42,609 bases of DNA. Source: Sphingobacteriales bacterium. Lineage in GTDB: Bacteria; Bacteroidota; Bacteroidia; Chitinophagales; Chitinophagaceae. The position numbers were made by a program, and so were the translations under genes. Positions within the stretch are counted from its first letter, which is position 1. Each line of letters starts with the position of its first letter. Below the pieces are notes generated by a model, which saw nothing but the letters and a program-made list of their open reading frames with translations, had not been told where the DNA came from and made no database searches. Of the stretch, positions 1 to 42,609 are shown piece after piece. The stretch spans positions 1-42,609 of the forward strand of contig SEFT01000025.1 of the NCBI GenBank assembly GCA_004144175.1, written 5' to 3'.

Positions 1-76
1 CCATTCCGAACAGAGAAGTTAAGCCCCTCATGGCCGATGGTACTGGTATCTTTCCGGGAGAGTAGGTAGCTGCCAT
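1..76 (+). rRNA. rrf: 5S ribosomal RNA, 3' part (5' end outside window)
   Basis: The first bases carry the conserved 5S features: the CCGAACAGAGAAGTTAAGCCC segment of helix III, the GGTACTGG region and the terminal GGTAGCTGCCA. The 5' third lies outside the window. A strong hairpin terminator follows directly, as expected for the end of an rRNA operon. The exact 3' end is uncertain by a few bases. Confidence 0.93.
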
Positions 77-87
77 ATTCTTTTCTA

Positions 88-119
88 AACCTCTACAGTT
101 AACCCTGTAGAGGTTTTTT
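88..119 (+). terminator. Rho-independent terminator of the rRNA operon
   Basis: A perfect 11-bp stem (88-98 with 105-115) with a 6-base loop runs into a six-T tract at 114-119. It lies 12 bases after the 5S end. Confidence 0.92.
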
Positions 120-148
120 GCGTTTGTACAAAACCAGCTTTATATTTG
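118..148 (+). promoter_or_regulatory. Putative Bacteroidota-type promoter for the GNAT gene
   Basis: TTG at 118-120, 20 bases, then a perfect TAnnTTTG -7 box (TATATTTG, 141-148). The -33 element overlaps the T tract of the rRNA terminator. The ATG at 154 lies only 5 bases past the -7 box, so the transcript may be leaderless. Inferred from motif only. Confidence 0.4.
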
Positions 149-153
149 TTTTT

Positions 154-714
154 ATGCAATTACCAGCCCACATACCTCAAATAATCCTCCAAACAAAAAG
201 ACTAATCCTCAAAGAAGTAAACCAGGAGATCATTGATTATGTATTCACTCAATGGAATGACGAAGATATTATGCGCTATATGGGCTTGCTGACCGTAGAA
301 CAACTGGCTGTAGATAAAGAAAAACAGCAAGGCGGCTACACTACCTACAGGATAAAGTTGAAAGGTTTCCTGTTTATCCTTAAGGAAACCAATGAGGTAA
401 TTGGGGCGGCACACTATCATACCTGGCAGCCACTACACTCCAAAGCCGAAATTGGCTATGCTATTTACATAGAAGAATACAAGAACAAGGGCTATATGAA
501 GGAGGGGGTAAAAGCCATGCTTGATTTTGGCTTTACCGAAATGGGCCTGAACAGGGTAGAGGCATTGATCGGATCGACCAATGAACCATCTTTAAAACTT
601 GTAAAGTCTTTCGGCTTTGTACAGGAGGGTATCATGAGAGATCATTATTGCAAGGACGGCGTTGTGCAAGATTCCATCTGCTTTTCACTGTTGAAGCGCG
701 AGTACAATCAGTAA
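154..714 (+). CDS. GNAT N-acetyltransferase, RimJ/RimL type
   Basis: A 186-aa protein of the RimJ/RimL (Acetyltransf_3) branch of the GNAT fold, which moves acetyl from acetyl-CoA to an amine, often a protein N-terminus or a small metabolite. Family marks are the opening [11 protein letters not shown] strand, the central EIGYAIY strand followed by [13 protein letters not shown] (acetyl-CoA loop and helix), and the [23 protein letters not shown] segment, where N-x-x-S marks the end of the acceptor domain. A TTG at 118 would add 12 residues, but it lies in the terminator T tract upstream of the promoter box, so the ATG at 154 was chosen. The substrate cannot be told from sequence. The gene converges on the pseudouridine synthase gene and their last 7 bases overlap. 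Confidence 0.85.
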
Positions 715-1670
715 TTACGCTTATTGCGCCATTCTTTATAGCTCGTGCTCTTCTTAGCCGGTTTAGTGCTTGCTTCTTTATTCTCAGGTTTTGCAGCAGC
801 GCTTTTTTGCTGCTTTTTTTCTTTAGGTTTTATTGCCTTCGCTGGTGGCGATTGCTTTTCGGCAGGTTTTACCGTTGTAGCCACTGGCTTACCTTCTTTC
901 CTTCTCTTCTCTTTTTTAGGCGATGCAGCTTCTTCGTCTGTTTTGCTGGATGCAAGCACCAGCTCATTCATCTTGTCTATTTCGGGTGTAGTAAGGAAGC
1001 GCCACTTACCTGTAGGCAACGTGCTTTCCAGTTTGATGTTCATGATGCGTACGCGGGTTAGCTTTATCACATCGTAACCCAGATATTCGCACATGCGGCG
1101 TATCTGGCGATTGAGGCCCTGCACCAGTATGATGCGGAATTTCTTATTACCTTCCTGCCTTACAAAACATGGTTTCGTGGTAGTGCCCAGTATGGGTACG
1201 CCTTCGCCCATGGCCTTAATAAACTCTGCACCAATCGCCCTGTTCACCGTAACAATATATTCCTTCTCATGATGGTTGCTGGCACGGAGTATCTTATTGA
1301 CGATATCGCCGTCATTTGTAAGAAAGATCAATCCATCAGAGTCTTTATCCAGCCTTCCTATCGGGAATACCCTTTTAGGATAGTTGAGGAAGCTTACGAT
1401 GTTGGTCTTATCCTTTGGGTCGGTAGTGGAGGTGATGCCGACAGGTTTGTTCAGGGCGATATAGATAGGGCGTTTAGTGCTTGCTTTTATCGGTTCACCA
1501 TCTATTTCAACACTGTCTTTTATATGCACTTTCATACCCAGTGTCGCCGGACGATAATTGATGGTAACCCGTCCCTGCTCAATAAGCTTATCGGCTTCGC
1601 GACGTGAACAAAACCCTGAAGAACTGATGTATTTATTAAGGCTGATCTGTTCGTGCGTATCCTGAGGCAT
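708..1670 (-). CDS. rluF: 23S rRNA pseudouridine synthase, RluF-like
   Basis: A 320-aa member of the RsuA/RluB/RluE/RluF family, which isomerises a specific uridine in rRNA to pseudouridine. An S4 RNA-binding domain (about 9-55, with the [12 protein letters not shown] helix) is followed by the catalytic domain with the family motif [10 protein letters not shown] (105-114; D108 is the expected catalytic aspartate). The stretches [18 protein letters not shown] and [15 protein letters not shown] match the RluF subgroup (U2604 of 23S rRNA in E. coli) better than RluB or RsuA. From about residue 245 a Lys/Ala/Pro-rich low-complexity tail of about 75 residues follows, absent from E. coli RluF; such basic tails are common in Bacteroidota synthases and may help bind rRNA. 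The ATG at 1670 has a -7 box only 4 bases upstream. Confidence 0.88.
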
Positions 1671-1674
1671 GTTG

Positions 1675-1682
1675 CAAAAATA
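1675..1682 (-). promoter_or_regulatory. Putative -7 promoter box of the rluF-like gene
   Basis: TATTTTTG on the minus strand matches TAnnTTTG and ends 4 bases before the ATG at 1670, which would give a leaderless or nearly leaderless mRNA. No clear -33 TTG was found at the usual distance. Confidence 0.3.
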
Positions 1683-1905
1683 GTGTTCTTATTTGTGTTT
1701 CTCGCCTTCTGTACGCAAGGCAAATTTAGTAGATTTTTGAAGGGCTTAAAGATGAGTACGCAACAATTAACCGAGCTGTTTTATCCGAAGTGCGGAACGT
1801 TTGGCTACGGATAAATGCTAGTGATTGAACAACCCGCTAATATTAACACATAATTTTCTCCCGCTGGCGCAATTTGCTTTACGTCTTATTCGAAAACGAT
1901 GAGTT

Positions 1906-2046
1906 ATGGCAGCTACGAAGAAAAGAAAGACGAAAGACCCATGTTGGGAAGGTTACGAGCAGGTAGGCATGAAAGAGAAGGGCGGCAGGATGGTGCCTAA
2001 CTGCGTACCTAAAAAGAAATCGAAAAAAGAAAGCAAAGATAAATAG
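1906..2046 (+). CDS. 46-aa basic protein with Cys-x19-Cys motif, DUF5872-like
   Basis: A short ORF missed by length cut-offs. It starts with a Lys/Arg-rich stretch (MAATKKRKTK), continues as DPCWEGYEQVGMKEKGGRM and VPNCVP, and ends in another Lys-rich tail. The core DPCW-x-GY...GMK...G...VPNCVP resembles a small motif known from Bacteroidota, phage and large-virus proteins (I believe DUF5872; recalled, not searched). Two conserved-looking cysteines (13 and 33) flank the core. Codon usage looks like its neighbours. A GC-rich hairpin follows the stop within 4 bases. No function is known; the basic ends suggest nucleic-acid binding, which is a guess. Confidence 0.7.
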   Translation: MAATKKRKTKDPCWEGYEQVGMKEKGGRMVPNCVPKKKSKKESKDK

Positions 2047-2049
2047 AAG

Positions 2050-2069
2050 TGGCCCGTGTATGCGGGCCA
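2050..2069. terminator. Hairpin, possible bidirectional terminator
   Basis: A 7-bp GC-rich stem (2050-2056 with 2063-2069) follows the 46-aa gene and lies downstream of the minus-strand gene ending at 2109. The T tract after it is weak (TTTCT), so termination strength is uncertain. Confidence 0.5.
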
Positions 2070-2108
2070 TTTCTATAGACAATGTTATTTGAGTTATGCT
2101 AATTGGCA

Positions 2109-2531
2109 CTAGTGCCTTGGCCGGCGGAACAGGTAGCGACTAATGAATACACCGCCGGAGCTACTACCATCCGATGTTTGCGCATGAGAGCCTGTCGATA
2201 CTTCCATCAGTTCCCAGCCTTCGCTGCTGTAATAGTTGAGGCGATCTACAATTGCGCGGTCGTTATTGGCGATATTACCAAAGTTGATACCTACCATGCT
2301 ATAAAAATTCTTGAGGTCTTTTTCTACTAGTTGCCCATTATCATCGGTAGTAAGTATGCGCGAACGGCCTAGTCCGCCTGGTACTACCGATTCTATGGTT
2401 GAAAACTGCTTGTACTCGTAAACTACGCGTTTTTGATCGCCATCTTCAGGTGCAGGCTTAAAGGAGAACATAGCCATTACCATAAGTGCAGTACCTGCAG
2501 CAATAGAAAAAGTTTTGAGTGTGCTTTTCAT
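2109..2531 (-). CDS. Small secreted protein, DUF4177-like
   Basis: A 140-aa protein with a signal peptide (MKSTLKTFSIAAGTALMVMAMFSF) and a short mature domain. The segment VVYEYKQF near residue 35 and DRLNYYSSEGWELMEVS near residue 95 match the general DUF4177 pattern, in which the N-terminal strand carries Y-E-Y/V-x and a helix ends in GWEL. The C-terminus is Arg-rich (YLFRRPRH). The ATG at 2531 was chosen because the longer ORF from 2585 only adds 18 residues ahead of a good signal peptide. It lies 56 bases downstream of the glycosyltransferase gene on the same strand and may be co-transcribed. Function unknown. Confidence 0.7.
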   Translation of the reverse strand: MKSTLKTFSIAAGTALMVMAMFSFKPAPEDGDQKRVVYEYKQFSTIESVVPGGLGRSRILTTDDNGQLVEKDLKNFYSMVGINFGNIANNDRAIVDRLNYYSSEGWELMEVSTGSHAQTSDGSSSGGVFISRYLFRRPRH

Positions 2532-2587
2532 ATAAAATTGTGTTTGTGTGTTGCTTTTATGAATAACGCAGACCGCGAGTGTCACCC

Positions 2588-3379
2588 CTACACAGACTTA
2601 GGCTTCCCTTCAAAATCTTTCCCTTCGTGCAGCCAGCGTGCATACTGTCTTAGCTTAGCATACTTGATCATCGTATAGAGGGCCGTGTATTTACATACGA
2701 GATAGCCGGCATAGCCATCTAGAAAGCCAAGTTTAAGCACGTAGTTGGAGAAGAAGCTCCATTTAGGTGCCAGCCATACTTTCAATATGCTGCAATCTTT
2801 GCCATTTTCAGCAGCAGCAAGCGCCCATAGTTCAGAGAATTTTTCCGTCTGTTTTATATGCTGCGATATGGTGTAGAAGCTATAGTGTAGTAAGTCGCCC
2901 TTCAACTCACCTAACGACCCCTGTTCTTGTTGCCAGTATTCATGCACTTTGTGCCCCGCCCAACTTCCGGTACGGCGGTCTATGAGTCTTATCTTTTTAT
3001 CGGGGTACCAGCCGCTGTGCTTTATCCAGGTGCCACAGTAGTTAGTAAGGCGGGCAAATTTATAAGCGTTATGCGTCGGCTGCTTTTTTACTGCCAGTAT
3101 ACTCTTTTCCAGCTGTTCCGACAGCGCTTCATCGGCATCCAATACCAGCAGCCAGTCGTTTGACGCCTGTTTGTTTGCAAAATTGTGCTGTTCTACATAA
3201 CCCAGGAAAGGTTGTATGATCACCCTGGCGCCGTACTGCTTTGCAATATCAGCAGTTCGGTCGGTGGAGGCACTGTCTATTACCACTATTTCATCAGCTA
3301 CCTTGCGCACCGACTCCAGGCAACGGGCTATATTCCGTTCCTCATTGAGTGTGATGATTACGACGCTGATCTTTATCAT
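2588..3379 (-). CDS. Glycosyltransferase family 2, WaaE/KdtX-like
   Basis: A 263-aa inverting GT-A enzyme. It opens with ISVVIITLNEERNIARCLES, the nucleotide-sugar-binding start of GT2 proteins, continues with DEIVVIDSASTDRTADIA, and has the metal-binding DADEALS (DxD-type). The C-terminal part, with WIKHSGWYPDKKIRLIDRR and a stretch of aromatic and basic residues, fits the WaaE/KdtX branch, which adds a sugar to the lipopolysaccharide inner core or to related surface glycans. No transmembrane segment is evident, so it probably works at the cytoplasmic face of the inner membrane. The ATG at 3379 is preferred because the upstream 33 codons lie before the conserved first strand. No other LPS gene is adjacent, so the acceptor is unknown. 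Confidence 0.85.
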   Translation of the reverse strand: MIKISVVIITLNEERNIARCLESVRKVADEIVVIDSASTDRTADIAKQYGARVIIQPFLGYVEQHNFANKQASNDWLLVLDADEALSEQLEKSILAVKKQPTHNAYKFARLTNYCGTWIKHSGWYPDKKIRLIDRRTGSWAGHKVHEYWQQEQGSLGELKGDLLHYSFYTISQHIKQTEKFSELWALAAAENGKDCSILKVWLAPKWSFFSNYVLKLGFLDGYAGYLVCKYTALYTMIKYAKLRQYARWLHEGKDFEGKPKSV

Positions 3380-3412
3380 GAAACTTGTATGCAGGTTACA
3401 TATCTGGAAACG

Positions 3413-3446
3413 CAAAAGTAGCATCTGGATTTTGTACGTCCTACAA
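3413..3446 (-). promoter_or_regulatory. Putative promoter of the glycosyltransferase gene
   Basis: On the minus strand TTG (3446-3444), 23 bases, then TACTTTTG (3420-3413), a perfect TAnnTTTG -7 box, about 33 bases ahead of the ATG at 3379. Confidence 0.45.
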
Positions 3447-3569
3447 ACGCTGGTATTTATATCTGCAACGTTTAACATTCATTTCACCCCTGTTGTTGAT
3501 AGGAAATGCGCGCTGTATCAGCTTTTTATGTAACTTTAGTTTATTCCAAACAAGATAAGGTCAGTGTTG

Positions 3570-4412
3570 ATGAATCGTGCCAAAACATGGACAGGTATGC
3601 TTGCACTCGTATGTGCAACTCTGTCTCCCCAGTTTTCTTCAGCTCATAAAATTGTAACCAGCGATAGCGAAAACCCGTCTGTTGCAGAAAAAAGCGTGGT
3701 CGTACTGCAGGCTGCCGACCCTGTGCCATTCAATGCGGTGAAGTTGAATACCGTTGACTTGGGCGCCAGTAAATCGGCCAGTTCTTATCGAGAGCTTTTG
3801 GCAGATGCCAAGCTGCTGGCGATGAAGTCGGATGCCAACATCGTAAAGGTGATGGAAAGCAAGACGCGCACCGGTAGCGATCTGAAAGTGACCTTCTACA
3901 AGGCAGAAAATCCCAGGGCTTACGAAAAAGAATTCGGCTGGACATCGAGCCGCAAGCTGGTATGGGACGACTTTCGCGGTCCCGTGCAGCACTCAATGGG
4001 CCACGATGTGGCGGCTGCAACTTTTTGCGGAATAGGCTTCGAGACGAATACTATATCGGCTGCTAATCCGGAACTGAAAGTTGTGGTATATAATACCTTT
4101 TATCCAACAAAGTCGTTCGTAAAAACAGGCCTTGAAAAGCCCGAGATACTTGCGCATGAGCAGTGCCATTTCGATATTTGTGAGCTGTATACCCGTAAGC
4201 TAAGGGCTAAAATGAGCAAAGTGAAGGTGTCAGTGGAAACAATGAAAACTACGCTGCGCAGCCTGTATAAAGAGGTGCAGCAGGAATACATCCAGCGCCA
4301 GGAAATGTATGAGGAAGAAACAGAGCACGGTATAATAGGTAATGAGCAGGCCCGTTGGGAAGTGATGATAGCAAAAGAACTGGCTGCTACCGATAACTGG
4401 AAAAGTCAATAA
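3570..4412 (+). CDS. DUF922 family secreted putative metalloprotease
   Basis: A 280-aa exported protein. The signal peptide is MNRAKTWTGMLALVCATLSPQF (cleavage near SSA-H). The C-terminal half (about 120-275) has the DUF922 pattern: W-T-S-S-R-K-L-V-W-D-D-F-R-G near 124-137, the A-A-A-T-F-C strand, and HEQCHFDICE at 196-205. The H-E-x-x-H core with downstream acidic and basic residues (ELYTRKLR) suggests a zinc site, so a peptidase-like activity is plausible though unproven for the family. ATG at 3570 is preferred over in-frame GTG (3564) and TTG (3567) because AAGG lies 9 bases upstream of it. It shares a bidirectional terminator with the response regulator gene. Confidence 0.78.
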   Translation: MNRAKTWTGMLALVCATLSPQFSSAHKIVTSDSENPSVAEKSVVVLQAADPVPFNAVKLNTVDLGASKSASSYRELLADAKLLAMKSDANIVKVMESKTRTGSDLKVTFYKAENPRAYEKEFGWTSSRKLVWDDFRGPVQHSMGHDVAAATFCGIGFETNTISAANPELKVVVYNTFYPTKSFVKTGLEKPEILAHEQCHFDICELYTRKLRAKMSKVKVSVETMKTTLRSLYKEVQQEYIQRQEMYEEETEHGIIGNEQARWEVMIAKELAATDNWKSQ

Positions 4413-4424
4413 CGAATTATATAT

Positions 4425-4465
4425 AAAATGAAAAACGCCCGGAATTTCCGGGCGTTTTCATTTTA
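4425..4465. terminator. Bidirectional rho-independent terminator
   Basis: A 7-bp GC stem (4436-4442 with 4448-4454) is extended by A/T pairs on both sides (AAAA/TTTT arms with one bulge), giving U tracts in both directions. It serves the DUF922 gene (plus) and the response regulator gene (minus), which converge here. Confidence 0.85.
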
Positions 4466-4478
4466 TATCGTTTCGTGT

Positions 4479-4943
4479 CTAAGAAAGCAGTCTTTGCCTG
4501 AGCAAGAACTCCAGCTGCTCGTTGGTCACACCCAGCTTTTCGGTCAACTCTTTTTCATCCTGCCTCATGCGGTATACGTCGTAGGCACGTTTTATCGTGT
4601 TATCCAGTTCTTCTTCGCTCCAGGGCTTGCTCAGGTAGTGGAATATCTTGCCTTTGTTTACTGCGTCTATCACCGCATTCATATCAGCGTAACCTGTCAG
4701 CAATATCCGCATAGGCTCGGGATATTCATCAATTATTGATTCCAGAAACTCTACGCCCGTCATATTGGGCATACGCTGGTCCGTAATGATGATATCTACC
4801 GGTTTGGATTTCAGTACCTTGATCGCCTCTTCTCCGCTTATTGCGGTCATCACATTATACTTCAGGCGGAAGGTGGCTTTGAAGGAAAACAGATTGTTTT
4901 CTTCATCATCCACGTAAAGTATATTTATTTTATTATCCGACAT
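4479..4943 (-). CDS. Response regulator, REC domain with helical tail
   Basis: A 154-aa protein made of one receiver domain and a charged C-terminal helix (about 125-154). The phosphorylation site is complete: acidic pair D12/D13, phospho-acceptor D55 in IIITDQRMP, T83 in LLTGYAD and K106 in LSKPW. There is no DNA-binding or enzymatic output domain, so it probably acts by protein contact or as a phosphorelay intermediate. The DQRMP and KPW forms are those of REC domains paired with hybrid kinases or HD-GYP/RpfG-like systems. It is clearly paralogous to the N-terminal REC of the hybrid kinase at 10248 (both run ILYxDDExNNLxSFKAxFR). It is divergent from the five-gene operon starting at 5106, so both may share control. 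Confidence 0.88.
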   Translation of the reverse strand: MSDNKINILYVDDEENNLFSFKATFRLKYNVMTAISGEEAIKVLKSKPVDIIITDQRMPNMTGVEFLESIIDEYPEPMRILLTGYADMNAVIDAVNKGKIFHYLSKPWSEEELDNTIKRAYDVYRMRQDEKELTEKLGVTNEQLEFLLRQRLLS

Positions 4944-4947
4944 TACT

Positions 4948-5079
4948 ATGGGTAATCGCAGTATTTTTGGCCGCTTTGAAAAATATCATTGCAAGATAGT
5001 TAATTTACTTGACAGTCATAGCTTTATATTGTATTTTAAAGCTCTTAAAACACCAATCCCGGCCGTGAAATTGACATAA
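4948..5079 (+). CDS. Possible 43-aa peptide ORF upstream of the E1/nitroreductase operon
   Basis: An ATG-initiated open frame fills most of the divergent intergenic region, coding MGNRSIFGRFEK... and ending ...PIPAVKLT, 26 bases before the operon's first ATG. No Shine-Dalgarno or promoter is evident ahead of it, and an open frame of this length arises easily by chance. It is recorded only because ThiF/E1 enzymes can act on the C-terminus of small peptides encoded next door (as MccB does). It is more probably a non-coding promoter region. Confidence 0.15.
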   Translation: MGNRSIFGRFEKYHCKIVNLLDSHSFILYFKALKTPIPAVKLT

Positions 5080-5105
5080 GGACACTATATTACAACTCGT
5101 TATAA

Positions 5106-7391
5106 ATGGATAAATTAAGGAAGAGAGCAGACGAGCAGAGAGACGTGTATCAACCTGAGTTTTTCAGGCTGCACAATAGTGAGGATAAAGAGCAACTAGA
5201 GCAGCTGGTGGATGCGCAAAAGCCGTACATCCACGATGAAATGTACGATCAGCTGAAAGAACTGGTCAAAAGCCGTAATCCTACACGGCCACTTAGCAAC
5301 GAAGATTACGAATCGCTGATAGCTACCCATCTCGGAGGGGTATCGCTGATAGAATTTGGCGTGTGGGTATATTATCCATGGAACAATCGCCTGGTACATA
5401 TACTAGACCGTGAAGAATTTATAGAAGCCCGTACATCACGCAATCAATACAAGATAACAAAGGCCGAACAGGACACACTTGCACAGAAGAAGGTAGGCGT
5501 GATAGGCTTATCCGTAGGCCAGTCGGTTTCGGTAACGATGGCTATGGAGCGTGGCTGCGGTGAGTTGCGGCTTGCCGACTTTGACGTGCTGGAGCTTACG
5601 AACTACAACCGAATACGTACCAGCCTGCACAACCTGGGCGTAAAAAAGGTTGTGGCTGTGGCGCGCGAGATCATGGAGATAGATCCATACCTGGTAGTAA
5701 AGTGTTATGCCGACGGTATAACCGAAGAAAACATCGGCAGCTTTATAGATGACGGTACCGGCAAGCTAGACCTGCTGATAGACGAATGCGATAGTGTAGA
5801 TATAAAGATACTGTGCAGGCTAAAGGCTAAAGAAGCACAGATACCGGTGCTGATGGAAGCCAGTGACCGAGGTACCATAGATGTGGAACGCTACGACCTG
5901 GAGCCGGAGCGGCCTATACTACACGGTAAGGTGGCCCACTTAGACTTGGGCAAGCTGAAAGAACTGAAATCATACGAGGAGAAAGTACCTTATATACTGC
6001 CTATAGCCGGTACCGATACGCTTTCTACAAGAATGAAGGCGTCGATGCTGGAGATAGGGCGTACCATCACTACCTGGCCGCAACTAGCCAGTGCCGTAGC
6101 GTTGGGTGGTGGCATTACCGCCGATGTTGCCAGGAGGATATTTCTGGATGAATATCACGAGTCGGGACGTTACTTCATAGATATAGAGCAACTGATATCG
6201 GATAAAGAAGCACCAGATGCCATTATGGAGCGTCCGGCTGAAGTTTCACAGGAAGAAATGGATGCGCTTATCGCCAAGGTAAATGTATCGCCCAGTGCAG
6301 GAACAACGACACTCAGTGACGAAGCTATATCAGAATTGGTAACTGCCGGGGCGCAGGCATATAGCAAAGGTAATCAGCAGCCCTGGAGGTGGAAATATGC
6401 GGACGGCAGGCTATATCTATTCTACAACAAAACGAGAAATAAGCATAACGCTGATTTAATAGCCCTTGGTGCCGCTACTGAGAATATTGTATTAAAGGCG
6501 CATGAGAAAGGACTGGAGATCACAGTATCTCATTTTCCTATGAGAACAGATAGCCATCTTGCGGCAGTATACAGCTTTCACAATAAAAATGAAGGCGCGG
6601 CGGAGCCACACATAGCGGATGAACTGGTTACAACCATCCCATATAGAGCTACCGATGTAAGTATAACAGATAAGAAGCCGATTGACGCTGCTAAACTGGA
6701 TAAGCTCCAACAAATTGCACAGACAATACCAGGCGCAAGTCTGAAGCTGATATCTGATGAAAAGTCCATGGCTGAAGTTAGCGAACTGATAGCAAAAGCT
6801 GAACGCCTGAGACTATTGGACGAAAATGGCGGGCACGCAGATTTTGTAAATGAGATCGACTGGGAAGAGCAGAACAAGGGTATAGGAACAGGTCTCTCAG
6901 AATTAAGACTACGACCGTCAGAACAGGTAGCCTACCATATGGTAAAGAACCTGGGCGTGATCAAATACCTGAATAAATGGAATGCAGGTTATGCATTGGA
7001 GTGGTTTGCAAGAAAATATACCATGTCGGCATCTGTAATAGGACTGCTGACCATGCCCGAACAAGATGACCAAAGCCTATTCAACGGCGGCAGGGCGCTG
7101 GAGCGCATATGGCTGGCTGCAAATAAAGAGGGGCTTGGATTTCAGCCGCTCAATACTATTACTTATCTTTTTGATGAGTTATCGACGGCGGGCAACGGAA
7201 GGTTTCCCGAAAAAGCGATGAACGATCTGCGGGAGATGAGAAAGAGCTACGAAAAAATATTCTCCCTGGAAAACAGCCAGGCGGCAGAAGTAATGCTATT
7301 CCGGCTATTCGTTTCTACAGAGCCTGCAACGCCGTCGCCCCATTTGCCAATCGAAAAACTGCTTTCATTCAGTTCAAGACACGACTCATGA
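5106..7391 (+). CDS. E1/ThiF-like adenylating domain fused to nitroreductase-like domain (Rv1355c family)
   Basis: A 761-aa fusion with the architecture NCBI calls the Rv1355c family. An N-terminal helical region (1-120) precedes a ThiF/MoeB/E1 Rossmann domain (about 121-340): glycine loop GLSVGQSV (134-141), DFDVLELTNYNR (158-169, the D-x-D...N-x-x-R nucleotide motif), K180/K181 and D226, so ATP-binding and adenylation residues look intact. The CxxC zinc pairs of ThiF/MoeB are missing and no E1 catalytic cysteine can be assigned. The C-terminal half (about 405-745) is a flavin nitroreductase-like domain of the Acg type, with SKGNQQPW (420-427), the LRPSEQVAYHMVKNLG segment near 602 and GGRALERIW (661-669). 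The substrate is unknown; the two chemistries could be successive steps on one molecule. It is first of five plus-strand genes, and its stop overlaps the acyltransferase start (ATGA). Confidence 0.85.
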   Translation: MDKLRKRADEQRDVYQPEFFRLHNSEDKEQLEQLVDAQKPYIHDEMYDQLKELVKSRNPTRPLSNEDYESLIATHLGGVSLIEFGVWVYYPWNNRLVHILDREEFIEARTSRNQYKITKAEQDTLAQKKVGVIGLSVGQSVSVTMAMERGCGELRLADFDVLELTNYNRIRTSLHNLGVKKVVAVAREIMEIDPYLVVKCYADGITEENIGSFIDDGTGKLDLLIDECDSVDIKILCRLKAKEAQIPVLMEASDRGTIDVERYDLEPERPILHGKVAHLDLGKLKELKSYEEKVPYILPIAGTDTLSTRMKASMLEIGRTITTWPQLASAVALGGGITADVARRIFLDEYHESGRYFIDIEQLISDKEAPDAIMERPAEVSQEEMDALIAKVNVSPSAGTTTLSDEAISELVTAGAQAYSKGNQQPWRWKYADGRLYLFYNKTRNKHNADLIALGAATENIVLKAHEKGLEITVSHFPMRTDSHLAAVYSFHNKNEGAAEPHIADELVTTIPYRATDVSITDKKPIDAAKLDKLQQIAQTIPGASLKLISDEKSMAEVSELIAKAERLRLLDENGGHADFVNEIDWEEQNKGIGTGLSELRLRPSEQVAYHMVKNLGVIKYLNKWNAGYALEWFARKYTMSASVIGLLTMPEQDDQSLFNGGRALERIWLAANKEGLGFQPLNTITYLFDELSTAGNGRFPEKAMNDLREMRKSYEKIFSLENSQAAEVMLFRLFVSTEPATPSPHLPIEKLLSFSSRHDS

Positions 7392-8086
7392 TCAGGATAC
7401 GGGCATATAGAGCGATCGACGATACGGCAACCTGCGAGAAGTTTGTAGAAGGGCATATGAAGATATTGAAAGCCTTCGGTATCACTATGATCACCTCTGC
7501 CAATGTAGAATGGTTTCAGGATCCTGACACCTATGTGATAGTTGCAGAAGATCCTGATAATGGTAAGGTACTGGGCGGTGCCCGAGTGCAGAGGGCCGGC
7601 GGACTATACCCGCTGCCGATAGAAAAGGCAGTAAAAGATCATGATGATTCTATACACGAAGTGGTGCAGGAATACTCAAAGGAAGGCACGGCGGAACTCT
7701 GCGGCCTTTGGAACTCTCGCGAGATAGCCGGTATGGGTATAGGCAGCGTGTTCCTTACGCGTACCGCTGTATGCATAGCACCGCAGATAGGACTTAAATC
7801 TATGTTTGCATTATGTGCGGCCTACACAGTACAGATGGCGCAAAAGGCGGGTTATCGGATAGCTACCTTCCTGGGTAATAACGGTACGTTCTACTATCCC
7901 AAAGAAGACCTGGTGGCAACAGCTATGCTGCTGCATGACGCAGAAGATCTAAGCACGGCCGACCCGCAAGAACGCGACGAAATATTATCATTAAGAGAAA
8001 ATCCCCTACAGGTGAAAACAGAAGCGGGCAGGAGAGGGGCAACCTTTGAATTGTTGTACGACTTACAAATAAAACGAACGATATGA
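7388..8086 (+). CDS. GNAT-fold acyltransferase, FeeM/autoinducer-synthase-like
   Basis: A 232-aa protein. The core looks GNAT-like: a long N-terminal region with a DPDTYVIVAEDPDNGKVLGGARVQ strand pair, then TAELCGLWNSREIAGMGIG (about 98-116), which resembles the conserved E-x-x-R/W strand and acyl-CoA pyrophosphate loop (R/G-x-G-x-G/A) of GNATs, FeeM-type N-acyl amino acid synthases and LuxI-type enzymes. The following helix and the AAYTVQMAQKAGYRIATFLGNNGTFYYPK segment fit the C-terminal half of the fold. It lacks features that would fix a substrate. It is translationally coupled on both sides by ATGA overlaps, so it should act with the E1/nitroreductase protein and the membrane kinase. The fold call is moderately sure; the autoinducer-like role is inference. 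Confidence 0.6.
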   Translation: MIRIRAYRAIDDTATCEKFVEGHMKILKAFGITMITSANVEWFQDPDTYVIVAEDPDNGKVLGGARVQRAGGLYPLPIEKAVKDHDDSIHEVVQEYSKEGTAELCGLWNSREIAGMGIGSVFLTRTAVCIAPQIGLKSMFALCAAYTVQMAQKAGYRIATFLGNNGTFYYPKEDLVATAMLLHDAEDLSTADPQERDEILSLRENPLQVKTEAGRRGATFELLYDLQIKRTI

Positions 8087-10236
8087 ATATCGCCCGGTTT
8101 TACTTATTCATCCTGCTATCATGTATCACAACCATTGTAACCGCGCAAGACGCGGTAATATATAATACTGCTGACCGCAACATAGAGATCGGTAACCAGG
8201 TATACCTGCTGGAAGACAAAGAAGGCACGCTTACCGTAGAGCGGGCGCTGAATGCACCCGGCTATAAAAAGAGTGAACTGGGAGTGCCAAATATGCAGAT
8301 AACGCCTTCTGCATTCTGGATAAAGTTTAGTGTGACAAACAATACGGATGAAGACCCGGTATTGGAACTGTCTCACTCTACTATCGACAGTGTGACCTTC
8401 ATAAGCGTAGGCGAAGGTGGTAAAACCAGCGTGGTCAGCTCGGGTGAGTTTATTCCTTTCTACGCACGCTGGTTCGAGCATCAGAACTATATATTTGATC
8501 TGGGCCTGGCTCGTGGAGAAACGAAAACCTACCTATTAAAAGTAAGGGCGGCAGAACAATTACAAGTACCACTGACGATCGGCACGCAAAAAAGTATTTC
8601 GGAATCGCTGCTGAGCCGCGACACGATCTTTGGCCTGTACGCCGGCATCATGCTGGTGATGTTCTTTTACAACCTATTCGTATTCTTTACCGTTCGCGAC
8701 ACTACCTATCTGTATTACGTTGCCTACATCTTTACGGTAGGTATGACCCAGGCTTGCGTACAGGGTTATGCGTTTCGTTATTTTTACCCAACATCGCCAT
8801 ACCTGGCCAATTCAATGATGGTGCTGTTTCCTGCCTTATCCGGCGTTACGGCACTAGCCTTCCTGAAGAAGTTTTTGCAGGTAAAGAAGTTTACGCCCAT
8901 TGCCAACAAGATCATCAACGGCATACTCATCATCTACACCATAGCCATCATCATGGGTATGTTCTGGAAGACACAGATGATGGGTCAATCGATAGTGCAG
9001 CTCTGCGCCATGCTGGGTTCTATATTGGTGTTAGTGATCGGTATTACCATAGCACGAAAAGGCTACCGTCCCGCAGTATTCTTTCTGATAGCATGGTCTA
9101 TATTCCTGGCGGGCGTTGTGGTATTTGTACTGCGCAACTTTGGCGCGCTGCCGTACAATAACTTTACTTACTACGCCTTGCAGATAGGATCGGCGCTGGA
9201 AAGTATATTGCTGTCCTTCGCCCTGGCCGATAAGATCAATACATTCAGAAAGGAAAAGGAAGAATCACAGGCGCAGGCGCTGAACGCACTGGAAGAAAAT
9301 GCACGCATCGTAAGGGAACAAAACGTGATACTGGAAACTAAGGTGAGTGAGCGCACATTGGAGCTTAAAGTATCGAACGAAGAGCTGAACAAAACCCTGT
9401 ACGAACTAAAGGAAAAGGAAATGCAACTGGTAGAGTCAGAGAAAATGGCTTCACTCGGTCAGCTAACCGCGGGTATAGCACACGAGATAAATAACCCGAT
9501 CAACTTCGTGACGTCGAATGTGAAGCCATTGAAGCGCGATGTGGAAATGGTGATAGATATGTTTTCCCAAGTAGAGCAGATATCGCTATCGCCTACATCG
9601 ATACAGGAAAAGCAAAGCCAGATCGAGTCGCTAAAGGAGGAATATGATTTCGACTATCTCCGTACTGAGATAGACTATCTACTAAAAGGCATCACCGAGG
9701 GCTCTACTCGTACTGCTGAAATAGTGAAGGGCCTGCGGATATTCAGCAGGCTGGATGAGGACGATCTGAAGAAGGCCAATATTAATGAGGGCATCGATTC
9801 GACTATTGTTATTATAAACAACCTGCTGGATAATAAGATCGTCATCGAGCGCAAATACGGCAACCTGCCGCTGGTAGAATGTTATCCCGGTAAGCTTAAC
9901 CAGGTATTTTTGAATATCATTACGAACGCAATCCATGCGGTGAAGTCGAGATTTAAAGAAGCGCAGGGCGGGGAAATATACATTACCACTTATCATTCAG
10001 AAACAACTGTATCTATCAGCATAAAAGACAACGGCACGGGTATGGACGAAAACACAAAGAAGAAGCTCTTCGAACCGTTCTTTACTACAAAAGATGTGGG
10101 AGAGGGTACTGGTCTCGGGTTATCAATAGCATACAATACTATAAAGAAACATAACGGCACTATTGCTGTGAATTCGACAATTGGTGAGGGTACGGAGTTC
10201 ATTATCGAGCTGCCCATAATTCAGGAATTATTGTAA
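8083..10236 (+). CDS. 7TM-DISM sensor histidine kinase
   Basis: A 717-aa inner-membrane kinase. A signal peptide (1-22) is followed by a periplasmic 7TMR-DISM extracellular domain type 2 (about 25-165, beta-rich, thought to bind ligands), a seven-helix 7TM-DISM module (about 180-385), a coiled coil (385-455) and a kinase core. The phosphorylated histidine is H467 in MASLGQLTAGIAHEINNPIN. The ATP-binding domain has N box LNQVFLNIITNAIHAV, G1 DNGTGM and G2 GTGLGLSI, so the kinase looks active. No REC domain is fused; the REC proteins at 10248 and 11336 (and 4479) are the obvious partners. The ATGA overlap with the acyltransferase gene suggests the sensor may respond to what the upstream enzymes make, which is inference from layout. 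Confidence 0.9.
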   Translation: MNIARFYLFILLSCITTIVTAQDAVIYNTADRNIEIGNQVYLLEDKEGTLTVERALNAPGYKKSELGVPNMQITPSAFWIKFSVTNNTDEDPVLELSHSTIDSVTFISVGEGGKTSVVSSGEFIPFYARWFEHQNYIFDLGLARGETKTYLLKVRAAEQLQVPLTIGTQKSISESLLSRDTIFGLYAGIMLVMFFYNLFVFFTVRDTTYLYYVAYIFTVGMTQACVQGYAFRYFYPTSPYLANSMMVLFPALSGVTALAFLKKFLQVKKFTPIANKIINGILIIYTIAIIMGMFWKTQMMGQSIVQLCAMLGSILVLVIGITIARKGYRPAVFFLIAWSIFLAGVVVFVLRNFGALPYNNFTYYALQIGSALESILLSFALADKINTFRKEKEESQAQALNALEENARIVREQNVILETKVSERTLELKVSNEELNKTLYELKEKEMQLVESEKMASLGQLTAGIAHEINNPINFVTSNVKPLKRDVEMVIDMFSQVEQISLSPTSIQEKQSQIESLKEEYDFDYLRTEIDYLLKGITEGSTRTAEIVKGLRIFSRLDEDDLKKANINEGIDSTIVIINNLLDNKIVIERKYGNLPLVECYPGKLNQVFLNIITNAIHAVKSRFKEAQGGEIYITTYHSETTVSISIKDNGTGMDENTKKKLFEPFFTTKDVGEGTGLGLSIAYNTIKKHNGTIAVNSTIGEGTEFIIELPIIQELL

Positions 10237-10247
10237 ATTGATTTGGG

Positions 10248-11339
10248 TTGGACAACAAGAACAAAATAAAAATCCTTTACATCGACGATGAGGCAAATAA
10301 CCTCATCAGCTTCAAAGCGTCCTTCAGGTTCGACTATACGATACTGACTGCCGTTTCTACCGCCGAAGCCGATGCACACCTTGAAAAACATGCGGATATC
10401 AGCATCATACTCTGCGACCAGCGCATGCCCGATAAAACCGGGGTTGAGTATTTTGAAGAGATCAGGAATAAATATCCTAATCCCGTAAGGATACTGATAA
10501 CGGGGTATACAGATGTTGAATCAGTCATTAACGCAATTAACCGCGGACATATCTTCAGATATGTAAAAAAGCCCTGGACGGATATGGATGTCGCTTCGGC
10601 AATTGAGGAGGCGCACAAATTCTATATCGCTACCTCGATGCTGACGGTAAAGAACCAGGAGCTGCAGAAGGCATATAATGAACTGGATAAATTTGCATAT
10701 AGTGCCACGCACGATATGCGTGGGCCGATATTGAGCGTGCTCGGTATCATCAACCTTTCGAAGAACATAGATAACATTACCGACATAAGGCAGATGATGG
10801 ATATGGTGGAGAAGGCTATGCTAAAGCTGGATAACTATATACAGAACCTGCATGACTACTACAACCTGAAAAGGGGAGAGCTGAGCATATCTGATATTAA
10901 CTTCAACGATATGGTAAAAGACATGTCGGATATGTTTGAAATTGCCAGTAAGCTGGAGCAGGTGCAGTTTAGCTGCAATGTGGTGCAGGATGAACCTTTC
11001 CGGTCCGATGAGGTATCTCTGAAGATCATAGTTAATAATTTATTGTCGAATGCTTTCAAATATCAGGATAAGAAAAAGTTAAACAAATTTGTAACTTTGG
11101 ACGTGGCGGTAAGTAAGGGTGCTGCAACGATCAATGTAAAAGATAATGGAATAGGTATTCCGGAAAAAAGTATTAGCCAGGTGTTTGATATGTTCTTCAG
11201 GGCCACTACTTTAGAGTTCGGGTCGGGTTTTGGTTTATATAATGTAAAAGATGCATTAAGTAAAGTGAACGGAACGATAGATGTATCGTCAAAAGAACAC
11301 GAGGGCACTACTTTCACCGTAATGATACCAACAAAATGA
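10248..11339 (+). CDS. REC-histidine kinase hybrid, TTG start
   Basis: A 363-aa soluble protein: REC domain (1-122; D13/D14, phospho-acceptor D57 in ILCDQRMP, T85, K108) followed by a helical linker and a histidine kinase (H155 in FAYSATHDMRGPILS; N box IIVNNLLSNAFKY; G1 DNGIGIP; G2 GSGFGLYNV). This order, REC ahead of kinase, fits a relay that receives phosphate from the membrane kinase and passes it on. The start must be TTG at 10248: an in-frame stop (TGA, 10239-10241) lies just upstream and no ATG occurs before the REC core, while the resulting N-terminus MDNKNKIKILYIDDE aligns with MSDNKINILYVDDE of the regulator at 4479. It lies 11 bases after the kinase gene and overlaps the next gene by ATGA. 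Confidence 0.88.
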   Translation: MDNKNKIKILYIDDEANNLISFKASFRFDYTILTAVSTAEADAHLEKHADISIILCDQRMPDKTGVEYFEEIRNKYPNPVRILITGYTDVESVINAINRGHIFRYVKKPWTDMDVASAIEEAHKFYIATSMLTVKNQELQKAYNELDKFAYSATHDMRGPILSVLGIINLSKNIDNITDIRQMMDMVEKAMLKLDNYIQNLHDYYNLKRGELSISDINFNDMVKDMSDMFEIASKLEQVQFSCNVVQDEPFRSDEVSLKIIVNNLLSNAFKYQDKKKLNKFVTLDVAVSKGAATINVKDNGIGIPEKSISQVFDMFFRATTLEFGSGFGLYNVKDALSKVNGTIDVSSKEHEGTTFTVMIPTK

Positions 11340-11746
11340 CCATGACAAAGGATAAGACTAATTTTATAGTAATAGACGATAGCAAGCTCGATTGTTTTAT
11401 TGCCGAAAAGATCATCCAGACTTCCGGCAAGTCAGAGACCATTAAGACCTTTCTTCAGGCATCAGAAGCGTTGGATTATATTAAAGACAAATCGGCATCA
11501 CCGGATGATCACACCATCCTTTTTGTAGACATCCAAATGCCCGTGATGAACGGTTTTGAATTTGTAGAAGCTTTTGATAGCCTACCCGCAGACAGGAAGA
11601 GCGCGTACACCATCTACATGCTCTCTTCATCTATTAATGAGAATGACATAGCCAAAGTACGCAGCCTGGCAGCGGTAAAGCAATTCATCAACAAACCACT
11701 TACGGTTGATGCAGTAAAGCAGATATTTGAGAATCAGAACGTGTAA
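11336..11746 (+). CDS. Single-domain response regulator
   Basis: A 136-aa receiver domain: acidic pair in FIVIDDSKLD, phospho-acceptor D65 in LFVDIQMPVMNGFEF, the S/T in MLSSSINENDI and K in FINKPL. It belongs to the short REC type (Rcp1-like) common next to REC-kinase hybrids, and differs clearly from the DQRMP-type REC domains of the other two proteins here, so it may be the last acceptor of the relay. There is no output domain. ATGA overlap with the hybrid kinase gene shows translational coupling. A second ATG two codons in is an equally good start. The operon ends here with a terminator. Confidence 0.88.
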   Translation: MTMTKDKTNFIVIDDSKLDCFIAEKIIQTSGKSETIKTFLQASEALDYIKDKSASPDDHTILFVDIQMPVMNGFEFVEAFDSLPADRKSAYTIYMLSSSINENDIAKVRSLAAVKQFINKPLTVDAVKQIFENQNV

Positions 11747-11766
11747 GTAAACGACAATATCATATG

Positions 11767-11814
11767 CGGGCTACAATGCGGCTACCTTACGGGTGTCACT
11801 TTGTAGCCCGATTT
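11767..11814 (+). terminator. Terminator of the signalling operon
   Basis: A perfect 10-bp stem (11767-11776 with 11801-11810) with a 24-base loop, followed by ATTTT. It overlaps the 3' end of the converging TraB gene, whose stop at 11782 lies in the loop. The large loop makes it weaker than the other terminators here. Confidence 0.6.
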
Positions 11815-12660
11815 TCTTAGCAAGGTTATCACTCCGCGCTCGCCCCAAAGATGGCCCGCACCTACTGCAAAGAATACAGAGTTGCTATCCATTTTTTCGG
11901 TCATCCTGCTGATCCATTTTTCGTTTCTTTCGCTGAGGAATGCATTAATATCACCTACATCATTTTTATGTTGCTCGATGTAGCTATACAGTGCAGGCAG
12001 GTCTTGCGACTTGTACAGCTGCACCAGCTTCCTGTATTTTTCGCGCTCGTCTTTGTAGCCTCCCATAGCCACCTCTAACAGATCGTTTATCACACTGTCT
12101 TCTGGCATATTGTTCAGCAACTCCAGTTGTTCCGAAGCCGCTTCAAGACCTATTACCTCCTTGTTCTGTTTCTTTGCTTCGTCGGTCAGCATAGTTTCAT
12201 AGGCCATCGCATCCGCGCACTCCGCTGATTTTGTAGCCAGTAATGTATGTAAGGCAACCGGCTTTACCTGCTGAAACATGGCTATGTCCATTTTCAGGCT
12301 ATCGCTTACGAAGCGGGTAACCTTTACATATTGTTCTGCGGTAAAATAGTCCTTTAGCTTTTTGCCACTGTTGTCTACCATACCCAGGGCTATCTCCATC
12401 ATTAGCGACGGGTCGTCCATATCCATCTCCAGGCATATTTTTTCAGCTTCCTGCAAGCTCTTTTTCATGGCTGGTGTCCATACCAGGTCTTCGGGGCAAA
12501 TGAGATGTATGGTACCCAGCAGATAGGAGGGCTTCTTTAATTCGCTACTAGTAATCTTCCAAAGTAGAGACTTTCCATCAGTAGCAGATTGCTGCGCAAC
12601 TGCGAGAAAGGGAAATAAAAAGACGATGAGTAATGCTATGCGTGACAGTGGCCATTTCAT
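11782..12660 (-). CDS. TraB/GumN family protein
   Basis: A 292-aa exported protein with signal peptide MKWPLSRIALLIVFLFPFLAVAQ. It shows the TraB/GumN pattern: LLWKITS and YLLGTIHLI (GTIH at 49-52), then ICLEMDMD, and near the end FFAVGAGHLWGERGVITLLR with GAGH (267-270). The family belongs to a proposed metalloprotease-like fold (TIKI/Tiki relatives), where the GTxH and GxxH histidines would bind metal; in bacteria its role is mostly unknown. It follows the ZIP transporter gene by 15 bases on the same strand, so metal supply and a metal-dependent enzyme might be linked, but this is inference. Confidence 0.88.
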   Translation of the reverse strand: MKWPLSRIALLIVFLFPFLAVAQQSATDGKSLLWKITSSELKKPSYLLGTIHLICPEDLVWTPAMKKSLQEAEKICLEMDMDDPSLMMEIALGMVDNSGKKLKDYFTAEQYVKVTRFVSDSLKMDIAMFQQVKPVALHTLLATKSAECADAMAYETMLTDEAKKQNKEVIGLEAASEQLELLNNMPEDSVINDLLEVAMGGYKDEREKYRKLVQLYKSQDLPALYSYIEQHKNDVGDINAFLSERNEKWISRMTEKMDSNSVFFAVGAGHLWGERGVITLLRKSGYKVTPVR

Positions 12661-12675
12661 AGCATGAAATTAGGC

Positions 12676-13401
12676 TTATTCCAGCACAAGTGTGGCGAGG
12701 CCAATACTGACGCCCAATAATATTGCGATCACTTTTTGCCAGGTGAGCATATGCTGCTTCGTACCACTCTCAAAAAAGATGGTAGTAGCAATATGAATGA
12801 ATGCACCCGCTACTATTGGGATGAGCGCCATAACTGCGTTGGCTACAAAATGATAACTGGTACCCAGCAGCGTAGCCATGATGCCTGCAAACGGGGTGAT
12901 GGCTGAGAACAGGAATACGATCAGCAGAGATTTTACCTTGCTTCCGTTGCCGGCTACCAGAGTTGCAACTAACATGGCCTCGGGTAGCTTGTGTGCAGCT
13001 ACTGCAAGGTACAGCGAAGGTTCTGTGGCTTCAAGTCGGTAGTTAAAGCCCAGCGGCAGACCTTCCATAAAGGCGTGTATGGAAAGGCCCAGCAGGATAG
13101 ATTTTAAAGGTATATGGTGGTCGTGAGTATGCACATGCACATGACCATGCTCTATACCATGGGTGATGCGCTGGATGAGCAACTGAACAAAAAAGCCAAC
13201 CAGCAAAAAGAAACCCGCTTTGCCACCTATCTCTTCAAATGTTTCAGGTAGCAGGTGTAAGAATGTGATACTCAATAAGAAAGACCCGGAAAATGCCAGC
13301 AGGTAGTGCATGCGGTTGTCATTCAGGCCCTTTACCCATAAGGGGATGCTGCCCCCCACAAATGTGATGACAAAGAGTAGAATATTGTAAGCTAACTGCA
13401 T
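12676..13401 (-). CDS. ZIP family metal transporter
   Basis: A 241-aa inner-membrane protein with about eight transmembrane helices. The ZIP signature is clear: helix IV has SIHAFMEGLPLG (H109 and E113) and helix V has AAHKLPEAMLVA (H137 and E141), the residues that form the metal path. A His-rich cytoplasmic loop at about 81-96 (HGIEHGHVHVHTHDHH) is typical of zinc or iron carriers of this family. It should import divalent metal, probably zinc. It is the first gene of a likely two-gene minus-strand unit with the TraB/GumN gene. Confidence 0.92.
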   Translation of the reverse strand: MQLAYNILLFVITFVGGSIPLWVKGLNDNRMHYLLAFSGSFLLSITFLHLLPETFEEIGGKAGFFLLVGFFVQLLIQRITHGIEHGHVHVHTHDHHIPLKSILLGLSIHAFMEGLPLGFNYRLEATEPSLYLAVAAHKLPEAMLVATLVAGNGSKVKSLLIVFLFSAITPFAGIMATLLGTSYHFVANAVMALIPIVAGAFIHIATTIFFESGTKQHMLTWQKVIAILLGVSIGLATLVLE

Positions 13402-13566
13402 GTGTGGCGCGGATAAAGGGCGTAAAAATAAACCATTTTACAGAACAGGGCGGATAATAAGTTTATAGCCTGTTAAGGAAAAACTAATATCCCCCAATCT
13501 GGGGCGTAGCAGATTTTCGGGCAAGATTTTTTCAAACATAGGGTGGAGTATGAAAAAGTAGTGGAT

Positions 13567-14148
13567 ATGGATTTTTTTAGCTTGAGTAGACCGATAAATA
13601 AAAAGACATTAGCAGCAGGGCAATTGCTGATAGCAGAACCTTTCCTTGCTGACCAGAACTTTGCAAGGGCAGTAATACTGCTTTGCGAGCATAGCGATGA
13701 AGGTTCTGTCGGCTTTGTGATCAACAGGCCTACTCAGCTAACACTGGGTGACTTGCTGCCTGACCTATACACGCCATTGCTTGGTGTGAGCCAGGGTGGC
13801 CCTGTGCAGCTGGATACACTACACATGCTGCACCGCACTCCCGATACATTTGGCGGTAATGAAATAACGCCCGGCGTATTTTGGGGCGGTTCATACGACG
13901 CATTACAAGACGCAGTTGTCACAAATCACTATCATCCAATAGACCTCAGGCTCTTTGTAGGTTACTCAGGCTGGTCACCCGGGCAGCTGGAAAAAGAAGC
14001 CAAGGAAGGATCGTGGCTCATAACAGATCTATCAGAAGATATTCTGTTCGAAACAGAGCCAAAAGACATGTGGAAAAGGGCGATTGACCTGCTGGGCCGT
14101 GAATATGCTTACTTGGCCAACCTGCCGCTCAATCCGCAATTGAATTAG
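13567..14148 (+). CDS. YqgE/AlgH family protein (DUF179)
   Basis: A 193-aa cytoplasmic protein of the YqgE/AlgH family. Motifs: GQLLIAEPFLADQNFARAV at the N-terminus, EGSVGFVINRP, SQGGPVQLDTLHMLH, then FVGYSGWSPGQLEKE and SWLI near the C-terminus, all hallmarks of DUF179. The fold is known but the biochemical role is not; AlgH in Pseudomonas affects alginate regulation. An in-frame GTG at 13543 would add 8 residues ahead of the ATG, but homologues of this family usually start just before the GxLLIxEP segment, so the ATG at 13567 is preferred. A palindromic terminator follows 24 bases after the stop. Confidence 0.9.
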   Translation: MDFFSLSRPINKKTLAAGQLLIAEPFLADQNFARAVILLCEHSDEGSVGFVINRPTQLTLGDLLPDLYTPLLGVSQGGPVQLDTLHMLHRTPDTFGGNEITPGVFWGGSYDALQDAVVTNHYHPIDLRLFVGYSGWSPGQLEKEAKEGSWLITDLSEDILFETEPKDMWKRAIDLLGREYAYLANLPLNPQLN

Positions 14149-14171
14149 CGTAATCTATATAGTCGTAAAAT

Positions 14172-14220
14172 AAAACAGGTATCTGCTATCTTTGCTTATA
14201 AGGTAGCAGATACCTGTTTT
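14172..14220 (+). terminator. Long hairpin terminator that also contains a -7 box
   Basis: A perfect 17-bp inverted repeat (14172-14188 with 14204-14220), loop 15 bases, ending in TTTT. It should terminate yqgE transcription. The loop side contains TATCTTTG (14187-14194), a perfect TAnnTTTG promoter box, so the lipoprotein gene starting at 14225 may be transcribed from inside the hairpin. Confidence 0.75.
14187..14194 (+). promoter_or_regulatory. Putative -7 box of the lipoprotein gene
   Basis: TATCTTTG lies 30 bases ahead of the ATG at 14225 and straddles the left arm and loop of the terminator hairpin. No clear -33 TTG is present at the usual distance. Confidence 0.35.
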
Positions 14221-14224
14221 AATA

Positions 14225-14803
14225 ATGTCCGGAAGAATACTTACCACACTTTTTATTGTACTGTCGCTGGCCGTTTCCTGCAATAAAGCAGAGGCACCAA
14301 TTGAAGAAAAGCTACCTGACAATGGGGCTACATACTTCTCCATAAAGCAATTCTTCAAAGATCAATACGACACTTACCACAGTCAGCCCTTTGGCTTTGT
14401 AAAGATCGTTCACCTGAATGGTAAGGTAGATAGCAGCCTTGCCAATATGAAAACGGTAGAATGGGGACCTGTGCTGAAAGCGTTCTTCGATACCGATATC
14501 AGTGACCCTAAATTCCTGAATCAGTACGACTTTACGATGTTCGAAGACAATGCAACGGATACGCGTAACTTTTACTACGAAGCAAAAAATGAAAAGCTTT
14601 ATACGCGCAAGCTGCAGATTTCGGCAGATGCTGTTACCAATAAGATACGCTCCATATACATAGAAGCGATAGAAAATACACGCTGGCATGGCAAGACAAG
14701 AAAGTTGTTTTATATGCCGGTGAAGATTATCAGCATACAGGAGTTTGAAAAATCGACGCCCGGGCCCGATAAAGAGCTAAGGGTAGAGTACCGATTTTTG
14801 TAG
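14225..14803 (+). CDS. Lipoprotein of unknown function
   Basis: A 192-aa protein with a lipoprotein signal: hydrophobic ILTTLFIVLSL followed by lipobox LAVSC (lipidated C19) and NKAEAP, so it should be anchored in a membrane, most likely facing the periplasm or the cell surface. The mature part has no repeat or recognisable catalytic motif; it alternates charged and aromatic residues (for example NFYYEAKNEKLYTRKLQI), suggesting a beta-rich fold. I do not recognise a family. It is followed by uvrC 23 bases later, so the two may be co-transcribed. Confidence 0.8.
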   Translation: MSGRILTTLFIVLSLAVSCNKAEAPIEEKLPDNGATYFSIKQFFKDQYDTYHSQPFGFVKIVHLNGKVDSSLANMKTVEWGPVLKAFFDTDISDPKFLNQYDFTMFEDNATDTRNFYYEAKNEKLYTRKLQISADAVTNKIRSIYIEAIENTRWHGKTRKLFYMPVKIISIQEFEKSTPGPDKELRVEYRFL

Positions 14804-14826
14804 GATATATAAGGATAAGGAAATGT

Positions 14827-16659
14827 ATGACCAAAGAAGAGTTTGGAACAATAGCGCAATCGATACCACATCAGCCGGGCTGCTATAAATATTACAGTGC
14901 AAGCAATGAGCTGCTATATGTGGGTAAAGCCAAGGACATACGGAAAAGGGTAGGGTCTTACTTCAATAAAACGGTAGATAACTACAAGACCCGCAGGCTA
15001 GTGATGCTCATACACCATATTGAGTACACCGTCACCAATACGGAGCACGACGCCTTCCTGCTCGAAAACTCACTGATAAAGCATTATCAGCCAAGGTTCA
15101 ATATAGAGCTGAAGGACGATAAGACGTATCCTTATGTAGTTATCAAAAACGAACATTTCCCCCGGGTATTCCTTACTCGGCGCATGATACGGGATGGCTC
15201 GGAGTACCTGGGGCCATTTACCAGCGTATGGCGGGTAAAGGAACTACTTGCGCTTATAAAGCAGAACATACCACTGCGTACCTGCAATCTCAATCTATCC
15301 CCACACAACATAGCCAAGGGCAAGTATAAAGTATGCCTGGAGTACCACCTGGGTAACTGCAAAGGGCCTTGCGAAGGCCTGCAAACAAGTGAAGACTATG
15401 CAGAGGACATACAGCATATACGCCATATACTGAAGGGGAATACCGGCGAGGTAATAAAGAACCTGAAGCAGCAGATGACCGAGCTGGCTATGGAAATGAA
15501 GTTTGAGAAGGCCGAGATCATGCGGCAAAAGATAGATGCCATTCAGAACTACCAGAGTAAGTCAACCGTAGTGAATCCGCACCTGGGCAATGTAGATGTG
15601 GCCTGTATACTTAGCGATGATGGACATTCTTTCGTTAACTATATGATGGTAGCCAATGGCAGCATCGTATATGCCAAGACCATACAGATAGAGAAAAAGC
15701 TGGAAGAGGAAGACGAGGAAATACTGGCGATAGCCCTTGACCGCCTGCGCGAAACCTTCCATAGCAATGCCAAGGAGGTGATAGTGCCGATTGAAATACC
15801 GGTGACCGACAGCAGCCTTAAGGTGACGGTACCAAAGGCGGGCGACAAGAAGAAGTTGCTGGATATGGCCATTAAGAATGCGGAAATATTTAGGGGTGAT
15901 ATAAAGAAAAAAGACGCGTTACTGCTCGGCGAGGCGTCGAAGCGCAGCAGCGAACATGTACTGGAAGAGTTACAAGAGGCACTACACCTTTCCGAACTAC
16001 CGGTACATATCGAGTGTTTCGATAACTCCAACTTTCAGGGCTCTTATCCTGTATCAGCGATGGTATGCTTCCGCAATGGGCAGCCATCGAAAAAAGACTA
16101 CCGGCATTTCCATGTCAAAACAGTAGAAGGGATCAACGACTTCGCTTCTATGTCGGAGGTAGTTTACCGCAGGTACAAGCGCCTGACGGAAGAAGAACAG
16201 ACCTTGCCACAACTGGTAATAATAGATGGTGGTAAGGGTCAGCTAGGTGCGGCATTGGAGAGTATTCAGAAACTTGGGTTGCAGGGGAAAATGACACTGG
16301 TAGGCCTTGCCAAGCGCGAGGAATCTATCTTCTTTCCCGGCGATAGCCAGCCGCTGCAACTGCCATATGATAGTGCTGCCCACCTGCTCATCAGGCGTAT
16401 ACGCGACGAAGTACACAACTTCGGTATCACTTTTCACCGGCAGATACGCAGCAAAGGCACTTTCAAAAATGAACTGGAAGGGATACCAGGTATTGGCGAA
16501 AAGACAGCTACCGAACTGCTACAGGCGTTCCGCTCGGTAAAGAATATACAGACGCTTACTGAACGGGAGCTAACGAAGGTGATCGGCCTGTCGAAAGCCC
16601 GGATCGTTTGGGCCTACTTCCACAAGCATGAAGGCGACCCGACATCGCGTGACGCTTAG
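14827..16659 (+). CDS. uvrC: Excinuclease ABC subunit C
   Basis: A 610-aa nucleotide-excision-repair endonuclease, which cuts the damaged strand on both sides of the lesion after UvrB loading. Domains: GIY-YIG nuclease (about 12-90; GCYKYYSASNELLYVGKAKDIRKRV) for the 3' cut, a Cys-rich linker (CNLNLSP...CLEYHLGNCKGPC), the UVR helix pair that binds UvrB (about 205-240), the RNase H-like domain for the 5' cut (ECFDNSNFQGSYPVSAM and LVIIDGGKGQLGAA, with its catalytic Asp residues), and C-terminal helix-hairpin-helix motifs (LEGIPGIGEKTATELLQAF). Length is normal. AAGG ends 6 bases before the ATG. Confidence 0.97.
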   Translation: MTKEEFGTIAQSIPHQPGCYKYYSASNELLYVGKAKDIRKRVGSYFNKTVDNYKTRRLVMLIHHIEYTVTNTEHDAFLLENSLIKHYQPRFNIELKDDKTYPYVVIKNEHFPRVFLTRRMIRDGSEYLGPFTSVWRVKELLALIKQNIPLRTCNLNLSPHNIAKGKYKVCLEYHLGNCKGPCEGLQTSEDYAEDIQHIRHILKGNTGEVIKNLKQQMTELAMEMKFEKAEIMRQKIDAIQNYQSKSTVVNPHLGNVDVACILSDDGHSFVNYMMVANGSIVYAKTIQIEKKLEEEDEEILAIALDRLRETFHSNAKEVIVPIEIPVTDSSLKVTVPKAGDKKKLLDMAIKNAEIFRGDIKKKDALLLGEASKRSSEHVLEELQEALHLSELPVHIECFDNSNFQGSYPVSAMVCFRNGQPSKKDYRHFHVKTVEGINDFASMSEVVYRRYKRLTEEEQTLPQLVIIDGGKGQLGAALESIQKLGLQGKMTLVGLAKREESIFFPGDSQPLQLPYDSAAHLLIRRIRDEVHNFGITFHRQIRSKGTFKNELEGIPGIGEKTATELLQAFRSVKNIQTLTERELTKVIGLSKARIVWAYFHKHEGDPTSRDA

Positions 16660-16714
16660 GCACATGCGTTGTATTACAACTACTTTGTTTCAAAATAAAG
16701 CAGAATAGTCGGTG

Positions 16715-16722
16715 TATCTTTG
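16715..16722 (+). promoter_or_regulatory. Putative -7 box of the DUF983 gene
   Basis: TATCTTTG, a perfect TAnnTTTG match, ends 17 bases before the ATG at 16740. The nearest TTG (16685-16687) is 27 bases upstream, further than usual. Confidence 0.42.
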
Positions 16723-16739
16723 CACAAATTTGTTGCCTG

Positions 16740-17150
16740 ATGTCAGCTGAAAAACCGGCAATGCTGCCCAGCATGCTGAAAATGAAATGCCCTAACTGCC
16801 GCAAGGGACATATGTTTACGAATAAAAGCATCTTTCCGCTTGGCAAATTGCTTGATATGCCGGAGCGGTGCCCTGTGTGCGGTCAAAAGATGGAACTGGA
16901 AGTAGGCTTTTATTATGGTACCGGCTATGTGAGTTATGCATTGTCAGTAGGGCTATTCTTTTTTAACCTCATCTGGTATTGGGGGCTTATCGGGCTTTCG
17001 TACAAGGATAACAGCATTTTCTACTATCTCATTACCAGCGTTACCATTGTATTATTGCTGCAGCCATGGCTCATGCGCATCTCGCGGGTGCTTTACCTGT
17101 ATATGTTTGTGAAGTATGGGAAGGGCAATACCATGAAGTCGGAAGAGTAG
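16740..17150 (+). CDS. DUF983 membrane protein with zinc-ribbon start
   Basis: A 136-aa protein. The N-terminal part has two CxxC pairs (KCPNCRKG and RCPVCGQ) that should form a zinc ribbon, and FYYGTGYVSYALSVGLFFFN opens two or three transmembrane helices (about 60-130). This is the DUF983 pattern, widespread in Bacteroidota and Proteobacteria; in alphaproteobacteria such genes often sit near cytochrome oxidase genes, but none is here. Function is unknown. It is followed by the MlaF-like ATPase gene with 102 bases between, which has its own promoter box. Confidence 0.9.
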   Translation: MSAEKPAMLPSMLKMKCPNCRKGHMFTNKSIFPLGKLLDMPERCPVCGQKMELEVGFYYGTGYVSYALSVGLFFFNLIWYWGLIGLSYKDNSIFYYLITSVTIVLLLQPWLMRISRVLYLYMFVKYGKGNTMKSEE

Positions 17151-17224
17151 TGTTTTATTATGCTTTCATGCATAATGCTTTATAAGAGGCATAGTTTTGG
17201 TACAGCCTGATTACTTAGATGTTC

Positions 17225-17232
17225 TATATTTG
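17225..17232 (+). promoter_or_regulatory. Putative -7 box of the ABC ATPase gene
   Basis: TATATTTG, a perfect TAnnTTTG match, 20 bases ahead of the ATG at 17253. A TTTTG at 17195-17199 is a possible -33 element at a long spacing of 25. Confidence 0.42.
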
Positions 17233-17252
17233 ATTCATATTTCCTTCTCTGA

Positions 17253-18029
17253 ATGATCGAGCTTAAGAATATACGGAAGACCTTTGGTGAAAAAGTGGTT
17301 TTGGAAGATGTGTCGGTGGTGATGAGCCCCGGCAAGACCAACCTGATAATAGGAACCAGCGGTAGCGGTAAGACCGTGATGATGAAGTGTATGATCGGGC
17401 TGATACATCCGGATTCAGGCGAGGTACTTTATGAGGGCAAGAACCTGTTGACGATGGAAGATAAAGACCTGAAGGAGATTCGCATGCAAATAGGTATGCT
17501 TTTCCAGGGGTCGGCACTTTTTGATAGTATGACGGTAGAGGATAACGTACGCTTTCCGCTCGATATGTTTACGAAAATGCACCGTGCTAAAAAGAAAGAG
17601 CGGGTAAATGAAGTGCTGGACAGGGTGAACCTGGAAGGGGCAAATAAGAAGTTCCCGGCCGAGATAAGCGGCGGTATGAAGAAGAGGGTAGCACTGGCGC
17701 GTGCATTGGTACTGAACCCCAAATATCTTTTTTGTGATGAGCCTAATTCTGGTCTTGATCCACAGACATCGTTAGTTATTGACAAGCTGATAAAGGAACT
17801 TACGATTGAATATAATATGACCACTATCATCAATACCCACGACATGAATACGGTGATGGAAAGTGGTGACCATATTGTGTATATGCACAAAGGCCGTAAA
17901 AAATGGGAGGGTACCAATAAGGATATCATCTTTAGCAAAGACGAGGACCTCAACAGCTTCATATTTGCATCTGAATTCCTGAGCAAGGCCAAGGAAATGA
18001 GCATGCTGGAGCAGAAAGGTAAGGCATAG
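17253..18029 (+). CDS. ABC transporter ATPase, MlaF-like
   Basis: A 258-aa cytoplasmic ATPase. Walker A is GTSGSGKT, the Q loop is GMLFQGSALFDSMTV, the signature is ISGGMKKRVALARAL and Walker B is YLFCDEPNSGLDP, with the switch histidine in NTHDM. The SGGMKKR form and the FQGSALFDSMTVEDNV stretch point to the MlaF/Ttg2A group, which drives phospholipid transport between inner and outer membranes with MlaE (permease) and MlaD (MCE protein). Neither mlaE nor mlaD lies next to it here, though in many genomes they are adjacent, so it is an orphan within this window. Confidence 0.9.
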   Translation: MIELKNIRKTFGEKVVLEDVSVVMSPGKTNLIIGTSGSGKTVMMKCMIGLIHPDSGEVLYEGKNLLTMEDKDLKEIRMQIGMLFQGSALFDSMTVEDNVRFPLDMFTKMHRAKKKERVNEVLDRVNLEGANKKFPAEISGGMKKRVALARALVLNPKYLFCDEPNSGLDPQTSLVIDKLIKELTIEYNMTTIINTHDMNTVMESGDHIVYMHKGRKKWEGTNKDIIFSKDEDLNSFIFASEFLSKAKEMSMLEQKGKA

Positions 18030-18128
18030 CGCTATTGCAGCCTGGTTTGCTTAAAAGCCAAAGTAATCCTAACATATATTAAGAGTACGGAAATCGGTAT
18101 GGTCTTGTAGGTAGTTGACGGAACAAAA

Positions 18129-18527
18129 ATGTCGACTATGAAAGCTTTACTGATCTTATTTTGTGCGGGACTAATATTTACAGAAGCCAATGCCCAGGGC
18201 GGCCGCACCGACTCGCTGACAAACTACAATAACAGGCTGGACCGGAATAACCCTTCCAATCCGTATAATCCGAATAACAGTAGAAATACACTAGGCGTGC
18301 AGCCGAGCGCGCCGGTCTCCAGTCCTACACCTACTATCAATAACCCTGAGATCAAGAGGCTGAATAACAGTAATATGCCGATCAATAACAACGGCACACT
18401 GAATAACAACAGCTATCCAAATAACAATAATACCTTGGGCGCGCCAAGCAATGGCAACCTGAATAACGGCTACAGCAATCCTTCAGCGCCCATCAATAAT
18501 GGTATGAACAACAGGATCGTTCGATAG
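18129..18527 (+). CDS. Secreted Asn/Pro-rich low-complexity protein
   Basis: A 132-aa protein with a signal peptide (about 1-23, ending TEANAQ) and a mature part made almost wholly of Asn, Pro, Ser, Gly and Thr, with loose repeats of NNNGTLNNN and NPNNS type. It should be disordered and exported. ATG at 18129 or the ATG three codons later (18138) are both plausible, the second giving a more typical MKALL start. No family is recognised. Such proteins are poorly conserved, so a chance ORF cannot be fully excluded, but the clear signal peptide argues for a real gene. Confidence 0.65.
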   Translation: MSTMKALLILFCAGLIFTEANAQGGRTDSLTNYNNRLDRNNPSNPYNPNNSRNTLGVQPSAPVSSPTPTINNPEIKRLNNSNMPINNNGTLNNNSYPNNNNTLGAPSNGNLNNGYSNPSAPINNGMNNRIVR

Positions 18528-18553
18528 TCGGGTATAAAATATTTGTCACAAAA

Positions 18554-18584
18554 TTGTAATGGGTGAATATTTTAGGTATCTTTA
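18554..18584 (+). promoter_or_regulatory. Possible promoter inside the structured gene-free region
   Basis: TTG (18554-18556), 20 bases, then TATCTTTA (18577-18584), one mismatch to TAnnTTTG. Transcription would start near 18590 and enter the inner hairpin about 14 bases later. Confidence 0.3.
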
Positions 18585-18801
18585 GAAAGGTCAATTAAAT
18601 GAAGAAGACCGGTAGAAACCGGTCTTCGAAATCTAGAATTGATTACCCATTACATCTTTAGTATCTTGAAAGTGCTGGTTTCTAGTGGATCAGCACTATT
18701 TTTTTGCGGTGTTTGATGATATAGACCATTGCATATTTTAAATGGTTGGGAAAAATGAAAAAAAATTTTCCAGTCTTTTCTTAATAAAAATTTATATCCG
18801 T

Positions 18802-18831
18802 TTGTATTTGGGCATAATTCATTTATTTTTG
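18802..18831 (+). promoter_or_regulatory. Promoter of sucD
   Basis: TTG (18802-18804), 19 bases, then TATTTTTG (18824-18831): a good match to the Bacteroidota TTG / TAnnTTTG consensus, giving a leader of about 27 bases before the ATG at 18864. Confidence 0.6.
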
Positions 18832-18863
18832 CCCGCGTCAAATCAAAATTATAACTCAAGCTC

Positions 18864-19754
18864 ATGGCTGTTTTAGTTAATAAGAATTCCAAAGTCATTG
18901 TACAAGGCTTTACAGGTACAGAGGGTACATTCCATGCTACCCAAATGATAGAGTACGGTACAAACGTAGTAGGCGGTGTTACCCCTGCTAAAGGTGGTAC
19001 CAAGCACCTTGATCGCCCGGTATTCAACACTGTAAAAGATGCAGTAGATGGTACAGGCGCTGATGTATCTATCATATTTGTACCACCGGCTTTCGCTGCT
19101 GATGCTATCATGGAAGCTGCTGATGCAGGTATAAAAGTGATCATCTGCATTACCGAAGGTATACCTGTACAAGACATGGTGAAAGCCCGTGAGTTCATAA
19201 AAGGAAAAGACTGCCGCCTGATAGGCCCCAACTGCCCTGGTGTTATCACCGCAGGTGAGGCTAAGGTTGGTATCATGCCAGGTTTTGTATTCAAACCAGG
19301 CCGTATCGGTATCGTATCAAAGTCGGGTACTCTTACCTACGAAGCTGCTGACCAGGCAGTAAAAGCAGGTATGGGTATATCTACAGCTATCGGCATCGGT
19401 GGCGACCCGATCATCGGTACTACTACTCGCGAAGCGGTAGAACTGCTGATGAACGACCCTGAAACAGACGGTATCATCATGATAGGTGAGATAGGCGGTA
19501 ACATGGAAGCCGAAGCTGCAAACTGGCTGAAAAGCAACATGCGTAAACCTGTTGTAGGTTTCATCGCCGGCCAGACAGCGCCTCCGGGCCGTCGTATGGG
19601 CCACGCAGGTGCTATCATCGGTGGTGCTGATGATACTGCTGAAGCTAAAATGAAGATCATGGGCGAGTGCGGCATTCACGTAGTGGAGAGCCCTGCAAAC
19701 ATTGGCCGCACTATGGCTGAAGCGCTGAGCAAAGCTGCTGTAGCTGCTAACTAA
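18864..19754 (+). CDS. sucD: Succinyl-CoA synthetase subunit alpha
   Basis: A 296-aa TCA-cycle enzyme subunit, which with SucC converts succinyl-CoA to succinate while making ATP or GTP. The N-terminal CoA-binding Rossmann domain has [20 protein letters not shown], then [14 protein letters not shown]. The phosphorylated histidine is H247 in [13 protein letters not shown], and GPNCPGVI and SKSGTLTYE are the usual ligase motifs. Length is normal. sucC is not adjacent; in Bacteroidota the two genes are often apart. It has its own promoter and a strong terminator, so it is a single-gene unit. Confidence 0.97.
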
Positions 19755-19778
19755 GCAAAGCAAACTAACTGGTAATAG

Positions 19779-19805
19779 AAAAGGCTGTCGAAAGACAGCC
19801 TTTTT
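19779..19805. terminator. Bidirectional terminator of sucD and the PaiB-like gene
   Basis: A perfect 11-bp stem (19779-19789 with 19794-19804), GAAA tetraloop, with a T tract after it on the plus strand and an A tract before it, so it can work for both converging genes. Confidence 0.9.
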
Positions 19806-19806
19806 G

Positions 19807-20433
19807 TTATTTGAAGAGTTGCGGCCTTCTTTTTATCATTTCAGCCGCTATTTCTTTTTCATCATTTGCACCCTCATTCAGGTGTGCTACAATGTTCTGA
19901 TAGCTCTCATCATTTCGGTTCTGGCTCAGCTTAAAGAGCGGATATAGATCGGTCAACTTTATCTCAAAACCGGCAATCGCTTTTACATGTGTGTGCAGGT
20001 ATTTGTCCGACATGTTTTCGACCAACTCAGGGTTCGTTTGGCTATCCTCATATTTGTGTGTCAGGTCGGTAAGTAGTTTTATCGTTTCCGCATCAGTCAT
20101 CAGCTGCATGGTGCCCCGTGCATGCACTGTTATATAATTCCAGGTACCGGCTGTATTACGCTCGTTATACCAGCTGGCGCTTACGTAGCAATGTGGCCCC
20201 GTGAACATCACCAGCACATTCGGATTCTTCTCAAAGGCAATACAATGGTCGGTCTTACGCATCATGTGCCCTTGCAGGTATAACTCACCTTCCTTTTCGT
20301 GTATGATAAGCGGTAACTGTGTAGCGACACTAGTAAAACCATCATTGCCTATCAGCGTAGCAAATGGATTGGCTTTGATGAAATCAATTACTTCCTGTTG
20401 TTCTGTCTCGGTGAAGTGCGGTACTTTATACAT
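19807..20433 (-). CDS. FMN-binding PaiB-like protein
   Basis: A 208-aa protein of the PaiB family (FMN-binding negative transcriptional regulator, split beta-barrel). It starts MYKVPHFTE, as PaiB proteins do, followed by NPFATLIGNDG and ATQLPLIIHE, then GHMMRKTDH, VLVMFTGPHCYVSASWY, NTAGTWNYITVHARG and the helix ending VKAIAGFEIKLTDLYPLFKLSQN, the strongest family mark. In Bacillus PaiB is part of a system that represses sporulation and protease genes; elsewhere it may be a flavin-dependent enzyme. The gene stands alone, converging with sucD. Confidence 0.92.
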   Translation of the reverse strand: MYKVPHFTETEQQEVIDFIKANPFATLIGNDGFTSVATQLPLIIHEKEGELYLQGHMMRKTDHCIAFEKNPNVLVMFTGPHCYVSASWYNERNTAGTWNYITVHARGTMQLMTDAETIKLLTDLTHKYEDSQTNPELVENMSDKYLHTHVKAIAGFEIKLTDLYPLFKLSQNRNDESYQNIVAHLNEGANDEKEIAAEMIKRRPQLFK

Positions 20434-20497
20434 AATAGGATACTAAGATGTCAAAAATCGCGAACAAAATCCATTCATCGTTTACTTACTTTGCAGA

Positions 20498-21601
20498 ATG
20501 GTTTACAAAGTTATCGGATTGATGTCGGGCAGCTCCCTCGATGGGTTGGATATCGCTTATACAACACTGGAAGAAGTAAGAGGACAATGGAAATTTGAGA
20601 TACAACATGCAGAGTGTATACCTTATACTGAAGAAATGTGCACTGCACTAAGCAATGCCCAGAACCTGACGATACCCGAATTTCTGAAACTGAATACATC
20701 GTACGGCCGCCATATAGGCGAGCAGGTAAACCAATTTATTGACAAATACAGCCTGCACCACAAGGTGCATTTTATAGCCTCTCACGGGCACACCGTCTTT
20801 CACGAGCCGCATAACCACACTACCTGCCAGGTAGGCGATGGTGCTACCATAGCTGCAGTTACAGGCCTTCCTGTCATCAGCGATCTGCGCGCGCTGGATG
20901 TGGCCCTCGGCGGGCAAGGTGCGCCAATAGTGCCTATCGGCGACAAGCTGCTGTTTGGTGAGTATAACTACTGGTTGAACATCGGCGGTATATGCAATAT
21001 TACCGCTCCAAAGGACGGCAGCAATATAGCCTTTGATATTAGCGCGGCCAACCAGATGCTGAACATTCTGGCAGCCGAAGATGGCAAGAAAATTGACGAA
21101 GGCGGCGACATAGCCAGAAGTGGAGTGGTGCTAACTGATGTCTTAGAGCAATTGAACGCACAGGAATACTACAATCAGCCGGCACCAAAATCGCTGAGCA
21201 ATGATATGGCTAAGGACATTGTCTTCCCGATACTGATGCGTAGCGAATACAGCATACAGGATAAGCTCTGCACCATGGTGCAACATATAGCTGATCAGGT
21301 AGCGAAAGCAGTCAGCACTTATCCGGTAGATGGCGACGAAAAGAGAATGCTGGTAACGGGTGGGGGAGCATTCAATACATTTCTTATTGAAACGATCACT
21401 GAATCAGTTGCACCCTTTGGCGTCCAGGTCGTAGTGCCGGATAATAATGTGGTTATGTATAAAGAAGCGCTTATCATGGCACTCATAGGTACACTACGTT
21501 GGAGGGAAGAGACCAATGTACTGAGCAATGTAACAGGCGCATCGCGCGATAGTGTTGGCGGAGCGCTTTGGATGGGGCATAGCTACAGTGGAGACGAATA
21601 G
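20498..21601 (+). CDS. anmK: Anhydro-N-acetylmuramic acid kinase
   Basis: A 367-aa cell-wall recycling kinase. It phosphorylates 1,6-anhydro-MurNAc with hydrolysis of the anhydro ring to give MurNAc-6-phosphate. Motifs: the phosphate-1 loop GLMSGSSLDGLD near the N-terminus, SHGHTVFHEP, QVGDGATIA, SDLRALDVALGGQGAPIVP, NIGGICNIT and LVTGGGAFNTFL in the second lobe of the sugar-kinase/actin-like fold. Length is normal. No MurQ or other recycling gene is next to it. A promoter-like TTACTTTG ends 4 bases before the ATG, so the mRNA could be leaderless. Confidence 0.96.
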   Translation: MVYKVIGLMSGSSLDGLDIAYTTLEEVRGQWKFEIQHAECIPYTEEMCTALSNAQNLTIPEFLKLNTSYGRHIGEQVNQFIDKYSLHHKVHFIASHGHTVFHEPHNHTTCQVGDGATIAAVTGLPVISDLRALDVALGGQGAPIVPIGDKLLFGEYNYWLNIGGICNITAPKDGSNIAFDISAANQMLNILAAEDGKKIDEGGDIARSGVVLTDVLEQLNAQEYYNQPAPKSLSNDMAKDIVFPILMRSEYSIQDKLCTMVQHIADQVAKAVSTYPVDGDEKRMLVTGGGAFNTFLIETITESVAPFGVQVVVPDNNVVMYKEALIMALIGTLRWREETNVLSNVTGASRDSVGGALWMGHSYSGDE

Positions 21602-21699
21602 CCTAAATAAGTAACAATAAGCCAATAATTATATTTTTCGTTACAATCATTTGATTGTCAATTAGTTGCGCTCGTATGACAAAATAAAAGCTAATTTAT

Positions 21700-21732
21700 T
21701 TGTCGTTTGATGCCAACTAATCCATAATTTTG
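21700..21732 (+). promoter_or_regulatory. Promoter of the nine-repeat T9SS protein gene
   Basis: TTG (21700-21702), 22 bases, then TAATTTTG (21725-21732), a perfect TAnnTTTG box. It would give a leader of about 135 bases before the ATG at 21875. The leader shows no strong hairpin by eye. Confidence 0.48.
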
Positions 21733-21874
21733 CGCCGTCTTTTTTAACTGAAGGGCATGGGCAGTGTGCATACGGCTAAAGATAGATGACACATTCACAT
21801 TGAAACAACCGAAACCCAAACCTGAAAAGAGAGAAAGACCTAAACTCCATAAATAATCCGATAAATATACATTT

Positions 21875-24832
21875 ATGTTTCGTAAACCTACCCGAGCTAT
21901 TGGGCTGGCAGTGCTATTGCTTTCACTATCCGCCCCCACTGTATCTAACGGACAGTGTATACCTCCCTCCGTTACCTCGCAACCTGCATATACTACAGTA
22001 TGCAACGGAGGTACCACCACTTTGACCGTAGCTGGTGCAGGTACCGATATCAGCTTTCAATGGGAAGTGAACACCGGTAGCGGGTATGCTGCTATCACAA
22101 ACAACACCACGTATAGCGGCGCTACTACAAATGCCCTATCGATTGCCGGTGCGGCCAGCTCTATGGGTACTTACCAGTACCGTTGTGTTATATCGGGCGC
22201 TTGCACGCCAAATGCAACTTCTGATGCAGCCGGTTTTACGATTCACAACACTCCTTCCATTAGTACACAGCCACAGGCTGCAACCATATGTGCCGGAAAC
22301 AATGCCGGTTTCAGTGTCGTTGCTACGGGTACCGATGTTACGTACAAATGGCAGGTAAATACTGGTAGCGGGTTTGCAGATGTAGCCAATGGTGGTGTAT
22401 ACAGCGGTGCTACTACTTCTGACCTTGCTATTACAGGTGCTACTGTTTCTATGAATAGCAACCAATACCGTTGCCTGGTGACCAATGCCTGCACTACGCT
22501 TACGTCTGATGCCGTATCATTCACCGTAAATGCACCGGCAGCTGTAACAACCAGCCCTGCCAGTGCGCTTGCATGCGGCGGCGGCAATAAAACATTTACT
22601 GTTGCTGCAACGGGCCTGGGCCTCACATATCAATGGCAAATGGATGATGGCAGTGGCTTCGGAAACATATCTGACGGTGGCGCATATAGCGGTACAGGTA
22701 CAGCCAACCTCGATATTACAGGTGCCGTATTAGCTATGAACGGGCAGAAGTTCCGCTGCGTAGTTACAGGTACGTGCAACCCTTCAGCTGTCTCGGGTGA
22801 GGCAACACTGAGTGTTTACGATGCTCCGGTTATTACTGCGCAGCCATCGGCAAGCGTTCTTTGTGAGGGACTGAACACCAGCTTTACGACGGCCGCAACA
22901 GGTACGCCGCTTAACTATCAGTGGGAAGTAGACAATGGATCTGGCTTTACTAACGTAAATAATGCAGGAGTTTACTCCGGTGCTAATACAGCAACACTTA
23001 GCATTACCGGCGCTGCCACCAACCTTTCAGGTTTATCATTCAGATGTGTAGTAGGTAACACCTGCGCTACTCAAACAGGTAATGCAGTTGCACTTACAGT
23101 AAATGCGCTGCCTGTCATTACTGCTCAACCTGCAAGTGCGGTTATCTGCGCCGGTAGCAATGCAGTATTTTCTGTAGCTAATTCAGGTAGTACAATGAAT
23201 TATATGTGGCAGGAAAACAGCGGAAGCGGTTTTGCGAACATTACCAACGGTGGAATATATAGCGGCGCTACTACGGGCACCCTTACGTTGAACGCACCCG
23301 CAGCTGCGCTATCGGGTCGCCAATACCGCTGCATACTGGATAATGGAAATTGCACATTGACCAGCGGAAATGCAACGCTCACTATTAATGTCCTTCCGGC
23401 TATTACTACTCAGCCTGTATCTGCTATTATATGCGAAGGCGCTAACGCCAGCTTTACTACTGCAGCTACCGGTACAGGAGTAACCTACCAGTGGCAGGAA
23501 AATACCGGCAGCGGCTTTGCCAACATTACAAATGGCGGCATCTACGGCGGTGCTACTACTGCTACATTAGCCATTACAGCTGCAGGTTTAAGCACCTCAG
23601 GTTATCAGTACCGTTGCGTGGTAACGGGCACTTGCAGCCCTGAAGCCACAACAGCCGACGTCACGTTAACCGTTAACGAGAAGCCTTCGATCTTGGTGCA
23701 GCCTATTAATATGACTGTCTGCACCGGAACAAATGCGTTGTTTACAGTAGCTACTTCCGGTACCGGATTAACCTACCAATGGCAGGTAGATAATGGTACG
23801 GGCTTTTTAAACATAAACAATGGCAGCCTGTACAGCGGCGCTAACGCTAAAACACTAATACTGACGGCTCCTACAGCGCAGGAAACAGGCTACAAATACC
23901 GTGTCGCTGTTTCGGGTACTTGTGCTCCTGCGGTTACATCTGCCAACGGAGTGCTTACTGTAAATGACGTAAAGATCATCAACGAATCTGGCAACAATAC
24001 AGCATGCGAAGATAAATCTGCTATGTTCTCGGCAACTGCAAAAGGTACCGTAGTAACTTACCAGTGGCAGGTAAACGATGGCCTGGGCTATGCTAATGTT
24101 GCTAATAACGCCACTTACTCCGGAGCACAAACTTCAGCATTGTCTATCCTATCGGCAGATGTTGCTATGACGGGCCTGACTTATCGTTGCATTGTGAACG
24201 GCGTTTGTACACACGACACTACAGCTGACATGAAGCTCACTGTAAACCAGAAGCCTCAGATAACACAACATCCCGTTAGTGTTACTGTAAAAGAGAATAA
24301 AGATGTGTCATTTAAAATTGGTGCTTTGGGTTATGACTTTTACTACTATTGGCAAGCCAGCACTGATGATGGTAAAACCTTTGTGAACATCCAGGATAAT
24401 GGTACGTATTCAGGTTCGAGAACAAACGAGATGACCGTGAAGAGTGTAGCTGTGACCCAAGATGGCTATAGCTTTAGATGTATTGTAAAGGAGAAAGGTG
24501 CGTGCAACTTTGCCGCTGATTCAAGCAGCTGGGCTTACCTTGACGTACAGTCTTCGTTGTCGGTAAATGATCAAGTATCAAATGCTCAGATAAACGTTTA
24601 TCCTAACCCTGTATCAGGTTCAACCCTGAATATCAGCCTTCCGGTAGCTGCTAATGTTGAGGTTCGCATCTTAAACGCTATGGGCCAGACAGTGAGCAAG
24701 CAAATGACTGACGCTATAAAAGGACAGGATACGAAAATAGATGTAGCAAATATACCTGCCGGTGTTTATATGCTTTATGTGGTAGATACTGACAAGCAAA
24801 TAGGACAGCCTGTAAGGTTTGTCAAACAGTAA
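21875..24832 (+). CDS. Secreted Ig-like repeat protein with T9SS type A sorting domain
   Basis: A 985-aa surface or secreted protein. After a signal peptide (about 1-27, ending VSNGQ) come nine tandem Ig-like modules of about 90 residues (about 32-890). Each has an early Cys (V/I-C-x-G), a central YQWQVNTGSGF...NI...YSGATT-x-L-x-I pattern and a late YRC, so the early and YRC cysteines probably form the core disulfide. The ninth module departs from the rule: the early Cys is replaced (VTVKENKDVSF) and the late Cys gains a partner nine residues on (FRCIVKEKGAC). The C-terminus (about 903-985) is a type A sorting domain with NVYPNP near its start and VRFVKQ at its end. Probably an adhesin; no enzyme domain is seen. 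Confidence 0.9.
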   Translation: MFRKPTRAIGLAVLLLSLSAPTVSNGQCIPPSVTSQPAYTTVCNGGTTTLTVAGAGTDISFQWEVNTGSGYAAITNNTTYSGATTNALSIAGAASSMGTYQYRCVISGACTPNATSDAAGFTIHNTPSISTQPQAATICAGNNAGFSVVATGTDVTYKWQVNTGSGFADVANGGVYSGATTSDLAITGATVSMNSNQYRCLVTNACTTLTSDAVSFTVNAPAAVTTSPASALACGGGNKTFTVAATGLGLTYQWQMDDGSGFGNISDGGAYSGTGTANLDITGAVLAMNGQKFRCVVTGTCNPSAVSGEATLSVYDAPVITAQPSASVLCEGLNTSFTTAATGTPLNYQWEVDNGSGFTNVNNAGVYSGANTATLSITGAATNLSGLSFRCVVGNTCATQTGNAVALTVNALPVITAQPASAVICAGSNAVFSVANSGSTMNYMWQENSGSGFANITNGGIYSGATTGTLTLNAPAAALSGRQYRCILDNGNCTLTSGNATLTINVLPAITTQPVSAIICEGANASFTTAATGTGVTYQWQENTGSGFANITNGGIYGGATTATLAITAAGLSTSGYQYRCVVTGTCSPEATTADVTLTVNEKPSILVQPINMTVCTGTNALFTVATSGTGLTYQWQVDNGTGFLNINNGSLYSGANAKTLILTAPTAQETGYKYRVAVSGTCAPAVTSANGVLTVNDVKIINESGNNTACEDKSAMFSATAKGTVVTYQWQVNDGLGYANVANNATYSGAQTSALSILSADVAMTGLTYRCIVNGVCTHDTTADMKLTVNQKPQITQHPVSVTVKENKDVSFKIGALGYDFYYYWQASTDDGKTFVNIQDNGTYSGSRTNEMTVKSVAVTQDGYSFRCIVKEKGACNFAADSSSWAYLDVQSSLSVNDQVSNAQINVYPNPVSGSTLNISLPVAANVEVRILNAMGQTVSKQMTDAIKGQDTKIDVANIPAGVYMLYVVDTDKQIGQPVRFVKQ
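21968..24544 (+). repeat. Array of nine Ig-like coding repeats, about 280 bp each
   Basis: In-frame tandem repeats whose most constant segment encodes W-Q/E-V-N-T-G-S-G-F/Y and Y-S-G-A-T-T. Nucleotide similarity is patchy rather than exact, so most copies are old, though modules 5 and 6 share SGFANITNGGIY. Confidence 0.85.
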
Positions 24833-24852
24833 ATGACTAATATTTTATTTAT

Positions 24853-24887
24853 ATCGGCATAGCTACCTGGCTATGCCGATTTTTTTA
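24853..24887 (+). terminator. Terminator of the nine-repeat T9SS protein gene
   Basis: A perfect 11-bp stem (24853-24863 with 24870-24880) and a seven-T tract. Confidence 0.95.
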
Positions 24888-24925
24888 TTTCCTAAAAATG
24901 GGATGGTAATAGGAGAACGTTTTAC

Positions 24926-24933
24926 TATTTTTG
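24926..24933 (+). promoter_or_regulatory. Putative -7 box of icd
   Basis: TATTTTTG matches TAnnTTTG, 65 bases before the ATG at 24999. No good -33 TTG at normal spacing was seen. Confidence 0.42.
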
Positions 24934-24998
24934 ACCCCTGAATATAGGGCTGTAAAAAGCCGTGTTTTATTAACCAGGCAAAATCTTTCTTACTCAAT

Positions 24999-26228
24999 AT
25001 GGCAAAAATCAAAGTTGCAAATCCTGTTGTGGAACTGGATGGCGATGAAATGACACGCATCATCTGGAAGTTCATCAAAGACAAACTGATACTTCCGTAC
25101 ATGGATGTTGATATCAAATATTTTGACCTTGGCGTAGAGCACCGCGATGCAACAAACGACCAGGTAACCGTAGATGCGGCAAATGCCATTAAGGAATACG
25201 GTGTAGGTATCAAATGCGCTACCATTACGCCTGATGAAGACCGCGTAAAGGAATTTAACCTGAAACAAATGTGGAAGAGCCCGAACGGCACGATCCGCAA
25301 CATACTGGACGGTACAGTTTTCCGCGAGCCGATCGTTATCGATAATATCCCACGCCTGGTTACTAACTGGGATGCGCCGATCATCGTTGGCCGTCACGCA
25401 TTTGGCGATCAGTATCGCGCTACCGACTTCGTAGTAAAAGGCAAGGGTAAACTGACCATTAAGTTTGAAAGTGAGAATGGGGAAGTGATAGAGCACGAAG
25501 TGTACAACTTTAAAGGTGATGGCGTAGCGCTGGCGATGTATAATACCGATGAGTCGATCAAAGGTTTTGCACGTGCATGTTTCAATATGGCACTGGCCAA
25601 GAAATGGCCGCTGTATCTGTCGAGCAAGAACACCATCCTGAAGAAATACGATGGCCGTTTCAAGGACATCTTTGAAGACATCTATCAAAACGAGTTCAAA
25701 GCAGAATTTGCAAAGAACAACCTGACCTACGAGCACCGCCTGATCGATGACATGGTTGCTAGCGCATTGAAATGGAACGGTAACTTCGTATGGGCTTGTA
25801 AGAACTACGATGGCGACGTACAAAGCGATACGGTAGCACAAGGTTTCGGTTCGCTGGGCCTGATGACCTCGGTATTGATCACGCCTGATGGTAAGACTAT
25901 GGAAGCCGAGGCAGCGCATGGTACGGTAACACGCCACTACCGCGAGCATCAAAAAGGTAATCCTACATCTACCAACCCGATCGCGTCTATCTTTGCATGG
26001 ACACGTGGCCTGGCATTCCGTGGTAAGCTGGATGGTAACCAGGAATTGATCGACTTCTGCCAGGCACTGGAAGATGTATGTATCGAGACTGTATCGAGCG
26101 GTAAAATGACCAAAGACCTTGCGGTATGTATACATGGCAATAAAGTGTCTCACGGTAAAGATTATCTGTATACAGAGGAATTCCTGGATGCACTGGATGA
26201 AAACCTGAAAAAGAAACTAGGTAAATAA
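24999..26228 (+). CDS. icd: NADP-dependent isocitrate dehydrogenase
   Basis: A 409-aa enzyme that decarboxylates isocitrate to 2-oxoglutarate with NADP+. It belongs to the eukaryotic-like type II subfamily (about 410 aa): [16 protein letters not shown] at the start, [20 protein letters not shown] for isocitrate binding, [22 protein letters not shown] for metal and substrate, and [15 protein letters not shown] for NADP. E. coli Icd is a different subfamily. It has its own promoter box and a terminator directly after the stop, so it is a single-gene unit. Confidence 0.97.
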
Positions 26229-26233
26229 ATGAT

Positions 26234-26264
26234 AGAGGCCGGATATATTCCGGCCTCTGTTTTT
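26234..26264 (+). terminator. Terminator of icd
   Basis: A perfect 10-bp GC-rich stem (26234-26243 with 26249-26258) followed by GTTTTT, just after the icd stop. Confidence 0.9.
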
Positions 26265-26281
26265 ATGCCCCCCGAACCTGT

Positions 26282-26611
26282 ATGATAATAGGAGTAGCAG
26301 GACCATACTCGGCACCTACGGCTGAACAACGCCAGGCCAACCTGGATGCCATCAATAAAGCGGCAGCAAAGCTGCTGGAAATGGGGCATATACCACTCGT
26401 CGGTATGAATGCCGCATTGCCGGTACTGGCACATGCCTCTATCAGTGATGTGTATGAGGCTACAATGGATATCTCGTTGGCGGTGATAGATAGCTGTGAG
26501 GCGTTACTGCTACTGGCCGAAAGCCCGGGTGCTAATCGAGAGCGCGACCTGGTATTAGCTAAAGGACTGCCTGTATATTATAAGCTGGCAGACGTGCCGC
26601 CTGCCGGATAG
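26282..26611 (+). CDS. Nucleoside 2-deoxyribosyltransferase-like protein (DUF4406-like)
   Basis: A 109-aa protein with the small Rossmann-like fold of the nucleoside 2-deoxyribosyltransferase superfamily. It opens with IIGVAGPYSAP, the loop that holds the sugar phosphate in this superfamily. Near the middle it has SDVYEATMDISLAVIDSCEALLLLAESPGANRERDLVLAKGLPVYY, with the usual D...I..CxALLLL and E-R-x-x-x-A pattern near the catalytic acid. Enzyme activity is uncertain; some members only bind nucleotides or act in toxin or defence contexts, none of which is seen here. It lies between icd and ftsY, 78 bases before the latter. Confidence 0.72.
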   Translation: MIIGVAGPYSAPTAEQRQANLDAINKAAAKLLEMGHIPLVGMNAALPVLAHASISDVYEATMDISLAVIDSCEALLLLAESPGANRERDLVLAKGLPVYYKLADVPPAG

Positions 26612-26689
26612 CCATCAGCTATTTAATATCAGTAAAAATGTAACTTCGCAGCGAAACAGCGTTATTACCCACAATTCGCCAAACTACCT

Positions 26690-27667
26690 ATGGGATTATT
26701 TGATAAGTTATTTAAACGGAACAAGGAACAACAGGAGCAGAAAGAGGCACTAGACGAAGGACTTAAAAAGACTAAAGAAGGCTTTTTTTCGAAGCTGACC
26801 AAGGCCATAGCCGGAAAGGATACGGTAGACGAAGAAGTACTGGACCAGGTAGAAAATGCACTGGTAAGCGCCGATGTGGGTATCGATACTACTGTTGCCA
26901 TCATTAAGAAAATAGAAGAGCGCGTAGCCCGTGATAAATATGTAGGCACATCGCAGCTCAACGCCATACTGCAGGAAGAGATGATGAGCATACTCACTGA
27001 TGCTCCATCTAACGAATTCACCACCTTTGACACGCCCGCAGGTAAGAAGCCTTATGTGATGCTGGTTGTAGGCGTAAATGGTGTTGGTAAAACTACCACC
27101 ATAGGTAAGCTTGCGCACAATTTTAAGAAGAACGGTAAGAGCGTAGTACTGGGTGCAGCGGACACATTCCGTGCAGCAGCCGTGGACCAACTGACGATAT
27201 GGAGCGACAGGGTAGGCGTACCAATTGTGAAGAAAGATATGGGCAGCGACCCAAGTTCTGTTGCGTATGATGCAGTGGAAAGCGGTATGGCCAGAAATGC
27301 GGATGTTGTAATCATTGACACTGCAGGCCGACTGCATAACAAGGCCTACCTGATGGATGAACTGGGTAAGATACGCAGGGTAATCACCAAGAAAATGCCC
27401 GATGCGCCGCATGAGGTACTACTGGTGCTCGATGGCAGTACAGGGCAGAATGCGCTGGAACAGGCAAAACAGTTCACAGCAGCTACACATGTTACGTCCA
27501 TAGCCATTACCAAACTGGATGGTACAGCTAAAGGAGGAGTAGTACTGGCAATCGCCAATCAGTTCAAGATACCTGTAAAGTACATTGGAGTAGGAGAGAA
27601 GATGGAAGACCTGCAGATATTCAACAAAGAAGAGTTCGTAGATAGCCTGTTCAATCTACAGGATTAA
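26690..27667 (+). CDS. ftsY: Signal recognition particle receptor FtsY
   Basis: A 325-aa GTPase which docks ribosome-bound SRP at the inner membrane. The long acidic A domain of E. coli FtsY is nearly absent: the N-terminus is a short amphipathic stretch (MGLFDKLFKRNKEQQEQ) that should bind lipid. The N domain (about 20-110) is followed by the G domain with GVNGVGKTTTIGKLAH (G1), DTFRAAAVDQL (insertion box region), VVIIDTAGRLHN (G3) and ITKLDGTAKGG (G4). Length is normal for Bacteroidota. The gene leads a tight plus-strand run of four genes (15 bases, 19 bases, then a 17-base overlap). Confidence 0.97.
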   Translation: MGLFDKLFKRNKEQQEQKEALDEGLKKTKEGFFSKLTKAIAGKDTVDEEVLDQVENALVSADVGIDTTVAIIKKIEERVARDKYVGTSQLNAILQEEMMSILTDAPSNEFTTFDTPAGKKPYVMLVVGVNGVGKTTTIGKLAHNFKKNGKSVVLGAADTFRAAAVDQLTIWSDRVGVPIVKKDMGSDPSSVAYDAVESGMARNADVVIIDTAGRLHNKAYLMDELGKIRRVITKKMPDAPHEVLLVLDGSTGQNALEQAKQFTAATHVTSIAITKLDGTAKGGVVLAIANQFKIPVKYIGVGEKMEDLQIFNKEEFVDSLFNLQD

Positions 27668-27682
27668 TCTTTAGCTTCATTT

Positions 27683-27958
27683 ATGCCGGATACGAAACGG
27701 AAGGTGATCAAAGACCTTAGGCAGATACCCGGCGTAGGTGTATCCATAGCCAATGATCTATGGAATATTGGCATACATCGCGTGGCCGATCTGGAAGGGC
27801 GGTCTCCGGAAGAGCTTTTTAAAGAATCGAATGATTACGCCGGTGTAGTGCAGGATCGTTGCCTGCTGTATGTGTTCCGCTGTGCGGTGTACTATGCCGA
27901 AACTCCGCCAGAGTTAAGAGAGCCTGAGCAACTGAAGTGGTGGAACTGGAAGAAATAA
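27683..27958 (+). CDS. Cdd1/pathogenicity-locus helix-hairpin-helix protein
   Basis: A 91-aa protein matching the small Cdd1 (Pathogenicity locus) family: LRQIPGVGVSIANDLWNIGI is a helix-hairpin-helix motif, followed by VADLEGRSPEEL, then DRCLLYVFRCAVYYAETPPE and the closing LKWWNWKK, which is almost invariant in the family. The HhH suggests DNA binding, perhaps non-specific, but no role is established; the family name comes from a Clostridium difficile locus. It lies 15 bases after ftsY and is likely co-transcribed. Confidence 0.88.
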   Translation: MPDTKRKVIKDLRQIPGVGVSIANDLWNIGIHRVADLEGRSPEELFKESNDYAGVVQDRCLLYVFRCAVYYAETPPELREPEQLKWWNWKK

Positions 27959-27977
27959 ATCTGTACCTTATTTCCTT

Positions 27978-28358
27978 ATGAATGGCCGTAACGTATTTCT
28001 GCTTATAGCACTCAGCCTGGTGATTTCCGTTGTGCTTTTTCATCAGGAGAAAATGAGCGAGCGCCATGGAATAGATACCATCAGGAATGGCCTTAAGGGT
28101 ACAGGACAAATAATTAAACAGGCTGGTGATGTTTCCTTCAAAGGCGAGCCATCTAAACAAGAATTATACATGTGGGTGCGCTATGTGCTTGCGCCTCATC
28201 CCATTTCTTACGAAAAAGATGCGCGTGCAGTGCTGGTTATCCAATACCTGCATGGTGGCGACAGCGCATTAAACAAGTTCATCTCCTCAAATCGCCATAT
28301 ACTTTACCAAAAGACAGATACAACCTATCGCTACGTAATAAATGAATCAGGTAAGTAG
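27978..28358 (+). CDS. Small membrane-anchored protein of unknown function
   Basis: A 126-aa protein with one N-terminal hydrophobic segment (VFLLIALSLVISVVLF), either an uncleaved anchor or a signal peptide, and a periplasmic part. The mature region has no known motif; features are MWVRYVLAPHPISYEKDARAVL and NRHILYQKTDTTYRY. Its last 17 bases overlap the start of the GT-C glycosyltransferase gene, so the two are translationally coupled and probably work together. I do not recognise the family. Confidence 0.72.
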   Translation: MNGRNVFLLIALSLVISVVLFHQEKMSERHGIDTIRNGLKGTGQIIKQAGDVSFKGEPSKQELYMWVRYVLAPHPISYEKDARAVLVIQYLHGGDSALNKFISSNRHILYQKTDTTYRYVINESGK

Positions 28359-29589
28359 GTACATATTATCGTTGGCAACTGTAATAGGTTTTACAGGGCT
28401 GGTATATTTCATATGCCTGGTATTTCACTTACCGTTTCTGCTATCGGTGCCTCTTGTTTTAGCATCGTGGTTTCTTGCCGTACGGTGGTTGAATAAAAAA
28501 GAATCTAGTGCAAAAGAGGAATCATCCGGTAAGCTCGGGATCATTATACTGGGCATAGGCATATACCTTATTACCAGCAAAGCCTATGTGTACGCAGGGA
28601 AGTATGGTGAATGGGATGCCTGGGCTATATGGAATATGCACGCACGCTACCTCGTAGATACCGACCACTGGAAAGGCTTGTTTCAAATAAGCGCGTATGC
28701 ACATACTGACTACCCACTGATGCTGCCCGCCAATATTGCTTTCTTCAGCCGCTTGTTTGCTGATAAGGCGATGCTGCTCGTGCCGTTTGGATTTCATTTT
28801 CTTGTGACGCTTTGCATACCTGTACTTATCTTTTCTGAGCTGCATAAACGAAGCACGATCGTCTCGACAATTGCGTTGTTGCTATTGGCTACCGATGAGT
28901 TTTATATACGCGAGGGGGTAGCTCAATATGCCGATACACTCCTGGCCTTCTTTTTTCTCTGTGCCTTTATTGCTATCAATCATCAGGAGCGTAAAGAGTC
29001 ACTTATTATTACAGGCTTCATGCTGGGATGCTGCATGTGGACGAAGAATGAAGGGGTAGTGCTGGCAGGTATTTTTACAATGTTCTATTTGCCCTTGCTG
29101 CTCAGGACCCGGTTACTGCGCTATTTCGTTATTGGCGTGGCTTTGCCACTGATTGTATGGGCGGTCTTTAAGATGCTATATGCACCCGCTAATGATATTG
29201 TGTCGGGGCAGGGAGGCAGTACATGGGAATACATTCTTCAGGCGGACAGGTACAAGCTGATATGGGACTTTTTGTACAACAACCTGATGCTGAAGTTCAA
29301 GGTTGTCTTCTACGCCGTGGTGATATATCTTGCGATCTGCATCATCTTCAGGCGTACGCCGGATAAGCAATTGTTGATAATCCTCACATGCCTGGCGGCT
29401 TATATGGCCATATACGTGGTTACACCGCACGATCTTGAATGGCATTTGTTCACTTCGCAACATAGATTGTTACATCAGCTATTGCCGGTTACTATCTATG
29501 CGCTTGGCCGTAAGTTTACGCGCGAGGAGGATAGCCCTAAGTCAGGCTGGATAACAACAAACTTTTCAGTTCTTCGGCGCCCTCGGTAG
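28342..29589 (+). CDS. Multi-membrane GT-C family glycosyltransferase
   Basis: A 415-aa integral membrane protein with about ten transmembrane helices. The first large periplasmic loop has GEWDAWAIWNMHARYL (E90, D92), the place where GT-C enzymes (GT39/PMT, ArnT-like) keep their catalytic acidic residues, and the next loop has AYAHTDYPLMLP. Later it has CMWTKNEGVVLAG, another pattern of this group. It should use a lipid-linked sugar to glycosylate a lipid or protein on the periplasmic side. Donor and acceptor are unknown. The ATG at 28342 overlaps the upstream gene by 17 bases. The last 53 bases overlap the converging sirtuin gene. Confidence 0.78.
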   Translation: MNQVSRYILSLATVIGFTGLVYFICLVFHLPFLLSVPLVLASWFLAVRWLNKKESSAKEESSGKLGIIILGIGIYLITSKAYVYAGKYGEWDAWAIWNMHARYLVDTDHWKGLFQISAYAHTDYPLMLPANIAFFSRLFADKAMLLVPFGFHFLVTLCIPVLIFSELHKRSTIVSTIALLLLATDEFYIREGVAQYADTLLAFFFLCAFIAINHQERKESLIITGFMLGCCMWTKNEGVVLAGIFTMFYLPLLLRTRLLRYFVIGVALPLIVWAVFKMLYAPANDIVSGQGGSTWEYILQADRYKLIWDFLYNNLMLKFKVVFYAVVIYLAICIIFRRTPDKQLLIILTCLAAYMAIYVVTPHDLEWHLFTSQHRLLHQLLPVTIYALGRKFTREEDSPKSGWITTNFSVLRRPR

Positions 29590-30232
29590 CCGGCTTTTCT
29601 ATGCGTATCACATTGGCGTATCGGCTAACGGATGGTATCTGTTTATCGATAACATATTTCTTTACTCCTGACGCAATATAATCGACCAAGCCTGCTGCCG
29701 GGTATACTGCCAGCGATGTGCCTATCAATACGAATATATCTGCACTGTGCATAATGGGAATGGCTTTTTCGATCATCGGTACGGGTTCTTCAAACCATAC
29801 TATGTGCGGGCGTAATTGCTGGCCATCTTCTGCTTTATCACCGAGCTTAATATCGGCTGTTATCGGATATACCAGCGACTCATTTCTTTCGCTGCGCATT
29901 TTCAGTACTTCGCCATGCAGGTGCAGTACGTTGGTAGATCCTGCGCGCTCGTGGAGGTCGTCGACGTTCTGTGTCACGATATGTACATCAAAATGCTGTT
30001 CCAGTTCTGCCAGTACCTTATGGGCTGCATTGGGTTTTGCATCCAGTACATTCTTCCGGCGCATGTTATAGAAGTTGAGCACCAGTTGCGGATCGCGACG
30101 CCAGGCGCGGGGAGTGGCCACATCTTCTATATTATATCCTTCCCAGAGGCCATCGCTATCGCGGAAAGTCCGCAATCCACTTTCGGCACTGATGCCTGCG
30201 CCCGTTAATACTACCAGTTTTTGTTTTGACAT
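29537..30232 (-). CDS. Sir2-family NAD-dependent protein deacylase, cysteine-free
   Basis: A 231-aa class III-like sirtuin (CobB/SIRT5 group), removing acyl groups from lysines with NAD+. Motifs: LTGAGISAESGLRTFRDSDGLW, TQNVDDLHERAG (87-98), catalytic H106 in HLHGE, and IGTSLAVYPAAG. The Y55-x-x-R58 pair in FYNMRRK is the pair that lets SIRT5 and CobB accept succinyl- and malonyl-lysine. The four zinc cysteines found in most sirtuins are missing; the whole protein has no cysteine, and the zinc module is replaced by a short Lys/Asp-rich loop (about 110-140). Related Bacteroidota proteins share this loss, as far as I recall. Its 3' end overlaps the GT-C gene by 53 bases. Confidence 0.93.
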   Translation of the reverse strand: MSKQKLVVLTGAGISAESGLRTFRDSDGLWEGYNIEDVATPRAWRRDPQLVLNFYNMRRKNVLDAKPNAAHKVLAELEQHFDVHIVTQNVDDLHERAGSTNVLHLHGEVLKMRSERNESLVYPITADIKLGDKAEDGQQLRPHIVWFEEPVPMIEKAIPIMHSADIFVLIGTSLAVYPAAGLVDYIASGVKKYVIDKQIPSVSRYANVIRIEKPATEGAEELKSLLLSSLT

Positions 30233-30270
30233 ATTGCTGTGTTGCTGAAACCAAATATCGGTAAAATGAA

Positions 30271-30300
30271 AAGAGGCAGGGAATTAATTCCTTGCCTCTT
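30271..30300 (-). terminator. Terminator of the threonine dehydrogenase-like gene
   Basis: A near-perfect self-complementary stretch of 30 bases (one G-T pair) followed on the minus strand by TTTTCATTTT, 22 bases beyond the dehydrogenase stop. Confidence 0.75.
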
Positions 30301-30322
30301 GCTGATATAAGTTGTTGAATGC

Positions 30323-31285
30323 TTATTGCGTTACATGCAGTTGCTCTTTCAGGTGCAGTAGCATGTCCGCAGTCATCTTTTCCAGGTCGTATTTATGTGC
30401 CCAGCCCCAGTGGTTGCGCGCGGCTGTATCGTCAATGCTCTTAGGCCATCCGTTAGCTATCTGCTGGCGGAAGTCAGGTGCATAATCGATCGTAAAGTCA
30501 GGTATGTGCTTTTGGATGGCTGCGGCGATCTCTTTTGGTGAGAAGCTCATAGCGCTCAGGTTGTAGGCCATGCGCGATTTGATCTGCTCCTGTGGCGCTT
30601 CCATCAACTCGATGGTGCCGCGAATTGCATCATCCATATACATCATGGGCAGGTATGTATCTTCAGACAAGAAGCTGGTATACTTGCCATGCTTCAAGGC
30701 TTCGTGGTATATCTCTACAGCGTAGTCGGTAGTGCCGCCGCCCGGTTCCGATTTCCAGCTGATAAGGCCGGGGTAGCGGAGGCTACGTACGTCGAGGCCC
30801 CAACGCTGGTTATAATACTGGCACCAAAGCTCACCTGCATATTTGCTGATGCCGTAAACGGTACGTGGCTCTACTACTGTTTGTTGCGGCGTTTCTTCTC
30901 TCGGTGTTGTAGGGCCAAATACAGCTATAGAGCTAGGCCAATATATTTTGGTCAGCTTTTCCTGTACGCCCAGCTCCAGCACCTGTAACAGGCTTTGCAT
31001 GTTTATGTCCCATGCTTTCATCGGTGCCTTTTCGCCCGTAGCGGAGAGCAGGGCAGCCAACAAGTATATCTGGGTAATGCCTTCTTTCTTTACCAACTCG
31101 TGGATGGCTTTTCCGTCCATTGCATCGAGTATAGCATAAGGCCCTGCACCAGCCAATAGCGGATGTGCTTCGCGGATGTCTGTTGCAATGACATTGGCTT
31201 CGCCATACACTTTTCTTAAAGCAAGCGTCAGTTCCACCCCGATTTGTCCACCGGCACCTATAATGAGTATTTTTTCAGTTTTCAT
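30323..31285 (-). CDS. SDR-type L-threonine 3-dehydrogenase-like protein
   Basis: A 320-aa extended short-chain dehydrogenase, similar to the epimerase-like threonine dehydrogenases of Flavobacterium and animals, which oxidise L-threonine to 2-amino-3-ketobutyrate with NAD+. Motifs: LIIGAGGQIG (NAD loop), ATDIREAHPL, Y-x-x-x-K in VYGISKYAGELW, and SLRYPGLISWKSEPGGGTTDYAVEIYHEAL, close to the known SDR-type TDH sequences and unlike UDP-galactose epimerase. YLPMMYMDDAIRG and the C-terminal WGWAHKYDLEKM also fit. The ATG at 31285 is preferred over the TTG one codon upstream. The usual partner, 2-amino-3-ketobutyrate CoA ligase (Kbl), is not in the window. Confidence 0.88.
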   Translation of the reverse strand: MKTEKILIIGAGGQIGVELTLALRKVYGEANVIATDIREAHPLLAGAGPYAILDAMDGKAIHELVKKEGITQIYLLAALLSATGEKAPMKAWDINMQSLLQVLELGVQEKLTKIYWPSSIAVFGPTTPREETPQQTVVEPRTVYGISKYAGELWCQYYNQRWGLDVRSLRYPGLISWKSEPGGGTTDYAVEIYHEALKHGKYTSFLSEDTYLPMMYMDDAIRGTIELMEAPQEQIKSRMAYNLSAMSFSPKEIAAAIQKHIPDFTIDYAPDFRQQIANGWPKSIDDTAARNHWGWAHKYDLEKMTADMLLHLKEQLHVTQ

Positions 31286-31339
31286 CAATAGAAATTAAGC
31301 AAAATCAAAATTTGGCAAAAAGCCGGTGCAATCAAAGAC

Positions 31340-32452
31340 TTACTTCATGTTTTTTTTGATCATCTCCAAGAAGTCGTCGAAGAGATAACGCGAGTCATGC
31401 GGGCCTGGCGTGCTCTCCGGGTGGTATTGTACCGAGAATGCCGGTTTGCCTTTGATGCGGATACCTTCTATGGACCCATCGTTCAGGTTCACGTGTGTTA
31501 TTTCTATATGGTCGGCACTTTTTGCAGCCTCAGGGTCTACACCAAAGCCATGGTTTTGGGTAGTGATCTCAGACTTGCCTGTTATCAGGTTTTTCACCGG
31601 ATGGTTGAGCCCGCGGTGGCCGTGGTGCATTTTAAAGGTAGGGATGTCGTTGGCCCTTGCCAGTAGCTGATGGCCCAGGCATATACCAAACATTGGTTTT
31701 TTGGCCGCAATTACATCTTTCACAGTCTTCACCGCATAGTCCATAGAAGCAGGGTCGCCGGGGCCGTTCGATACGAATACGCCATGCGGTTTGAATTCTT
31801 CGACTGTAGCAAAGCTGGTTTTTGCGGGGAATACCTTCAGGTAAGCGCCGCGGTCGGCCATACATTGCAGGATGTTGCGCTTTACGCCGAAGTCGAGTAC
31901 TGCGATACGTATAGCAGCATCAGGGTTGCCGAAGTTATATGCTTCCTTAGTGCTTATCTCGCTCGATAGCTCAAGGCCATCCATATCAGGCACTTTCTCC
32001 AGCTCGGCTTTCAGAGACGCTGTGTCTGTAAGCTCGGTACTGATGATGCAGTTCATGGCGCCCTTATTGCGTATATGTTGCACCAGTGCACGTGTGTCTA
32101 CGTCGTATATAGCTACAATATTGTTTGTTTCCAGGTAGTGCTCCAGCCCGTCGTCGGCAGTCATACGGCTGTATCGGTGCGATATGTTCTTGCAGATAAG
32201 ACCTTTGATCTTTACCGAATCACTTTCTACATCAGCCGATTTTACGCCGTAGTTGCCTACGTAGGCATTGTTCATGATAAGCACCTGTCCTGTGTAAGAC
32301 GGATCTGTAAATACCTCCTGGTAGCCGGTCATGCCCGTGTTAAAGCATATCTCGCCACCTGTAGTGCCTTTAGCGCCAAACGATTTTCCTTTAAACAAAG
32401 TGCCATCTTCGAGCAGCAGCCAGGCCGGGCTATTATTAGATTGTGCAGACAT
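31340..32452 (-). CDS. carA: Carbamoyl-phosphate synthase small subunit
   Basis: A 370-aa glutamine amidotransferase subunit that supplies ammonia to CarB for carbamoyl phosphate, used in arginine and pyrimidine synthesis. The N-terminal CPSase small-chain domain has LLEDGTLFKGKSFGA and FNTGMTGYQEVFTDPSY; the C-terminal class I GATase domain has VFVSNGPGDP, the nucleophile in FGICLGHQLLA, and HPVKN and QYHPESTPGPHD with the catalytic His and Glu. Length is normal. carB is not in the window. The gene has its own promoter box. Confidence 0.96.
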   Translation of the reverse strand: MSAQSNNSPAWLLLEDGTLFKGKSFGAKGTTGGEICFNTGMTGYQEVFTDPSYTGQVLIMNNAYVGNYGVKSADVESDSVKIKGLICKNISHRYSRMTADDGLEHYLETNNIVAIYDVDTRALVQHIRNKGAMNCIISTELTDTASLKAELEKVPDMDGLELSSEISTKEAYNFGNPDAAIRIAVLDFGVKRNILQCMADRGAYLKVFPAKTSFATVEEFKPHGVFVSNGPGDPASMDYAVKTVKDVIAAKKPMFGICLGHQLLARANDIPTFKMHHGHRGLNHPVKNLITGKSEITTQNHGFGVDPEAAKSADHIEITHVNLNDGSIEGIRIKGKPAFSVQYHPESTPGPHDSRYLFDDFLEMIKKNMK

Positions 32453-32469
32453 AAAAAAACAAAATTGTG

Positions 32470-32477
32470 CAAAGATA
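32470..32477 (-). promoter_or_regulatory. Putative -7 box of carA
   Basis: TATCTTTG on the minus strand, a perfect TAnnTTTG match, 17 bases ahead of the ATG at 32452. No clear -33 TTG was seen. Confidence 0.45.
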
Positions 32478-32530
32478 ATAAAAACAGAAGAGCTATTGTA
32501 AATAAAGAATGGGTAAGATGGAATATGTTG

Positions 32531-32564
32531 ATAAAAAAATGGCCCCGCAAAACGGAGCCATTTT
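32531..32564 (-). terminator. Terminator of the GEVED/Ig T9SS protein gene
   Basis: A 12-bp stem (32553-32564 with 32536-32547), one G-U pair on the minus-strand RNA, loop 5 bases, followed by seven T on the minus strand. Confidence 0.88.
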
Positions 32565-32582
32565 CTTAAAAGAAGGTGTAAA

Positions 32583-34286
32583 TTATTCTTTTACGAATTT
32601 GATAGTTTCAGTGCTATTGTTTTTCGCGTCTTCTACTGTAACCGTGTAGTGGCCCGGAGTAAGCTTGCTTACGTTAAGCACGCCCGAATTAGCCGAAACA
32701 GCCACTTCGTTTTTGCTGATGGTACGTCCAAGTTTATCAGCAATTGTTACATTGATCAGGTCTGCCGATGTAGCCACCCTGATGCTCACTTCGTCCTTGC
32801 CGTTCGAAGGGTTAGGGAAGATCGTCACCTTGCCAGCCGCTTTTTCTGTGTTAGCAACGCTCAAAGTGTTTCGCACATGTAGCATAGCGGGAGCAGTCGT
32901 ATCCTTTACCGAATTACAGTTACCTGCACCTACTAACAGGCAGCGATACTGGTATCCCGACTGGGCAAGCGACGGATTTTTCACTATCAGTTCATTTGTA
33001 AGTGCGCCCGAATAGTTTGCATTGTCTGTTATGCTTACATAGTTTGCTCCTTTAGGCGTTTTTGCCTGCCAGCGGAAGTTTCCTTTACCAACAGAAGATA
33101 TTTTGAATGAACCATCCGCACCCTCGTCTACATAAAGATCATTGGGGTCGGTTACGAATTCGGGTATACGATCAACAGTAACGGTTATATTACTGGTTGT
33201 ATCCCTGTTACAAGTACCTACGGTAACACAACGGAACACGTAGCCGTTCATTGAATCTCCCAACGGAGTTATTAATAATGTATCGTTATTAAACCCTGAA
33301 TACGGGAATCCGCCTGGTACATCCACGAATCCGGTTCCTCTGTCTACCTGCCACTTAATGCTGCTGGCCGGAGTACCAACCATTCCTACATTAAATTCAG
33401 TATTTACGCCATCGCAGAAGCTACCTGATACAGTTTGCGCCTGTATAAGCGTAGAATCAATAACAGTAAGGGTCGCAAAATTTGAAGTCGCAGTACCGCA
33501 ACCGCCTACCGTAACACGATATTTGTTATTGTTTAGAGTGTTGTTATTTGCGTTTACCGAAAGTGTGCTTGTTGTAGCTCCGCTATAGTTTCCTACATTA
33601 GAAATATTTGTAAATCCTGAGCCATTATCTACTTGCCACTGATAACTGGTAGTAGTACCTGCGGTCTGAACAGAGTAGGTGGCTGCTCCATTCATGCATA
33701 CCGATTTGTTGACTGGGTGATTGGTTACAGAGAGCGGGTTACATACGGAAAGGTTGTAATCTTCACACTCGCCATAATACTCCTGAGCGCAAGGCGTGAA
33801 GTTACCATAGGTATAATATCCGTATCTGCTACGGATACGCATTCTTTTTACGCCGGCAGTAGTAGCTGCTGGTATGGTGAATGTGATCGTCTTGGTTTGG
33901 TTCCAGCTCCATACGCTGTAGTGTACCTGCTCACCGACATCAACAAAGTCAAAATCTCCATTATAATCTACAAATATGATATACTCGCAACTGTAATATG
34001 GATTGTTTGCAATCGTCATGCTTACAGACGCACCCGGTGCAGCACTATGTGTTTGCGAAGAATAGTAAGTGTAACTGGAACTACTGCCACAGCCGGTATT
34101 TGTATTGGTAATATTGGTCATGCCACCCGTTGTCGTAACTGATTTTATATACATGTTATTGTAAAAACAGTTAGAGTAGTAATAAAGGCCTGTAGTGCAA
34201 TACTGTGACCAGCTTTTAGTTGCTAAAAGCAAGACGAAGAGAAACAAGAAGCTTTTTCGAAGATGCGAGACGTATATATTCTTCAT
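32583..34286 (-). CDS. GEVED-domain Ig-like T9SS surface protein
   Basis: A 567-aa secreted protein. Signal peptide about 1-28 (ending SWSQ). Residues about 70-182 form a GEVED domain (IIFVDYNGDFDFVDVGEQV, then MRIRSRYGYYTYG, with YYGECEDYNLSV at the end). Three Ig-like modules follow (about 183-475) of the same family as in the two other T9SS proteins here, with SYQWQVDNGSGFTNIS in the first. The third has no early Cys (VDEGADGSF) and pairs YRC with a nearby C (YRCLLVGAGNC), as in the last module of the other two. A type A sorting domain with FPNPSNG and final IKFVKE closes the protein. GEVED domains occur in surface proteins, so a binding role is likely. Confidence 0.88.
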   Translation of the reverse strand: MKNIYVSHLRKSFLFLFVLLLATKSWSQYCTTGLYYYSNCFYNNMYIKSVTTTGGMTNITNTNTGCGSSSSYTYYSSQTHSAAPGASVSMTIANNPYYSCEYIIFVDYNGDFDFVDVGEQVHYSVWSWNQTKTITFTIPAATTAGVKRMRIRSRYGYYTYGNFTPCAQEYYGECEDYNLSVCNPLSVTNHPVNKSVCMNGAATYSVQTAGTTTSYQWQVDNGSGFTNISNVGNYSGATTSTLSVNANNNTLNNNKYRVTVGGCGTATSNFATLTVIDSTLIQAQTVSGSFCDGVNTEFNVGMVGTPASSIKWQVDRGTGFVDVPGGFPYSGFNNDTLLITPLGDSMNGYVFRCVTVGTCNRDTTSNITVTVDRIPEFVTDPNDLYVDEGADGSFKISSVGKGNFRWQAKTPKGANYVSITDNANYSGALTNELIVKNPSLAQSGYQYRCLLVGAGNCNSVKDTTAPAMLHVRNTLSVANTEKAAGKVTIFPNPSNGKDEVSIRVATSADLINVTIADKLGRTISKNEVAVSANSGVLNVSKLTPGHYTVTVEDAKNNSTETIKFVKE

Positions 34287-34357
34287 TTGAAAGTAATTTA
34301 TTCCTCAATTTAAGTTAAAATAATGTTAACCGCAATATGTGCATCCAATTTTTTTAA

Positions 34358-35926
34358 TTATTTGTCAATCTTATAAATGAATTTTTTTAACTGATTGAAT
34401 AATAAGTAGTTAGAACGGTACTGATGTTCGATTTCTAAACTACCCATTTCATTGGTTTTTTCAGAAATCGCGTTAAAGAGCACTTTTTTTTCGCGGGTAA
34501 CAACCAAAATCCTTCCTGATTCGCCGGTGCAAGCCAAAAAATTACCATCAGGCAATTCATATACGGAACCTCCGCTCAGAGAGCCGCGCTTTGTATTCGT
34601 GTCAATATCACAACTAAATTCCCATATTTTGTCTATCTCTCCCGGCTTTATACTCGATTCCTTGAATACAGCGATCATAGATGCTCCGTTTCTTTCAACC
34701 GACGCATTGTTGTCGAATAGTTGTAACTCCCCGCGACTATTTATAGTGGGGTGATGTTGGTGAAAAAAAGGCGTGTCGGCCATATTAGCGATCTCAATAA
34801 AGTGAGCGTTTTTGTACTGCCCGATGGACGACAATAGTTTGCCGGACGGATATCCAATTTTAAGTATGGTATTAATATTTCGAAAGCTGACGTAAATAAT
34901 GCTGTCGGCATGTGAGAAATAGAATCCATTCATGTGTGTCCCCCCGGTTGGTAGCAGGGCATCTGGTCTCCCTATCTTAATATGGGCAAAAATGATGCTA
35001 TCGGGTACAATATTCGCAGAATTCCATTTCCATACTTCCTTGCCATTTTCATCCAATTCAATCAATGTTCCGGCAAGTGTTCTTTTGTATAATTTCCCAT
35101 CGCGTTGAACCAAGGTGCGGGACATCAGTCTTAATGAGTCGGGAAGGGGAGGCACCTCCTGGTAGCCGAAGTCGTGACCGCACACCATATAATGACCATT
35201 AGGTAGCTTTGTGAGTTCGTGATGGAACCTTTGAAGCGAGTCGCCGTTTACAGAAGTGCTTCTCTTCCAAACTACATTGCCATTATAGTCAACTTCGTAG
35301 AGTTGCCTGAAGGTCATAAAGGTAAACGTACCATCGGCTGTAGGCTTAAAATCCCGCACTGGTTCTCCGTTTATTTCCGGGAAGTACCACACAGGTTTTC
35401 CGGAGGTGTTATAGATTACTCCTTTTGTATCTGTAATTATCAGCAGGTTTGGGTCGGCTTTTGAGTTGCTAATGATCCTGAGCCTGTGTTTCGAAGTGTC
35501 TACTTCAGGCCCCATATTAGTGGCAAAATGAAACAGCGGAGACTTCCCTTTTTTCTTACCCTTCTTGTTCAGGTATTTTACCCGCCATGTATAGTGTCGT
35601 CCAAATTCGGGAAGTTCTGTAATGATGTTGTTACCCGAATTGTTGACGGTAATCGATATCTTATCCGAGAATTCCTTCTCATCTGCAAAAGTTCCTTCGG
35701 CAATTTCAAGTTGATATGTAGTGATTTTGTCTTGTACAGGTATAGAAAAGCCGGTAATAAGGTGGTTGAGTTTACTATTTTCTGCCGGTTTGATCTGGGC
35801 ATCAGACGAATATCCGATGAACTGCAGTAGCAGATACATCGAAGCAAAGATGATGTATGTCGACTTGGCAGTTATATATTGCCCTTCGCCGTAATTCGCA
35901 ACAGAAACATTTCTTCCAGACCTCAT
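34358..35926 (-). CDS. Arylsulfotransferase (ASST)-like protein, copy 2
   Basis: A 522-aa exported beta-propeller protein of the ASST family, PAPS-independent enzymes that move sulfate between phenolic compounds. A hydrophobic N-terminal signal (about 22-44, ending SDAQ) precedes an Ig-like N-terminal domain (about 45-140) and a propeller. Residues placed like the E. coli AssT site are present: H235/H236 before ELTKLPNG, H331-x-N333 in GGTHMNG, R349 in VSFRNINT and H391/H392 in FFHQHHP, with LFDNN following. So an active enzyme is plausible, though Bacteroidota ASST-like proteins are little studied. The start is uncertain. It is paralogous to the gene 49 bases upstream on the same strand and probably co-transcribed with it. 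Confidence 0.8.
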   Translation of the reverse strand: MRSGRNVSVANYGEGQYITAKSTYIIFASMYLLLQFIGYSSDAQIKPAENSKLNHLITGFSIPVQDKITTYQLEIAEGTFADEKEFSDKISITVNNSGNNIITELPEFGRHYTWRVKYLNKKGKKKGKSPLFHFATNMGPEVDTSKHRLRIISNSKADPNLLIITDTKGVIYNTSGKPVWYFPEINGEPVRDFKPTADGTFTFMTFRQLYEVDYNGNVVWKRSTSVNGDSLQRFHHELTKLPNGHYMVCGHDFGYQEVPPLPDSLRLMSRTLVQRDGKLYKRTLAGTLIELDENGKEVWKWNSANIVPDSIIFAHIKIGRPDALLPTGGTHMNGFYFSHADSIIYVSFRNINTILKIGYPSGKLLSSIGQYKNAHFIEIANMADTPFFHQHHPTINSRGELQLFDNNASVERNGASMIAVFKESSIKPGEIDKIWEFSCDIDTNTKRGSLSGGSVYELPDGNFLACTGESGRILVVTREKKVLFNAISEKTNEMGSLEIEHQYRSNYLLFNQLKKFIYKIDK

Positions 35927-35975
35927 AAAAAGTGTATTAACTATGCGTTTGTATTCTTAGATTATAATATGCTGT

Positions 35976-37400
35976 TTATCGGTGTTTCAAGTCAGGAAAT
36001 ATAAATCTCCTTAGCTCTTCCGAATTGCGGATGTAAGCCGTGCGATACTGAGGGTAGGGAATCCAGTTGCCATTGTTGCCCCATTCGGCCACTGCATTCC
36101 AAAGGATCATTTTGTCTTTAGGTACGATGAATATTCGCGACGTCACCCCCATGCCGCATAGTATATCACCATTGCCCAGCTCATACACACTACCACCACC
36201 GGGAGACACGTGCCGCGCCTGGCTATCTATATCGCATGTATATTCCCAGGCTTTTCTCAAAGTATTATTTTTTGAGAATTTTAGCACCATAACAGATGAT
36301 GGTTTTTGATGTTGCAGCCCCGGTCCTTTATACACGTTGTTATTAAATAAGTACATCCGCCCCTTTTTGTTGATGCGGCAATGATGCTGGGCTTTGAATA
36401 AGGAGTCTTTGTCGCCATCATAGCTGGCCATTATTTCGCCGGATGGATATGATATCTTCTGAATAGTATTGGTATTTCTAAAGCTTACATAGATCATTTT
36501 TTTGGCTTCGTCGAAGTAAAATGCGTTAAGGTGGCTGGGCTGACCTTTTAGTTCACGATACTTATCGCTGTTCAAATAGTGACTGCCCGACCGCCAGTAC
36601 CAAACGACCTTTTTTGATGTATCAAATTCTACCAGCGTTCCCAATTTCAGGGTAGATGTATTCCCGGTGGAGTCGATGATTGCTACGTCCTCCTGATCGG
36701 CAATCATATAGTTGCCATTGCTCAACCTGGTAAAGTCGTGATGATAGTTTGCCTGGCTGTCCGGCCTGACCGCCGCCTGCGGAACTTCCCATAGTATTGC
36801 TCCATCATAATTTACCTCGAATGCCCGGTTGTCCTTCATGAAGGTGAAGGTGCCAAATTGCGTGGGCTTTAGGTCTCTCGTTACGGTAGCATCGTCCAAT
36901 ACTCCCGCAATATTTGGCAGGTACCATACGGGATTGCCTGCCATGTCGTACATCACTCGGCTATCCAGAATTATCAACATGTCCTTGTATGCTGTGGCTG
37001 AATCGATAACTCTAAGCCTGTATCGGGTTGTATCCACCAGCGGCAGTATGCCTGTCTCAAAGTGGTAGAGAGGGCTGATCTTTGTGGTTTTGCCTTTGCC
37101 GGTATAAGCAACCCGCCATGTATAGCCCTGCCCAAAGCGAGGTAGTTTTGTGATAATCGCGTTTTCTTTCGTATTTTCCACTATCATTTTTTGACGGGAG
37201 AACACTTCCGGGTTTGTATGGTACCCTTCAGCTATTTCAAATCTGTAGGCAATCGTACCCGGCTCCCGAGGGACCGAGAGTCCCGCAAGCCGGTAGTTTA
37301 GCTTACTGCCTTCTGCGGGGATGATCTGACCATATAATGAAGCAGCAGATACAATGGTGATAAACAGAACAAATAAATATCTAAAAACGAGGTCTTTCAT
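35976..37400 (-). CDS. Arylsulfotransferase (ASST)-like protein, copy 1
   Basis: A 474-aa exported paralogue of the next gene downstream, sharing the layout: signal peptide 1-25 (ending SLYGQ), an N-terminal Ig-like domain with GYTWRVAYTGKGK, then a propeller. Putative active-site residues: H220/H221 in NYHHDFTRLSNGN, H290-x-N292 in PSHLNAFYF, R308 in VSFRNTNT and H339/H340 in AQHHCRI, with LFNNN after it. The two copies differ enough to suggest different substrates. The ATG at 37400 is chosen because it opens a clear signal peptide; the open frame runs upstream to 37544 but that part lies across the cytochrome gene. Its first 47 bases overlap the divergent cytochrome gene. Confidence 0.8.
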   Translation of the reverse strand: MKDLVFRYLFVLFITIVSAASLYGQIIPAEGSKLNYRLAGLSVPREPGTIAYRFEIAEGYHTNPEVFSRQKMIVENTKENAIITKLPRFGQGYTWRVAYTGKGKTTKISPLYHFETGILPLVDTTRYRLRVIDSATAYKDMLIILDSRVMYDMAGNPVWYLPNIAGVLDDATVTRDLKPTQFGTFTFMKDNRAFEVNYDGAILWEVPQAAVRPDSQANYHHDFTRLSNGNYMIADQEDVAIIDSTGNTSTLKLGTLVEFDTSKKVVWYWRSGSHYLNSDKYRELKGQPSHLNAFYFDEAKKMIYVSFRNTNTIQKISYPSGEIMASYDGDKDSLFKAQHHCRINKKGRMYLFNNNVYKGPGLQHQKPSSVMVLKFSKNNTLRKAWEYTCDIDSQARHVSPGGGSVYELGNGDILCGMGVTSRIFIVPKDKMILWNAVAEWGNNGNWIPYPQYRTAYIRNSEELRRFIFPDLKHR

Positions 37401-38400
37401 AAAGAATAAGAGGTCTAATTTATTGATCTTATCTGTATTTTTTCTATTTCCGGCATATTCTTCATGTTCTGGCGATAAGCCCTCCAAGCCGATAAAGACC
37501 GCGGTGGAGCGAGAAGCCGTACATACCCCTCCGGATACCAGCACTATTCCCGATGATGAATTTGGGGAGATGGTAAGGTATGGACGAAGCCTGGTATTAA
37601 ATACAGCCTACTATATGGGGCCGGAGGGAGCGGTAAGGAAAAATCTGGGAAATAAAATGAACTGCACCAATTGCCACCTGGATGCAGGTACCCGACCATA
37701 TGGGTTGAACTTTTTTAGTACGCATGCAAGGTATCCTCAATACCGAGCCAGGGAAAACCGGATACTTACTCTGGCAGAGCGTGTGAATAACTGCATAGAA
37801 AGACCGCATAATGGAATCGCCATACCACTCGATAGTAAGGAGATGATCGCGATTGTAAGCTATATGAAATGGCTTTCGGAAAATGTGCCTACGGGAACAA
37901 GGGTGAAGGGCGACGATGGTATTGCCCTTGTTTACCCAAACCGCCCTGCTGACCCTGCTCATGGCGAACAGGTGTATGCCACGAACTGCGCTTCATGTCA
38001 TGGAAAAGAAGGGCAGGGATTATACAATTTAGATTCGACTACTTACACTTACCCGCCGTTATGGGGCGCCCATAGCTACGAAAAGGGATCGAGTATGCAT
38101 AGGGTATTAAAAGCGGCTAGGTTCATTAAAGCTAATATGCCGCATAAGCAAGCATCATGGGATAAGCCAGTGCTGACCGACGAAGAGGCCATAGATGTAG
38201 CTGCATTTATTAACGACGACAGGATACATTCGAGACCTGTAAAAGGCGGAGGCGAAAATTATCCCAACACCGCCAGGAAGCCCATAGACTACGATGAAGG
38301 ACCTTTCCCTGATACCTTTAGTGCTTTTCAGCATAAGTTTGGCCCCTACCAGCCGATTATAGATTATCACGAAAAAAAAAACCTTCCGGTAACGTTTTAG
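37354..38400 (+). CDS. Diheme c-type cytochrome, TsdA-like
   Basis: A 348-aa exported diheme cytochrome, possibly a lipoprotein (LFPAYSSC, C38). Two heme sites are C104-x-x-C-H108 (NCTNCHLDAGTRPYG) and C212-x-x-C-H216 (NCASCHGKEGQG). C147 in RVNNCIER lies 39 residues after the first heme His, the same distance as the heme-ligating Cys of thiosulfate dehydrogenase TsdA, as I recall it, and M262 in FIKANMP is the likely second-heme ligand. The stretches RYPQYRARENRI, PPLWGAHSYEKGSSMHR and AFQHKFGPYQPI are typical of TsdA. TsdA joins two thiosulfates to tetrathionate or the reverse. The ATG at 37354 overlaps the divergent ASST gene by 47 bases; no later ATG precedes the signal segment. Confidence 0.8.
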   Translation: MVINRTNKYLKTRSFIKNKRSNLLILSVFFLFPAYSSCSGDKPSKPIKTAVEREAVHTPPDTSTIPDDEFGEMVRYGRSLVLNTAYYMGPEGAVRKNLGNKMNCTNCHLDAGTRPYGLNFFSTHARYPQYRARENRILTLAERVNNCIERPHNGIAIPLDSKEMIAIVSYMKWLSENVPTGTRVKGDDGIALVYPNRPADPAHGEQVYATNCASCHGKEGQGLYNLDSTTYTYPPLWGAHSYEKGSSMHRVLKAARFIKANMPHKQASWDKPVLTDEEAIDVAAFINDDRIHSRPVKGGGENYPNTARKPIDYDEGPFPDTFSAFQHKFGPYQPIIDYHEKKNLPVTF

Positions 38401-38490
38401 AATGAATTTTAATTTCAATTTCAAGGATAGGGGTATCGCGCTTATCTATAAGTAACCGGATCCACAAAAGACAAACATATAATACGATTA

Positions 38491-38535
38491 AAACGGGAAA
38501 GCCCTGCTCATTTCAGCAGGGCTTTCCCGTTTCTT
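38491..38535 (+). terminator. Terminator of the cytochrome gene
   Basis: A perfect 18-bp stem (38491-38508 with 38515-38532) with a 6-base loop and a short T tract, 90 bases after the cytochrome stop. Confidence 0.92.
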
Positions 38536-38603
38536 GCAGAGTTGTCAATTATGTAGCGCCGAATTTGGCCTTTTCAAAAAGCATTACCTGATTTTTGCCC
38601 GTA

Positions 38604-38634
38604 CAAAAAAAGGGCGGTCATATGACCGCCCTTT
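38604..38634 (-). terminator. Terminator of the giant Ig-repeat T9SS gene
   Basis: A perfect 26-base palindrome (38609-38634), followed on the minus strand by a seven-base T tract (38605-38611, overlapping its edge). Confidence 0.9.
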
Positions 38635-38655
38635 CTCGATATCTCATAATTTAAA

Positions 38656-41600
38656 TTACTCTTTTGTGAATCTCAGTGTCTTAGCCGACCTACTTTGCTC
38701 ATCTCCAAGCATCAGCATATACACACCGGGAACAAGGTTATTCACATTTACCGACATGTCGCCAGAACCATCTACTACAACCTTTTCTTCAGCTACTGTA
38801 CGGCCAAGCTTATCAACGATCCTGATACTCATTTGTGGAGTAGCGGGCGCTTTGCTGAACCTCACGAATATCTGGGCAGTTTTAACCGGGTTAGGATACA
38901 AAGTAACCTGGAAGTCGTCAGCCAAGAGATTATTTACTGCAGATGCGTCCTGAACACCCAGAATAGCAAAATTACTTGTGTCCGGTGCGAAACCACAGTC
39001 TGTAACTTCCTCAATGATGCAACGGAATCTGTAGCCGCTCTGTGCAATGGAAGAGGTCTTCACGGTAAGCACATTTGTACGGGTTCCGGAGTAGTTCTGA
39101 TTGTCATTGATGTACACATAGTCTGTTTCGTTAGGGGCACTCTGCCAACGATACCTTACATTATCGCCTTTCGATGTAACGCCAAACGTTGCGTTTGCAT
39201 TGTCCTTAACTGTTGCGTCAGCAGGGTGCGACGTGATGGTCGGTACCATGTTAACCGTTAGCTTCATATCCTGCGAGTACACGTAGTTGCAGTAGCCGGT
39301 CAGTTTACAACGGTAGATATTACCATCTTCAAAATCAGGTGTGTTCACGATAGATAGTACAGGAGTTGTTACGCCGTTATAAACTATACCGTCTGTCATC
39401 GGCACAAAACCCGCGCCCGTGTTCACCTCCCATTGGAAGGTGGTAGCAGGGTAGCCACCCCTCGTAACACTGAATATCTGGGTAGTGCCCTCACAAACAG
39501 TATCTGAGTTCGTTTGCGCAATAACATAAGTAGAGTCGTGAACAGTGAGCGATACCGCTGATGATGTTGCCGGTGGCGGACAAACGCCCGTAACTATACA
39601 ACGATATTGGTACGCATTGTATGGCAGCGGTACTTTGGTAAGCTGAAGCATATTGCTGGTGCTACCCGTGTATATCGCATTGTCACTAAGGTTTGCAAAG
39701 CCAGAACCTGTGTTTACCTGCCATTGATAGGTTAGTGCTGTGCCGGAAGCTGCGAGTGTAAAGAACGCATTCTGGCCTTTGCAGGTCACATAAGACGATG
39801 GCTGTGTATTAATAACAGGTGAAGTGTTCACTGTCAGCAATGCTGCCGTTGACGGAGCAACAGGTGAACATGTACCACTTACCACACAACGATACCTGTA
39901 AGAGTTAAAAGACGCGGGAGCACTCATTACAGATAATGTAGCAGTTGTAGCACCGGAATAGTTAGTTCCGTTTGCAACAGCTGTATATACTGAAGTTCCA
40001 GTCATATCGACTTCCCATTGATAGTTCAGCGCTGTACCTGTTGCGGTCACTGAGAAGGTAGTTGAATTGCCTTCACAGATAACTTTTGGCAATGGATTGG
40101 CTGTTACCACCGGAGGCATATTCACGGTTAAAGAAACTGCACTTGATATAGCTGGCGGCGTACATGTACCACGCACTACGCAACGGTATTGGTAACCATT
40201 CATTGTTGCAGTGGCACCTGTTATATTAAGCGTTGCAGTTGTTACATTACTATAGAAGGTATTATTCAGAAGGTCTACCCAGCCTGAACCATTATTTACT
40301 TCCCACTGATAACTAATGCCAGTACCTGAACCTGTAATAGTGTAAGAAGTTGATCCGTTAAGGCAAATGGTTTTGTTGGTTGGATGTGTGGTAACCGCCG
40401 GAACCGAATTGACTGTTACTGTAGCTGGATTACTTTGGGCAGTACATACTGTATTATCTATCAGGCAACGGTATTGATAGCCAGACATGCCTGTAGATAC
40501 ATTGCTGATGGTAAGGTTAGCAGTAGTGGCACCGCTATAGATACCTCCGTTTGACAGGGTAGTAAATCCGCTGCCGGTGTTGATCTGCCAGATATATGTA
40601 AGGCCGCCAGGTGCAACGATACTGATCGTCGTAGGATCGCCTGCGCAAACAGCACGGCTGCCAGGATGCGTGGTTATAGTAGGCAATGGATTCACTGTTA
40701 GACCTACGCCATTGCTTTGAGCAGTACAATTTACGTTATCGATAACACAACGGTAGAGTCCCGCTGCACTTATTGGTGTGCCGGTCAATGTAAGTGTTGC
40801 CGATGTTGCGCCGCTGTACACGCTATTATTGCTGATATTGGTGTAGCCTGATCCTGTATTTACCTGCCACTGGTAGTTTATTGCGCCGCTTGTAGATACA
40901 TTGAAAGATGTATTGCTCCCATCACATATCACCTTGGCTGTTGGCTGTGTTAAAACAACCGGCATCGGATTTACTGTAAGTATGGCCGGGTTAGAAGCAG
41001 CACCAGGTGTACATGTACCCCTTACCATACAACGGTATTGATAGCCACTAAGACCAGTGGTAACATTTGAAACTGTCAATGTAGGCGTTGTTACATTGCT
41101 GTAAGGCGCTGTATTTGCCAGGTCAACCCAGCCGCTACCCGTATTGATCTCCCATTGATAGCTAACATTAGTACCAGTAGCTAATACACTGAAGTTTGTG
41201 CTGTTGCCACTGCAAAGGGTCGTGCTAACAGGATGTGTTGTAACCGAAGGTAGATAGTTAACAGTAATTGTGGCTGCGCCTGATGTTACCGATGGAGTAC
41301 ATACGCCATTGATAACACAACGATACTGATAACCGTTTATGGCTGCAGGAATATTACTCAGTATCAGGCTGGCAGTAGTAGCACCATTATATATACCAGA
41401 GTTGTTAACATTGGCGAACCCGCTGCCATTATCAACCTGCCATTGGTAAGTCAGACCGCTACCAGTAGCTACAACAGAAATTGTAGTGTTATATGTTTCA
41501 CATATTGTCTGGTTTACCGGACTGGTTGTTATGGCAGGTGCCGTATTTATATTTAGTGCAACCGAAGTAGATGTTACATTATAGCATGTGTTTGTGACAA

Positions 41601-42609
41601 CACAGCGATATAGGTAACCGTCCATAGATGCAATTGGACTATTTACTGCCAGTGAAGCCGCAGTAGCACCACTGTATATAGCATTGTCGACGATATTGGT
41701 AAATCCACTTCCGCTATTCACCTGCCATTGGTAAGTGATGCCTGTACCTGATGTTGCAACTGCGAATGCTGTACTTGCGCCCAAACATATTGTACTGCTT
41801 ACCGGTTGGGTTGTGAAAGAAGGAAGCGTTTGTACTGTCAGACTAGCTGTAGCTGATGTTACCGAACCACAAGAGTTGGTAATAATGCAGCGGTACTGAT
41901 AGTTGTTAAGTGATGCTGCCACGTTAGAAACAGCAAGTGTTGCAGTTGTAGCGCCGGTGTACGGTACAGCATTTGATATATTATTAAATCCTGAACCTGT
42001 ATTTACCTGCCATTGGTATGTGCCACCTATTCCTGTGTTTGTAACAGAGAATGTTGTATTAGCCCCTTCGCAAATTGTTTGAGAAGTAGGAGACGCCGTG
42101 ACAGCCAATGTCGTATGTATCGTTAGCGTTGCTGCGTTTGAGCTTTGCGTAGCACAAGTATTGGCAATTGTACAACGGTACAAATATCCATTCATAGTGG
42201 TGTTAGCACCTGCAATATTCAATGTCGCAGTAGTAGCACCCGAATAAGTAGTATTATCTGTCACATTGCTGTAACCTGATCCTGTGTTTACCTGCCATTG
42301 ATAGGTAAGGCCTGTACCTGACGTTGCAACCGCAAATGAGGCGCTTGTGCCATCACAGATTGAAGTACTAACTGGATGAGTTGTAACAGCCGGAGTTGTG
42401 TTCACTGTAATTGCAGCAGCAGCCGAAGTTACATTGGTACAAGGGTTAGAAACTATACAACGGTATTGATGACCTGTGATGGAAGCCGGCGCATTAGATA
42501 TGCTAAGAGTAGCGGTAGTAGCTCCTGTATAAGGGGCAGCATTGCTAACGTTTGCAAATCCTGATCCTGTGTTTACCTGCCATTGGTAAGATAGGGCTGT
42601 ACCTGTTGC
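38656..42609 (-). CDS. Giant Ig-like repeat T9SS surface protein, 5' end outside window
   Basis: At least 1317 residues, open to the end of the window: the frame continues past the internal Met at 42405 with another module (SYQWQVNTGSGFANVSNAA...), so that Met is not the start. Twelve full Ig-like modules plus a partial one are visible, each about 92 aa, with an early Cys, YQWQVNTGSGF and YRC. Modules 5 and 8 (counted from 42405) share SGWVDL and VRGTCTP, and modules 6 and 7 share NCTAQSN/VCTAQSN-like ends, hinting at block duplication. The last module lacks the early Cys (VKDNANATF) and has YRFRCIIEEVTDC. The C-terminal sorting domain holds TLYPNPVK and ends LRFTKE. Likely a long adhesin exported by T9SS. 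Confidence 0.9.
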   Translation of the reverse strand, partial: ATGTALSYQWQVNTGSGFANVSNAAPYTGATTATLSISNAPASITGHQYRCIVSNPCTNVTSAAAAITVNTTPAVTTHPVSTSICDGTSASFAVATSGTGLTYQWQVNTGSGYSNVTDNTTYSGATTATLNIAGANTTMNGYLYRCTIANTCATQSSNAATLTIHTTLAVTASPTSQTICEGANTTFSVTNTGIGGTYQWQVNTGSGFNNISNAVPYTGATTATLAVSNVAASLNNYQYRCIITNSCGSVTSATASLTVQTLPSFTTQPVSSTICLGASTAFAVATSGTGITYQWQVNSGSGFTNIVDNAIYSGATAASLAVNSPIASMDGYLYRCVVTNTCYNVTSTSVALNINTAPAITTSPVNQTICETYNTTISVVATGSGLTYQWQVDNGSGFANVNNSGIYNGATTASLILSNIPAAINGYQYRCVINGVCTPSVTSGAATITVNYLPSVTTHPVSTTLCSGNSTNFSVLATGTNVSYQWEINTGSGWVDLANTAPYSNVTTPTLTVSNVTTGLSGYQYRCMVRGTCTPGAASNPAILTVNPMPVVLTQPTAKVICDGSNTSFNVSTSGAINYQWQVNTGSGYTNISNNSVYSGATSATLTLTGTPISAAGLYRCVIDNVNCTAQSNGVGLTVNPLPTITTHPGSRAVCAGDPTTISIVAPGGLTYIWQINTGSGFTTLSNGGIYSGATTANLTISNVSTGMSGYQYRCLIDNTVCTAQSNPATVTVNSVPAVTTHPTNKTICLNGSTSYTITGSGTGISYQWEVNNGSGWVDLLNNTFYSNVTTATLNITGATATMNGYQYRCVVRGTCTPPAISSAVSLTVNMPPVVTANPLPKVICEGNSTTFSVTATGTALNYQWEVDMTGTSVYTAVANGTNYSGATTATLSVMSAPASFNSYRYRCVVSGTCSPVAPSTAALLTVNTSPVINTQPSSYVTCKGQNAFFTLAASGTALTYQWQVNTGSGFANLSDNAIYTGSTSNMLQLTKVPLPYNAYQYRCIVTGVCPPPATSSAVSLTVHDSTYVIAQTNSDTVCEGTTQIFSVTRGGYPATTFQWEVNTGAGFVPMTDGIVYNGVTTPVLSIVNTPDFEDGNIYRCKLTGYCNYVYSQDMKLTVNMVPTITSHPADATVKDNANATFGVTSKGDNVRYRWQSAPNETDYVYINDNQNYSGTRTNVLTVKTSSIAQSGYRFRCIIEEVTDCGFAPDTSNFAILGVQDASAVNNLLADDFQVTLYPNPVKTAQIFVRFSKAPATPQMSIRIVDKLGRTVAEEKVVVDGSGDMSVNVNNLVPGVYMLMLGDEQSRSAKTLRFTKE
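38950..42609 (-). repeat. Array of at least 12 Ig-like coding repeats
   Basis: In-frame tandem repeats of about 280 bp, in opposite orientation to the related array at 21968-24544. Copies vary but keep the segments coding W-Q-V-N-T-G-S-G and Y-S-G-A-T-T. The array continues beyond the window. Confidence 0.88.

Follow-up and report, generated by a model that had tools for sequence, protein, structure and literature searches.

A Bacteroidota gene cluster joining a predicted N-acyl amino acid/oxazolone pathway to a 7TM-DISM kinase relay looks like a chemical signalling system

Why should two biosynthetic genes be coupled to the genes of a receptor kinase relay? The question is raised by contig SEFT01000025.1 of a Sphingobacteriales bacterium, analysed here over a stretch of 42,609 nucleotides (the window). 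A first-pass annotation had described five coupled plus-strand genes, joined by three ATGA overlaps and an 11-base gap, with a divergent REC gene just upstream. Listing of the ORFs of at least 80 aa in the first 16 kb of the window recovered all six at their annotated positions (Table 1) and confirmed this layout, with ATGA overlaps at 7388, 8083 and 11336 and a REC-kinase gene that uses a TTG start and follows the 7TM-DISM kinase gene after the 11-base gap. The ThiF, nitroreductase, 7TM-DISM, REC-kinase and REC assignments were likewise recovered by domain scan. Taken as a whole, the cluster (hereafter the module) has the appearance of a chemical signalling system not described before.

Table 1. 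Genes of the module, with window positions and basis of assignment.
Feature	Position	Strand	Basis
Divergent single REC, 154 aa, Asp55 by motif	4479-4943	-	Response_reg 79 bits
ThiF (E1-like) cyclase/nitroreductase-superfamily flavin oxidase fusion, 761 aa, TrzS/OxzB type	5106-7391	+	NF005901 + domain matches
FeeM/LuxI-fold N-acyltransferase, 232 aa, predicted N-acyl amino acid synthase	7388-8086	+	AlphaFold2 fold
7TM-DISM receptor histidine kinase, periplasmic DISMED2, 717 aa, His467 by motif	8083-10236	+	Pfam, motif
REC-histidine kinase hybrid, 363 aa, Asp57 + His155 by motif	10248-11339	+	Pfam, motif
Last single REC, 136 aa, Asp65 by motif	11336-11746	+	REC 43.4 bits

The fusion protein scores 734 bits against NF005901, the Rv1355c equivalog (cut-off 476), and contains a ThiF (64.7 bits) and a nitroreductase domain (32.3 bits). 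ThiF-flavin-oxidase proteins of this Rv1355c/TrzS type yield N-acyl oxazolones together with an N-acyltransferase (PMC12856293, PMC10404671), and TrzS, a member of the Rv1355c family, has been demonstrated to cyclise N-acyl tryptophan (PMC12856293). Asp229, Arg567 or Arg569, and Gln680 of the fusion match by position the tested residues Asp217, Arg540 and Gln651 of TrzS from M. smegmatis. This mapping is indirect, running through an alignment with a homologue on a Mycolicibacterium plasmid and a shift in numbering of 13-15 rather than through the M. smegmatis sequence.

The second gene had been called GNAT-like. By sequence this call is weak (17.3 bits against the GNAT Pfam family, below the cut-off of 20.7), and the acyltransferase profile found no match among PDB sequences; the predicted fold, however, supports it. 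In a ranking of PDB folds, the AlphaFold2 model (pLDDT 93.8) places FeeM (2g0b), an N-acyl amino acid synthase, at the top, followed by the AHL synthases MesI and BjaI. At TM 0.62 by query length the agreement with FeeM is moderate, and many other GNAT folds appear lower down. Comparison by hhalign with the gene neighbours of plasmid-borne Rv1355c homologues gave a weak link for Rhodococcus (probability 66.6, E 5.4e-5) and none for Mycolicibacterium (probability 0.3). As in the oxazolone pathway, the fusion has an adjacent candidate N-acyl amino acid synthase, namely the overlapping second gene with FeeM as its best PDB fold. The first two genes are a putative OxzAB/TrzAS-type N-acyl oxazolone pair, the chemistry of which is largely known. 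The earlier expectation that they make a small molecule agrees with both the NF005901 match and the FeeM-like fold, and the prediction of N-acyl amino acid/oxazolone synthesis is well supported by family membership and structural model.

The kinase matches 7TMR-DISM_7TM (PF07695, 179 bits, cut-off 29), 7TMR-DISMED2 (PF07696, 94.6 bits, cut-off 22) and HATPase_c (85.2 bits); the 50 Foldseek matches listed for its full model are all kinase proteins. It is the single 7TM-DISM gene found in the window's genome, which is 97.6% complete. The REC-kinase hybrid carries REC (53.4 bits) and HATPase_c (85.4 bits) domains. Domain scans found no DNA-binding domain in the hybrid and no known output domain in the divergent or the last single REC, and near the module no regulator, PhcA-like or other, was identified. 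The same genome holds a paralogous REC-kinase and REC pair among polysaccharide genes.

To what extent do these genes stay together? The cluster recurs in scattered Bacteroidota, and its acyltransferase is uncommon (13 of 395 genomes of the phylum, 33 of 318 genomes of the order). Among its carriers are the environmental isolates Pedobacter caeni DSM 16990 (L068), Pedobacter steynii DSM 19110 (L088), Daejeonella lutea DSM 22385 (L112) and Mucilaginibacter arboris HMF7410 (L044). Two genome draws anchored on the acyltransferase provided 42 loci, the window included. In 37 of these the 7TM-DISM kinase adjoins the acyltransferase, and a receptor profile likewise recovers the kinase in 37 of the 42. 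Adjacency confined to this strain, or kinases paired with unrelated genes elsewhere, either of which would have spoken against the linkage, was not what we found. All acyltransferases scoring at least 229 bits have an adjacent kinase; the five loci without a visible one hold the most distant acyltransferase relatives (at most 131 bits). In the first draw, all nine other Bacteroidota loci combine fusion or ThiF, acyltransferase, kinase and REC-kinase, and seven of the nine the divergent REC. When the receptor profile was run over the 395 genomes, its top 13 were exactly the 13 acyltransferase genomes (at least 357 bits), although with a thin margin (357 bits for the lowest of them, 348 for the next genome). 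Four of the 13 had not contributed to the profile and scored 473, 406, 375 and 360 bits. Neither an acyltransferase nor a ThiF gene adjoins the kinase in eight lower-scoring 7TM kinase loci, which were hand-picked from 50 genomes ranked below these 13.

A larger set of 80 named loci represents the best 80 of at least 584 confirmed matches and is biased towards close relatives, so that the two draws are the less biased count. Loci were kept if their contig extended 1.7 kb upstream and 7 kb downstream of the ThiF start, which left 56 and dropped 24 of the 80. Among these 56, still drawn from the best 80, acyltransferase and kinase occur in all, the divergent REC in 55, the REC-kinase in 52 and the last single REC in 46. 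Non-module gene families, grouped by strict BLAST clustering, are shared by no more than 11 of the best 80 loci, and the genes that flank the module in the window by no more than 10; given the 56 of 56 for acyltransferase and kinase, chance adjacency or local synteny was rejected.

Of the five kinase-less loci in the draws, three clearly lack the gene: one has acyltransferase and fusion (L239), two have acyltransferase and a FAD oxidase (L238, L240). In the other two (L236, L237) the contig stops within 0.5 kb past the acyltransferase, so that kinase presence cannot be judged. Five of the best 80 loci lack the acyltransferase (L052, L064, L080, L094, L118); with the exception of L080, their contigs stop no more than 0.4 kb from the fusion or ThiF gene. 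L080 has a fusion with neither acyltransferase nor kinase in 5.1 kb downstream, its upstream part extending over just 0.5 kb. A 7TM-kinase match is found in 74 of the best 80 loci, counting L064, where it is a different, weakly matching ORF. Synthesis genes that occur without kinase (L239, L238, L240, L080) count against the reading as a module. Smaller deviations are a fusion separated from the acyltransferase by three further ORFs (L114), absence of the REC-kinase in loci with room (L062, L093, L110), a REC-PAS-HisKA_3 protein in its place (L060, G109), a lone 161-aa REC after the kinase (L233, draws) and a REC-kinase split into two ORFs, which was counted as present (L218, draws).

What varies within the kinase-linked loci is the tailoring enzyme. 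Beside the acyltransferase, 18 of the 37 carry ThiF alone, 13 ThiF plus oxidase, four an ICMT-type methyltransferase and two a FAD-linked oxidase; in the six loci where ThiF is replaced, the kinases are retained. The tree of the acyltransferases requires 10 changes of tailoring type, one of which falls within the genus of the window, on a branch with 96/96 support. The proposed link between enzymes and kinase is upheld for the acyltransferase and loosened for the fusion, which is replaced in 6/37 loci and lacks the oxidase in 18/37: it is the acyltransferase, rather than the E1-oxidase fusion, that constantly accompanies the kinase. Against the NCBIfam isoprenylcysteine methyltransferase, the ICMT-like proteins reach 96-98 bits, below its cut-off of 160. 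ICMT enzymes methylate the carboxylate of prenylated cysteine, and two of the replacement classes thus fit a substrate that is a lipidated amino acid whose carboxylate is free.

On the receptor side, the family comparison shows the sensor part of the kinase to be more variable than the catalytic part, which makes one ligand for the whole family unlikely. A scan for specificity positions in the 7TM region revealed a few module-biased residues. In kinase trees the module label needs three changes with 41 rows, or two with the 36 rows left after removal of five long-branch rows; for the latter, the AU test does not reject a single clade of module kinases (p 0.134).

We consider it somewhat probable that the locus is a synthase-receptor signalling module in which an N-acyl amino acid is tailored by interchangeable enzymes. 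In such a module, the acyltransferase would N-acylate an amino acid, by analogy probably an aromatic one, with a fatty acyl group. The ThiF domain would then activate the free carboxylate with ATP and close the oxazolone ring, which the flavin domain would desaturate. From the inner membrane, the 7TM-DISM kinase would detect the lipid-like oxazolone or its open-ring precursor, and phosphate would pass from it via the REC-kinase hybrid to the two single RECs and on to partner proteins. The N-acyl amino acid would be the fixed chemical core, with tailoring that varies by lineage: ring closure, ring closure with desaturation, probably methyl ester formation, or FAD-dependent oxidation. We infer substrate, product and direction of phosphate flow, and gene context suggests that the kinase senses the product. 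Retention of synthase and receptor while tailoring varies is as expected of a signal able to change its chemistry. Neighbour conservation is also compatible with a kinase that governs the synthesis genes but does not sense what they make. Published tryptazolones, which like other oxazolones are destroyed by acid and alcohol, occur more in cells than in the medium (PMC12856293). This is awkward for a secreted signal, although the acyl-tryptophan precursors show the opposite distribution, with more in the medium (PMC12856293).

The kinase relay may instead sense another cue, such as envelope stress or the environment, and switch on synthesis, with the oxazolone as an effector, i.e. a stress lipid or antimicrobial. 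We regard this alternative as rather unlikely. In its favour, sub-inhibitory antibiotics trigger the production of oxazolones in proteobacteria, and secreted N-acyl tyrosine derivatives can be antimicrobial (PMC12856293); the overlapping genes would then be a simple coupling of sensing to production. However, receptor subtype and acyltransferase go together in the sample of the phylum, the eight hand-picked lower-scoring kinase loci lack adjoining acyltransferase and ThiF genes, and the retention of single RECs, in which no DNA-binding domain was found, would be odd for a relay merely driving one operon.

That acyltransferase and tailoring enzymes make structural envelope aminolipids, the kinase monitoring the state of the membrane, appears improbable. 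Bacteroidota do produce glycine lipids and flavolipins (PMC12479983), and the paralogous pair among the polysaccharide genes would suit this reading; the module, however, shows no second acyltransferase or head-group gene, and its fusion is a member of an oxazolone-forming family. The first-pass annotation had also allowed for modification of a target; in this reading the E1 domain would activate a protein or peptide carboxylate and modify a target of the relay. The ThiF/E1 fold and PDB sequence matches to UBA5 and TcdA, which are weak, point in this direction, but the fusion lies above the Rv1355c cut-off and studied members of that family cyclise N-acyl amino acids, TrzS acting on N-acyl tryptophan (PMC12856293). 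We thus hold this reading to be very improbable; the equivalog match argues for small-molecule cyclisation, and E1-like protein modification was rejected.

Among known systems, the oxazolone pathways TrzAS (mycobacteria, Rhodococcus), OxzAB (Pseudoalteromonas rubra) and TyzACB (M. tuberculosis) resemble the module in that an N-acyltransferase accompanies a ThiF cyclase and a nitroreductase-type flavin oxidase, the latter two being either fused or adjacent; unlike them, 18 of the 37 kinase-linked loci have ThiF without oxidase. c-di-GMP genes adjoin trzAS, and the authors raised a signalling role (PMC12856293), while the terms "histidine kinase" and "two-component" do not occur in that paper. 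In the open-licence literature searched, we found no link between an oxazolone pathway and a receptor kinase. The earlier statement that no such system is described therefore stands for the kinase linkage within that literature and falls for the enzymes, which are already known (PMC12856293, PMC10404671). In gene layout, the basis of this comparison, Ralstonia phcB-phcS-phcR-phcQ likewise comprises synthase, membrane sensor kinase, REC-kinase without DNA-binding domain and single REC (PMC8578825), and the module's constant parts (N-acyltransferase, receptor kinase and usually REC-kinase) fit this order. Unlike Phc as described there, the module has two synthesis genes instead of one and an additional divergent REC, and a FeeM-fold acyltransferase with ThiF-oxidase in place of the methyltransferase PhcB, which yields hydroxy fatty acid methyl esters. 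The domain scan of the window's operon proteins found no methyltransferase, and hence no PhcB counterpart; ICMT-type variants occur in other loci. The acyltransferase fold is close to the CoA-dependent AHL synthases MesI and BjaI and thus recalls LuxI/LuxR, unlike which the module has a 7TM-DISM kinase as candidate receptor as well as carboxylate-tailoring enzymes. Membership in LuxI/LuxR was rejected, since no LuxR-type receptor is among the eight proteins scanned. With receptor kinases such as SagS, RetS and LadS, the module kinase shares the 7TMR-DISM_7TM plus DISMED2 sensor; those kinases are not known to have a linked lipid synthase.

A broader reading, which we put forward tentatively and at slightly less than an even chance, is that of a signalling family of the Bacteroidota's own. 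Here, an N-acyl amino acid made by a FeeM-fold enzyme would be capped interchangeably, as oxazolone, saturated oxazolone, methyl ester or oxidised form, and read by a co-inherited 7TM-DISM kinase and its relay. If true, the chemistry of the signal would change between relatives while the synthase-receptor link stays, and N-acyl oxazolones would gain a function and kinases of the module type a ligand class. The physiological role of oxazolones is a major open question according to the authors of PMC12856293, signalling being suspected only; a conserved candidate receptor beside the synthase makes this suspicion directly testable in soil bacteria. The swaps of tailoring enzyme represent a natural experiment on the joint change of signal and receptor, and the module could provide the Bacteroidota with a dedicated lipid-signal system.

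All six genes of the module lie where the first-pass annotation had placed them; neighbouring genes overlap by ATGA at three junctions, and at another an 11-base gap precedes a TTG start codon. The domains named there are confirmed by Pfam except for the acyltransferase (gene 2), whose sequence score fell short of the Pfam cut-off. Each of the three REC domains carries a phospho-acceptor motif (Asp55, Asp57, Asp65), as does each of the two kinases (His467, His155). In the window's genome (97.6% complete), the module's 7TM-DISM gene was the only one that a search recovered.

The fusion of ThiF and a nitroreductase-type flavin oxidase (gene 1) is an Rv1355c-family protein (734 bits vs. a cut-off of 476). 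Among the matches listed, its nearest named relative is from a Flavipsychrobacter MAG (70% over ThiF), which makes a Chitinophagaceae-like bacterium the probable source of the window. Passages of PMC12856293 describe Rv1355c, now named TrzS, as forming N-acyl tryptazolones together with the acyltransferase TrzA, the ring being closed by ThiF using ATP and desaturated by the flavin domain; a passage of PMC10404671 likewise names tyrazolones as the product of TyzACB. Characterised homologues take Tyr, Phe or Trp as the amino acid. Tyrazolones are reportedly also produced by OxzAB of Pseudoalteromonas rubra. By position, the tested residues Asp217, Arg540 and Gln651 of M. smegmatis TrzS correspond to Asp229, Arg567 or Arg569, and Gln680 in the window, matched through a relative with a numbering offset of 13-15. 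For the acyltransferase no sequence relatives were found in the PDB; its predicted structure (pLDDT 93.8) is closest to that of the N-acyl amino acid synthase FeeM, followed by CoA-dependent AHL synthases. Based on family membership, the TrzS residues and the FeeM-like fold, the pair should thus make an N-acyl amino acid and then convert it to an oxazolone, a chemistry taken from published homologues.

Gene neighbourhoods were compared in two draws, both within the phylum Bacteroidota. In the phylum draw (395 genomes, the window's included), 335 genomes hold some Rv1355c-family match, mainly lone ThiF or nitroreductase domains; five score above the family cut-off and ten reach at least 397 bits, and in G109 the match is interrupted by a contig end. 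ThiF, acyltransferase, 7TM kinase and REC-kinase occur together in 9/9 long-match loci, the window excluded, with the divergent REC in seven and the last REC in three (BLAST). Six of the nine carry ThiF without the oxidase, and a single-sequence search (E 0.001) with the oxidase part of the window's fusion gave no match anywhere in those six genomes. A one-per-species collection gave at least 584 confirmed relatives, the best 80 of which were retained: 79 are labelled Bacteroidota and one is an Azovibrio-labelled MAG (Betaproteobacteria; L049), probably a binning error, since its synteny equals that of a Bacteroides-labelled MAG (L051). Oxidase, acyltransferase and 7TM kinase are present in all 56 loci with sufficient contig, accompanied by the REC-kinase in 52, the divergent REC in 55 and the last REC in 46. 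With contig-cut loci counted, the corresponding numbers out of 80 are 78, 75, 74 (including a weak match to another ORF in L064), 62, 71 and 52; non-module gene families recur in at most 11 loci. Among 75 neighbouring pairs, the acyltransferase gene comes before the fusion in 21 and after it in 54, so the module is not a single fixed arrangement. Several Pedobacter loci (e.g. L057, L068, L075, L082) have two divergent RECs.

Coordinates of the module and of further loci
Locus	Coordinates	Feature
Window	4479-11746	Module under study
L041	3851-7944	Rhodococcus plasmid; GGDEF-domain gene near an Rv1355c-family gene
L058	12262-14226	Two consecutive acyltransferase genes
L211	6695-8184 (C77:105000-121000)	Second REC-kinase and REC pair in the window's genome, sharing 51% and 45% identity with the pair in the module
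L239	12474-15357	Acyltransferase and ThiF-oxidase pair without 7TM kinase

A profile anchored on ACYLTRANSFERASE (gene 2) matched in 13/395 phylum-draw and 33/318 order-draw genomes; with four genomes common to both, this gives 42 loci, the window counted. The 7TM-DISM kinase adjoins the acyltransferase in 37 of them, and 34 of these 37 hold the REC-kinase (split into two ORFs in L218), the exceptions being G109 with a REC-PAS-HisKA_3 protein, L233 with a short REC and L234 at a contig end. A REC-PAS-HisKA_3 protein takes the REC-kinase's place in G109 (L143) and also in L060. Acyltransferase scores are two-humped: all loci at or above 229 bits have the kinase, and five at or below 131 bits show none, with other genes in the expected position in L238, L239 and L240 and a contig end within 0.5 kb in L236 and L237. 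Some 1 kb away from the L239 pair are genes for a SpoIIE phosphatase and an HATPase_c_2 (RsbW-like) protein, which may be an alternative signalling partner. A receptor profile built from module kinases recovers the same 37 loci, and over the 395 phylum genomes its top ranks are exactly the 13 acyltransferase genomes (at least 357 bits; next 348), including the genomes outside its build (G109 473, G194 406, G126 375, G383 360). None of eight hand-picked lower-scoring receptor loci has an acyltransferase or ThiF gene beside the kinase. The module kinases may form a common clade; several of the trees have long branches.

The constant set is the acyltransferase, the 7TM-DISM kinase and, nearly always, the REC-kinase with one or two RECs, and the tailoring enzyme beside the acyltransferase is exchanged. 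It is ThiF alone in 18 kinase-linked loci (one contig-cut), ThiF-oxidase in 13, an ICMT-family protein in four and an FAD-linked oxidase (535-538 aa; 78 and 87 bits) in two. The ICMT-family proteins (213 aa; 66-71 bits vs. a cut-off of 24), two of which score below the NCBIfam isoprenylcysteine methyltransferase cut-off, occupy ThiF's place between acyltransferase and kinase (L141, L142, L216, L218). FAD_binding_4 oxidases (494-538 aa) adjoin the acyltransferase in L213 and L224, where the kinase is present, in L238 and L240, where it is absent, and in the contig-ended L236. On the tree of the 42 acyltransferases, which has several long branches and 14 of 39 forks open, the four tailoring states require 10 changes (minimum possible 3), including one within the window's genus (FAD oxidase in G627 vs. 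ThiF-oxidase in the window and G573; branch support 96/96). ICMT enzymes methylate the carboxylate of prenylated cysteine, and a lipidated amino acid is the substrate type that matches them. Given this fit and the swapping, the fixed core looks like an N-acyl amino acid whose carboxylate is a main site of variation.

In the phc operon, as outlined in passages of PMC8578825, the synthase PhcB accompanies the sensor kinase PhcS, the receiver PhcQ and PhcR, a receiver and kinase without DNA-binding domain; the module shares this layout of synthase, receptor kinase, REC-kinase and REC. Membership of the module in Phc was rejected because the synthase differs. Enzymes and layout type are each already known; searches of the open-licence full texts in PMC did not find a description of their union, and PMC12856293 mentions "histidine kinase" or "two-component" zero times. 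The idea of oxazolone signalling is already in print, since the discussion in PMC12856293 points to c-di-GMP genes next to trzAS and raises signalling as a possible function. The GGDEF gene of L041 recalls these mycobacterial genes.

Neighbour conservation shows that the module genes work together; binding of the product by the kinase we infer. Because the constant gene set shares the phc layout, we propose that the module would act in a Phc-like manner with different chemistry: a signal would be synthesised and then detected by the receptor kinase, which would relay via REC-kinase and RECs to a partner. The second REC-kinase and REC pair of the window's genome is surrounded by polysaccharide genes (glycosyltransferases, epimerase, asparagine synthase), a hint that relays of this kind can act in controlling exopolysaccharide, which is a possible output of the module.
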